A stretch of 64,000 nucleotides of DNA from Coffea arabica. Taxonomy: Eukaryota > Streptophyta > Magnoliopsida > Gentianales > Rubiaceae. The stretch is from contig NC_092323.1 of assembly GCF_036785885.1 (NCBI RefSeq), forward strand, positions 8,750,501-8,814,500. The letters are read 5' to 3'. The notes beneath the pieces were generated by a model. It did no database searches, was not told where the DNA came from, and was given only the letters and a program-made list of their open reading frames with translations. Positions 1-64,000 of this stretch are shown here, piece by piece. Each line of letters opens with the position of its first letter. The stretch's first letter is position 1. A program made the position numbers and the translations under genes.

Positions 1-189
1 AAATATTTTATAACATCACGAACCATCCAATTTGCACATTATGAGAAGATGTTCTCCAATATGTCACCTATGCAATATATATATATATATATATATATAA
101 CCATGTAATATAAATGTAACTATTTTCAATTGAAAAAAGATAAAAGTTATGTTAACATAATTTGAAATTTCAACATCTTTTCTTAGAAG
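1..189. repeat. AT-rich flank with TA microsatellite
   Basis: This is AT-rich sequence with a (TA)n run at about 78-99. I see no coding signal. It lies just beyond the C-terminal end of the hAT transposase remnant. Confidence 0.6.
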
Positions 190-590
190 TAAATTGAGCT
201 CTACGCTCTTTCATAAAACTAAATTCATCTATGATTGAATCACTGCTAAATTTTTCAGCAACTTCCTTTTCTATATACACAGTTAGACAATCATTCAAGA
301 AATTATCTTCCATATTGTTTCGGAGCTTTGTCTTGATTATTTTCATAATTGAAAATGCCTACTCTATAGTTGCAGTTGATATAGGAAGAGTAAGAACAAG
401 TCTAATCAATCTGTTAATAAGAGGATATATCACTGATTTTCTTGTCTTCACCAAGTCTTGACATAACTCATGAATACCAGATAATTCTTGCAATTCAGGA
501 TGATTTGGATTTGGAATGTCAAGCTCAAAATGTTGAAATTCTATTCTTAGACGTACTAGTTATTGCTTTTAACAATTATGAATTGGGTCT
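190..590 (-). pseudogene. hAT transposase C-terminal fragment (decayed)
   Basis: Read on the minus strand, this stretch encodes the C-terminal hAT dimerisation region of the plant zinc-finger MYM/TTF-type transposases. In order one can read FQHFELDIPNHPELQ, then IHELCQDLVKTRKSVIYPL, then RLVLTLPISTATIE, AFSIMKIIKTKLRNNM and FLNDCLTVYIEKEVAEKF. The usual family version around the middle is LP(V/I)STA..ERAFS.M..VK..LRN. A stop codon replaces the Arg of the ERAFS motif and the catalytic N-terminal part is absent, so this is a dead fragment. No terminal repeats could be tied to it. It is a plain DNA transposon relic and not a host gene. Confidence 0.8.
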
Positions 591-1025
591 TTTTATTCTA
601 ATACATCACATTGGGTCAATTTACTATGGAACATCAAATTATATGTTTAATTTTTTAAAGTTAAATAATCAGTACAATAAAAAATAAATAATTTTTTTTG
701 AAGAAAAAAATTAATTCAAAGATGACTAATTCATATATATATATATATATCAACTCTTATAATATAAAACTAAAATTGTAAAAATTTAGGGGGGGCCAAT
801 TTTGTTTTACACACATATTTACATATTATGAATTAAAATTTTTAAAACTCATGGCCCCCCTCTGCCCCCCTTGCTCCATCATTGTGTGTGTGACACTGTT
901 TCACTCTTTTTTGGCTGCTTTCTCTCCTTTGCAACCGTGCTTACTCCCTCACCCCACAAATAATGCAAATTTACCCCTTTTTTACATTCTTTTTCCAAAG
1001 CACGTGTAGAAAGTTATTCGGTGCA
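591..1025. other. Intergenic, no gene seen
   Basis: AT-rich sequence with a TA run near 735-750. Short G-rich and C-rich tracts (around 789-797 and 854-870) could pair as an imperfect inverted repeat. No coding region, RNA gene or clear element end was found. Confidence 0.5.
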
Positions 1026-1035
1026 TATTTGTATT

Positions 1036-1225
1036 GTTTTTTTGGTGTAACCCACTGATATTTCAGTCTGTTTTATAATTTGTGACTAATTATGTTCGAA
1101 TCGGATCAGATCCCTTGTAGGAAAACTTTCCCAACACTGTCCTTTCCATTTTCATGGATTTCGAACCTGAAACCTTATGATTAAGAGATCCAAGTCCCTT
1201 TCACTTGCATCAATATGCGTTGATG
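1036..1225 (-). mobile_element. tRNA-derived SINE, minus strand
   Basis: On the minus strand this is a short element with a tRNA-like head, AGTGAAAGGGACTTGG then GGTTTCAGGTTCGAAATCC. The second stretch matches the Pol III B box (about 1157-1167 on the plus strand). A body of about 100 bp follows and ends in CACC plus a short A tract, seen as the T run near 1036-1043. A 10-bp direct repeat, TATTTGTATT, lies at 1026-1035 and 1226-1235 and reads as the target-site duplication. Head, tail and duplication together support a SINE. The family name is not known to me. Confidence 0.72.
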
Positions 1226-1306
1226 TATTTGTATTCATTGTTGTATAGCAGTAATGGTTCCTTGAAAGGCTGGAAAATTATGCATTGTAGTCTGACGTAG
1301 TCAATA

Positions 1307-1624
1307 CTCCCTCCCTTTTTTTATAACTGACGTTTAAGAAATTTGCTCTAGTGTACTTTTATCTGTCATTTTATTATCTCCATACAGCATTAATTACTTT
1401 TTCACAATTTTACCCTTTTATCTCTCTGGTATTAATACACTCCCATGCATTGCTTTTGGCTTAGTAAAACAGCACCATTTAGTACTATAGTAAGAGAAAA
1501 CTTGGGTGAATTGGACAATTAATGAGGGTACAAAAGGAAAGTAGTGTACAGATTTAAGCATTGAAAAACTTTTCTTAATTAGTGTGCAAAACCTTAAACG
1601 TCAGTTATAAAAAAAGGGAGGGAG
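1307..1624. mobile_element. Stowaway-like MITE (Tc1/mariner type)
   Basis: The ends are inverted copies of one another. The left end reads CTCCCTCCCTTTTTTTATAA then CTGACGTTTAAG, and the right end reads the reverse complement and stops in GGGAGGGAG. TA lies on both sides (1305-1306 and 1625-1626), the target duplication expected for Tc1/mariner. CTCCCTCC is the well-known terminal motif of plant Stowaway MITEs. The 318-bp interior has no coding capacity. The terminal repeats are long (about 30 bp) and nearly identical, which suggests a fairly recent insertion. Confidence 0.88.
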
Positions 1625-1626
1625 TA

Positions 1627-2480
1627 CATAATAGCAAAACCGTGTTTTCGGCCTTTTAATTTGCTTCAAAACATCATGCACACATCACATTTGTAATAAA
1701 ATGTGCTTTTAACAAAAGTAGAGGTGTACAACTTTTCGTAGTAGGAAAAAACAGCAATGAAAGAAATAAAGGCAAGTTGACAGCTTACAACATGGTTTAT
1801 CAATTCCCTCTGGTAAAGAGCATGTCCATATGTTGATTTTCTAATTGGTACTTTGTTCTTCAATGTACGAGTACATGGCTCTCTCTCTCCCTCCCTCTCT
1901 CTCTCTCTCATTATTATTTTTTTTGAAAGGAATACATGGCTTAAATTTGATGTATTTTTTAAAAAAAAGTTGATAGTTTTCTAATAGAATAGTGGACTGA
2001 ACGATTACGTTTGACAACTTTGTCTATCTCTCATTCATTCTTTGAGAATTAGAAAGATTCTTTATATGATAGATTAAATATTAAAAAATTTGTTATTGAC
2101 ACTCTCTTAAATATTTTCTTGATCATTTAAAAAGACATGAATACACCTTCTTATAATTGCAATTACAATTACCATATTTTTTTTCTTGTACAATAATTAA
2201 ACTATTCAAATGAAACACATAGGCGTGGTTGTCTTTTCTTTCAACAAAGAGATAAAAAAAAAAAAGGGTGTGGTTGTTCTTTCATATGTTGCAATTTGCC
2301 AAAAAATAAAGGAGTGTGGATGACAAATTTGGAAGTGATATATCAGCTCGACAGTTCCCAATAGGAAATTACAATTTTGCAATCGTGCCATTGTGGTATG
2401 TGCTATTTCCGGAAATACCCGTATTGTTTTTGCCACTTACTTATTAGTTCGAGTAAAGCCAACCGGTCCGAGTTTTAAAT
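1627..2480. other. Intergenic, upstream of the TXND9 gene
   Basis: AT-rich sequence with a CT microsatellite at about 1879-1909. No gene was seen. The right part, together with 2481-2650, must hold the promoter and first untranslated exon of the following gene. Confidence 0.5.
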
Positions 2481-2773
2481 TCTCAACCGCCACCAATCGT
2501 CGTGTTTTCTGATCCACCTGCCCTAACCTTGCAACCAGTCGATTGAAGGACGCTGGCCGGTTCACCTTAACGAGTCTGCAAACGCATTTACACGGGGACT
2601 CACTGAGTTAGGGTTATCGAGAAGTTTCTTACCTAGATCTTTACTTTCAGGTAAGGAGGACCTCGCAATTCTTTTAAATTTTGTGCTGAATTCGTTAATT
2701 GTTTGAAGAATATCCCGTGGTTTTATTTCTTTGGCTCTGATTTTAGAATCTGCTAGATTCCAAGGGAAAAGAG

Positions 2774-5630
2774 ATGGATCCTAACGCAGTCAAATCAACT
2801 TTATCTAATCTGGCATTTGGAAATGTAATGGCAGCAGCAGCTCGTGATTATCACAAGGTTATCTAATATTCCTTCCCCGTTTATTTCCTTCTTAAAAATT
2901 CTGTCTTTTGCTTGTTTATCACTGTAGAGTTTCAAATTTTGGTAGTCCTGCAAAATGAGGAAGTGTGCAATATTGCATATTTGGAGTAGCTTTAGACCAA
3001 TTGCTACCATGCTGGGTGAGAAACGCGTTTATGAAAGCTTTAGTCCATGCAAAACTTTTGGTACGAGCAATTTACACCATGCAAAACTTCTTTTGCCCTC
3101 CTTAGATCTCTGAATGTTGTGGTTTTTGGCAATGTGTTTACCCGTTTTATTGCCAAAATATGATAATTCTGTCCTCTTTTGAGGCCATCTTTGGCTGCCA
3201 CTTGTAGTAGATGTTGGATTGGGAGCTGTGTTTAGAGCAATCACCGTGCTTTTGGTGAGACTTCTGTACATTCAGCACTGCATAGATGTCAGCTGAATGA
3301 TCTTAGACACCACATGAATTTGAAGCATACTGCATTCAGACAAAGCTTAAGCTTTCCTTATTTTTTGCTGACATCAAACGTTATTCCAAAGACAAAAAGA
3401 CTACATTACATGCATGTATGTGGTCGGGTGCTTTTATATTGAAGATACTGGTATCTGGTTAGTTACCATGGTGCCATTCCAAGAATTTAGCACGTCGAAC
3501 TTTAAGGTTATCAGGCTACATGATGAAACAATTTTCATAGCATTTTGCTGAGTACCTTCCTGCATAACTTTCGTAAGGTCAAGTTAAATAAAGCATCATC
3601 ACCTTGTGGTTAGTGCACTTTTTCAGGCATAATTGTTCTCTCTGGTATATGTCTAAACTACTTCATTCAACAATGCTATTGAAAGTAGCAGTTGTGGCTG
3701 TTTGTGTTTATGAAGATATGAATTTGAATTGTTTGAGTTGTCTTTTATGTATTATACAGGAATTGATGGCTCAAGAGAAAGCCCAGGCCTCGGCTACTGC
3801 TAATGAGGAGGTTGATCTAGATGAATTGATGGATGTAAGTAGAATATGCATCTTCCATTTTTCTTCCTGTACTAATGTGTTTTGATCTGCCAGTATTTGA
3901 CATTTTTCCTATAATAGGATCCCGAGCTGGAAAGGTTGCATGCTGATCGGATAGCTGCTCTCAAGGTCTGATATTTGGTGTGACTAAATGCATAGTGAGG
4001 TTCTGCTTGTATTGCAGTTTGTTATAGCTAAAATATTTCAAATTCCTTGTTTTGGCTTCTGAAGAAAGAAGCTGAGAAACGACAAGAATTGAAGCGACAA
4101 GGGCATGGAGAGTATAGGGAGATAACTGAAGGGGATTTTCTGGCTGAAGTTACTGGCACCGAAAAAGTTATTTGTCATTTTTACCACCGGGAGTTCTACC
4201 GTTGCAAGTAAGAATGATTTCTTCGGAGAGTCACTAACAAACACTCTGTATAGTAAAGAGATAGATAACTAATACATGAGCTTCAATACCATCTTACCAT
4301 AGTTTTTTTTTTTTTTTTTTTCTTAAAACCAAAGTTGACATCCAGAAGACTACTGTGGTTTAAGCAATCATGTGGTGGAAGACATGTCGCATTGGTTGTT
4401 TTTGTATACATGCTCTGGCTCAAACGCCCTTGCATGCGCTCAAGACAAGATCAGACGGGTTCTTATTAATTTTTTTTTAATACTTTTAGGATCATGGATA
4501 AGCATTTGAAGTCTCTTGCGCCAAGGCATTTGGAAACAAAGTTCGTCAAATTAGATGCAGAGGTAAGTTTTTTCATCTAGTCTTTAAGTGCTTATGCATT
4601 TGGTGCGGTATTTGACGTGACTGACCATGGGTCATGACGGACTTTTGCAGAATGCACCTTTCTTTGTTGCTAAATTAGCTATCAAAACTCTGCCTTGTGT
4701 AATATTCTTCAGGTTTGTTCCACATTGCTTTTTCTATTTTGATTTCATTTATGTGGTCTTTTTCTCCTTTTGTTTAAAGTTTTTTTGTAGGTAGTGATCC
4801 TCCATTTGGTTTCTTGGAAATTGGTTCCAGAAGTATGTAGTAGCATCCTTAATTTAGGATAACTCATATTACCATATGAAAATATATGGGTCTCTAAGAA
4901 AGCAATGTATCAAACAATCCAAGGACCTCTTATGGTTCGGATGTTTATTTCAAGGGTCTAGCTCATTGAAGTTTCTGCTGCGTGTAATGGTTTCAGCATA
5001 TTTTTAGGGAACTTCCTGACACTGTTTGTTTTTCTGAGACAGTAATGATTTGTCCAACCCAACAAATTTGGTAATTCTTAAGTTTGGGAGTCAAAGTAGA
5101 GCCTTCTATTCTTTTGATTATTTCTGGGTTACCGACTTTTGCTCTGCTAAATCAAGGTTCTGGATGTTGACTTGGATTTCATGTTCCACCCTATTTTAGG
5201 TCCCCTGTTAAGCTTGTGCTCTTGAAAATCACATTCAATACATCCCTGAATATCAACTCTTCTTAACTATCTTCGAGAGTCTCATTTCATCATTTTTTAT
5301 TAGCAAACCAAGAACCAAGGAAAATGTTCATGTTTTTCTTTGAATTAATCTTTTTTTCAGGAATGGAATTGCAATAGACAGGTTGGTAGGGTTTCAAGAC
5401 TTGGTAGGAAAAGATGATTTTACTACAAAGGCACTTGAAATTCTTCTTTTAAGGAAAGGTAATACTTTTACTCATTGTTGGCTGCACTCAGTGATATGGC
5501 AGTTTCTAATCCACTTTTTGCAGAAATGATCAAGGAGAACAAATTAGAAGAAGAAGAGGATGATGATTATCACGAAAATAGACAGAGGACAGTGAGATCA
5601 TCTGTGAACGCTGATTCAGATTCAGACTGA
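2774..5630 (+). CDS. TXND9: Thioredoxin domain-containing protein 9 homolog (phosducin-like)
   Basis: Eight coding exons give 229 residues: 2774-2857, 3760-3834, 3918-3965, 4065-4207, 4490-4562, 4651-4712, 5361-5458 and 5524-5630. All junctions are GT-AG and in phase. The human protein has about the same length. The N-terminal helix (MDPNAVKSTLSNLAFGNVM) is followed by a charged helical region and a thioredoxin fold starting near ITEGDFLAEVTG. The motif HFYHREFYRCKIMDKHL has no CxxC, as is usual for this family, so it is a redox-inactive thioredoxin fold. TLPCVIFF carries the conserved cis-proline. The acidic tail ends in DSDSD. Animal and yeast (Plp1) relatives assist the CCT chaperonin in folding tubulin and actin, and the same cytosolic role is inferred here. 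An untranslated first exon ending at TTTCAG|GTAAGG near 2650 is likely. Confidence 0.93.
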
Positions 5631-7197
5631 ATGAATTGTGATTGCTTGATTTCAATGTAATGCATATACTTTCGGATGCTTGATTTCTTCAAATTGTTGC
5701 TATTTATTCATTCCATTATCAATTACTTCATCTGAGATTAACTTCTTCCCATGGGATTGCAATAATGATGCTGCATTTTTCAGATTACTTCTGGCTGAAT
5801 CAGGAAGGTAGCCAAGATAGCTACAAGAGTACTCAAGTCAGTTGATCTGAATTGGTGTTTATACATAAGAGCTGTGTGATGCAATGAAGCCACTTCTTTA
5901 GCTGACTGAGGCAATGGAGTTTGTTCTTGATTTGTGCTAGGCTTTCATAGTGGTCGTCTTCTAGTCCGTTGGAGTCGTGTAGTAGAGAATATGTATTTCT
6001 TCAAATAGGTTATCCTATCTGCAACGAGCAGCACCAATCTGATTCCCACTTCTAGAAAAATGTTTTTGTTACCTGAGGTTGCTACAAATTTGCTGCCTGC
6101 AGGACTGAAACTTGCCTCTTTTCTAGATTGCAGGAATTACCAACTTTGTCATAAGTGGGTGCCTTTGTTATCATATTGATTTCTATCTTTAAGTCTTGTT
6201 ATTTTTAAACTTCGCAGGGGTCAATTTTCACTAGAAATGGGCATTTTACGGGATTGGCTTTGTAGTTTAGCAGCAAGGTGCCATATCAGTGAATGAAAAT
6301 CAAAATTAAAGTTGCAAGCAGAGGAAAGGACTATGGTTATTGATGATGCTTTTAGCCTCTGCTGTCTTTCACAGCTTCTCTTTCTTCATTGGTAAAAATT
6401 TGTCTAACAAGCAAATGTAAGTGAAGAACATGTACTTGGCTTCTCGCTATATCAGGGAAACAATTTAAGGCGGGAAGGAGGAGGAATTTGCAGAACGATG
6501 ATAGCAGAATTCTAATATATCAAGCTTATTGGTTTTCATGCTTTTCCAACTGAAAGAAATTGCCCTTTTATTTTTTTAGGGTGAAAAATCTGCCCATCCT
6601 TCACTTTTCACATTTCATCCCCAAGCGGAAAAGGTTACAAGAGGCCTGAAAGAGAAGAATACAGCAGAATTGATCGATTTCAGCAGATACCTTTTGGTCC
6701 TTTGGGAACCATGATTGTCTAATTAGCTCCATCTCCAGTAGGATAGGACGCACAATGACATTACTTGATGCGGGTTTAAGCAATTTCTTGGAGGTGATAT
6801 ATTATTGTAAAAGAAAGGATATCTGCTTCTTCGAAGAAATGAGATGATTATAAAAAAAGAAGCCACCGGGTTGACTTGGATGACACCTCGGTCTTTTGAT
6901 TTTCGGTATTTCTTGGAAGCCGTGTTCCTGTTGGTCCTACCTTCCGTGTGTGAACTACCATACTCGAAACGAAACAATCGTTGCATTTCTTCCGAGTCTT
7001 CCTTTGCTCGTCCACTCCGCTTTCTTGCTATATTTTCTCCACTATACTGACTATATCTTTTCTGGCAATAATCACGATCAAAGTGCAGGATTCTCAAAGA
7101 TTGAAATATATATATATATATTTATATATTGAAGCCGTCTAGGGGAGGATTTGACCTGAAGAAGGTATTTTGAAGAAATATCTTTTACTGCTCAACG
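5631..7197. other. Intergenic: 3' flank of TXND9, 5' flank and leader of ZAR1
   Basis: No coding region is credible here. Short open frames near 6600-7130 have no recognisable motif. The right end (about 7130-7197) probably is the untranslated first exon of the next gene, ending CTCAACG|GTAAGC. Confidence 0.5.
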
Positions 7198-7861
7198 GTA
7201 AGCGCATTTTCCATTACGTTCACGTTCTTCCTGCATTATATTCGTCAAATGAAGTTTTATGTAATTTGATCATTCTTTTGTTTTCTGTTTCTCATTTCTG
7301 TCCCGTATTTAGCTATATCCTTTCCGGTAATACTAATTGTTTCTAAAATCAGATGCAAAAATTTTGGCCGCAAACAGCAAAATCTTGGTAGTTTACTTAT
7401 CTTTATGATATTGTCAGTACATAAATTAGGGGGAAAAAAGGTGTGAAGCTGATACTTCTGATGTCAAAGTTTAAAGATTCTTCAGTTCATTCTAGCTTAA
7501 TCTGCTTAAAATCAGATTATCGTTTAAGCTTTATAGGCGAGGGCTACGTTAGGTGCTCTAGATATGTTTCGTACCGGTCGAGATAAACTAACAAACAACT
7601 GAGGAACTTGTACTTTCTTCACACCCTCATTACACGACGAGATGGACTTTTCAAGTGATGAACTATCTTTTAAAATTGACTTAAAAAACGATTGAAGAAT
7701 CCTTCTTGGTCTTGGAGGTTATTTTGACAGGATAAGAAATCAAAGATAGCATCGCATGCTAACTTGCGACTAGTTTGACTTCTCCGAATTTTGGAAATTA
7801 GGATCAAAATTTCCTTTTTTTGACCATGAGCGATTGATGTAAAGTAGATATTCTTGTGCAG
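7198..7861 (+). other. Putative intron in the ZAR1 5' untranslated region
   Basis: A good donor (CTCAACG|GTAAGCGC, intron from 7198) and a good acceptor (TTCTTGTGCAG|AAGCAC, intron to 7861) lie upstream of the ZAR1 start codon. Splicing them would leave a leader of about 14 bases before the ATG. This is inferred from splice-site shape only. The interval has no other recognisable feature. Confidence 0.5.
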
Positions 7862-7875
7862 AAGCACAATAAAAG

Positions 7876-10425
7876 ATGGTGGATGCAGTGGTTTCAGTGT
7901 TCTTGGAGAAGCTTCTTAATGCTTTCCAGGAGGAGAGCCAATATCTGAGCAAGTTTAGAGAGCAATTTGGAAGATTGAAGAATGAGCTGCTACTCATGGA
8001 AAGCTTCCTAAAAGATGCGGATAGGCTCAAGAGGAAAAACCAGATTCTTCGAAGGATAATGACGTGTTTACGTGATCTTATATATGAAGCTGAAGATATA
8101 CTGATAGATTGCCAGGCTATATCAGTTCGCGCAAATGGGGCTTCAAAGTTCGCTAGTTGTTTCCGTCCCTCAAAACTTCCACTTCAATACCGAACGGGGA
8201 AGCGTCTATGTGAGATTAATGAGAAAATCAGGGACATAAAACAAAATATTTCATCCTATCTGGGGGTGCCGCTTTTGAGTGAAACCCGTAGCATGGAGAC
8301 TCATGACCATCTCATGTCCAGATGGAGCTCACCAGTGTATGATCACTCCCAGGTTGTTGGTTTAAAGGATGATACTGAGAAGATGAAGAATTGGATATTG
8401 CAGTCAAATGATGGCATCGTTTCCATTGGAATTGTTGGAATGGGAGGAGTGGGGAAGACTACCATTGCTCAAGAAGTCTTCAATGACAGAGAGATAGAGG
8501 ACAGGTTTGAAAGAAGAATCTGGGTCTCTGTTTCTCAAACTTTTACTGAGGAGCAGATCATGAGAAGCATATTGAGGAGCTTAGGGGATGCATGTGTGGG
8601 CGACAATGAAAGTGAATTATTGACGAAGATAAAGCAGTATCTCTCAGGAAAGAGATATTTGATTGTGATGGATGACGTCTGGAGTTTGGATAATACTTGG
8701 TGGCTTAGAATATTTGGCGGGTTGCCTCAAGGAAATGGAAACTGCGTAATTATTACTACAAGAATTGAGAAAGTTGCTCGGAAGATGGGAGTGAGGGAAT
8801 CAAGGACTCATTGGCCCAAATGCCTCAATGAGGACTATAGTTGGTTACTGTTTCGTAAGATAGCATTTGCCGCAACTGGGGGTGAGTGTCGTCACTCTGA
8901 GTTAGAGGATGTTGGGAAGGAGATTGTTGAGAAGTGCAAAGGGCTTCCATTAGCTATTAAAGCAGTGGGAGGAGTGATGCTGTGCAAACCACCTCATTAT
9001 CATGAATGGAGACGAATCTCAGATCATTTTCGTGAAGAATTAGCTGAAAATGATAACTCTGTGATGGCATCACTGCAATTGAGCTATGATGAACTCCCAC
9101 CCTACTTGAAGTCATGTTTCCTCTGCTTCTCAATCTTTCCAGAGGATTGTGTCATCGATAAAGATCAATTGGTTCATTGGTGGAAGGGTGAGAGTTTCAT
9201 GCCTGTGAGAAACCATAGATTATCAACTGAAGTTGGAGAAGACTGTTTCTCAGAGTTGACAAATCGATGTTTGATAGAGGTGGTTGACAAGGCTTATAAC
9301 GGTCGGATCCAGACTTGCAAAATACATGACATGGTTCGTGACTTGGTGATTAGAATTGCTGAAGATGATGCATTTTCCATTCCATCTGATGCTAACTGCC
9401 GCCATCTTGGTATTAGCAGTGACATGAGTGCACGTAACCTGGCAGCTGATCAAAGGTTGCGAGCACTGCTCACTACAACCAAGATTGGTGAGGTAAACAA
9501 GATTGGTTCAAAATTGGCAAAGAGTTTCTGCAGATGTTGCCATCTGCAGATACTCGATCTTTCCAAATCGATTTTTGCAGCATCGCTTTCAAGTTTGTTG
9601 GATGAAGTAGGAACTCTCCAGCATTTGACCTGTCTGAGCCTAAGCAATACTCATCCTTTAACCCAACTCCCAATTTCACTATCGAAGCTCCAAAAGCTGA
9701 AGATTTTGGATGTCAGTTATTGCCAGAATTTGAACATGCTTCCAAGTTGTATAGTAGCATTTGAAAAGCTCGTGGTGTTGGATGTCAGCAATTGCGGTTC
9801 TCTTGAGTACCTGCCCAAAGGATTAGGGAGGCTTTCCAACCTTGAAGTGTTATTGGGCTTCAAGCCAGCTATGCCAGTCGAATGTGGAGGTTGTCGCATT
9901 GCTGAACTGAAAAGCCTGTCAAGACTGAGAAGAGTAGATTTAAGGCTTACTCATGGTGATGAGATTGGAAATGACGAGGTTGATGCATTAGTAAATCTCC
10001 AGGAACTGCAATTCTTAACACTGAACTTCTTTGATAGTCATGATGATGATCTTTTTTTGAAAATCAACAAACTTCTCCCTCCTCGACAACTGCATGAGCT
10101 GAGTTTTAAATTTTATCCTGGGAAAATAAGTCCAGAGTGGCTGAACCCCAGGTCGCTTCCTATGTTGAGGTACCTGTCCATTGTTTCTGGAAGCCTCGCA
10201 AAATTGAATGATAGCTTCTGGGGCCTTGGAAATATGGTATGGAGAATTGAGGGCTTAAAATTTGAAGCTTTATCAGACTTGAATGAGGAATGGTCAATGA
10301 TGCATCAAGCCATGCCATCCCTGAAAATACTGAATGTGAGCTGGTGTCCTGAGCTGGAGTCTTTCCCAATTGAAGATGCTGGATTTAGAGGAGGGGTTTG
10401 GAAGAAGGAAGAGCAAAGGAGCTAG
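7876..10425 (+). CDS. ZAR1: ZAR1, CC-NBS-LRR immune receptor (RPP13-like protein 4)
   Basis: A single uninterrupted exon encodes 849 residues, against about 852 in Arabidopsis ZAR1, and is alike from end to end. The coiled-coil starts MVDAVVSVFLEKLLN, the MADA-like alpha-1 helix that forms the resistosome funnel, and it keeps Glu11. SSPVYDH.QVVGL opens the NB-ARC domain. The P-loop is GMGGVGKTT (Lys194), RNBS-A is RRIWVSVSQTFTEEQIMRS, kinase-2 is LIVMDDVW (Asp266-Asp267), GLPLA is at 356-360, and the MHD equivalent is Ile483-His484-Asp485. The LRR part runs from about 540 to the end and keeps the C-terminus CPELESF.IED.GFRGGVW. In Arabidopsis ZAR1 works with RLCK-XII pseudokinases (ZED1/RKS1) and forms a pentameric calcium channel at the plasma membrane. 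No such pseudokinase gene is in this window. No break is visible, so the gene looks functional. Confidence 0.96.
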   Translation: MVDAVVSVFLEKLLNAFQEESQYLSKFREQFGRLKNELLLMESFLKDADRLKRKNQILRRIMTCLRDLIYEAEDILIDCQAISVRANGASKFASCFRPSKLPLQYRTGKRLCEINEKIRDIKQNISSYLGVPLLSETRSMETHDHLMSRWSSPVYDHSQVVGLKDDTEKMKNWILQSNDGIVSIGIVGMGGVGKTTIAQEVFNDREIEDRFERRIWVSVSQTFTEEQIMRSILRSLGDACVGDNESELLTKIKQYLSGKRYLIVMDDVWSLDNTWWLRIFGGLPQGNGNCVIITTRIEKVARKMGVRESRTHWPKCLNEDYSWLLFRKIAFAATGGECRHSELEDVGKEIVEKCKGLPLAIKAVGGVMLCKPPHYHEWRRISDHFREELAENDNSVMASLQLSYDELPPYLKSCFLCFSIFPEDCVIDKDQLVHWWKGESFMPVRNHRLSTEVGEDCFSELTNRCLIEVVDKAYNGRIQTCKIHDMVRDLVIRIAEDDAFSIPSDANCRHLGISSDMSARNLAADQRLRALLTTTKIGEVNKIGSKLAKSFCRCCHLQILDLSKSIFAASLSSLLDEVGTLQHLTCLSLSNTHPLTQLPISLSKLQKLKILDVSYCQNLNMLPSCIVAFEKLVVLDVSNCGSLEYLPKGLGRLSNLEVLLGFKPAMPVECGGCRIAELKSLSRLRRVDLRLTHGDEIGNDEVDALVNLQELQFLTLNFFDSHDDDLFLKINKLLPPRQLHELSFKFYPGKISPEWLNPRSLPMLRYLSIVSGSLAKLNDSFWGLGNMVWRIEGLKFEALSDLNEEWSMMHQAMPSLKILNVSWCPELESFPIEDAGFRGGVWKKEEQRS

Positions 10426-12037
10426 CAAGACTTAAAAGGTGCAATACAAGTAACAACAGTTCTTATACAGTCCCAGCACTGATTGAATAAGCTCTTGCAT
10501 GTCATCATGGTCCTTGCCATTGAAGTGTTGCATTTCATCACTTTGCTTCGGGATTGGTTCATAGCCCATTCCTCCAATGTTACAAAACTCCATGCTTCTT
10601 GGAAGGGGTGGTCGAAATAAGCCGCAGCTGCGCCTTCCTTCGGTGGGAAATTCTTCTCTTTTTGAGTTGGGCTCCTAAAACCGGGCTTCAACAACTCTCG
10701 CCAGTTCCCTGAGGCCCTGATTTTGATTTAAGGGAGTTTCTTTATTTTTCGGCCTAGAGCTATTCAGCCTCGTTACCTTGTTTATCCGCAAACTATATAT
10801 GGATTGGGGTGTTTCAGACCCCCATCTATGCGGCAAGCTACCCCAATCTCCACCGTGAAAATGTCCAACTAATAGGAGATTATGTTTTGTTGTAGGCTCT
10901 TATTTTTTCACAAGATAGTCTGCTAATTGCTGGATATATTTAAATTCCTACCACATGATTTATCTAATACTTTCTAAAATAGGGTGGTCAACTTTCATTG
11001 TAGTAATTTTTTTCCCTCCCTAGGCAACACATATATATTACTTTAGTTGGAAAATTATGGTTGTACAAGGGATTAAATGGAAAGACCAATATAAATCAAT
11101 AGTACACATTGGATCTTTTAATTGCAATCTACAATCGGTGGTGATTAACAAGCGGGTAGTCAACTGAGGATTTTTTTTTTCCATCATGAATCTGCAGTCC
11201 GACTTTATGAACCTTACAGTTGGAGTCAATTTTCTTTTCATTAATCATCAATTGTTAAATAAAAAAAAAAGGGGGTGGTTCAAGTCTTTAAGAACCTATT
11301 CTTGAATCTCAAGCAGTGTAATTCAAAGCTATCATAAAGCTTCAATTTATGCTTCGTTCGGTAATAGCAGTGTATCCGAGAAAAATCTGAATGATTAAGG
11401 GAAGAAATTGTTTGAACAGCGTAGTATCCAAAACATGATGCTGAGTTCACTGATTCAACTTCTTTGCCTCTTTTTTCTAACTTGTCTTCGGATATTGCTT
11501 GAAAGAGTTGTCGCGAATCATCCCAATAATCAACATCACTATGATGAGCAAAAGAGAAAACAGCAAATGGAAAAACTAAAGCGGCCAGGACGTCCCTTCC
11601 GCAGAAAATGATCATAATAGTTATCCGTAAAATACAACAAAACTTAAAAGACAAGGGAAGGTGCCTAAAAGAGAATACAACAAAACTGTACCTTGTTGTC
11701 TTATAACAAACAAATCACCCAGCAAAAAAACAGACGAGGGAAGGTGCCTTTCCATTTCAGGACGCGACATCAATCTATACCCGACCGACAAGAGCTTCAT
11801 TCCTTTCAACCAAATAATGAGAAACGGATGCATGCCACCTTTCAGAAATCCCCATCCTTGTGAAAAAAGCATATGAGTTGCCCCCATGTTCTTGTAATTA
11901 AAATCACTTTTACAATCAGATATATATATATATATATATAATGAGGACTAATTTTCAGCAGTATATCAGCTGACAGCAGTGTTATTGTTGTTTATCTTTT
12001 TTGGCGGAGTTAAAACATGGTAGCAGCCCTTTGGGGA
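10426..12037. other. Intergenic between convergent ZAR1 and bHLH110
   Basis: It holds the 3' flanks of both neighbours. Around 11640-11750 two phrases (AATACAACAAAACT and GGGAAGGTGCCT) each recur, a small degenerate repeat. A TA microsatellite lies at about 11921-11940. No supported gene was found. Confidence 0.5.
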
Positions 12038-15000
12038 TCAGATACTCCCATTGTAAGAGCAACATACGTATGACGTGAAAGCAAGGGGTACCAGACACAG
12101 CCCTCTACTTCTCAGATCATGCATTGCCCGCTCTTCTTCATCCTCGTCTTCTTTCATGCTCAAAACCTCCTGCTGTTCTCATCACCGGTAAACCAAGACA
12201 AAGTTAATTACAATCTCAAATCTCGTTTTTATGTTTCATGATTATTCTGTTCTGAAGCTGCAATAAAGATGATAAGCAGGAAAAGCATTTTTCAAAGCAA
12301 GTTTTAACCACTTTTCTCTTAGGTCGAATTACTGCGTAAATGGAAGCTCATTTTATTTGTTTATTTATTTATTTATTTTTTTTAGGTGTAGACAAAATTG
12401 CAACTCAAGTCAAAATCTTGATGATAATCGATACTGGAAGCCGAAGACTTACTCCACGAGTTGCTCGACAGGACTTGCTGCTGCGAGATGATTTCAAATA
12501 CGCCATACTCAATGTCTGCAAAGAATCATCATATAAGTATTTAGTGGATGGACCAATTTCACGATCATGCCAACCAAGAATTTATGTCTCCATCAAGTCT
12601 GACAAAACATTTCCAAAAGAAAGTAGTAAACTTTTTCTTTTCCTTCTTAGGAAATCAAATTTTGGGATTTTTCTTTAATTTTATTTCCTGCGGATTATTA
12701 ACAATAATATGTATTTCTCAGAAAACCAAAATTAACAAACTTTTTAAGGGTTGGTGGGTTAATTACCTGGATTTGGTCTTGGAGGAACTGAATGTACCCA
12801 ATGGCTTCCGTCAAAACTGAGGCTGTATCCGTCTGCATGTTCCCCATTACCAGAAAGAATTTCATCAGGGCATGGACAAAAATTTAAAATAATACGCCAT
12901 TCTCTTCTCTCTCTCTCAGTCTTTTTGCACGATAATGGATTCCGATGAATGAATGACCAGACCACATACTACCTTGCCGAAAGGCGAGACCAATCTGTGA
13001 AGAGCTGCAATTCTGTCTCCCAATTTTTCCTTTCGGACCTAGGTATATACGTAAGTTGAACCACGATTACTTAATAATATTGAATCCTCCCACCACCTAC
13101 CACCCAAAAAAAAAAAAAAGAAAAAGAAAAACCTTGTTCTGTTAAAGAGTGAGTACGAGGATAGTAACATTTTTTGTTTGGCACCTTAAGGGTTGCACAT
13201 GAAGATTGCGGTGCCAGTACTCGAGGTTTCTTGGCCATTGCAAGGGATGGCGTTGGTTTTTGGGTTTTCGGTCTTGAAACTTCTTTCCTGAAGGTTGATG
13301 TCTTTGAAACCAAAGGGTAATTATTAAAGTTTAGCCTACTATTGCCAAAATTAAATTGATCAGGGAGCTGTGGAAAGTTAATAATAAGAAGCGTAAATTA
13401 GTAACTGAGACTAATATTTCAAGTATCAACTAGCTGCGCTTTGCACACATGTACTTATTATACTTGAATCAAAATGACTATGCACCGGAAATTGATAATT
13501 ACAAAAGTTGACAAGGCATTTTCATTATTTTTCGTGAATTCTATGATGAATATGAGTCAATATTCCAGGTGAAGATATCTAAGCACTAAAACTCTCGAGG
13601 AGCATTTAACATACACATTCAACGTAAAGTGCATTTCTCTAGAAATCAATCAATCACTCACGTAATCACGTAAAGAAATGCGTATATACACTAAAACTCG
13701 ACTAACCAAAATACTCCAATACAGAAAGTTGATGATGCATTGCACTGGTACTGAAAAAATTAATTCGTCTAAAACAGTAATTCGATCTAACCAATAATAA
13801 TTAACACTAACGCATTAACACAACCTATTCTCATTCCAGTTGCTTAATTTTTAGTACTGAATTGCTTCTTGCGAATATTGAAAAATATACTAAATGGTCA
13901 CCCACAGTAAATGATTGGTTTACTTCATCATCGATTTAAAAAAAAAGAAAGAAGAAGAATAGACAAGAAAATCACTGGTGGAAGAATATTAAACCGAAAC
14001 CATATGCATTGATCCATGATGAAGATTGCACTAATTAGAGACGTCCGTGTATGGTGAATGAACAGTTGTAGACTTAGGAGCAGATGAAGAAGGATCTATT
14101 TGAAGACAATAAACTTCCGGAAAGGCTGTAAAATTGTATGTTTCGACAGAAGAAAGAGGAAAATACCCACTTTGTTGGAGCTGTTTGATGGACTATCACT
14201 TGATTGTCGGAGGTGACAATAATCCGAAGACATTCTTTCTTCGAAGGATTCATGAGTTCGATGACCCTCATCAAAGTTTCTGCAATTCAGGATCTCCGTG
14301 GCCAAAGGCAAGCTTTGTGAAGTGGGAAGTAAAGAAGTAGAGGCATAAAGTTGATGCTGATCTGTGCTTTCTGAAGTACCGCTGGACATAAAATTTGGAG
14401 GAGATGGTGGTAGACCTACAAAACTAGCAAAACCATCCCCATTTGAGTAGGATTCATTAGTTGAAAGCTTCTGGTTGATGTGGCTGTGGGAGAAGGAACC
14501 AATCCAAAGATTCTCGTTTAGGTCTATTGACACATCTTGTTGCCCATTTTTTATGTAGCTGTTCTTTAATATGCTCCCATTCATGTCATCCGATTTGAGG
14601 AAAAGTCCTGGATTAATGCCACCCTTACTGGGCAATGGATGATGCAGATAGCTTCTAAAATCACGACAATTAGAATCTTCATGATCAACTTCGAGTAGCG
14701 ATTTTTTGACAGAAGGGACTGAGTTGATACTCCTTGGCCAAAAGTAGTCCCTCGAATTTGGAAGGATTTCATTCATGTATCTGCTGAAGTCATCTCCTTC
14801 CCTACATCATCAAAACCAATAGTGGGTAAATCTTCCCGAATGAGTTTAAAATGTTAAAATTAAACTTCTTCTACGTATCTTCCATGCCCTTTCATCTGTT
14901 TAACCAAAATTTTAGCATGATGACCTAACTCGGAAGATGAATGTTTTTCTAGGTGATAAGTCAAATAAAGAATTTTTCTCTTTTTTTTTTTTATTTTGAC

Positions 15001-15416
15001 CCCTCTAAAAACTGCAAAAATGAAAAAAGAAGTGAATTATTTATCCGAATCACAGTTGAATCATAATCCTTCAGAAGTTTTCGCGAAATCAACCGAGCTA
15101 CTTGAGAAAGTTCGTTATGTAGGACAAATATTCTTCTCCGCTGTAACAGTGAAGATAAAACAAAAGCAAGAATATTGCCCCCAGAAAGAAAGAAAAAAAT
15201 ATAGCAAGAATAATAGAAGTAGGGAAATCCTCTAAGCTTGTATACTTACAAGACCATGCTGGGGTTCCACTGACCATTCACGGTTGATACTAGTGTAGCT
15301 GAGGAAGAGGTCGACGATGAAAAAGCAGGATAGATAAGCTGTTGCTGCTGCTGCTGCTGATGCTCCTGTTGCTGTAACGGCTGATCATGATGCTGATTAA
15401 AATTCGCTGATTCCAT
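12038..15416 (-). CDS. bHLH110: bHLH110-like transcription factor
   Basis: Seven exons on the minus strand: 15416-15250, 14801-14171, 13301-13185, 13038-12973, 12832-12767, 12515-12453 and 12169-12038. Junctions are GT-AG and in phase, giving 413 residues. The start MESANFNQHHDQ is chosen because Arabidopsis bHLH110 begins similarly (from memory). An in-frame ATG 51 bases upstream (15467) would add 17 residues. The N-terminal half is low-complexity, with a Gln-rich tract near residue 20. The atypical bHLH region reads KKPRV..., VRKEKLGDRIAALHRLVSPF, then TDTASVLTEAIGYIQFLQDQ, then TLSMAYLKSSRSS. The end, DLRSRGLCLVPLAFTSYV, is the C-terminal motif typical of this subgroup. The basic region lacks the usual His/Glu pair for E-box contact, as is common in this clade, so its DNA binding is uncertain. 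Nuclear location is inferred. Confidence 0.9.
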
Positions 15417-15467
15417 GATGATTTTGTTCAAGACTTGAGAATCCCTAGAAGAATGATCTGGATACAT

Positions 15468-16549
15468 ATTTATGGTTCAAACGGCCCCCAAAAAAAAAAA
15501 AAAAAATTCACCTGAAAAGTTCAAGTCACGAATATTGATACAAAACCCTTTTACCCCTTAGCTTTATACTCCACTTGAAACCGGCATCAAGTAATTAATA
15601 AGAGCAGACAATTTATGATTTTACTAGTATATATACAATTCATTCATCTTCTCTAATTGAACTTAGCTTGACCTAGAAAGTGCATTTGTAGCCATGTCGT
15701 TTCCCTACTGCCCATTGTCACATAATTGATGAATTACCCACGAGGTGAAAATCATTACCAAAAAGCGGCAATTTTTCTGGCCACATGTCTATACTTTTCT
15801 ATCATTGAGCATATTATAATAGGTTTCAGGTTTAAGATTGAGGAAAATGAGATAAACAAGAAAAAAAAAAAGTTAGCTTATTAGTTAGTATTTCCATGGA
15901 CTGCATCGATCATGTTAAGTGCTATTGCATGTGCTCTGTGTTTGTGTGCCACCCCATGTCTCTAATCCCTATCTTGTAATCAGGCCCATGTACGCTGTAC
16001 TTCTAAGCAGGAATCATTGATGAACAGAGAAAATTGGGATTTACTGGACTTTGTATGGCTGAGATGGCAACCACCCACTCGTATCTCTTATGTTATGGTT
16101 GGTTGATGCAAATATGATGTCATCCTGCAAATGCAACATATAATTAATTAAGGCAAATTTGAGAAAATTAGAATACCAGTTGATGCAAATATATATCATC
16201 ATTACCGAAAAGTAGGGATTTCTCTGGTTGATGCACACCAATGTTCATTTTAACTACTACGATAAAATCGAATTACGCTTTGAGGATTGCACTATTTTGT
16301 GCAAGTTTGGATGCGAATTACGCTTACAATGTTTTTCTAAAATGTAACATTGTTTTCTAGAACATGATTACTGATTGATTTTTTTTGGTTTGGGGGGGGG
16401 GGGGGGGGGTAGAAGGTAGGTAATTCATATTACAGTTTCTCTACTCGAGCAATAACAATTTAAAAAAAATAACAGTGACTATCGAGCTAATCTATCAACT
16501 TATCACATAATTAAGTCCAAGCACATACAAGTGATGAAAGAAGCACTAT
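15468..16549. other. Intergenic, upstream of bHLH110
   Basis: Promoter side of the bHLH gene. A poly-A tract lies at about 15487-15508 and an uninterrupted run of 18 G at 16392-16409. No gene was seen. Confidence 0.5.
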
Positions 16550-16553
16550 ATAT

Positions 16554-17330
16554 TCTTATACTATATAAGATTCAGTTTTGGTCAAAAAAGGGAGTTAAAT
16601 TTCAACCGCATGGGCGAGGGCATTTTGAAAATTTGGAAAATGTGTTGCTTTTTTCAATCTTTTGGTACAACTGATTGCAGCATGTGTTTGGGTGTTTTTA
16701 TATTAAAACCCCCATATTTGTGCATTTAAAATTTACATTTATAGACACATCTAAGTATTTGTGAAATGTGGGTTTATTTGACGATTATTTGTGCATTTGA
16801 TCCAATTCATATAAGCGTATATTTTTTTGCAATTACTGAAATGGGATTATTATGTAATTAAAATAGAGCCACGTTGCTGCTAACCTCAGTAATTGCAATA
16901 TAACTCCATTTTAATTGTCTGAAACACTCATAATTATATTAACACTTGCTTTCCTATGTCTGAAGTTCAGCTGTTTGAAACAGCTTCTCTACCAGTAATA
17001 AAATACTATTTACATCCCAATTAAACATCCAATAAATGTGGGTGTGCTGCTAAGTTATTATATGAGTATCAGTTATAACTCTTTCAATTCTTCCTCCTTC
17101 ACATTCTTCGATTTTTCCCCTTTCGACTTTCAGAATTGCGTTATTTTTTTAACCTTTTCGCTGAGCATTTCATAATGGTTTTCAACAGAAGTTATATTTC
17201 CTTAGTATTACTTAATATGTACTGTTATTTTATATTTATCTTCATTTACTTGCTCATCACAGACACCTAAAAAATTCTCTTTAATAACACGCGCCAAACA
17301 CCCGCACGATGCACAGGCATTCCCCTCTAG
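16554..17330 (+). mobile_element. Helitron-like element, non-autonomous (5' end approximate)
   Basis: The right end has the layout of a plant Helitron 3' terminus. A GC-rich imperfect hairpin (ACCCGCACGATGCACAGG) is followed by CATTCCCCT and CTAG (17327-17330), with a host T next. The left end TCTTATACTATATAAG resembles the TC...TATA starts of plant Helitrons, but the preceding base is T and not the expected A, so the left limit is tentative. Inside is a 12-bp perfect inverted pair, TGCAATTACTGA near 16829 and TCAGTAATTGCA near 16888. There is no Rep/helicase coding region. Confidence 0.5.
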
Positions 17331-20087
17331 TTTTGACATAAGTTTAACGACCCTCACCTACTCATGTTAGATAATTAAATATTCGATACTCTTTATCTGT
17401 TTTCCCCTAGCCGACTAAAGTCATTATTACCATCTTCTCTTTGACTCTTGGTTGATTGGGGACCAGAATGCAGGAATAATCAACTTCAAACAAATTTTAT
17501 TTTAGTACGCACAAGGGTCGCAAGGAAAACCACAATACTATCTTATGCATTCCCTTTTGTCAGACAAGAGTCCATAGAAATATCAAATCTGAGAACTTGA
17601 ACTGGGAAATCATAAGCAATGCCATCTACTACAATTCATTTGTTTTCTTGAAATCACGTTGACAAATGAATTGCACTGCAGCGTTACTTCTTCCATCCCA
17701 CTAGTTCATTCCTTCTTCCTCCCCTTCCCGTTCTACTGGAGCTTAGTTCATTATTTGCAATTAATGGGTAAGGGTGGCTTATGTGCCTGGTATTTTGTCA
17801 AACTGTCATGCATGCAGATTTCAGATTATGTGCTAACTTCTTAGTAATGTGTTCCTTGTCCAACTCTAATCGCCAGCAAGAGATTCTTTTCCTTTCTCTC
17901 TCTTTTTTTTTTTTTTTGGGGCATCACCATTTCCCAGCTGAGATCTTCCAGTGATATCCTAAACTTGATTATTTTATGCTGAGGAGAGAGGAATGTGTTC
18001 TCACCATCCCTCATTCTCTCTCCATTCCAGCTTCTTCTTTCCCACTTCTCCCATGCTAAAGTAAAAAGGTACATGTTGAAGTACTATTTCACTATTTTTT
18101 AGAGAAAAGTAAGATCGGGGGAGGTAACTGATAATAGCAACCCAACAAGAAGGCAAAATGATATATCAGGCGAAAAAGTGATCATGGATTAATGGATTTC
18201 CAGGTTATGGACAGGTTTGTCTTGATCTCTTACTTTTTCAGCCGTACTCAAAATTCAACTAGCCTTGCCAATGCCATCCACGGCCTCCTGCAACAAGCTC
18301 TCAATCTCATTTTCTAAATTTTTTTCACTCTCATTATATCTTAGCTTTTGCATAGTCAATTTTAGCAAATTTTACCTGAACTATTGGACACGATTGCAAC
18401 GAGTTCATTTTCTTACGTGATAGGGTCGTTAATTCAATATCTTGTACATGCAACACTACATTTGTTTTTTTTTTTTTCCATTTTAATTGACTATACGAGT
18501 AATCACTCTAGAATCTATATGCATAATGTCTTTATGATTTATTTTTTATACACAAATAATATATACACGATCACCATTGAATGCATGATAACTGATTTGA
18601 ATGTTAACTTGAAATCCAAATTTTACATATATATAATACATCCAATCGTGATAATATATACACCACCAATATGGATAAAATTAATTCATATTTTTAACAT
18701 CCATGTTTTATATGTTTCAAAAAGAAATTAACACCTTATTTCATTTATTTGATTGAATATTAGAAACCTCCCTGCTGAAAGTAAATTGTAAGAGTGTCAA
18801 ATTTGATGTTTGCCGTTTTTTTAAAGATATGAACATTAATAAAGATACATCAATCAAAGCTACCCCCAAAAAAAAAAGCATATAAAGGACAAAGGGTTTT
18901 ATGGCACAGACTTGCTAATACATAAATTCCTTGATTGAGTTCAAAACTTAATGCACTTTCACCGACAATATGCCAAAAATACCCTTACTCGAAGACTTTG
19001 GAAGTTCCAAGTGTTTGAGACTAATGGGATGCATAAACTATTATGAATTAATCTTTTCTACACAACACAACAGTGTATCCATTGTCTGCTAGTTTTTGAT
19101 GAATGACAGTAATTCAATTTCAAATTTGAATTTGAATTGTCTGTAAAATTTGAACTTGAAATTCAATTTTTTTGCACGTATCATTAATCCAATGGTGATA
19201 GTGTACATATTATCAGTGTATATAAGGTTTACTCAAATATTTAACATTAATTTTTGAATTTGACCTAAAAGATCTGTGTCACTAATAGCATGAAGATGGA
19301 ACTTAAACCTAAGAACATGATTAAATAACCGTTCCAAATTTTCATGGATTTAAAGGACGACTTGATTTCTCCTTCTAACTAATTAAGTTGGTCATGCATG
19401 CTACGAGGGTGGCGTGATTTTGAGGGCCGACATATAGAATAACAATGCAATTATTGGTACTTTGGGATTAATCCCAGATGCCTTTTTCTGAATTAGTCTT
19501 TTTATTATTGTAATTACTTGGAGTTATGTTAAAATTCCCTATAGCACTTTATAGTCCACTTGCTGCTATGGGTACCAAATGGAATCCTAGTTGGATTCAT
19601 TATGTTCCTTCGACCGTCTTCCCATTTGAATATGTTTTGCGTGCACGAAACACGTCCTTGCCAAAATGCAATTGGCGTTGCAATCATTTGTCTATTGGTG
19701 ACATTTATCTTGAGACCATCAACCATTGTATGTATCAATTATCATGTCTAGACCTGAGATTTGTGTCCATAAGGTAGACTTATCAGAATGAGTCCAAGCG
19801 AAAGTGGTGCTAATCTAAATTAATACTATGCTCTTTTCGTGTTTTGTATTTCATGGTAGCTTAAATATTTTGTTCTGCTCTATATGGGTAATCTTGAGAG
19901 TAAATTAAAACTCTGAATATTCTCTACATAGTTGACCCGTAATTTCATGCACAAAGCTAGCTCCAAGGCCTTATTTTTGGCCTCTAACGTCATATGGTTT
20001 TTCTAGCATACGGTAGCACTACGACCTTATGCTGTGTACTATTTTACTTTGTAACAAATGATGATAGTTCCTTCACTAAAAATGTAA
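17331..20087. other. Intergenic, no supported gene
   Basis: Long AT-rich stretch. A short overlapping pair of open frames at about 19526-19777 has no recognisable domain and no splice or promoter context, so I do not call it. Poly-T tracts occur near 17906 and 18465. Nothing else was found. Confidence 0.5.
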
Positions 20088-20159
20088 GTGGCTGTAGTTT
20101 AGTGGTAAGAATTCCACGTTGTGGCCGTGGAGACCTGGGCTCGAATCCCAGCAGCCACA
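20088..20159 (+). tRNA. tRNA-His (GUG anticodon)
   Basis: A complete 72-nt cloverleaf. The acceptor stem GTGGCTG pairs with CAGCCAC (20152-20158) and the discriminator is A. The D arm is TAGTTTAGTGGTAAGA. The anticodon stem CCACG pairs with CGTGG around the loop TTGTGGC, with anticodon GTG at 20121-20123. The T arm is CTGGG CTCGAAT CCCAG. The internal A box (TAGTTTAGTGGT) and B box (GCTCGAATCCC) are intact. There is no intron, and TTTT soon after the gene can act as Pol III terminator. The sequence matches the nuclear plant tRNA-His consensus, and the extra G-1 would be added or templated as usual. It looks functional. Confidence 0.96.
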
Positions 20160-20315
20160 TTTTCTGTTTTATATGATTGCACTTAAAATGCAATAATTGT
20201 TTTTGAAACCTTTCTCCTTTTTTTTTCTCCTGAATTTAGCTTGTTGCCATATAATGGATTAGAAATTTACTTAAGATAGAATGGCGTCTCTAACACGGCC
20301 ATTGGCCAACCTATT

Positions 20316-20490
20316 ACAAACTTTAATACTTGCACATGTTTAGGTAAGAATGGGTAGCAATAAAGCCTTTAGGGGATTGCCTTTAAAAAAAAAAAAACTT
20401 TAATACAAACTTTAATACTTGCACATGCTTAGGTAAATGGGTAGCATTGAAGCCTTTAGGGGATTGCCTTTATTAAAAAAAAAAAAAAAA
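20316..20490. repeat. Tandem duplication of an ~88-bp unit ending in poly-A
   Basis: The phrase ACAAACTTTAATACTTGCAC begins at 20316 and again at 20405. Each copy continues through a variant of TTTAGGTAA..GGGTAGCA and AAGCCTTTAGGGGATTGCC and ends in a run of A. The copies differ by a few substitutions and one small indel. It looks like a local tandem duplication, not a classified element. Confidence 0.75.
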
Positions 20491-21053
20491 GCCTTAAGGG
20501 GATTAAATGTTTTTAACTGTGTTATTCAAAAATCACACTGTAAAAAATTTGTTAGGTGCACAGTGCACCTACCATAACCACCAACCACCTCGATCACCAC
20601 TATTCATCTCCACTACTACTATTGCCCTTCCTCCCTCTTTCTCTCTCCTCTTCATCCTCCCTTCTCTTTGGTCTTGGGAAGAGGTATCGATAGAGGAGGG
20701 GAGGAAAGAAAGAGAGAGGGGGGAAGAGTGAGGGAGAGAAAGGAGAAAGGAAAGAAAGAGCTAAACCCAACTTCAAAAACACTTTTATCCTAATATATTA
20801 AATAAGAACAAAGTGTCTATTTAATAAGTTTAGACCTTCTAAAGGATAAAAAATAGGTAAAGTTTAGGAAAATTTAACGTTTTTTGTGAACACATTTTTC
20901 AGTTTTTTTTTTTAATTATAAACATCAAATTATTATGGTACATTTTTCTATAAAAATTAAAAAAAAATTCAAACAACACCTTACGAGTCAATCATATTTG
21001 ACCTGTAACATTTAACCATGTCTTGTGTATACTTGTATTATGTAGATAGTTAG
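20491..21053. other. Intergenic, low-complexity
   Basis: It contains a pyrimidine-rich then purine-rich stretch (about 20625-20760, CT-rich followed by GA-rich), which on either strand gives spurious open frames. No gene was seen. Confidence 0.5.
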
Positions 21054-21524
21054 TAAGGTTGGGCTGTATTGGGTACTCATCCTGTGCATTATTTTGTTGA
21101 ATCAACCAACACCTTATGGGTCAGTCATTTTCTGACTTTTACTAAGCCCATATATTAGCAAGTACTTGGTTAACGAGTACCCATTGAGGTACGATCGAAT
21201 CAATAGGTACCTGTTCTACCTCGTTTATCATTTATTTTTTTAAAAAAATAATTTATACTAAAATAATTTTATATTTTACATATTCATATAAGATTTAATA
21301 AATGTTTTCTCAAAAAAGTTTCCTACCATGATTATTAGTTTCATCGTTTATCATTATTTTACTTATTTAGCTTTAAAAATATTACTTTGTAGTATGTGTA
21401 TACAAATAAAAATAAAAAATATATATACCAAACGGATTGGATATCTATGGGTTCTTAATCACGTAGCACTAACCCGACCCTGTATATAAGCGCGGATTTT
21501 TTTATTTATTTTGGCCCAACCCTA
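21054..21524. mobile_element. hAT-like non-autonomous element (diverged)
   Basis: The left end TAAGGTTGGGCT (21054-21065) and the reverse complement of the right end, TAGGGTTGGGCC (ending 21524), agree at 10 of 12 positions. The interior is AT-rich with subterminal GGGTACTC/GAGTACCC phrases, much like the better-preserved hAT element near 38.6 kb. No matching 8-bp target duplication is visible. There is no coding capacity. A SINE sits directly against the right end. The element call is therefore moderate. Confidence 0.42.
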
Positions 21525-21526
21525 GT

Positions 21527-21783
21527 ATTTTTTCTTTTTTTTTTTGTCGATACGATAGATTTCTACACTAAGGAGAGGAGGAGGACTTGAAAAGGTCTAA
21601 AAGTAACCCGAAAGGGATTGAACCACTGGACTAGATGAATGCACTGTACACCCGTTTGAAGTTTTTAAACAAAGCCAATTTTTAATATGGCGAATTGATG
21701 GGAGGCAACGTTTAATGAACCCTTGTCTCCCACCCTACAAAGATTTAATGCAATGATGGTGGCTACCGGTCCAAAGGCAGTGG
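21527..21783 (-). mobile_element. SINE, minus strand, with 18-bp target duplication
   Basis: The insert is bounded by a perfect 18-bp direct repeat, TTTTGGCCCAACCCTAGT, at 21509-21526 and 21784-21801. Read on the minus strand it ends in CGTATCGACA followed by an A-rich tail (the T run at about 21534-21546). It carries a B-box-like GGTTCAATCCC in the 3' half and another GGGTTCATT nearer the 5' end. The length is about 257 bp with no coding capacity. The duplicated target includes the terminal repeat of the hAT-like element to its left, so the SINE landed at that element's edge. Confidence 0.75.
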
Positions 21784-21801
21784 TTTTGGCCCAACCCTAG
21801 T

Positions 21802-23300
21802 CGTAACGCTGGAGCCATGGTTGATTTTAATCTAGAATTCTACTGGCATCCGCGACGCTGGCTGCACTTTTCACTAGCCAGCCAATTCCCCGATACTTTC
21901 CACGTGGACAGCCGGTCGCCGCTTGCTTAAGGAGCCGTCAACTGAAAATGTCTCATCCAGACGATGAGAAGACCAAAGACTTCTAAGTTTCAAACATGCA
22001 CGTTGTCGAGTATTATGGTGTAGTATGGTATAATTCTACTCAAAAGTTAGTTAAACAAACAAAAGGAAACCCACCAGGCCACCACCAATCCCCCACTCTA
22101 TCCGTCTATCATCATCGAATCTCATCAAAGACATATCCCTTAAGAAACCAAACTCTTTATTGAACATCCAACTTCCAACTTAGCCGCACGGCTCGGCTCC
22201 TCGCTCTTATAATACCTAAGCACTATAAGCAATATAGAAATTGAACCCTAACTACTTTGACCAAAAAAGAAAATAAGTAATCATATTCCTACCTTTTTTC
22301 TAGACACGATTTGGTAATTTCAAGTTCCATGACGGAGTTGGAAATATTTTCTGAGCGAAGGCACAAATTAGCAATAAAAGTTTGTGTAATACTTCAAAGA
22401 AATAAATCTTAATAAGAGTACTCGATAGAAATGTGGTGGACCAATTTGTAACTTAAAGTTTATTTGGAATTGCAGCGACTTATAAAAAAAATACTTAATT
22501 AGTAGAGGTCTCATCAAAGTATTTATTAAGTGTTTAATCATATTATTTGGATACATATTTGTATAAGTATTTTCTCTATTTGATAATATGCAATTTTAAT
22601 CTCTATTCCTAAATTAAAAGAATGATGCTCGCTAAATGCGTTAAAAATTGCTCTTGTTAGCAAAAAAACCACAACTCCAAACGAGCCCTTAAAACTTTAA
22701 GTTTAAGTAGTTCTATTTATTTGTTTATTTATTATTCATCAAATTATTATAACAACCATGATCTTAATTATTTTCACAATTCAGTGGGGACACAAATTTC
22801 TTAAGAAATTCTAAACCTATTATAAGCCTTTTTTTTTTAGACCTTGCCAACACGTAATGAAGGCAAATATATATAGTAAACAAAGTACATAATAAAATCA
22901 TGCAAAAAGATAAACAGGGCTTGATTATTTTAATTTTAAAAATACAATCTTGATATTTTGACACTAAATTATAAGGCGGAGCAACAAAAATTTTTAGTGA
23001 GGAAATTAAATGTGATTTTCACAAGCTTTTGACATGCATCAATGTCTTGAAAACAATAATCTCAACTGATTCCAGCTGACATAACTGGACATCGTGAGGT
23101 GCTCAATTAAATTAGGCCTTCTACTTCTACTGCCGGCATTCCCCTCGTGGAGGCCAAAAAAAAAAAAAAAAAAAACTACGAAGCTCCGAGTCATATTTTA
23201 TACTTCAAGCTTGGCTTAACTGGCTTTTGAAGCCGAGAATAAACCATAATTGAGCGGTAACAACAACTAAAGGGCTGTCCCCATTTATTTATCAACTAAA
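21802..23300. other. Intergenic, no supported gene
   Basis: AT-rich with a poly-A tract at about 23157-23175. A MITE candidate within it is listed separately. No gene was found. Confidence 0.5.
22453..22690. mobile_element. Small inverted-repeat element (MITE candidate)
   Basis: The left side reads CTTAAAGTTTATTTGGAATTG and the right side, reverse-complemented, reads CTTAAAGTTTTAAGGGCTCG followed by TTTGGAGTTGTGG. The shared core TTTGGA(A/G)TTG is typical of short plant DNA elements. The arms are imperfect, the boundaries are unclear, and there is no coding sequence. Confidence 0.35.
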
Positions 23301-24001
23301 TTGATTTTGCCTGATTCAGTAATATGGTTGAAAAATTCATGCATCCGAACAAAATTACTCGTTCAATTTGGGATAAGATTTCACATCTTTGTGGGTATAA
23401 TCCTAATCATTTTTACTTTTCCAATCTACTCTCCTCATCTTAGAAATGCCCATTTTTGTCCATTCCTCTTTGTATATATCTGTCTCTGACTCTGTATCCT
23501 TCTCATCAATTTCAAGCTGGTAAGGCACCGGATATTTTTACGAGCTGGAATTTACTGGTTTTGAATGTATATTTTTCACTTTGAGTTCTGCAGGAATTTG
23601 TATATAGATCAAAACTTTATCTAACTTCGGCTTTACTTCTTCTCATAAACAGGTTTTTGATGGCCAAAGTTGAAAAAGTTGCAGTGAATTTGTCGAAGAT
23701 TGAAGGGAAAGAAAAGGGGAAATTCTCAAATTAAATTATTCATTTCTTGAAGATTAATAGAGGGCCCAAGAAGATTGAACCGCCGAAATGTAAGTATCAA
23801 TCTTTTCATACTTCCATTTTTTAAGTTCCACTTCACGTTTGAGAATAGTAATTTGGCTGTTCAATTCCTGTTACGCATTGCTTCAACAGTGGGTTTTAGC
23901 TTTTTGGTAATCAGTAGCTTTCTACTCTGCAAACGGAATAAATTTTTCTTCGATCAATTGGTGAATTGTGAGTGATGATTTTTTTTTTCTAAAATTGTGG
24001 G

Positions 24002-26532
24002 ATGAAAAATAACAGTGAAATGGGAACTGTAATGGAGCCAGCCAATGAGATTAGACAAAGAGGAAAGCATTACTACACAATGGGGCAAACTTTGTTTGAG
24101 ATCGATACAAAATATGTTCCAATCAAACCCATAGGAAGAGGGGCATATGGGGTTGTTTGTTCTTCAATTGATATGGAGACTCATGAGAAAGTGGCAATCA
24201 AAAAGATACAAAATGTGTTTGGGAATAGGATTGACGCATTGAGGACTCTCAGGGAGTTGAAGCTTCTGCGGCATCTTAAGCATGAGAATGTGATTGCCTT
24301 GAAGGATGTCATGATGCCTATGCACAGGAGTAGCTTCAAGGATGTGTATTTGGTGTACGAATTGATGGATACTGATCTTCATCATATTATAAAGTCATCT
24401 CAGCCGTTATCAAATGATCATTGCAAGTTTTTTATTTTCCAGGTGCTGATTCATTTTGAGCTTTAAGTACACTAGATTAAGTTTATCCTTTTTAGTTCCA
24501 TGAGTTTTGTTATTTGAGAAAGTTATGGATTACAATTTGCTTGTATGAGTACTAACTGCTGTTCTCATCCTAATGGAAGAGGTCTTAGTCACAATTTTCT
24601 CTCTGTTTTTTTTTTTCTTAGTCACAATTTTCTCTCTGTTAAAAGAAGGATAGAACCACATTAGCTACTATAGATGCGGTGATCAACAGCCTTTTTGTGT
24701 CTTAATTTTGATATGAACTTCTATTTGAAACTTTTCTGCTTTTTTTCTTGTTTATCTCTCCTACACTTACTTTCATTTCTGAAATTTGGGGGTCTCTCAT
24801 TTCAAGTTCTGAATAAACTGAATGAATTCCATATCTAGCATAACATATTTTGATAGCTTTCCTGATGATTAACCTTAGAGTACTCGTATAGCTTGAAAGC
24901 TTTTGGGAAAGACCTATGTGTTAAAATTGGTATTTGACTTAGAAAATGTAATTAGTACATTAGAGCTAGTTCGTAGTTTTAAGGTTTCCCCTGATGGTGA
25001 ACTTTGCTACTATGCCTGGTGTGCCAGTTGTGATATACAAAACTTCATTGTGTCTGAGGACATTGGAACTAATTTCAAGGCTTATGAGTTCACTGTATCC
25101 AGAGGACCATGTATTCGGGACTTTATGCTCATAATCATCTTCTCTTTTTCTAAAGCATCAAAGAGATAAGTAGATAAGTATAAATACAAGTAGCATACGT
25201 AGCAGTTATTTTGTAAATCCAGCAGAAAAGGTTGTAGAGGCATTGATCCTCTTCTGAGTGAAGAACTATGGTTTCAATTACACTTGAGAAAAGCTTCAAT
25301 TTTATATCTTGTGCCTGCATTTCCTGTCAAGTTGCATGCTTTGTCTTTTCAAAATGTTTTCCCGTGGACTATATCTCAAATTTAGATTGGGTGAATGGTG
25401 CAAAGAAAAGGTTTATTTGTTGCTTTCTTACATCATGCTTATCATGATGGAATTCAAGACAAGGCATGAGCCTTTCTTTAGTTGGACTTTCAGGGTTTAT
25501 GTTTTATTTTCAATCTAATTTTAATAACCTTTCTGAGCTTTCACGACATATGCAAACAGAAAATCTTTTCCTGTTGAAGATTATTATCAATTGTTTCATT
25601 TAACCTTCTTTTCTTTAAATGCTGATACGTTGCAAGATTACTGTTCTTGTGATTCTTGAACGGTCGCATTCATGGCTGTAGCCACGCTCTCACGTGATCT
25701 TCAATTCAAAATGTTAGGTATTAGAAAATATGATGCATCAAAAGCTCTTGAGTTATTCTCCTTAATTTTTTTGCTGGTCTGATTCTCTGCTCCTGTTTTT
25801 CCCTCATCACTGAATTGCAATGTGCAGCTTCTTTGTGGTTTACAATATCTTCACTCGGCAAATGTCCTTCATCGGGACTTGAAACCAGGAAATCTCCTCG
25901 TTAATGCTAATTGTGCACTCAAGATATGTGACTTTGGATTAGCAAGAACTGGCAATGACAGTGGACAATTCATGACTGAATATGTAGTCACAAGGTGGTA
26001 TCGTGCGCCAGAGTTGCTTCTTTGCTGTGACAATTACGGGACCTCTATTGACGTCTGGTCTGTAGGGTGCATCTTTGCTGAAATCCTTGGCAGGAAACCA
26101 ATATTCCCAGGAACAGAGTGCCTCAATCAGCTTAAACTTATCATTGATGTCCTTGGCAGCCAAACTGAAGCCAATCTTGCATTCATTGATAATCTGAGGG
26201 CTAAAAAATTCATAATGTCACTTCCTTGTTCAAGAGGGGTTAACTTTGCTTCTCTCTACCCCCATGCTGATCCTTTGGCCATAGATTTGTTACAGCGGAT
26301 GCTAGTTTTTGATCCATCGAGGAGAATCACAGTGACAGAAGCTCTTTATCATCCATATTTGTCAGGTCTCTATGATCCAAGTCGCAACCCTCCTGCTCAG
26401 TTTCCTCTCAGTCTTGATGTTGATGAGAACATGAGCGAAACAATGATCCGCGAGACGATGTTGAGAGAGATCCTTCTTTACCATCCGCCACAAGTTACTT
26501 ACACGAACACGAACACGGTGATAAATTTTTAA
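24002..26532 (+). CDS. MPK7: Group C MAP kinase, MPK7-like
   Basis: Two exons, 24002-24442 and 25828-26532, encode 381 residues. A start at the second ATG (24020) would give 375. Two exons is the usual structure of plant group C MAPKs (MPK1/2/7/14). Visible are the glycine loop GRGAYG (45-50), catalytic Lys67 in [13 protein letters not shown] (His162-Asp164), DFG (182-184), and the activation loop TEY at Thr197-Tyr199. [10 protein letters not shown] and [23 protein letters not shown] follow in subdomains VIII to X. The family phosphorylates Ser/Thr-Pro sites after activation by a MAPKK, and group C members have been linked to MKK3. The 1.4-kb intron holds a 24-bp direct repeat. The leader probably has its own intron, with a donor near 23790. 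No lesion is seen. Confidence 0.94.
24584..24640. repeat. 24-bp direct repeat in the MAPK intron
   Basis: The 24-base phrase starting CTTAGTCACAATTTTC occurs at 24584-24607 and identically at 24617-24640, separated by a T tract. It is most simply a recent local duplication by slippage. Confidence 0.9.
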
Positions 26533-28913
26533 TTTGAGAAGCATTTCTTTGGCACTAGACCTTTGGAAAAAGCATAAAAGTTGTGGGGAAGGAAAGAAAG
26601 AACAAAAAGTACCAATACATTATTAGTACACAAGTATTGTTTTAGAATCATACTTGTTCTGTACCAAGCCTTGGATACTTCTTTTTGATTGCATCAATTT
26701 ATTATTTAAGCCCGAAGGGGAAAAGGGACAGTGCAGTGGCAGTGATATAGCAGTTGAATCCGAGCAATTTGCCTGGAGAGTGGTGACTTCAATCGCTCGA
26801 CTCTTGGGCCAACCCTTGCTCCTCTAAGCTCTGAATATTTTGATTAGTCCAGAAATTTTTGATCTATGCGTTCTTTTAGTTTGAGATCACTGCAGAAGTA
26901 GCAGCATATCAGAACCTATAAGAGCAGTAGCTTCACACATCATTCCTTGATGGAGAAACGGTCTTATCTCAAAATTAGTCCATTAATAATCTTAAGAGTC
27001 GGCTTTTTTCCCCCTCCCTCCCCATTAATAATCACAAGTGGTGGGCATCTTTGAGGGAATATTATGATCATCGAAGCATAAAGCAGCAGCAGCAGCTATA
27101 AAAGGCGACAGAATACGTCAGTATTAACTCAAACTAGTGGATCTCCACTACAGTCTGACACAACGAAAGAGATGCATCAATCGAGTCTGACAGGGAAATC
27201 ACAAATTTTAAAAAGATACAACAATTTGCAGGGAAGTATCTTATCATTATGCAAAGCTATAAATTGATCAAGCTCTTCTCTTATTTGCTCGGTGTGGAAT
27301 AGTCAATGAACACAAGCTTGTATCTTTCTCCAAAAGCCCAATCAAGAAAATATACAACACACACACACACACACACATATATTACATATAGCTAAACTAA
27401 AAGCTGGCAAGCCATCCATCCATGAAGGTGAATGAAGTTTCTATCTTCTTTCCTCTAACGTACATCAGGGGCCCTTCGCCCATAATGTACGGTTGTCCGG
27501 CACGCACGAGAAGAAATTAGAGAGTCTAGAAACACGTTTTGCCGGAAGCCTCCGCTAATTGTTTCCACGTTGTCATTTGGGACTCATAATGGGTCTGTTT
27601 AGATAAACTAGATTTTTTTCTTCCAAATATTATTCAACTTGTGTCGTATTTTTTTAAAGGCACACGTTAAAATATATTTCAGATAAATTATTTTTTTATT
27701 TTATATATATATATATTATATCATAAAAAATACTACGTTGTCAATCTAAATAATTTTTTTTTTCAAATTATCTTTTATCTAAACATACCCGTTGCTTTTG
27801 CCCCGCTCCTAGTGTTCCGCTCCTAGTGTTCAAGTGTCGCAGGATTGAATAAAGATGTTTTACCTAAAACCATGGATGCATGATACAGCCACTTCAACTT
27901 TGCCCATGTCAGCTCAATTTTCCACTAGTTGCTTTTTTTTTTTAAACAACTTTTTTTGTTTTTCTTTTTCTTTAATCAAGAAGTGAAGATTGGTTTTCTT
28001 ACTCTGTTGTCTCCTATGCGTAATACGTGTTAGGAGAAAGCAAGAGAAAAAGTAAATTTAAAAAACGTTAAACAATAATAATAATATTGCTTAGCTTCTT
28101 AAACATGACTTTGATGAATAATATATATTTTATTTATCAGACGTAAAACATTTACGTACTACAACATTCTTAAATGCGGTCAAAAGTAATTAAACCTCGT
28201 GCATGGATAATGTATATCGCGTTCCACGGGATGGAGAATCCCTTTAGGCTTTAACCCCTGGAAGTTAAGTCAAAAGTCAAAAAAGATGAACGAGGAAAAA
28301 TGGCCGAGCCAGCTTTGAAGTTGATTGACAGTTGCTAATAGAGGCCAAGTCAGAGTGAAGGTTCCCATTTTCTGCGATTTCCCTGTTCAAGCTGCACGGG
28401 ATAGGCTCCAGCGCCGCCGCCCCTTATCCAAATATCCACCCATTTGATACAATTGAAGCTTTAGCCACCAAACAACGTGCGGAAAAAAAAAATAGCAAAT
28501 TTTTCCTTCCAAACGGATCAGTCTACCTATCATGTGTCAACTATTCTCTCACTATTTCAACTGCTAAAAACCAAACAAAAGTTTCTTGATACATTTTCTA
28601 TTGGCACCATCCCAAAAAAAGAAAAAATTTTTTTTTTTGTTTTTTTCTGTATTGTGGAATTTAGATACTACTCCACGATAAAAGTATATTTGAAGAGAGG
28701 GAAGACTAGTAAGTGATTGACAATTCTAATTAAGTCGGTATGAGTAGCGCAATTTGCTTTTGTCTTCACTTTTTCAGGTAAAAAGTAGTGATTGATGGCT
28801 GATTTCTCTAATTCAGAAGTAATAGTACTAAATTGGTAGTTTAAATCATAGTGAGGATGGCCAGCTGGCCTCTGAGCCGTCACTTTATGCTTCTCAATGG
28901 GCCTAAAAATGTG
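26533..28913. other. Intergenic between the MAPK and bZIP genes
   Basis: The 3' flank of the MAPK gene comes first, then AT-rich sequence with a CA microsatellite at about 27356-27377, one MITE candidate (listed) and a 14-bp tandem pair (CCGCTCCTAGTGTT) near 27803-27830. No gene was found. Confidence 0.5.
27591..27790. mobile_element. MITE-like element with GGGT(C/A)TGTTTAGATAAA ends
   Basis: The left end is GGGTCTGTTTAGATAAAC. The reverse complement of the right end is GGGTATGTTTAGATAAAA. These 18-bp arms match at 16 positions. The 200-bp interior is almost entirely A/T and has no coding capacity. I cannot read a clear target duplication, so the superfamily is open. Confidence 0.6.
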
Positions 28914-28920
28914 TATAAAT
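28914..28920 (+). promoter_or_regulatory. Probable TATA box of the bZIP gene
   Basis: TATAAAT lies in the context GTGTATAAATTCC about 525 bp before the main start codon. This fits the long leader these genes are known to have, since it must include the upstream open frames at 29111-29280. Confidence 0.55.
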
Positions 28921-29110
28921 TCCACAGCCAAATTCTCCTTCCTTCCTCCCTCCCTCCACCTCCCTTCCTTCCTCATTTCTTTTTGCATTTAGCTTTGTGA
29001 GGTTCGGCCTCTGCCTCTCCCTAATTTTCTGTTCCTCCAGGTTCTGAAACTCCCAGCTTCCACAAAGCCCGAATATTTCTTTTTCCCCTTGATCCTCTAC
29101 CCGAACATTC

Positions 29111-29137
29111 ATGCGGCAACAGGCGTTTATTCTCTAA
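29111..29137 (+). CDS. uORF1 of the S1 bZIP leader
   Basis: A short upstream open frame, MRQQAFIL and stop, lies just before the conserved uORF2. Arabidopsis bZIP11-type leaders also carry several uORFs. Only its position is informative, and its own peptide is not known to matter. Confidence 0.5.
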   Translation: MRQQAFIL

Positions 29138-29149
29138 CCTTTGACATTC

Positions 29150-29272
29150 ATGTCTCCTGTACTCAGCGAAGTCCTCCTCTCCGGTTTCACAATCAGCTCC
29201 ACCCTCCGCCGTACCCACTTGATGCAATCTTTCTCTGTTGTATTCCTCTACTGGTTCTATGTTTTCTCATGA
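29150..29272 (+). CDS. uORF2: conserved sucrose-control (SC) peptide
   Basis: This 40-codon upstream frame begins MSPVLSEVLLSGFTI and ends SFSVVFLYWFYVFS. It is near-identical to the SC peptide encoded by uORF2 of group S1 bZIP mRNAs (Arabidopsis bZIP1, 2, 11, 44 and 53). In that family, high sucrose makes the nascent peptide stall the ribosome at the uORF stop codon, which blocks translation of the downstream bZIP. The C-terminal residues needed for stalling are all present. It lies 166 bases before the main ATG. Its stop overlaps an ATG (ATGA) that opens a three-codon frame ending at 29280. There is one arginine less than in my memory of the Arabidopsis peptide in the LRRTH segment. Confidence 0.95.
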   Translation: MSPVLSEVLLSGFTISSTLRRTHLMQSFSVVFLYWFYVFS

Positions 29273-29438
29273 ACTCATAAAACCATCATATTTACATTAT
29301 TTTCATTGACCAAAAGACTTCTTTGTCGTAAGTTCATTATCCATATAATACTCCTACCCTTTATTATTTGCTTATCTAAAAGACTGCAGAGTAGTATTTT
29401 GCAAGAGATTTTGTACTTTTTGGCATATATTTTGCGCC

Positions 29439-29927
29439 ATGTCTTGTACCAGCGGAAATTCATCAGGGCCAAGCCAGATTCAGAATTCGGGGTCCGATGA
29501 AGATCCCCAACAAATTATGGACCTAAGAAAACGCAAAAGAATGATATCCAACCGGGAATCTGCTAGGCGATCAAGGATGAAGAAACAGAAGCACTTGGAT
29601 GATATGATGGCCCAGGTGAATCAAGTGAAGAACGAGAATAATCAAATTCTCACCAATATCAACCTTACAAATCAGCTTTATCTGAACATTGAATCTGAAA
29701 ATTCTGTCCTAAGAGCTCAGCTGGCTGAACTCAGCCACAGGCTACAGTCCCTCAATGATATCATTAACTGCTTGAATGCTACAACGAATTCACCAGTTCT
29801 TGAAACACAGGACTCTGCTTTTGATTATCAGATGATGAGTGCTTTTGATCATGATTTCTTCAACCCCTGGAATTTACTCAGTGTAAATCAGCCCATCATG
29901 GCTTCTCCAGATGTTCTCATGTACTGA
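29439..29927 (+). CDS. Group S1 bZIP transcription factor (bZIP11/44-like)
   Basis: An intronless gene of 162 residues, typical of group S1. The basic region is KRKRMISNRESARRSRMKKQ with Asn38 and Arg46 in N-x7-R spacing. The zipper runs from about Met56 in heptads (M56, V63, I70, I84, L91, L98) with one polar break at 77. The C-terminus FFNPWNLLSVNQPIMASPDV is the tail shared by bZIP11- and bZIP44-like proteins. S1 factors bind ACGT elements as heterodimers with group C bZIPs and adjust amino-acid and sugar metabolism under energy shortage, in the nucleus. The uORF2 upstream predicts sucrose-induced repression of translation. Which S1 member it is cannot be fixed without a tree. Confidence 0.94.
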   Translation: MSCTSGNSSGPSQIQNSGSDEDPQQIMDLRKRKRMISNRESARRSRMKKQKHLDDMMAQVNQVKNENNQILTNINLTNQLYLNIESENSVLRAQLAELSHRLQSLNDIINCLNATTNSPVLETQDSAFDYQMMSAFDHDFFNPWNLLSVNQPIMASPDVLMY

Positions 29928-32253
29928 TTCCTTCGGAGAAGTGATCCATTGCTTCGGTGTTTGGCTTGCTGATGATCGGGGTTGTAGACTTCTGGGTGCT
30001 TAGTGAAATTGAACTAGAATGTTGTCCTTGGTTTGTAATTGAAACGATTATGTATATTATGGTTGATGTACTGCCATTGCGAATGCAAGTAATTTTCTAA
30101 ATATTAGAACAAAATTCAAAGTCCATTATTGAGTGGATTAGTTCATTACCTAATTACGTTGTTTTCGGTGTACATCTTCAAGAATGATGCAAGGTTCGCA
30201 CTCATAATATAATTTGTACTCCCATCTTTTAATCCTTTCATATATGGTTCACAGAAATTGTTCACTGAGTGCGATGTGGAGAATTTACAATTAGTACTTT
30301 AGCAGCAAAAAAAAGGGTATATATATTGGAAGCTAAAATAAAAGGAGTATATGTCAAAGGCGATTTGTGTTGCTGAGGACGCCAATGAGAAAATTTTAAT
30401 TATTTGATGATGACATATGTTTTATCTACACATTCAACTACCACTTTAGGTAAGGATTAAGATTAGTGGACAAACTGATGTACCAATAAACTACTGGCAG
30501 AATTAGTGGGCGGACCAACATATATTTCCATTCATGAACTATACATATATGGGCTGTTTGGCCGGGGCAGAAAAGATTTGTTTAAAAAAAATACTACCTC
30601 AAATGATGACATCATCTTGTATTGTTTGGTAATCACAAACCGACAGATGCATTTGACCTAACAAGTAGAATTATTAGTATTATACAATTGTTGAAAGGAA
30701 GACATCTTAATCGCATTATGCGTGGAAAGTTAATACAAGACTCGCATAATGCTCTGCCTCTAATTGTTAATATTTTAGTTAAGCCATGACCTCAAGGCTA
30801 AGGACAAAATCTATGAGTTTTCGTTAATGTTTTGAAAAATAACTAAAATATAAAAAGAGGTTAACAAATCAATAATGTCATCTCTTCTACACGAAAGAGA
30901 TGAATACAAACCGCCTCGGTCGGATGCTTATTCATTCTTTAATCCGTTCTCCGTTCCACAGGACTCAAATCAATCTAAGATTCCTTGAGAAAATTATTGA
31001 GCGCCCCCCCCCCCCCCCAACACACAACACAAACAGAACTTAAAAAGAAATCGATCAGAAGTTTCTTGATTAAAGAACTTAAAGAGTAGAATTATTAGTA
31101 GTGAAAGAGAAGAAACACGTTGAGGTCGCAATCCGACGTCTCTGTTATTCTTATCAGTTCCATGTTGTTTTCACCTGTCTTTGAAAGAACAAATAAATGA
31201 ACTGCAAGGCGCACCGAATCAGCAAAATCACTTTCTAGCCCAGATTAAAGAAACCCCCATTAGACTCTCAGACTCACTGTTGCATGCATGCCAGATCGAG
31301 CATATCCACCTATTGAATTGAACCCTTTTAAGAGTTGTTCTGATGTCACAATTTTATGTAGAAAGTAGGATTCCACTCTTCAAGATTCAATGAAAATCTC
31401 AATTTCACAATAGACGGACGAGATTCATAAATTTTCAAGTCTTAAAAGGTTGAACAGAGATGCTTCTGGTGCTTGTCTACTAACTAAAGAATGCTAGATC
31501 AACTCTACAGAACAAAATGCAGTTACACGCTATCTGTTCTGCACAGACATTTGATCTCTATGTGATTCATATTAAACCAGTCGAATCCTTTTCTCTGGCT
31601 ATTGAATAAAATGATGATATACGTACAAAATTACTGGCATTGATTTTGCCAGCTGTTGGGCTTCATCAGTTGAGTTAATCTGGTATCGACTTGACCAAAC
31701 TTTGCCAGCAGTATGAGCAGCTCAGCATCAGGACCTTCTTGATTTGTTTTCTATTGATTAGTGCATCAGCACTAGGACCAGGGGGAAAAAGTATGTTGGA
31801 GAGATGCACGGAAAGAAAAAATTATTTGCATGTTGTTTTACTTTGGCATAGCCGTACGTGGTTTAATTTTGCAGCCTGTTTTTTTTTTTTTTTTTAAAAA
31901 AAGAGTTAGGTCGACAAGTTTTCAAACTTCAACCAGACATTGCTGTACCATGTGGCCAACCCTTTTCGAGAGGACGCCCACATGATTTGATCAGAAGAAA
32001 GAAAAACAAAAGTTGGTTTGTCTGTGGAGTCCTTGAGTGGGAAGTTAATGGGTTTCGACTAAGCCAACCGACGCCAAAAATTGGCTTGCTTAGGCTGCTC
32101 ACTATTGTAACTCCATGGCTTTATATTATTCATGGAGAATTGGCACGAGGAGTGGAATTTTCTCCATTTCCTTCCACCTACAGAAATCTGGCAAACAGTT
32201 TTTCCCATCATATTAAATCTTTCCGTTCAACCCAAAGACCAAAAGAGCAAAAC
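29928..32253. other. Intergenic, no supported gene
   Basis: The 3' flank of the bZIP gene is followed by AT-rich sequence. A run of 15 C lies at 31004-31018 and a poly-T tract near 31880. Open frames at 31691-32338 show no domain. No gene was found. Confidence 0.5.
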
Positions 32254-32274
32254 AAGTACTCTACAACCAATCAA

Positions 32275-32379
32275 TAGTCGGTGTGGAGTGGAGTGGGACT
32301 TCCTCTCCCGCGCCGTAGGGATTAGTCGGATCCCGTAAGAATTGATCCGAACACCCCTGTGTCGACAAAAAAAAAAAAA
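32275..32379 (+). mobile_element. Short SINE copy (probably 5'-truncated) with 21-bp target duplication
   Basis: The insert is flanked by a perfect 21-bp direct repeat that begins AAGTACTCTACAACC, at 32254-32274 and 32380-32400. The element ends GATCCGAACACCCCTGTG then TCGAC and about 14 A. At 105 bp it is shorter than the other SINEs here and lacks a clear A box. The phrase GGATTAGTCGG is shared with the 3' half of the SINE at 45280, so the two are probably related. The perfect duplication points to a young insertion. Confidence 0.8.
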
Positions 32380-32400
32380 AAGTACTCTACAACCAATCAA

Positions 32401-33623
32401 ACTATTAATCAATAGTATAATTTTTATTTGATTTCTCCTTCGATCTGTATATGCATCAAGGTATTAAAATCGCGACACCCGTAATTGACACGAGACAGCA
32501 ACCACGTCTGATTGAATTTACCATGTGTGCCCGAATTGTAGCATGTTCATTGAATTGGTTCTCGATCATGAGTATGGGAATTTGTAAATTACATATTCAT
32601 CTATCTTTAGTACAAAAACATGCTTTTGACCAAAAAGAAAAAGTATAAAAGCATGCACCCTATTAGAAATCAAGTTTAAGCATTTTCTTTTTTCCTTTTT
32701 TGTTTTGAGTACATCAAAACTTAAGTTTAGAATGCAAAAATCTTAAGGCTACTCAATAAGTTATTGGTGCTTAGTCAATTTTTATAGTTTGATCACTTCA
32801 CGTTTGGATTGCTATTTATAGGAATTTTTGTAGAAAAATGTATCGTAATGATTTGATGCATGTACAGTAAAAAAATGAACGAAAAATGTGTTCTCGAAAA
32901 ATATAATTTTTTTTTGCAAAAAACCACAATCCAAACATAGATATCCTTTATTTTTTAAGATAAAGTTTGGGTGAGTTTAACTCTGGTCACCACCATAAGC
33001 ATAGGATACACTCTTTTGTAAGAAAATGATCCGTTCTTATCAATTGAATTAACTTGTGTTGGCTTAAAAAAAAAAGAAGAATTCCTCTCTTAGCATGTTC
33101 AATGTTTAATTGTTTAAGTACCAAATGCAAGCAGCAGGACAGACGTGCATCAAGTCATCAAAATTTACATGCATAAATTGTTTGGGAGGATTGAAGGCAA
33201 ATATTTTCGTCAATAGTACATTTATAATTTTTTTGAATAGCTTTTTTTCATGCATTGTCAGTGTATAATTTTTTTACATTAACAAATTTAAATCATATCG
33301 CATAACATGAATAATTCAAATCATGCACATGTAGCATGCATCCAAAGTTGCTAGTGTAAAAAAATTACTACATTGTCAATGCATAAAAAGTTAATTCTTT
33401 TTTTTAATTAATTGAAATTTCACGTTTCAACCACGTAATAGGCTCATATTCTATTGACAAAATAGGGAAACTGGCCGGGCAACTTCTTGAATGTAAGATA
33501 CGATCCTCTTGTATTGGCCCCAAACTACTCCGTGCCCAATGGGCATATCACCGATGGGCGGTGGCCCAATAAGAGCTCTTAAGTTGCCGCCAAATCCCTG
33601 AACTTTTCCTCTAAATCCCAAAA
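32401..33623. other. Intergenic, upstream of the UBE3D-like gene
   Basis: AT-rich sequence containing one small inverted-repeat element (listed). The last 100 bp are GC-richer and should hold the core promoter and leader of the next gene. No other gene was found. Confidence 0.5.
32800..32938. mobile_element. MITE-like element with GTTTGGATTG ends
   Basis: ACGTTTGGATTG at the left and, reverse-complemented, ATGTTTGGATTG at the right form 12-bp inverted ends around 115 bp of A/T-rich non-coding DNA. The same terminal theme is common in plant hAT-type MITEs. No target duplication could be read. Confidence 0.5.
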
Positions 33624-36600
33624 ATGTCCTCATCCCCATCCTCAGAGCTTCCCCTTCACCCCTCCCAAAACCCTAGCAACTGGCGCTTCACATGGGAGGC
33701 CCAATCTCACATCCCAACCGTCCGATTATATCTCTTCAACCCCCACATCAAACCCTCAGCTCAATGCATCAACTTAGAGGTCGACTTATCAGTGGACCAG
33801 TCTTCACTCCTCGTCAGATTCTACCAAGCAGAAGCCGAAGCCGAAGCCGAAGCCTGCACTTCATTTCGGGTCCCGCTCCCTAGAGTTTTAATCGACCCGG
33901 AGTCACCGGTTCAGTTCACAGCTTATGATGATCATATTCATGTTAAACTCGCTCTGCTTCTTCCCATTGATCATCCTCTTGTTTCGCAATTTGATTCCTC
34001 GTCTGATGAGTACCGGCCACTTTCCACCGATTCCGGTGAGCTTATAACCAATCACTTAAGATGGAATCTTTTTATTCTTTTTGATATTTCTATTCGCTTA
34101 TGAATGATTTGCTGTTTAGGAGCATTTGTCATTTGGTTTTAAATTTGTTTGTGAATATGTTTTATTCTTTTTTGGAACAAATGTGGCAATGTCGCTGGTA
34201 TTTTGCTTTCAAGATGGATGGTGGATGATTTGACCTTCACTGCGCATAAAGCTGTGACATTTACTTTTGAACAGGTCATTTTGCGATGAATAATTGCTTG
34301 ACTAAATGATGTGTGAGCTGAAATATCTTTTAGCTTACCATTGTCCTTCCTTTGCAATCTGGAAGAAAGAATATGGAATTGCTCGTGCTTCTAGTGTCTG
34401 CAACATGAGTTCACTTGGCTTTCAAGTTTTAAGGGCAAGTTGGGTACAGATTGGGAACCCGTGATTATACAATTTTCCTTTTTGTCTAGAAGTCTTTTCT
34501 TTTTTGGGCACTTATTCAAACACTGACCCAACCTTTTGGTTTTATTTATTTATTTAATTTTTATTCAAGTTGTAGTAATCATGCACAAGCTAAATTGTCA
34601 GTCATACTTGTCAAGTTGATTTAGGTGGAGCTACAGAGTGGAGAATGTTATTCGATTTGTAGTTAGAATTAGGCTGAGGATATTGTACACACGGGTGGGT
34701 GGAAAAAAGTTTGTGACATTTGATATTTGTTTCTCTTGTGAAGGAAAAATGGTTGTGTTTAAGTTTAAATCACCGTATCACTTTTTCTTTGTCTATTTCA
34801 TTTTGAAGATGACGAGCTAACATGTTTTAGCTTAATATTTCTGTCTTTCCTTTCATGGCATCTAAGAGGTATCTTTGGAAGCTCAAATATTGTATCTTGT
34901 CAATCTGTGATGAATCTTTTTGTTTCCATTTAATTTTTTCCTTTTTTAAAATTTCGTTTGGTATTTGTAATCCAAGTGTATTCCTAGTAATTATGGTTGT
35001 TCGTTTAGATCTAAAGAATTTATCTGCTTTGGAGGAAGTGTACTTTTACTGCAGAAGTTGCTCAGCTAAGTTGACAAGATCTCTCAGGTAGATTCTACTT
35101 CGAACATTTTTGGAGGAAATACCAAAATCCTCATGGGTGCTGATTCTTTCTTCTATAAATATTGCATTTTCATGTATGAGACATTTATGATTTCTAGAAC
35201 ATTTTTGCCCCCCCCCCCCCTCCCCTCCTTCCCCTTTTTTCCCCTGAATCACTGGCAATCTCTTCTTTGCCAGTTAAGTCCTGTACTCTTCTTGTGGAAG
35301 GGTTACCTCACCTCCTTTCATGGTACGGCCCGGTAGACGGCTAGATTTACCATTGGCTTGGAAGACCTATAGAACCTACATTCAGTTTGTTCTTTCTTTT
35401 CCTGAACAAATAGATGGAATCCTACCTTGTTCATTGGGAATTTATTTTACTCTTTCTTAGATTTTATTACAATTGTTTTATGCATTAAAGGATGTCCTTT
35501 TCTTGGCTGAACTTTCCAAATTATATAGATGTTTCAAGGAGATGCCATCAGTCAATTGGCAAGAAGCAGCAGACAATTGGTTTGGGGCTTGTTGTTGTTC
35601 ATTTGGAGGTATCAGTGAGAAGCTGGTTAGAAGTTATGCAAAGTCCTATACATGTGCAGCAGGTGTTTGTCTCTTAGATACAGAATCTGTCATTTTGTGC
35701 AAGGACGATCTTGTGGGATGTGAATTTCCTGGATTTAATTGGAACCAAAGTGTTGAGTTTAATCTGAAATTGACTACTGACGATATTTTGGTCAAAGCTT
35801 CCTCAGATGATGCAAGTAAACATGGGCAAACTGTCTGCTCTGAGAATGATGACTTTGGGAGGGAGGTCAGCAATGGCAAGGAACATCATCTTGGTTCTGA
35901 GGAAGAAAACCTCAAAGAGAAACTGAGGCATGAAGCTACTGGAAATGCTGGTGATTGTGGTAACTTATCTTGCCTGTCTTCACACTTACAGACTGCAGAA
36001 AACATGGCAACTTGTCCTGACTTCCATGCAGTTATGAAACATGATCTTGGGTACTGTGATAATGGATGTCATAGTCTTGATCGTTTAGAAATCTCTTCAG
36101 AGGAAAAATCTGGAAGGGATATTGAACTCCTAGAGCATCAGAAAGTATTACTTAATGGCTTTCTTTGGAATGGTTTCCTGGCAAGATCCTCCAATCTTTC
36201 AAAAGATGTTAGGTGGGTCGAATTCTTGTGTCCTCAATGTTCTTCCCTACTTGGAGCATACCCTTGCTTCAGTGATAGTAGTCCATTGGACAGTGGAATT
36301 CGCTTGTTTAAATGCCACATTTCAACCACTTTACCTGTTGGTGGCTCCGGTAATACGTTTAGGTAAAAGACTTCTATTTATGATTGCTATCACAAGAAGT
36401 GTTGTAAGTTTTGTGCTTGTGACAGTTATGATCATTTATTTGTTTTTCAATTGTGGAAGGACACATACCCAATGCTCTTATAAGATGTATAAGAGTAGGT
36501 CTTAGAAGGAGAAAGTCATCTTTCATAAGTTGTTTATTTGTAAGTGGGTCTGTTAGTATGGCTCTGATGATATGCTGTGGATACTTTGATTTCTTTTGGG

Positions 36601-37780
36601 TTTGACATTTTAGGAAATAAATCCTAAATCCATCAAAGAAAACGACTTCTATCCTTTTTTTTCCCAAAAAAGGAAGGAAGTCATTCATTGGAAATAAGAA
36701 AAGAAAATATTGCTATGGCTTTAAACACTGGCTATTGGTAGTGTCACTATGCCTCTTCCTCCAATTGGTTAGTTTACACTAAAACATCTTCAGCGCTCTT
36801 TCACTTTAGTTAGTTGGCCAGCAGAACTGGGTGTTACATTATATTGGGATACTTTCGCCTGTTATATTATGTGTTCAGCATCATGAAGGGAATAAAGCAT
36901 GCAAGTGATGTTGGTTAATTAACTATTTACTCTTCTTCAGTATGTTGGAACCTTTCCTAATGTCCTTTATTATTTTTAATTAAATCTTTCTTGGTCTGAA
37001 TTTTGCAAAGTTCAATTTTGTGCAGATGTTATAGCTTGGAGAGGATGTTTGCAATTCAGTTGCTGGAAAGTGCAAAAGATGAATTATCATTCCGGACTGT
37101 TGTGAGAGATATGCAAACCAAATATCCTATGCTGCAAATTGTTCTGTTGAACCCGGATTCTTGGTGCTGCAGTGGATGTTGTTTGTACTCCACTGAATCA
37201 GCTTCAAGGAAAAGCATGTATCCAACCATCAAGGTGCTATTTTCTGCCTGCTGCAATGATGAGGAAAACGAGTCTAGGTCAGTTATTCAAATGCATTTGA
37301 TCTATTTCGTGCATATATTAAGGCATTGTTTGTCCACCAGTTGACAGCAGAGTAAGTGTCAATAGGGTAATATAGCGAAGTGGTCTTCAATGTACAATAA
37401 TTAGTCATCTGATTAAATTTCGACGTGGCTGGAATGTGTTATCATACTTTTCCCAGGGGCCTTTCTTCTTTGAGGAGCAAATGCATCTATGATTGATTTT
37501 ATGGATTGGCTCTAGAAAGATTCTGTAATGGTCACTGCTTAAACACAGCTTAATAGCAATCTGTTTTTCCGATTTTGACTCTATCCAGAATTTATTTGGC
37601 CATGGTTGAATCATGTGCAGGAAGCTTGAAGAATGGATTACCAAGAATCAAGCAGATGAAGTGTACATGTTGCCATCTCAAATAGGAAACTTGATTTCCT
37701 ATTTAAAGTCGGCTAATAGTATGTACCCTCCATCACAAGTTCCCCTGCAGAATCTGTCCCTGTCATCCATGAGAAGATAA
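33624..37780 (+). CDS. UBE3D-like E2-binding protein (HECT_2 family)
   Basis: Five exons, 33624-34035, 35009-35087, 35529-36362, 37026-37277 and 37621-37780, give 578 residues with all phases agreeing. For exon 2 another acceptor at 34988 would add seven residues. I chose 35009 because DLKNLS follows directly in relatives (from memory). Features are an N-terminal beta-rich region with an (EA)n repeat from a GAAGCC microsatellite, the Cys pair in YFYCRSCSAKLTRS, and the hallmark EMPSVNWQEAADNWFGACCC then SFGGISEKLV. C-terminal parts MLQIVLLNPDSWCC and LEEWI follow. Human UBE3D binds E2 enzymes such as UBE2C through a HECT-like module. A similar ubiquitin-pathway role is inferred, but plant function is little known. 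The central acidic stretch (about 220-340) is likely disordered. Confidence 0.88.
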
Positions 37781-38647
37781 ACAAGATACGGGAGATTTTG
37801 ATCTCCAACAAAATCTTATTGTGGTCGGTTTGCATGAGGAGGATCTGAAATCCCAAAGAAGGCTCAGATTTTTAATCTTGCAAGTTCTATAGAATTGTAC
37901 GCAATTTCAAGTTGCCAGATTACTAGGGGGCTGATCTGGCTGTCATTCTGTTCCATGACCAGAGGTTTAAAAATCTCCCTCCGACTATGCACGCTCTTTC
38001 AAGAGGAAAAAGAAGCGTCTAGGATATTGAAACTTACAGTTCATCATGGCAGTGCCAGTACGATTATAACACCTACCATTAGAGGCATTTGAAGCGTAAC
38101 TGGTGCCCTTGCCCGACAGAGAGGGTGGAAAATTAGGGGTTGCAATGGTATGCGGAGCCCGCAACTTACGAGGTATGGGATTCTGTGATCGAGTCAACAA
38201 CGACGAGACGCAGTCCCTGCATACATGAATTTCCCTTTGTTCTTTGGTGGGACTGGTATATATGTTTGCTTTGTTCTTTGGTGGAAAATAAAAAGCTATT
38301 ATTCCAAAAGAAAAAAAGTAAATTATGCTGTCTAATTGGTGATATGTTCTTTGAAAATTATTTCGTGGCAATCATTTTGTCTCGGAGGATATTTTGAATG
38401 CTAACAAATATTTTGGCTATTAACCTTCTCTGTTTGCTGATTACTTGAAATTTACAACTGCAATAAAGCCATACAACTAACCACAAAAACAACCAACCAT
38501 CTTAAGCTTTAAAAAACTTCATAAGAGAAACCATAAATCTAAACTTAAGACACTACATAAGAGTAAAAGAGAAGAACTAAAAATCATCATGCATAATTTA
38601 AGAACTACAAGGAAAAGTAAAAGAGAAGACACACTAATGATAACCGC
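37781..38647. other. 3' flank of the UBE3D-like gene, intergenic
   Basis: It should hold the 3' untranslated region. A minus-strand open frame at about 37985-38371 has no recognisable domain and is probably chance. No gene was seen. Confidence 0.5.
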
Positions 38648-39869
38648 TAGGGGTGGGCACGGGTCGGGTACCCGCCCCTAACATGATTTGGCTGACCCGA
38701 CCCTAATATATCGGATCAGCCATTTTGCGACCCTAACCTGCTCCTAATATTTTCGGGTACCCGAATAGCGGGTACCCGAAAAAAAGGGGCGGGTCATAGG
38801 GTACCCGCCCCTAAAAAAAACTATTTTTCAATAAAAAAAATTATTTTCTACTTAATATCAACATATTTTTCAATAAAAAAACATGCTTTTCCAATTAATA
38901 TTGGTAGAGATATTGTAATTAAAGTCCATACATCACCATTTTCACACATTTCATCCAATAATCAAATCAATCTCATAAATTTAGTACATATTAGAATATC
39001 TAATGGACAAAACGAAGTTTCATAATAATTTTGAGTACATCACCATTTTCACACATTTCATACTTCTACAACACAACAAACACAAGGATAATAAGTATTT
39101 GGTAACTTCCCCAAGGATATTATGGTACAAGACCGCATCTCAAATAAGTCAATTGTGAAATCAAGTTCGGAAAAGAATTGAATAGAACTAATTATTTTTG
39201 AAAAAAATATAACCAAAATAATGTTAAAAATCTTCCCCAACTTCTTTACATCTTTGGAATAGACCTTATGGTATTAAGGTGATGAAAAAGAAAAATAAAT
39301 TTCTTGCACTAAATAAAAGAGACAAATTTAAGAGATATAATTGCAAATGAATGACACAAATATTTTAATTATCTAGCTAACAGAAAATTGAGACTCCAAA
39401 CAAAAATCTTTGATTGAATTGATGCAAGATTTGCAGGAAAGATCGATGGAGGTAGAATAAAAATAAAAAAGATGAAAGGGATGAACAATTTTTATAACAG
39501 AGTTTCACAAATTTTTTTTTTCATTTTGTTCATGTTTCACCGAGAATATTCACTTTCTTCAAAAAAAATGAGAAGAGTAGATCATATAGGATTAGAATAT
39601 GAGGCTGCGAGCCACTTCACTTGCACTTAGGATTAAAAATTACAAAATTATAAAATGATCCCTACTTTTTTAATATTTATAAAATATACCCTGCGGGTCG
39701 GGTACCCGCGGGTTTTTATTTTTCTGATCCGTATCCGTACCCGATTTTTCGGGTACCCGACCCTCATCTGCCCCGCTAAGAAAAATCGGATCGGGTATCC
39801 TATTTTTCGGATCGGATCGGATCGGGTTCATCGGGTTTTCGGATCGGCGGGTTTTTTTGCCCACCCCTA
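38648..39869. mobile_element. Non-autonomous hAT element, 1.2 kb, intact ends
   Basis: The left end is TAGGGGTGGGCACGGGTCGG and the right end is its inverted partner ending TTTTGCCCACCCCTA. A perfect 8-bp target duplication, ATAACCGC, lies at 38640-38647 and 39870-39877, the hAT signature. Both subterminal regions are packed with copies of the palindrome CGGGTACCCG and with GATCGGATCGG repeats (38655-38815 and 39690-39850). Such arrays are where hAT transposases usually bind. The middle 850 bp is AT-rich with no coding capacity. The perfect duplication suggests recent movement by a transposase coded elsewhere. Confidence 0.92.
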
Positions 39870-39877
39870 ATAACCGC

Positions 39878-40642
39878 ACTTGAAAAGGAAAAAAAAAAAA
39901 AAACACGCGTGCACTACTAAACGTGCTTTTCTGCGACTTTTTGAATTATTCACTACTTGAAAAATTGATAGGAACTTTATTAGTGGAATTGACCACTAAA
40001 ATTCTTACATTTTGACTGCAGAAGAAACAAAGGAAGTTCTTGTATTAATCCAGAAGGAATGACTAATTCTTTCGTAAAGGTGAATGACACCTATGTAACA
40101 GACGAAGAATACAACTTGTATTAATGGATTCTTTGGACAAAGCTTATAGAATTTGCATACGCTTTAACAAGTCAAATATATCTGCCATTGGACTTTATGC
40201 TTCCTCTTTTTGAGAGGTCAAAAGCCACAAAGTATAAAAAGAAGAATATAATGTCACAAGAGTGGAGAAGAATGCATTGTCGTAGTATCAGCTGGAGGCA
40301 TTAAAATCGCAGAAATAAATTTCATGCAAGAAATCCTTTTAGCAAGATGTTGTGTCGACTGAACTTTATCCACCTTCCGAAAGTGGCTACATGAATGGGC
40401 TCATAGCAATTATTTTAAGCTTTAAAGATCATGGCCTTGAAATTGAATGGGTGATGACAGTAGATTTTCGGTTTCTTGGAATAAAATCAACATTAGTGGT
40501 TGAATTATTTGAACTTGATTCCAAATTCTATACGTTTTTTTGGACACGATTCTTTTTCCCCAAATGAGTAAACTTTACTTAAATTTTCTAGAAATAAAAA
40601 GTAGAATTTTTTTTTTTTATTTTAACAATGAAAAGAGGTCTT

Positions 40643-40684
<42 letters not shown>

Positions 40685-43600
40685 AGAAACCCATTGCTCA
40701 ACCATCACATTGCATATTAATAGCTTCCTAAAACCGTAAACCTAACCTATAATCCATATGATTTGATATTTTGTTCAGATTGAGCCACACCATTACGTAT
40801 CTGATCCCAGACAAACCACTATGTATTGCTCAATCCTAATGAATCTAGGTACTCTAATAAGTGTAGGACTTGGAGTTTTATTATTGAAACGTTATCATGT
40901 TTTTAATTTTTGCTAATAAATACGAAGTGCTGGCAAACCAGTATATTTACCAAGAATCAGAATACCATAATGCCTCTCATTTCACAATTTTATACTCGTG
41001 TCTTTCTTTTGATCTTTAATTGACTAATTGATTAGTGAAATGTATATAGATTGTCTCACGTGCTTTTTCCGAATGTCTCTCAACGAGTCGGATAGAGGTA
41101 TATTCATGATGGATTTAAAGATTAAAAGGAATGATTGAACTTGGCTTGTGTTTAATAATTTTTTGAAAGAATTTAATTGAATTTGGTTTGAAATTTCAGA
41201 TATATATTCACAAAAAGTTTGGCTTGACTTATCAAAATATCGAGTTCAAATACATACAATCAAAGCTTGGCTTGTCTTGAAATTTCATATTATATTATAT
41301 AGAGATTTTCACCCTAATTTGTTGCTTTTTTTTTTCCCTTATTTTTTGCCCTATGATATTCAAGAAATCTATTACAATGAATTAGTGATGTGATTAAAGT
41401 TAATTATGCCTATTTAAAAAATCTATTACGATGAGTTATGGAAGTGATCAAAATCAATTATACCTATTCAAGAGATAAGAGTAGTATATCTATTCAAAAG
41501 ACAGCTATATTTTATAAGACAAGTAATATACGGGAAGGAAAGAAGTGGGGTTAAAAGTATTATATGCTTGCTATAAAGATAAGATAAGCAATATATAGGA
41601 AGGAAAGGAGTGGAGTTAAGAAAGAAAACTTTATATATATTTTTATCAAATTTGCTTGCCGTAAATGTTTATGAACACATCGAGCTGGACAACGTTTCCC
41701 ACCCTGAATAGATGAAAGCTTATACCATCCCACTCTTTTTAATTTGATTAATCAGCTGGATTCTAATATTTTAGTAGGATGTAATAAAATTTTTTTTTTT
41801 ACCTAGACTAGGTTGCTAAAGATCGTACAGAGTAGTACAAGTAGGTTAACCAATTTCCCATGATCATTAAATATTTGACCAATTTAGTAGGTAAAGAACA
41901 AGATTCAACCAAAGTTAAGCTCAAGGCTCACTTAACTAGTATTCTATACCATGTAGAAATAAAATTTACTTCTCCATTCAATTAAAAATATGAACTTTCA
42001 TGCATGCTTATTGTTATAATTATGACAAGTGTCACTTAAATTTTGGTAACACCATAAAAATGGCCGCTATAGCATAAAAATATTTAAAAAAATGGTCGTA
42101 CAGTTAACAAAAATTCAATCTATTTTTCTCAATCATTTGCAAATTTATGATTTTTTTTTTGGCCTTCTTCTCTAATTGGCTGTGATTTGTACTCATTGTA
42201 TTTAGTTCCCATATTGAAAGTCAAAAAAAAGGATAAGGGCATAAAAGAAATAAGGATAAATAGGTATTTCAGATTTTATAAACTAATAAGGGCATAAAGA
42301 GGATAAGAAAATTTAACACCACAAAAGTAAAAATACTAAACGATACTCAGAATGTGTTTGGTTTGCATTCCAAAATCACAGTCATAAATCTTTCATCATT
42401 TTCCAACCTTGTTGCTCCATTTAGAACCAAGTTGGATTTCATTCTAGTAATTATTTAATCAATTTGAAATCCAAGTCATTACAAATATTTTTGACACCTT
42501 TTTCCCATTAACGGATTTCCATAATATATAGTTTATCAAATAATAGATATAAATAGCCTCAAGAAAACAATAGATAGAGGTATCATTAACTTCAATGCTA
42601 ATTCCTAACTCATTTGCCAAAAACCCCTAAAGCTAACCATTACAAGTATGGATCCGTTAGGATTACAAGCATGGCAACCATCCGCCTGTCTAATGACCCT
42701 AACCAGCGCTATAAACAACGGTCTAATGAACCTAAATAAAATAGTGCTGTAAACAACGGCCTTATCATTTCATTACTACTAGTAATACTGCAAGTGCTTT
42801 GCTCGTGGTTATATTTTCCCAAACTTTTATGTATTATTTATAATGGAGTATTTTGTGAAATATTAATCATTAAAACCATAAAAATTTTTCTTTCCATCAA
42901 TCATGCATAGGGTGTACTTCATCCCTATATATAAAGAAAGAGTGGCAAATTATGATGTATTATTATTCATGCTAACACATATGAAGTAAAATCTGTTGAG
43001 TTATAATTTTCGGATTCAACCTTCAAGAATGTAGCAAAAAATTAATTAACTTTGGCAAGAGATTGCACATCTTGAGTGCCAAATACAAAACAAGATCTGT
43101 GGAGTTATAATTTATAAATCTAACCTTCATAAACGGTATCAAACATGATAGAGTTCTGGCTATGTAGAGAAGTTTATCTTGAGCTTCTCCTTTACAAACC
43201 ATTAATACAAATTATGGCAGTACTATGTTGGTTCCTTTTTATAATTTCGCCATATAAAGGCAGTAGTAATAACGTGTGCATGATGATGAAACCAAATAAA
43301 CAGATAAGACCGGGACTACGAAACCATATTGTCATTTGGGTACATTGGTGCGTTGTATCCTTAAGGTACATTGAACTATAAACGGATATGAGTAGGTGTG
43401 TGATATATTGCTACATTGTAAATTTCTAATAATAGAAATTTTTTTTTAGTATGTATCCTTAAGGCACACGATAAGCCTACAAAATACAAACGATGGACCA
43501 ATTTCAAATTTTAAATATCATTATCAACCCCCAAAATCTAGGAAACTTTAGCAATAAATTTTAAACTTTTCCTTAACTAATACCTGATCCACCCCTTAAT

Positions 43601-44262
43601 TATCATGTGTTTTAAGGGTACAAAGAATCCTCGTAGAAATAATAATATATGGTATCTTAGAACGAGGGAATGCAAATAATAAGCACTTAGATAAATTTAG
43701 AGATAATTACGGTCAGCAAATTTGTATCATAACCATTCATTACACTATTCTTCCCATACTTTATCTTTCATTAAAGTTTCTAACTATGTTTTTGGCCCAT
43801 TATTTCTGAATGCATTTTGATCTAACAATTTATTTTTCTGAATGACTTCTTAAAGATCTTAATTTACCAAAATTAATATTGTGGATATCTCTTATGTTCT
43901 AAATTAAACACGAGTTCAGCACAACCAAAATTTACACACAAAATAGTTTAGATGTTTGAGAATTAAGAGTATTTTTCATGCTAACCTTTCTTCTTCTTTT
44001 CCTCCTCTATTAGAGATGTCCTTTGAAGTGTGTGCTGGATGGACCTGATTGAATCACCTTAAAAAAACAAAAATCCAGGCACAAGCAACTTAGCCTCCTT
44101 TACACTCAAAGAACTCAAATGTTCTTTTTGGTATTGTTTGAATTTTCTTTATTAGCTTTATATTTAATTGTTTGTTCACTTTATGCCATTTAATTATTGA
44201 TTTTCAATTCTATGGAGCTTTCCTTTTTTTTGTGGAAAGTTTTGTAGTTTCTTTTGGGCATT
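39878..44262. other. Long intergenic stretch, AT-rich, no supported gene
   Basis: A poly-T tract of nearly 40 bases lies at 40646-40683. At 41380-41470 an approximately 60-bp phrase (AATCTATTAC.ATGA) is imperfectly duplicated. A second imperfect duplication (GATCTGTGGAGTTATAATTT and a variant) occurs at about 42988-43110. Part of 41690-41860 recurs near 45540-45690 (listed). None of the open frames shows a domain. Confidence 0.5.
41690..41865. repeat. Dispersed repeat, copy 1 (partner near 45540-45690)
   Basis: The phrases ACCATCCCACTC, TTGATTAATCAGCTGGATT, GATCGTAC and GGTTAACCAATTTCCCAT occur here in order. At 45540-45690 they recur as ACCGTTCCACTC, TTGGTTAATCAATTGGATT, GATCGTGC and GGATTAACCAATTTCCCAT. 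The copies are diverged and carry indels, so this is an old repeat of unknown type. Confidence 0.6.
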
Positions 44263-44270
44263 CCACTAAT

Positions 44271-44842
44271 CTGTGTTTTTAAACTCGGACCGGATCGGAC
44301 GATCCGACCGGTCGAACCGAGAAGTGTTTGGTCCAAGTTGTTCTTCAAAATCGAAAGACTGAAAACCCGGACAAAAATCGGGTTTGACCGGAAAAAAACC
44401 GGTTCAACCAGAGCATTTTTTAAAAAAAGGTTAAACTTTTTCAATATTATGTTTTGACCCCTAAATTTTTAAAACTTATTAATATACCTCAAATATTTCA
44501 TACTTTATAAATGTTGTCCTAAAATTTGATGTTATTTTTCAATCAAATCCATAATTTTAATTCTAAACTTATTAATGTTCATTAAATAATATAAATTGCT
44601 ACTTGACTGTTCTAATTTCTTTGTATTTTCTTGTTAAATATATTTGAAACATCAAATATATATGAATGTACCTTTATTAATATTAACATACTTTTAGGTA
44701 TTTTATATACAATATTTTAATTTTAAATAATTTTTATTTATGACATCATCCGGTTCAACCCCGATCGAAGCCGGTCGAACCCATTGACCCCTGACCCCTG
44801 AGTTTGGCCGAGTCGATATCCGGTCCGAGTCTGAAAACATAG
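44271..44842. mobile_element. Non-autonomous hAT element, 0.57 kb
   Basis: The left end is CTGTGTTTTTAAACTCGGAC (then CGGAT) and the reverse complement of the right end is CTATGTTTTCAGACTCGGAC (then CGGAT). They match at all but three of the first 25 positions. The flanking 8-bp direct repeat CCACTAAT at 44263-44270 and 44843-44850 is perfect. CCGGTTCAACC and CCGGTCGAACC motifs cluster beside both ends. The interior is AT-rich and non-coding. It is a different family from the element at 38.6 kb. Confidence 0.88.
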
Positions 44843-44850
44843 CCACTAAT

Positions 44851-45261
44851 GAGATTAAATTTGCCATTGGATATAGAATAAGAATTATCAACCCTTAAAT
44901 TACTTCAAGAGTCTAAATCACTGAATGATGCGACAAGATATAAAAGGATTTGAATAATGGGTACTGTATCCAAGAGGAACTGTAATATTTTCCTTTTTTT
45001 AGCTTATTTGCTTGTTCTTCATAATGAATTTTAATTATTGCATTGTGTTATTTCATTTATGCATAACTTTTTATTATAACAATTAATAACATGATTGATA
45101 TTCATTCCCTCATCATTATTGAAATGCATTATAATTATTCTATAGAGGGTAGTTTAGGTATTACAAAAAGTAAGACAAAATCTGTTTACACTACCTATAC
45201 TTCTAGACCCATGATACTTTTACAGGGAGTATAGACAGAGTCGTGGCTTTCTTTTGCTCTT
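44851..45261. other. Intergenic, no gene seen
   Basis: AT-rich sequence between a hAT element and a SINE. No coding region or repeat signature was found. Confidence 0.5.
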
Positions 45262-45279
45262 GAATTGATTACGTAAATG

Positions 45280-45463
45280 ACCAATAGGGGTTGGTTCGAG
45301 TGGTAAGCAGTTTGGATTAGCTTAAGCATGTTTCGTGTTCGAGTCCTAGTGTACGCAGACACCCCTGTTGAAAGACTCACCCATCATAGCCAGGTGTACG
45401 ACGCAGGTCGGGTCCGGATTAGTCGGGGCAAAGTTCGGATACCGGGCGGTCAATCAAAAAAAA
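45280..45463 (+). mobile_element. Full-length tRNA-derived SINE with 18-bp target duplication
   Basis: A perfect 18-bp direct repeat, GAATTGATTACGTAAATG, flanks the element at 45262-45279 and 45464-45481. The head has a Pol III A box (TGGTTCGAGTGGTAAG) and a B box (GTTCGAGTCC, 45337-45346) at normal spacing. The 3' half reads GGTCGGGTCCGGATTAGTCGG and ends in CAATC plus eight A. At 184 bp with both boxes it looks complete. The GGATTAGTCGG phrase links it to the short copy at 32275. Confidence 0.92.
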
Positions 45464-45539
45464 GAATTGATTACGTAAATGTGCATAGCTTGTCCCACAT
45501 GTTTTTTTTTTCCCCAAATATCCTTGAATAGCCAAACGA

Positions 45540-45695
45540 AATCTTGTACCGTTCCACTCCTTTCAAATTGGTTAATCAATTGGATTAACATTTTTTTTGG
45601 CCGGAAAAAAATTTCTATAGATCGTGCATTTTATCATTGAACTAGTGCAAAGTGGATTAACCAATTTCCCATAGGTCGAGCATAGCACTACTACT
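45540..45695. repeat. Dispersed repeat, copy 2 (partner near 41690-41865)
   Basis: Diverged second copy of the repeat described at 41690. The order of the conserved phrases is kept, but a GGCCGGAAAAAAA stretch and other indels differ. Confidence 0.6.
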
Positions 45696-45941
45696 TGATC
45701 TATAAGACATTCAAAATTTATCTTCCTCTCTCAGAATCCTTCTTCGTCGAGGACATGTAGCGCATTAGTTGAACGCAGATTCCTTAGAATGCATGGGAAC
45801 TTATTCGTTTACGAAATGGGCAATCGAGAGAGAGAGAGAGAGAGAGGCAGGATTATAATTTCTCGAAGGGCCAAGATCGACCAAAGGGTCGTATGGCATT
45901 TTATGCATTGATCAGAATCTCTTCAATATTCGTTGCTTGGT

Positions 45942-45950
45942 TATAAATAG
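45942..45950 (+). promoter_or_regulatory. TATA box of the MIR169 gene
   Basis: TATAAATAG is an almost ideal plant TATA box and lies about 105 bp before the mature miR169 sequence. A Pol II start at about 45975 is expected. A GA microsatellite (45830-45846) lies further upstream. Confidence 0.7.
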
Positions 45951-46034
45951 AGTTTGGGAATGATCAGTTTTTGCAATGCAATGCAATGGGTTGATAGGAA
46001 GGTAAGAGGAAGAGAGGCCTTACATGAAGGTAAA

Positions 46035-46150
46035 GGTCCTCATTTGGTAGCCAAGGATGACTTGCCTGCTCCACCTCAGGGGGTTTCTCTAAGTCCACAA
46101 GTAAACCCTTTGTCGTGGTCGCCAGGAAGTCTCCTTGGCTAGCCTGAGAG
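46035..46150 (+). ncRNA. MIR169: MIR169 precursor hairpin
   Basis: The 5' arm at 46048-46068 is a 21-nt match to the miR169 form that begins UAGCCAAGG and ends CUUGCCUG (the miR169 h-n type in Arabidopsis). The 3' arm at 46123-46141, CAGGAAGTCTCCTTGGCTA, pairs with it throughout except for two single-base bulges. The outer bases GG and CC extend the stem. The loop of about 54 nt is within the plant range. miR169 guides cleavage of NF-YA mRNAs and responds to drought and nutrients. MIR169 genes often occur in clusters, but I saw no second hairpin here. A short open frame over the same stretch (from 45971) is a by-product. Confidence 0.93.
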
Positions 46151-46858
46151 GCTCTTTTCTCTCATGCTAGGTCTTCTTTTCCCCTGCAGCCTCTGCCACC
46201 TCCCAGTCCTTTATGATTTTCTTTTATCTCTTGCAATTATTCAATTTTCCATTAACTCCTTCATCGTCGTGCTTTGCAGTTTGAGTACTTGCGATGATTG
46301 ACAAAGCATTGCAGTTTGAGTATTAACTTTTGTTTATCAGAAGCGTTGAAAAATTTTCATCATAACACCGATATTTTGCATTTCGGTACGTAAAAGTATG
46401 TCTTGCATTGTTTTAGCATCAGCCATCGTCTACTCCTCGGATAAATGTCAGTAAGATGGATCGTCTGTTTCAACATTCGACCAGGTTTTACAATATTCGA
46501 TCCGACAAATTTTTGTTTTTTGGGGGGTGGGAGGGGGAGTAATTTTTGTTGGAGAAAACCTTACAAGCGCACAAATTTTAGTGCCCCTATTCCCTGTTCC
46601 CTAGCATTTAATTTGTAAGCCATGTTTACTAATCCTTCCTTTCTGTCTGTCTTCTTTTATTTACAGATCAATTGTTTTTTTTTAAAAAAAAAAAAAAAAT
46701 CTTTATCAAGAAAACAAAGGTGAAGTTCTTTGAAGTATTCGGAGCAGGACTCCAAACGTAGTAAGGTGCCTAAGATTCTCATGTAATGGCAAAATCCAAT
46801 TAGGTCACGAATGAAATTTAATGCAGGAACGAGGAACGAAACAAAAACCGTTCATGGG
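46151..46858. other. Intergenic: MIR169 3' flank and dehydrin far upstream
   Basis: It includes the likely 3' part of the pri-miRNA, T/A homopolymer tracts near 46675-46700 and a G-rich tract near 46521-46540. No gene was seen. Confidence 0.5.
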
Positions 46859-46865
46859 ACGTGTC
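46859..46865 (+). promoter_or_regulatory. ABRE-type motif (ACGTGTC), distal to the dehydrin gene
   Basis: ACGTGTC matches the ABA-response core ACGTGKC about 850 bp before the dehydrin start codon. Alone it is weak evidence, but it gains weight with the proximal motifs. Confidence 0.4.
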
Positions 46866-47368
46866 ATACAGCAGCACTAAAAGTCTTCAAACAGCTCTCC
46901 GTGCCTTGAATACCCAACATTTTAGCAGCACACTTGGACGATTGTGGGCAGATGGCATATTTCAGCAACACAACTACTTACAAATCCAGAATATATTATC
47001 ATGGAGCAAAATATCAATAATATATTTCTGTATGGGTGTGATCCAATGCCCACCAAGCCACCATGTGTACATTTGCCTCCCAAGGGCCGGGCCCCAAAGA
47101 TTTATGGATATACACTGTTTACATCCAAGCCACGATTGAGGCATTTATGTCCGGATCCCTTTATTTAATCCATCCATTGAACCAAAAATATCCTGCCAAG
47201 GAGGGGAGCCTTCATGAAGCTTTCGTGGGAGCATTATGATGACGATGCGGAATTTTTTTTGTCTCTTAAAGTTCTCATACGCGGTGAAGTGTCACCTTAC
47301 CTAGCTTATCACTCATAAGAAGATCTTTGATTAAAAAGAGCGTTTTCAATTGACCAACCTTATCTACT

Positions 47369-47437
47369 GCCGACAGAGGACACTTGTCACTGTCATGCAC
47401 AGCCACGTAACATCTTGCAAACTGACGCGGTGTCGGT
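47369..47437 (+). promoter_or_regulatory. DRE/ABRE/DRE cluster in the dehydrin promoter
   Basis: Three stress motifs lie within 70 bp: GCCGAC (47369-47374, DRE/CRT core), GCCACGT (47402-47408, reverse complement of the ABRE ACGTGGC) and GTCGGT (47432-47437, reverse complement of ACCGAC, a second DRE core). They are 120-190 bp upstream of the TATA box, where such elements act in known dehydrin genes. Control by ABA, cold and drought is inferred. Confidence 0.7.
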
Positions 47438-47555
47438 ACTGCATGAATTCGGCTTACACCTGGAACGCTGTTTGTGGCTCTTCCTCTGCATGCACCGGCA
47501 AATCCTCATAACTTTACTGATCTTTTTGGTTGTTCCCTTTCTTCTTCAGCTTGCC

Positions 47556-47565
47556 TATATAAAAA
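47556..47565 (+). promoter_or_regulatory. Dehydrin TATA box
   Basis: TATATAAAAA lies about 140 bp before the dehydrin start codon. A transcription start near 47590 and a leader of about 115 nt would follow. Confidence 0.75.
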
Positions 47566-47706
47566 CAGGGTTCCGCTGCAACTATTTCTCGTCAAATCCA
47601 CCCATTTGTGTGAAGAAGTCTTATCAGTCAGTCTCTGATCTTTCACCTTTCATTGATTTGTGTTCTATATTCTACTTCCGCTAGTAGTTGAAATTTGGCA
47701 ATTAAG

Positions 47707-48365
47707 ATGGCACAATACGGGGCTGAATATGGCAACCAAAAGAGCCAGTACGATGAGTACGGAAACCCAGTTCGTCAGACAGACGAATATGGTAACCCAG
47801 CCCGCCATGGAGGTACCATGGGTGATTATGGAACCACTGGCACTACTGGAGCCTATGGTGGCACAGCTGGAGCACATGGGACTTATGCAACTGGAACCAC
47901 CGGCACTACCGGTACCGGTGCGTATGCCACCCAGCCTGGCACTGATGTGGGGAAGGAGCACCATGGCCTTGGTGGCATGCTTCATCGCTCTGGTAGCGGT
48001 AGCTCTAGCTCGGTATGCCCTCCTAATTAATCTCGTCTTGCTTAAATTGTACTGAGTTGTAGTAGCATTTAACAAATCTTGACCAGCTTGTGATGACTGG
48101 TAATTAAAAAGTTCTTATCTGTTTTCTTTTTGTTTTTTCGGTTGGGATGCAGTCCGAGGATGATGGGCAAGGCGGGAGGAGGAAGAAGGGGATGAAGGAG
48201 AAGATAAAGGAGAAACTGCCTGGCGGTCACAAGGAGGCTCGACCTGGACAAGAATATTCGAGTGCTACTACAGCTCCTGGATACGGCGGGGAAGGAGAGC
48301 AGCACGAGAAGAAAGGAATTATGGATAAAATCAAGGAGAAATTACCAGGGGGTCACAACAACTGA
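47707..48365 (+). CDS. Dehydrin, Y2SK2 type (LEA group 2)
   Basis: Two exons, 47707-48012 and 48153-48365, encode 172 residues. Two Y segments (YDEYGNP and TDEYGNP) lie near residues 15-32. A Gly/Thr-rich phi stretch follows ([25 protein letters not shown]). The Ser tract of the S segment ([13 protein letters not shown]) is split by the intron, as in other YSK dehydrins. Two K segments follow, [16 protein letters not shown] and the C-terminal [17 protein letters not shown]. The protein is very hydrophilic, without Trp and probably disordered. Dehydrins protect membranes and enzymes during drying, in cytosol and nucleus, in seeds and under ABA. The promoter motifs upstream agree. The ATG at 47707 is the first in frame. 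Confidence 0.96.
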
Positions 48366-49789
48366 AGATCTAATTCTAATAATATGGGATCCAATTATGA
48401 TATTGTGTACCCCTATTTTCAATCTCAATCTCAATCTCGTTCGTGTCATGTTTGTGTTTTCTGAGATTTGAGTGTGTGGACGTCTTGAGTTTCTGTAATT
48501 GGAATAAAGATGATGATGATGACTCTGTAGTGTGTTTGTCCGTATATTCGGCGTCTTGTACTCGGGTCATCTGGTCATGTATGTATGTAACATGTTATGT
48601 ATCAAATACGTGAAGTTTTGCGTTACTTTAGCGTGTGATCGCTTGTAAGTTGTAAGGATTACGACTCTGGTCGCATCTATTCTTTTTTGTCTCCTCAAAC
48701 CATAATGCGCTAACACGAGCAGTGCAAACAAGATTTCTTATTAGCAATATAACCAGTAGTAACTCAACCCCTCAGGACCTTGAAGTCAGTAGAGTAGTTG
48801 TAGGCTCTTGTAATTGTACACCAATATCTCCAAAGTTTCCAACTTCACTATATATTAGTTCCTTGATCCAATACCAAAACCAAGCAAGCAAATGCCACAC
48901 AGAAAATCGGGACAGGGACAAGATATGGACCTAGCAAATCAATAGACTCAGTTCAGAGGTATATGCTTGCATTTGCGTGGCCAATCATCATTGTTTTTTT
49001 TTTTTAATTTTTTTTTATCATTTTTTTCGCCGCTGGGGATGTATGATGGTTTGTTGACGAGGAACAAATCAGAGAAAGGGTAACACCTTAGCAAACACTC
49101 GTGTTTGCTAAGGGGAAAAAGACACCAATTTCAGTAACAGTGATTGCAACTTTTCTTGGCATGCGGCAATTCTTTCAGCCCCAAGGAGGGGGGGAAAAGT
49201 GTTATCCTTGGACTTCACCTTTAGGCCAAGCAGGGTACACCTAATATTCAAGGAACGGTTAGTGACAAAATGTGGCTGAGGGCCTGAGACTCGATACGTC
49301 AGGGGATCCAAAGCAGACCATAAGAACCAGGCAAGAATATCAATTTTACTAGAGATGCGAAACCCGAGGAGAGAAAGAAACGACATAAGGTCCTTTTGGA
49401 GAGTATTATCACAGATGTGAATGTGATGCGATGCGACAAAAAAAGTGAATGTGATGCGGCTTCAGAGTAGAATATCGTGTTAGATTGCAGAGGCGATGAA
49501 CCACCATCACATCATTGACTCTTTAAGTATACGCTATATTTACCTGGATTATCTGGGATTAACACACGATAGTATCACAAGCTTACTTCCAGTTCTGCCC
49601 CAACAATGAAAGAATCCAAACGGGGTTAAGGCTCAACCTACTGAAAAGAATTCAATGTTCCGGGATAGGGGATTCTCTTACTGAGGCCCAAATAGATTGG
49701 CTCTTTAAGTAATTATCTCAACCCTAACAATTAAGAATGTCTAGGCATTTTCATTGCTACCGTGGTTAACCCCAGGATTCCAACTTCAA
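48366..49789. other. Intergenic between convergent dehydrin and PPR genes
   Basis: The 3' flank of the dehydrin, then unassigned sequence. A near-perfect palindrome lies at 49086-49113 (listed). A minus-strand open frame at about 49108-49386 has no domain I recognise. No gene is called. Confidence 0.5.
49086..49113. repeat. 28-bp near-perfect palindrome
   Basis: CCTTAGCAAACAC, a TC centre, then GTGTTTGCTAAGG make a 13-bp perfect inverted repeat with a two-base centre. It lies in an intergenic stretch between two convergent genes, at least 700 bp from either coding end. The function is unknown. Confidence 0.9.
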
Positions 49790-51763
49790 TCACCAAAAAT
49801 CACCACAGGAGCATATTCCTTTCCGGAAATGGTGGAACCTCAAGTTATCCCTAACAACTATCTCCCTGCTCGTGAGCTGAGATGCTCTGCTCATTACAGA
49901 GTGGCAGTCCTCACATATTCTCAGGTTCTTGGTGATTCTGATAACACAATTAGCACTTGTAGTTAGCAGGGAATACGCCAAAGCGAGCTTTTCACTATGC
50001 GTTAGAAGGATCCGCTCCTTTTCTTCATCACTTACATCATAAGGAGCAGAACTTAGTATTGGCTGATAGCCATGGACCTTTAGTCTCTTAAGAAGATCCT
50101 GTAGTGTCTGCTTAATCAATTTAGACTCTGGATGAATCGTGTCATCAGAATAGAAGTTGTGAAGTCCCCCATTTTCATCTTCAACCATGCTAAGTGAAGG
50201 AGTTTTTATTAAACGTTTTGCTCTTATCAACTTCCTTACTCTTGAAACATCTTCCCACCTTCCAGCTGAAGCATAGATATGGGAAAGCAAGACATAGTTT
50301 CCAATACCATCAGGTTCAAGTTGAAACAGTTGCTTAGCAGCTATTTCAGCAACCTTAGGATTTCTATGAATTCGGCAAGCTCCTAGCAGGGCTCCCCAAA
50401 TGCTGCCATTGGGCTCTATTGGCATCGTTTGAATAAGTTCCAGTGCTTCTTCCAGTCTTCCAGCTCTGCCAAGGAGATCAATCATGCAAGTATAGTGGTC
50501 AACAGACGGCTTAATACCACAACCATTCTCCATCATTCCAAAGAAATGCTGACCTTGTTCTACCAAGCCTGCATGACTACATGCGGCAAGGACCCCGACA
50601 AAAGTCACCTTATTAGGCTTCACCTCAACCTTCATCATCTTCTCAAACAACTCTATTGCTTCTCTAGCACATCCGTGCATTGCAAACCCACCAATCATTG
50701 AACTATAAGAGAAAACATTTCGATCCTTCATACTCTCAAAAACCTTAAATGCATCCTCCACACTCCCACACTTCGAGTACATATCAATTAATGCCGACCC
50801 AACAAGGACATTATCCGTAAGTCCAAATCCTGACTTCTCTGCAAAATCCCGGACCCAATTTGCGTACTTGATTGCACCCAATTGAGCACAAGCTGAAATA
50901 ACACTAGACAAGGTCACTTCATCCGTGTTTACCCCAGAATTCTGCATTTTCTCAAAGTACTCTAACGCTTCCTTAGGCTGAGCATTCTGTGCAAACCCTG
51001 TCACCATCGCGGTCCATGCCACCATATCCTTCACAGGAAGCCTATCAAACAACTCGCTTGCCGCCACCATATCCCCGCTCTTCGCATATGCAACGATCAA
51101 AGCTGTAAAAGAAATGACGTCCCTCGTGGGCAATTCATCAAATACCCTCCTAGCAAAATCCAAGCACCCACATTTTACATACATATCAATCAACGTATTT
51201 CCCACAAATAAATCCTGGACAAACCCACCAATCTTCAAGCTTTGCCCATGAATTTGCCTGCCCAAATCCACATTCAACACGCCAGTACAAGCCTTCAACA
51301 ATGCCGTAAAAGTAAATGAAACGGGCAAAATATCATCCCTCCTCATTTGGCCATACAAAAATACGGCCTTTTCTAGTGGCCCCTGAACAGAATAACCGCG
51401 GATAATTGCTGTATAGAGAAAAGGGTTGGGGCAATATACCTGGCTGAAGATCAGACGGGCGTAAGTATCGATGGGGGTATTGAGTTTGCAGAGCACCCGA
51501 ACGAGTTTTGTTAGGAGGAAGCTGCATTGGTCGAGACCTTTTCTGATGATATGAGCGTGGACTCTCTTGATTTCTGTGAGACTAATGCAGGAATCGAGGA
51601 TTGAGACGAGCTGGGCTTCTAGAAGCTTTGTTTCTTGAAGCTTAGAGACGGGAATGAAGGGTTCTTGGAGGTCCAGAGCTGGAGCTTTCGGTTCGTAGAA
51701 TTGGGGGATGAGAATTGCAGGGCGTCTAAGGGTTTTAATCAGCTTCTTGGAAAGTGAAACCAT
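49790..51763 (-). CDS. PPR protein, PLS class with E and DYW domains (At5g44230-like)
   Basis: An intronless gene of 657 residues from the ATG at 51763. The frame stays open another 84 codons upstream, but that part looks non-coding (KKKKK, low complexity), and MVSLSKKLIKTLRRPA resembles a mitochondrial presequence and matches the length of the Arabidopsis relative. A series of P, L and S motifs runs through the body, for example NTLIDMYVKCGCLDFARRVF, DVISFTALIVAYAKSGDM and DMVAWTAMVTGFAQNAQP. E/E+ motifs (EPNGSIWGALLGACRIHRN) and a DYW domain follow. The deaminase-like zinc site is visible as HSEKLA, CEDCH and HHFRKGICSCGDFW, ending DFW instead of DYW. DYW proteins direct C-to-U RNA editing in mitochondria or plastids by binding one or a few RNA sites. 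The target cannot be read from sequence by eye. Confidence 0.93.
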   Translation of the reverse strand: MVSLSKKLIKTLRRPAILIPQFYEPKAPALDLQEPFIPVSKLQETKLLEAQLVSILDSCISLTEIKRVHAHIIRKGLDQCSFLLTKLVRVLCKLNTPIDTYARLIFSQVYCPNPFLYTAIIRGYSVQGPLEKAVFLYGQMRRDDILPVSFTFTALLKACTGVLNVDLGRQIHGQSLKIGGFVQDLFVGNTLIDMYVKCGCLDFARRVFDELPTRDVISFTALIVAYAKSGDMVAASELFDRLPVKDMVAWTAMVTGFAQNAQPKEALEYFEKMQNSGVNTDEVTLSSVISACAQLGAIKYANWVRDFAEKSGFGLTDNVLVGSALIDMYSKCGSVEDAFKVFESMKDRNVFSYSSMIGGFAMHGCAREAIELFEKMMKVEVKPNKVTFVGVLAACSHAGLVEQGQHFFGMMENGCGIKPSVDHYTCMIDLLGRAGRLEEALELIQTMPIEPNGSIWGALLGACRIHRNPKVAEIAAKQLFQLEPDGIGNYVLLSHIYASAGRWEDVSRVRKLIRAKRLIKTPSLSMVEDENGGLHNFYSDDTIHPESKLIKQTLQDLLKRLKVHGYQPILSSAPYDVSDEEKERILLTHSEKLALAYSLLTTSANCVIRITKNLRICEDCHSVMSRASQLTSREIVVRDNLRFHHFRKGICSCGDFW

Positions 51764-52156
51764 CACATATTTTGCACAGAATTTGTGGACTAGAAGTGGC
51801 CGTTTGGGGATGCAGAAGAGAGTGAATTTTGTGTTGGCGCCAAATAACAGCAATCTGTTGTTAAATTTGAGAGTAAACAAGAGGGTGTAGTCGTCAGCGC
51901 AAGGTAGTGAAGAATTGACGCTACTAATTGCCAAACCAATTTTCTTTTTCTTTTTATTGTTATGCTTAGATAATATGTAGATAATGAAAACTTGTAATTT
52001 ATCTGCATGAAGCATAATGATTATTATATGTTTACTTCAACAAAACTAAAGTGTGGATAGTAAAATATTTCTGCAGGGGTAGCATACTGAGTGTCGTGAG
52101 GGGTCTTTACTTCTTAGCAGCAGCGGCCTTACTGGCTTGCCCTTGTGGGATTTGCC

Positions 52157-52244
52157 GTCCCACATCGGTTATGGGGGGGGGGGGGGGGTTGGGTTTGTCT
52201 TTATAAGTCCTCAGGAGGACCTCAAAAGTTGCCGGCTTTTGAGG
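52157..52244 (+). ncRNA. USE + TATA + two stem-loops: candidate small RNA unit or snRNA-derived repeat
   Basis: GTCCCACATCG (52157-52167) is an exact plant snRNA upstream sequence element. TATAA follows at 52202-52206, about 34 bp later, the spacing of Pol II-type plant snRNA promoters. Between them is a run of 16 G (52173-52188). Right after the TATA come GTCCTC-AG-GAGGAC (52207-52220) and CCTCAAAAG-TTGCCGG-CTTTTGAGG (52220-52244), a 9-bp perfect stem. I find no match to U1-U6, U3 or MRP RNA in memory. The same USE/TATA block also occurs in dispersed plant repeats, so this may be a repeat and not a gene. The hairpins begin too close to the TATA to be the expected +1 region, which weakens the gene reading. 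Confidence 0.35.
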
Positions 52245-52850
52245 TTTCTTCTGGGATTAGGTTTATAAAAGCCGAATTCTAAACTTCTGTTTAGAAAAGG
52301 TCAAGAGAGGATAGTAAAATATTTGAAAATTTTTTTTTTAAAAAATATTATAACACTTTTTTTTTTTATATGAAGTATGCGACATATAAGAAATAATAAA
52401 AAAAAAATGCGTTAATAATGCCCATAAATAAATTTTTGCAGCACAACCACCATCCAAACAAGCCCAGTTCCGTAAACATCTTCAAAACGTTGTGAAGATA
52501 TTTATATTTCTGAGTTGGATGCGCTTTAAACGGTTTAATAAACCAACCACCAAAAAGATAAAGGCCTCATGAAAAAGACAACCATATATAAGTTACTCGT
52601 GCAACAAATGTTCATCATCGGGGCCTGTTTATGATAGTAATTGGTAAAAGAAGAAAAGAACAGGAAAATTTGCAGAGGGAAAAGGAGGTTAGTTAATTAG
52701 TAGGGGCACTAATCATATAGCAAATAATCGGCTTTCATATGACTAACCAACATCATACAGCATATATATATTTTGACAAACCTACTAATGATGTACAGCT
52801 CAAACAAAAAAATACCAAAGGTTTTCACTACCATAATGAGCAGCAGCAGA
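52245..52850. other. Intergenic, no gene seen
   Basis: AT-rich, with A and T tracts near 52325-52410. The right end is the 3' flank of the glycosyltransferase gene. Confidence 0.5.
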
Positions 52851-55800
52851 TTAGTGTGCTTTCTGGTGTGCCTTGACGTTCCGAAGCACATCCTTCAGAA
52901 CCGCTGCAATTCTTTGCTCCATATGGCGTTCTAAAAACCTTTCTTTCACCCTCTCATAGCCTCTCTTCCCCATCGTCAGTCTCCTTTCAACATGAGTAGC
53001 AAGTTTAACCATATTTCTCGCAAGAGGCATTACTCCCTGTTTCCCTACCGGATGCAGAAGACCTGTTGATCCATTCACCACAATTTCTTGAGTGCCACCT
53101 GCTGCTGTTCCCTGAAAATCAAGCCATAATCAAGCAGTCATAAGATAACCTATACTCTGAATCAACCGAATGTCCTCAAGAATATAGAAGAGCTAAAATC
53201 TCATGCATTTTTTACTGGAACAGATGTCAGAGATTCAGGGCAACCATACCAGTACGGGTAACTGAAATGCCATGGCTTCAATTGTTATCCTCCCAAAGCA
53301 CTCACCTCGTGCCTACATGGAGGGATGAGGATGTAGATATTAGTACCGACACCGAGACCGAGATCAAGATACATTTCACAAACACCCTAAAAAAGTCGTA
53401 CAAAATAGCAGACAAACTTGTTTCACAATGAGATTTTTAAATTGTTAACAAATTCACAACTATGGTTCTCTTTGAGTCCTCCCTTAATTGCATGACGTCA
53501 TTTGTAGAATTCAAATCTAACAAAAGCATGTAGAATCACATGCTCATGGGTTGCAAATCAAACAGGAATAAAATTTTTGGGAAAATATATCTACACTATA
53601 TACTGGACTCATCTTTCATTTGAAATGAGAACTTAATTTTACCACTACTGGACCCATATTTAGGCAAAAGGGAAGAGGGGGAAATAAAAACATCAAAAGT
53701 GAGCTCAGCAATTGAAGTTCTAAGAATGCAATAAGTCGGCTAGTGTAGCTTTTCAACTGCCCAGGCAAAAAGGACCCACGAGAGAAAAAATCTTTCCAGT
53801 GTTTGGTGCAAAAGGAAAATGCGATCAAATTGACCTTTTACTACTTTTGCTACATAGAACGTGCCTTTTTTGTGCAATTTATGACATTAAACCGAAAAAG
53901 CTTCCAGCCAGCCTTCTAAATATTTGAATAGGTTTTTTTATTAAATTTGATTGGCAATGGCATGTTACAATGTTCAGTAAAACATACAGAACTTACAAAA
54001 TAATAATTAGGAACAGGTCACAATTCCAAATAACTTTCTCCTATCTAGGACATGGTGGATATGGTTTTTCTAACAATTTTTTAAGATTGTCGGCCGTGCA
54101 GTTTCTCTAAATTATACATGTATTTGGAGAAAATAAATAGATAACAAATACTGAATGTGCATGGGGGCAAAAGAACGTAAATTGCAGCCAGAGATTTGCA
54201 AAGTTAACAGCGGCAGCAGATAAAAATGATTTACCTGAGAATTCTGGACAAGAACATCAATTGCAGCAAGATAAGGAGCTACAGCCAGAGTCTTATTAAC
54301 GAAATGAACATGACCCTGAATCTTTTTAGATTCAACAAAGGCCCTCAGCTCAGACTCAAATTTGCTTTGAGCATTTACATCACTCCCCACAATTGCAGCG
54401 TGTATAGGTGGCACTTGTAGCTTCTGGTGCTTGATGTATATTAGGCTCTCGTGAAAAGAATTCAGAAACAAATCTTGTCCTTTTCCACGAGAAACACCTA
54501 CAGCATTACAACCACCAAACCATCAAACAAAAATAAAAATAAAAGCATGAATATTTACTTAGCAAGTCTTATAAGCAGAACAGACAAAATATTCACTGTC
54601 GGTGATTTGCAAACATCAGTACAACCTCCTCATACAAATATGCCAATAAGTAAAAAGATCATTTATACATAGAAGACTTGCAAAATGAAGATGCCCAATA
54701 AATCAAGTTAAGCCAAAAAAAAAAAAACTGGGTGAGTATTCATGATTCTGATCCTTTCAGGAATCAAGCATACTTGGTTGACGACCTCACTTACGGAGGC
54801 ACCTCTGCATTTGGTGGAAAGTACAAGACTAATATGCAAGGTGAGGATCACAGGACTTAAATCTTGACAAAAATCAGGAAAGCTCACAGAGGGAGGGAAG
54901 CTGAAGCGACTGTTGATGTGCAAGAATTGATAGATGATGAATGTGAAGAAGATTATCAGACTTTCCTTGACCATTTAAACTTTAATGGCGAAAAAATGGT
55001 TCTGAAATACAAAAAGTCGATGCCTTATATATGACGGGGAACTAAATGTCCAAACTCAACTCCGTGCAGTGTGTGTGTGTATATATATCCTTAATTATGA
55101 ATGCAACAGGAAGAAAAATTCATCCTAACGTGTCTAAAGCTCATGATTTCTTCTTAATTTACCACAGCAGTTGTTTAAATACAATATCAAGTCAGTCTCT
55201 CAAACAAGCTTAAAAACTCCAAAAAACATTGTGGAACAACCTCCCCTATACTAAACCAAATCTCAAATTCTTCTCACAAAAACAGCCCCCAGGTTCAACG
55301 GAAGCATAAGGACCCCAAACAACCTCCAAAAAAATATGTAAAAAAAACACATAAAAACATTTTTTAAAAAAAATGAAAGTTAGTGCATACTATTTATGAT
55401 GGCAAAAAGTATATCTTCATTCTGAACCCCAAGAGATTCACGAACATGCTCCCGCAAAACCCTTTTTGCCACAGTATCCTCAGCAACTTCCATAAGTTCT
55501 TTACTGTTCCCAAGATGAACAACATATGTTTTGGGCATTTTGATCCTATAAGAGATTGACAAATACAGTTAAGAACAGTCAGAATGATGAAAAATTGAGA
55601 TCGAGGGAATAATGTTGGACAGTAAACATTGCCATGAGAGAAACACACGATCAATAGTCAGAAATCTTAATTGCCCATGTCAACCAAATTTGTCCCTTAC
55701 ATCTACAGGTTATGGCCTTTTTTAAGACTACATCCATTTAGACCAGAATTTTCTAGAAGTTTTCTGTATCCTCAAAGAGATAAAAAAAAAAAAAGGCACA

Positions 55801-58800
55801 GATCATGATGGATGCATAGCTAAGTTTGAACCAGCTGCTTACCACATCAGAAGTCTCAACCATAAAAACCTTCCTCCTTTGAAGATTAAATTAATAGAAA
55901 ATCGATATTAACCATTCACCAAGCCATACAAAGGAATCAATTCCCCCAAACATTCACTGTTAAGGCTCCAATTATGAAATTCAGCAACTCAAGAATCTAC
56001 TTTTCAAAATTTTTGAGATTAACACTGCAGCATAAATAAATATGCATAGTAACATTATTATGAAAAAACATTTTAATCGATTTCATCAAGTCATCCCGAC
56101 TTAAGGTGCTGCACATGACTTGCAACACACTTGCACCTTCATCCCCATCTTGCCCCTTGCAATATCTTCATGGACTAAAATGTCAATCATGAACTCTAAT
56201 TCTCATTGTCTTACTTTAATTATTTGTTATCACATCAGCTAATTCATCCAGAGAATAAAAAAATGAAACATAGCAAAAATAAAACAAGAGAATCGGAGGT
56301 TGCATAGCACTCCAGTTTTCTTGTTCTACCAGCTGATCTTTACCATAAGAAGATTAGAAGTCCTTTGCTGGTAAGTTGTTATTAAGATACTTTTCCAATT
56401 TCTAGCAAAAATGATATGAATGTTAACTGTCCTCCGCTAAAATTCTCACACACTTCTATATCACAGTGCAATATAAGAACTGAGAAAATCAGCATAACTA
56501 CCTTCTATCTTGATAATTGACAAGAGCAAGAACATTATTTGTGTCAGGCAAGCTAGTAGTGGCATATCTTGGGAAGCACCTAGGGTTGTTCAACCTTGTA
56601 CATACACCTAGGGCTGAAAACTGTACTAATCATACATCATCACAACACGCTAATGCAGTGATCAACATATAATGCATGAGTTCAAATAGTAAAGAAAAAA
56701 AACAAACATAGAGCTTTGTGCATGTTGGAAGCTGCATTAAATAGGAGGCCACTAAAAGAAGTAAGGAATGACATACATAGATGCCTACCTTAATCGCTCC
56801 TGTGTCCTATTCTTCCAGTATTCTGCTGTGACATGTGAATCTATCATTGCACCAGCAACAAATGGAAGGTGTTTTACATAATCCAAACTGAAGTAATGGC
56901 CCCGCATTTCATGGATCCACCACAAAGTTTTGGGGAGAACAAGATGAACTTTTTCCTTAAGAACAGCATCCAACCACTTTCCAGCCACAGCAGTGTTCAA
57001 AACCACCAGATCTGCTTTCAGTGCTATATTTACGGCCTCTTGGCTTCTCGCCGAGACAATCTGAGATGTAAAAGGGGAAAAGGTGAGCATACTGCTCAAC
57101 AGTGTTTGAACCTCATAAAATTAGCAACCAATGCATCAAGTATTTAGAAAAATTGATTCGTGTTGATAAGGCTGCATCTTATCCATCATAAAATTTTATT
57201 TACCAGAAACAATTATATTCGTGCAGAACGGAAATCTTTATTACCGTAACATATACTGAACCTTGTCACATTAGGAATGGAGAAAATAACGCTGGCAAAT
57301 TCATGGATTAATTACCTGATATATCAAGCGTATTGAAAAAAAATGCAAAGCATTTTGTTGAAATGGAAGGGGGAGGGAGAGTGATTGAACCAATTGAATA
57401 CATATACCTTTTTCCTCTTTGTAAAATTATATACAGATGTTTGCCACTGAGCTGACAGAAACGATATGACTAACTAAATATAACATTAGCAAACTCGAGA
57501 ACATCGAGCTCCATGCATTACTTTAGCAGGAAACCATGACGAAAACTTTGACAAACAGGTTAAAAACTAAAGAGGCAAAGACTGCATCCCTCAACAAGTA
57601 GACTCGCAAGAACTGTGAGATTTCATTGTCAAAAGATTTAAGGAATAAAATATGGAAATAAAGAAGATAGATATTGCAAAAAGAGCCATGTAAGGTAGCT
57701 GATTATAAGCACAGAAAGATTTTGCAACCTGCACTCCTCGAGTTAACATTTTGTGCTCCAAACTGTAGATGACACTGTCTGTTCCTGATGGTCTCTGGTT
57801 TGTAATCCATTGAACATCAGCACCAACACCTCGTAACAGAAAAGCCAGTTCCATCAGCAACAATGGTCCACCTACAGTGTGTTTCAGTAAATGGATTAGC
57901 TAGAGATAAAGTTACAGAGATACTAATAAATGACCGAAAGCCAGTAACTTGAATAAAAGACCAACATTAACCAATCAAAGCTGATTAAAAGACTGATTAA
58001 AAGACATGATAGGTCACATTTCCAGAAGGTTTATATTGTGGGAGGTGACAAGAATAAGCATAGAATGATTCTGTTGCAGGGGCACACTTAACCATATTCC
58101 AGATGTTTTTAGAGGACCTAAATGGAATAACTTTAAAAAATATCACTTAAGGCTGAAGAGCTGGTTTAGAATACATATTGTTTCCATGTTATTGCTATGG
58201 GTTTTAAGTCTCTCATTTGTTCATGTAGAACCCATCAAAGGAACTGAAAGCTATTATTATACCTGTCACTTTCATAATGTTGCTTCTAGGATTTATTATC
58301 CAGCAACTTCTGCCTACACACTTTACTTTTGAACAACCCCCTATAATCTCCATTCCTGGGCATTTACCTATATCCCTTTATATCCTTTATTTACCATTTC
58401 TGTTGCAATTACTGCAAATTGCACTATTAAGAAAGTCGCAATGGCAATTTATCACTTAAAACTTCAACAAACAATCACTTATGTGGTATCATATCAATAC
58501 CTTCATTTGGTTGTAACTTCTTCCCTAAGCGTACATAGCCAGTCCAGATTATCACATAAAATCTCATGCTATCTTTTTCAAGAAACATACACTTTATGCC
58601 AGTTCACAAACTGAAAAAAAAAAAAAGAGGTAATGAAACTCTAACAAAATCGAATGAAGCACGGAAGTTGCCAGAGAAAAAAAAAAGGGGGGGGGGTTTC
58701 ACCAGGACATACAGAATCATATCTCTAGTATCCTCTACTCAGAGCCCAAGTTTTGCTAGACCAAGACCTCAGTACTAAATGTGCATGATATCAATGGCAA

Positions 58801-59565
58801 TCCATGCATCAGCAAACGGTAACTGGATGGCTTGAAATTACATGCTGTTAACAACATCAGCCTTTTTCTCCTTGAATTTTTCATCTCTTACCTCCTATAT
58901 ATCATTTTTTTCCTACCTGACCTGTTATCCATCTTTGATCAATACAATATAATTTCCACTTGAAGGAAAAAGTTTTGCTGGATACATATATGTAATGCAC
59001 CAGCTAAAGAATTACTACTTGGCTAAATTTGCAATATATCAATAACAGCACCACAACTCAAAATCAACATTGAGTTAATTTTCTAATGAGAGATGAAAAT
59101 AACAGAGGGGAAGGGGCAAGCTCTTCTTACAAGATACCTAAAAAAACTCCAGTAACTCGAATTGAATCATTAAATATACATAATTCAGATTCTTGAGGAA
59201 ACAAAAAAGAGTTCTCTTTTTTTTTTTTGGTTCTTTTGTTGAAGAAGAGACGGACCTGAAAGAGAAAGCTCATGAGAGACAAGAAGCACGAGCTTAGACT
59301 TCATAAAACTAAGTGGGCTGGGAGACGGAGCTGCGGTAACAAAAGGCGGCCGCAGCGGTGGCGGTGAGACGGAGCTGAACTTCTTCTGGGAAGGCACAGC
59401 CACATCGTGACGGCAATCACAAGGGGTAGAATCCACGCCGATGCCGGACCTGATAATCAAAGCAACAGAAAACATCACCAGCACCATAATTAACATCATC
59501 CACCGCTTCCTGAGGAAAACAGAAGCCACGGAGGAGGACGACGGCGTCGGGTTGTGCTTGGCCAT
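52851..59565 (-). CDS. Membrane-anchored glycosyltransferase, GT4 family
   Basis: Seven exons: 59565-59256, 57871-57729, 57060-56789, 55545-55391, 54497-54235, 53312-53250 and 53111-52851, all in phase, giving 488 residues. The start is MAKHNPTPSSSS. A single membrane segment (about 22-39, WMMLIMVLVMFSVALII) after a short basic stretch marks a type II Golgi or ER protein, followed by a Pro/Ser-rich stem. The N-terminal GT-B domain begins LVLLVSHELSLSGGPLLLME, with the glycine-rich GGPLL loop of GT4 enzymes. The C-terminal domain has the EX7E motif at Glu385 and Glu393 (ARGECFGRITIEAMA) and then GTAAGGTQEIV, the sugar-nucleotide site. It is close to Arabidopsis At1g19710 and At1g75420 (from memory). 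Donor and acceptor are unknown. Introns are 0.1-1.4 kb. Confidence 0.9.
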
Positions 59566-61212
59566 CTCCGCCACTAGCAGTGCTTACACAAGCAACAATG
59601 TTAGGGATTGATGAGGGAATGAAAGGAGGGACTAATGGGTTAACTTTTTCAGGCATTTTAAGGGTGGGATTTCTGGTGGGGATAGGTGAATGGGAGAGAA
59701 CATTTGTCACTTGAGATATGGGAAAAGTGATGCCTCATCACTTTTTTTTCTTTAATTTTTCTTTTAACTTCCTGGGCCTGGGGTTTTTGCCTGGGTTTTT
59801 CCCATGTGGAAGGGAATTGAACTTTTTTTTTTTTTCCTTTTTTCTTTTGTCTGGGAATGGAAAGAATTTTGGCATTCAACTTTCGCTTTCCCACATTCGA
59901 GCAATGGACGAGACGAGGTTCGGCACGGCACTGCACTTAATTAGGGTGTGTTTAATTACACACATTCACTTGCTCTGCCTATAACCATCAATTTTGTGGT
60001 CTGATGATGAGAAAGACAAACTGGACCGAAATGCCCCGTCATTATGTTGCATCTGTGTCTCAAAGGAGTGATTTTATGACGTTTTTAGGTACCTTGGCTT
60101 AATTTGGCAATCAACACGAATCAATATTTATTTATTTTTAGGAGATTGCGGCCTTGCTTTTGGTTGTTTTAGACTTTACAAAATTTAAATTATAAAAATT
60201 GATTGTAAAATAATTAAATTTAGTAAAAACTGCATTTTAGGTGATTATAGATTTTAACTTTTTTAATCATTAAAAAATTTATAATCAAAATGCAAAAGTA
60301 ACAGAAAACATTAGAAAAATTGATTCAAAATTTATAATCAATTAAAATAAATTCAACTGAGAACAAGTCTACGGTACCATATATTTGTTCAAAAGTTACA
60401 TTGATTGACTTTTTATTTTTTATTATAGTGGTTGTTATGTAATAAATTTGTTTACTCTTTCTTCGAGTAGGTGTTCCTTATTAATTGATACTTATAATTA
60501 GCATCATAATAGTTTTATCAACTCTCGTCTCTCTGACATCCAATCTTTTTTTTCCTTTTAAATAACGATTAATTTATATGAATTGGTCATTATTTGAAAA
60601 TAGTTTTTTTTATTATGTTATAAATACAACCTCTATTTATTTATTTATCGTTCCAATGATTTTTTTATTTAATGTATGTCATATTACAAACATGCTATAG
60701 TGTTTTTAATAAATAATATTCCATCAAAAATATTTGGATACAAATTACGAAACGTTTTTAGTAGAATTGTTATAGATGTTCCTTGACAGAATTGTTATAA
60801 AGTAGTTCTTCAAACAAACACGTGTGACAAAGAAAATTTTGATCAATTGTAAATTTTCTTAATCCTGACATCATAAAAAGTTAAAAAAAAATTGTTTACT
60901 TGCCAGTGTATATATAAATAATATATCACATTTTCTTGAACACCAAAATAGACAACAGCTACTATTACAACTATTTGCTTGTGTTTATACATAGATCGTT
61001 AGTTGATCTTCATTCACTTATTTAGAAAGAAATAATAAAACCTGGTCAAACCAAAAAATAAAAAGTTTGGGCAGTATAGTCATTTTGATTGTCAGGAGGT
61101 TACCTGATGCATCGTTCTAGGGCGGTAATACGCCTTGGCTGGAACCCAACAGGCGTCTCTGGTTTGTCCGAGACGAAGGAGAAGAAGCAGCAGCTGAGCT
61201 GACTAATGAGTA
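59566..61212. other. Intergenic between divergent genes
   Basis: Promoter region of the glycosyltransferase (left) and of the right-hand gene. The middle (60100-61050) is highly AT-rich and partly A/T homopolymeric. No gene or clear element was found. Confidence 0.5.
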
Positions 61213-63781
61213 ATGGCCATGACAAACCCATCAACAGCTTCTGCTAACTCTATGCGTCATTTATTAATCGCTGTAATCGGAGGTAATCATTTAATAGCAG
61301 CTCTAAATCAACATTTTGTTGCAAAAGTTTCTTCTAATCTCGAAGCATTATTGGTTTTTTCCTCTGGTTTTGAGTATTTGTAATAACTCATACTTTTGTC
61401 GTCCTTTTTGCCTTTTGGGTTTTGTTCAGCAGTGGTCTTTCATGCTCTGGAAGCTGTTTCAGTGGTTGTACCAAGTACCAATTGCTATGCCCTAGACAAT
61501 TCCAGTCGCATTTATGATTTTGTATCCTGTTATATTAAATAAAGTTGCCCACTTTAAATCTTGTTATCTCTCATTATTAATTCCCATTAACGTATGATTA
61601 CCTTAAGTAATTATTTGGAGTAATTACGTCATGAAGCTTTCCGTGCACTATTTGTTTTCTCTCAAGTGATGAGTAGAGCAGCTGGATCGGATACCCTTTT
61701 CAGTATGATGGGAAGGTAATTTGTTCTAAGCTTTGCTCTGCTATATAATGCATATATAGGTCATAATCTGACGGGCTAGATATCTAATGGTTCCAAATAT
61801 ATGCAGGAAGCTGACTTGGTCGTGAGATTTTGTAAAGATGTCGAGACTAGATCACAAGCGGTACTATTGAACTTATCTTATTTGTCTAACTATGAGAGCA
61901 ATAATTAGACAGTTAATATTTCAGGGTCGATAATTGAATTGGACCCTTTTGTTTGCTATTCTATGTATGCTTATTTGCTTGCATATCTGATGCTGCAGAA
62001 ATGGCTGAACTGAATTTGATTATTGTACTTGTGACTGTAAACCGGCAGGGATATGTGGATTTTGGCAGATTTGACAAGTTAAATCAGTTTGTTGCTGCTT
62101 CTGGAAATTTTAAGTTTGTTCAAGTAAGCTGTGATTGCTGACCCAGGTTCTTAACAGTTTATCTCTTAAGCTGGAATAGGTGACTGTTTGTTTGGTTCTA
62201 GTTCTCAAATCTCCTGTCTGAGGTCATAAATACAGTCCACACTTGCCTGAATAGTCCTTACGCTTGTTCGCTTAGTTGTGCTGCAATTGATCCATCTCAT
62301 TTAACTCATTATGTATGATTACCAAGATAGGTAGATTAGCCTATCCAGTATGCCTTGCTGATGAAATCCTAGATGTGGAATTGGACTAACATAAGCAAAT
62401 TTAAAGTTTTTTCTCACTGTATACAGTCATTATGTGTGCATAGCCTTTGTGGATAGTGAATGTGTTCTGATTTGCTTAGTTCTTCTGCACATTCAGCAAT
62501 ATTATAATGGTGACTTAACGAGCTGTGAGCAAAGTTTTGATAAATTGGGACGCACAGCACAGGTCAGATCCATTGATACAATTATTAGTTACTATGTGTT
62601 TTTGTAACTTTGATTGCATTCTTTAAAATTTCAGTTTTAATAGCATGCCAACTGCTCTTAAGGAACGTTTTAAAAGTTTGTTCTTGTAAATTTTTCAGGT
62701 CAGCATCATATGCGGAAGTTGCCCAAATGGGCAATGTAAAGGTACTGAAATTTTGCATGTTAAGAAAGTTAGCACATTCTTGACATAGTCGTTCTATTTG
62801 GTTGTACTTTAGCATACATAAAATTTGCTAATGTTGTCAACATGAAGAGTCGTTTTGCCTTAAACGGGTTTCAGAAATGGTCTTACCACGGTGCTATAAG
62901 GATATTCCCAGAAGACTACCTTTCTAGCATATTCATTTTACTTGTTACAACTCTATAAAGATTTCAGTACCTTCTGCGAACTATCATACATCATAACTTA
63001 CACTACATAAATCAGCACTTAATGCACATGAGATATAAACTTCAGTGAATATCTTTGCCAGATTCAAGATAACCAATATTTGAGGATTTTTTTCTGTTTA
63101 TTCGTTTTCCTTTTCTCCTAAGTTGATTCCTATGAAAGCTGGACCATGGTGTACTTCTAGACTATCATGTTATGGCTATGGATTTTGTTCATCTATTTTT
63201 GTTTTCTTCCCAAGGCAGCTAATGACTTGTTGCAGAATGGATGATAGCTTGTCTTAGTGATGTTTTTATTTTCTATTGTGTGCTGATGTGTAAATGCATT
63301 AAACCCTGCTGCAAAGAGAAAATGGAGAGATGCATAGTGTTAGCAGAATAATATGTTTATGGATTGCAGCCCTTGAGTTTTATATTTAGAGTTTCCTGTG
63401 GTTTATAAATTTTCTAAAATTTATCTCAGGTGGTCTTGGATGCATATGTGATGTGACGTATGAGTCAAATTGCAGGTTTTTCTCATGATCTCCTGCTATT
63501 TAGCTTTTCCATTTTTTGGCTTTACATGCATTATACATAGCTGTTTCTGTTAAGGCAGTGCTCTTGTTGAACTTGCCATTCCATGTGAGAAACCGGGAGC
63601 ACGAGTATTTGAAGGCTATACAGTTGGTTTTCATCCACGTTCATGGGAGATTGTAAGAAGTTTCTCTTATTCTCAGTGACAAATGAATAATATTTCATCT
63701 TTGAGTAATTGATGTATGGAATCCTTAGGTGTACAATGGCATGACTCAATTAGGTTTTGAAAAGGCTCACAGCGAATTCAG
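61213..63781 (+). CDS. Conserved cysteine-rich secretory-pathway protein, unnamed, cut by the window end
   Basis: Ten exons of a longer gene: 61213-61282, 61430-61521, 61677-61715, 61807-61860, 62049-62123, 62497-62562, 62699-62741, 63430-63475, 63559-63652 and 63729-63781. The last donor shows that it continues. About 210 residues are visible. The N-terminus MAMTNPSTASANSMRHLLIA then VIGAVVFHALEAVSV looks like a signal peptide. The mature part has many cysteines (PSTNCYALD, ICGSCPNGQCKGG, LGCICDVTYESNC, IPCEKPG) and phrases such as SSWIGYPFQYDGK, GYVDFGRFDKLNQFV and VYNGMTQLGFEKAHSEF. I believe this is a plant-conserved lumenal or transmembrane family of unknown function, but I cannot name it. 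In-phase short exons make it a real gene. Confidence 0.8.
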
Positions 63782-64000
63782 GTACTGATTTTTCAGCTAT
63801 TGCCATTTGCTATCTCTTTTTTCATTATTCTGCAGTCTGCAGTGATCGTAAAGGAAATAAGTCCAGAAAGTATAAAATTTTTAACTTGGTCATATGTTTC
63901 CTTTGCAAATCTGGATCTATCATACTTCAACTTCTTCTTGCCACACTGGTGGTTGTTTTACATGAAGTTAGGTATCTATTGTTAGCTAAATTTAATCTCC

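Follow-up and report, generated by a model that had tools for sequence, protein, structure and literature searches.

The stretch from 46020 to 46165 of the 64-kb window (the whole stretch of DNA analysed, 64,000 nucleotides) most probably represents a canonical plus-strand MIR169 gene, and we put a probability of about 0.9 on the reading that it would be transcribed, diced, loaded into AGO1 and directed against NF-YA mRNAs in the manner proposed here. miR169 is an old plant miRNA family and NF-YA is its known target. By the sequence tests available, the locus passes as a bona fide MIR169 gene. It is only another instance of a known family, an ordinary gene without surprise, and with it the genome annotation gains one well-placed MIR169 gene. 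In the proposed mechanism, RNA polymerase II would initiate ∼30 bases past a TATA box at 45942, the transcript would form the hairpin 46020-46165, DCL1 would release the 21-nt 5p miR169 together with its star, and AGO1 carrying the 5p would cleave NF-YA mRNAs. We infer these steps of transcription, dicing, AGO1 loading and cleavage at the window locus from what is known of the family. The features of the locus are as follows.

45942-45950, plus strand: TATAAATAG, possible core promoter (from sequence; not significant alone; within a low-divergence stretch, 45800-46249)
46020-46165, plus strand: predicted MIR169 precursor hairpin, a foldback with lower stem (RNA fold, Rfam RF00645)
46048-46068, plus strand: predicted mature miR169, 5p (sequence, table in PMC2292181, NF-YA target-like sites)
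46069-46124, plus strand: upper stem and terminal loop (fold)
46125-46144, plus strand: predicted miR169 star, 3p, 20 nt (pairing in the minimum-energy fold, 2-nt 3′ overhang rule)
46029-46161, minus strand: reverse-strand hairpin matching Rfam MIR169_5 (77.1 bits; fold of –61.9 kcal/mol for 46020-46165)

The plus strand carries the 21-mer TAGCCAAGGATGACTTGCCTG at 46048-46068. This is the single match in the window at up to three mismatches; none of 100 shuffles contained one, and 0 are expected by chance. The same letters, as RNA, are given for Osa-miR169h-m in a table of PMC2292181, and the identity is exact, as the first-pass annotation had supposed when it equated this stretch with a known miR169 isoform. 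Folding of 46020-46165 (146 nt), which that annotation had proposed as a check, yielded a stable stem-loop of –65.3 kcal/mol with a z score of –5.94, and 0 of 200 shuffles folded as well; the shorter interval 46029-46161 folded at –61.4 kcal/mol (z –6.07). The miRNA lies in one arm, with 19 of the 21 bases of the 5p paired. In the minimum-energy fold, the pairing of the 3′ arm runs through 46123-46142 and is interrupted by three one-base bulges and none larger, two of them in the 5p (46058 and 46064) and one in the 3′ arm (46141). The arm had been described as 46123-46141 with two one-base bulges; the pairing and the bulges at 46058 and 46064 hold, and the description has to be extended to 46142 and by the third bulge.

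The position of the star was set by assuming 2-nt 3′ overhangs. With this rule, the minimum-energy fold places a 20-nt star at 46125-46144, which reads GGAAGUCUCCUUGGCUAGCC at the window locus and its allele. The earlier expectation of 46121-46141 is superseded: it corresponds roughly to the stretch opposite the mature sequence, with the overhang shift left out. The predicted duplex stays within the structural rules for plants as set out in a passage of PMC12594335 (at most five mismatches, no asymmetric bulge larger than 3, star of 20-24 nt), its star length being borderline at 20 nt; if 46048 pairs with 46141 instead, the star would be 19 nt long and would miss the rule.

Rfam models match the hairpin on both strands. 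On the plus strand, RF00645 (MIR169_2) matches 46035-46155 with 53.6 bits, barely over its gathering score of 50, and on the minus strand RF00865 (MIR169_5) aligns along its entire length to 46161-46029 and scores 77.1 bits (gathering score 44). The minus strand thus outscores the plus strand, both being above the gathering score, a point absent from the first-pass annotation. Apart from its score, the window hairpin shows no substantial difference from MIR169_2 and shares with it and with the rice miR169h-m isoform the identical 21-nt 5p, the position of this 5p, the hairpin and target-like sites in NF-YA genes of the host genome. Rfam match, fold and exact mature sequence together bear out the MIR169 identity proposed earlier.

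Folding does little to separate the strands: the minus strand reaches –61.9 kcal/mol (z –5.76) for 46020-46165 and –58.4 kcal/mol (z –5.18) for 46029-46161, and the advantage of the plus strand at the window locus is small, 3.4 kcal/mol for the full fold and 1.5 kcal/mol for the arms. The strand call of MIR169_5 carries little weight, because all 14 genome matches listed for this model (five above and nine below the cut-off) run antisense to canonical miR169, a count that describes the orientation of the model relative to the canonical 5p and not the transcribed strand. L051, L053 and L054 are further loci with MIR169_5 opposite canonical miR169. The model is likely built on precursors resembling rice MIR169q, which would be the probable cause of the flipped orientation; according to a passage of PMC3479107, the reverse complement of rice MIR169q contains the miR169h-m sequence.

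When arm pairing was compared in both directions, the canonical direction paired better in 24 of 31 MIR169-like loci (mean gain 6.6 kcal/mol) and the reverse complement in seven, with the reservation that these loci are not independent, because alleles were counted apart. The set comprises 38 sites minus six that are antisense to a listed locus and minus the weak C12:56205057; it was assembled without L030, L033 and L034, which are above the RF00645 cut-off and have more than three mismatches to the canonical 18-mer, and without matches of the RF00645 search whose locus sequence was not extracted. Canonical and reverse-complement arms reach –46.8 and –45.3 kcal/mol in the window, –46.1 and –40.5 in the paralogous copy on contig C17, and –52.1 and –46.0 in that on C18. 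Of the pairs of the window fold that have changed, three of eight in C17 and four of nine in C18 remain paired on the plus strand, as compared with two of eight and three of nine on the minus strand, too few for a decision on the strand; plus-strand pairing is broken at five of the eight changed pairs in C17 and five of the nine in C18, one gap included in each.

For the strand, most weight falls on the target test. The 32 genome matches of PF02045 form eight NF-YA gene pairs, of which one allele each was scored, in ∼3 kb of genomic DNA per gene and not in spliced mRNA. The plus-strand 5p finds sense-strand sites scoring 3.0, 3.5, 3.5, 4.0, 4.0 and 5.0 in six of the eight genes (at a threshold of ≤5) and no site within the ∼3 kb scored in the other two (10.5 and 11.0). 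For the minus-strand 5p, no NF-YA site was found, its best scores of 9.0-12.0 in all eight genes being background. Shuffled guides had medians of 10.5 (plus) and 11.0 (minus) and a lowest score of 7.0 for both; 100 shuffled plus guides reached ≤5 in at most one of the eight genes, and on the antisense strands of the NF-YA loci the plus guide scored 8.5 or higher. Most likely, miR169 from the window would dampen NF-YA transcription factors, and both the plus strand and NF-YA as the likely target, as previously put forward, are upheld. We regard the reverse-strand hairpin as a miscalled strand or, at the very most, an antisense precursor of secondary importance. This is a practical trap, in that automatic annotation following the top-scoring Rfam match would reverse the strand here and so arrive at the wrong guide and wrong targets. 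Pipelines of this kind would also flip other loci at which MIR169_5 outscores MIR169_2. Among titles and abstracts on RF00865/MIR169_5, we found none treating the strand problem, which is not proof of its absence from print.

A TATA box had been reported about 105 bp upstream. TATAAATAG is indeed present, 106 bases ahead of the mature start, and is not significant alone: three copies occur in the 64-kb window on both strands against 1.19 expected, and 14 of 100 shuffles contain at least three. We discarded the TATA box alone as evidence, its copy number not being unusual. As the TATA box of this gene it is plausible, and its spacing fits the rice distances given in part of PMC2670843, 85 bases from start site to mature sequence for miR-169g and 131 for miR-169n.

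The genome searched comprises 1,197,963,845 bases in 131 contigs. We take it to be a haplotype-phased plant assembly, because contigs pair up by matching genes (C13/C14, C17/C18 and others). One copy of the hairpin, C13:6993454-6993599, differs from the window at one of 146 positions (99% identity) and is taken as the syntenic allele; the neighbouring PPR protein has a syntenic copy on C13 that is 94% identical, and its other relatives among the 60 matches listed are 39-48% identical. Divergence between the alleles is 1/146 in the hairpin against 108/2943 (Fisher p 0.062), which is only suggestive of a lower rate there. In 45800-46249, a stretch whose bounds were chosen after inspection, there are two SNPs in 444 aligned bases as compared with 107 in 2645 elsewhere in 44.3-47.7 kb, indels being uncounted, including a 5-base length difference.

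Three other explanations of the locus were weighed. We give hardly any credence to a minus-strand MIR169 gene of the rice MIR169q type, with UAGCCAAGGAGACUUCCUGGC at 46141-46121 as its 5p and with the plus-strand match explained as its star arm in reverse. The full-length MIR169_5 match of 77.1 bits to the reverse complement of the window hairpin and the minus-strand fold speak for it, as does Osa-miR169q itself (UAGCCAAGGAGACUGCCCAUG), for which a table of PMC2292181 gives read counts of 28, 11 and 3 in three libraries of rice. However, the letters of the minus 5p depart from miR169q after base 14, a scan of the minus strand across 46166-47560 gave no TATA[AT]A, and a guide with sites in none of the eight NF-YA genes and a model that lies opposite the canonical strand in all 14 matches listed remove it as the main reading. 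It is also very unlikely that the locus is a silent relic, a correct hairpin that has lost its transcription. MIR169 is multi-copy in this genome, so that one copy could be lost harmlessly, but the exact mature sequence and full pairing are kept on both alleles, and the low number of SNPs in 45800-46249 argues in the same direction.

A reading that overlaps and extends the canonical one has transcription and dicing on both strands: the plus strand would give the miR169h-type miRNA, and the minus strand would give either a second miRNA or a natural antisense transcript with a damping effect on processing. We consider this reading unlikely. Each strand folds, but this is weak evidence, because the reverse complement of a hairpin tends to fold too. 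Precedents exist: passages of PMC3479107 report reverse-complementary MIR169 precursors, with RC-osa-miR169p-1 and q-2 being DCL1-dependent and RC-osa-miR169p-1 enriched in AGO1, and antisense transcripts suppress the processing of miR398 according to part of PMC7582911. These rice precursors resemble the window locus in having a MIR169 hairpin that folds on both strands with a UAGCCAAGGA 5′ end on each 5′ arm. In contrast to them, use of the second strand is hypothetical at the window locus. The RC-osa-miR169p/q products have the same sequence as ordinary miR169 members of rice; in the same passages, the authors state that target cleavage is difficult to assign to one or the other. The absence of an NF-YA site for the minus guide in the eight genes also stands against the reading. 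In its most specific form, which is quite unlikely, the locus would work two ways, with plus-strand miR169h-type guiding against NF-YA and the minus strand supplying a different 21-nt guide, without the base opposite the 46058 bulge, that no longer recognizes NF-YA and could instead act on other targets or damp the sense precursor. Should both strands prove to be in use, the sequence difference between the two guides would make this locus convenient for testing reverse-complementary miRNAs.

Beyond the allele, the exact 18-mer core of the canonical plus-strand miR169 occurs 18 times in the genome (reversed control 0). The nearest paralogue, C17:37475982 and C18:34583946 on the minus strand, has kept the same 21-mer, the lower stem and the 3′ arm.

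L003 (C17) ∼817-1564 and L004 (C18) ∼829-1560, minus strand: C17/C18 paralogue (same 21-mer, conserved arms)

Its best-pairing 3′ stretch begins 644 (C17) or 632 (C18) bases past the mature start as compared with 72 in the window, and the arms are separated by 626 and 614 bases in the two haplotypes and by 54 in the window. The arms still pair when the whole 709-721 nt are folded; neither copy reached an Rfam gathering score (six of the 12 loci submitted had a match). Over the 3 kb compared, similarity to the window ends just outside the arms. Part of the C17 loop insert appears repeat-like, because of the 40 matches listed, 38 are weak and partial, come from elsewhere and fall inside positions 407-517 of the insert (length 541), the remaining two being the insert itself and the C18 copy. 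Dicing of so long a precursor would make a neat test. Mature reads cannot separate the window locus from the C17/C18 loci, because the 21-mer is shared; the star distinguishes the window locus and its allele from C17/C18, whose arm differs. Elsewhere in the genome, a tandem MIR169 cluster lies at C7:8417232-8436153 and C8:7939320-7961272, with at least three copies on C7 and at least five on C8. At C11:61501899-61502008, C11:37769025-37769163 and their C12 alleles, both strands of the MIR169 hairpins exceed the RF00645 cut-off, and the opposite strand carries a second miR169-like 5p that is near rice miR169p as given in a table of PMC2292181.

The first-pass annotation had also linked the locus to a drought-type dehydrin 1.6 kb downstream on the same strand. 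The gene is there, with its ATG at 47707, ∼1.66 kb past the mature start.

∼47707-48012 and 48153-48365, plus strand: dehydrin exons (sequence reading; exon 1 Pfam PF00257, exon 2 genome match C14:8798650-8798856)

A functional tie is not borne out. The dehydrin has a TATA-like element of its own, TATATAAAA at 47556-47564, and the interval 46166-47560 between hairpin and dehydrin contains two ABRE and two DRE when both strands are counted, and all but one of these four motifs lie no more than 200 bases from the dehydrin TATA. A search of both strands of 44948-45947, the last 1 kb up to the MIR169 TATA, yielded neither ABRE (ACGTGG/T) nor DRE (A/GCCGAC). We discarded the idea of a conserved MIR169-dehydrin pair, no second such neighbourhood being present among the matches listed: the 14 dehydrin matches listed form four allele-like pairs (C3/C4, C13/C14, C17/C18, C19/C20), and among the matches listed only the C13/C14 dehydrin has a MIR169 nearby, with no MIR169 match among those listed for C3/C4 and the C17/C18 MIR169 lying ∼6 Mb from the C17/C18 dehydrin. 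Titles and abstracts on MIR169 and dehydrin neighbours included none found to treat the gene pair, which is not proof of its absence from print. The simplest reading is that the two are independent neighbours; of the earlier interpretation, MIR169 identity, strand and likely target are thus retained and the tie to the dehydrin is given up. Elsewhere in the window, the plus strand carries a long open frame for a CNL-type disease resistance protein (Rx_N, NB-ARC, LRR) at 7879-10425 and a tRNA-His (GTG) gene at 20088-20159.
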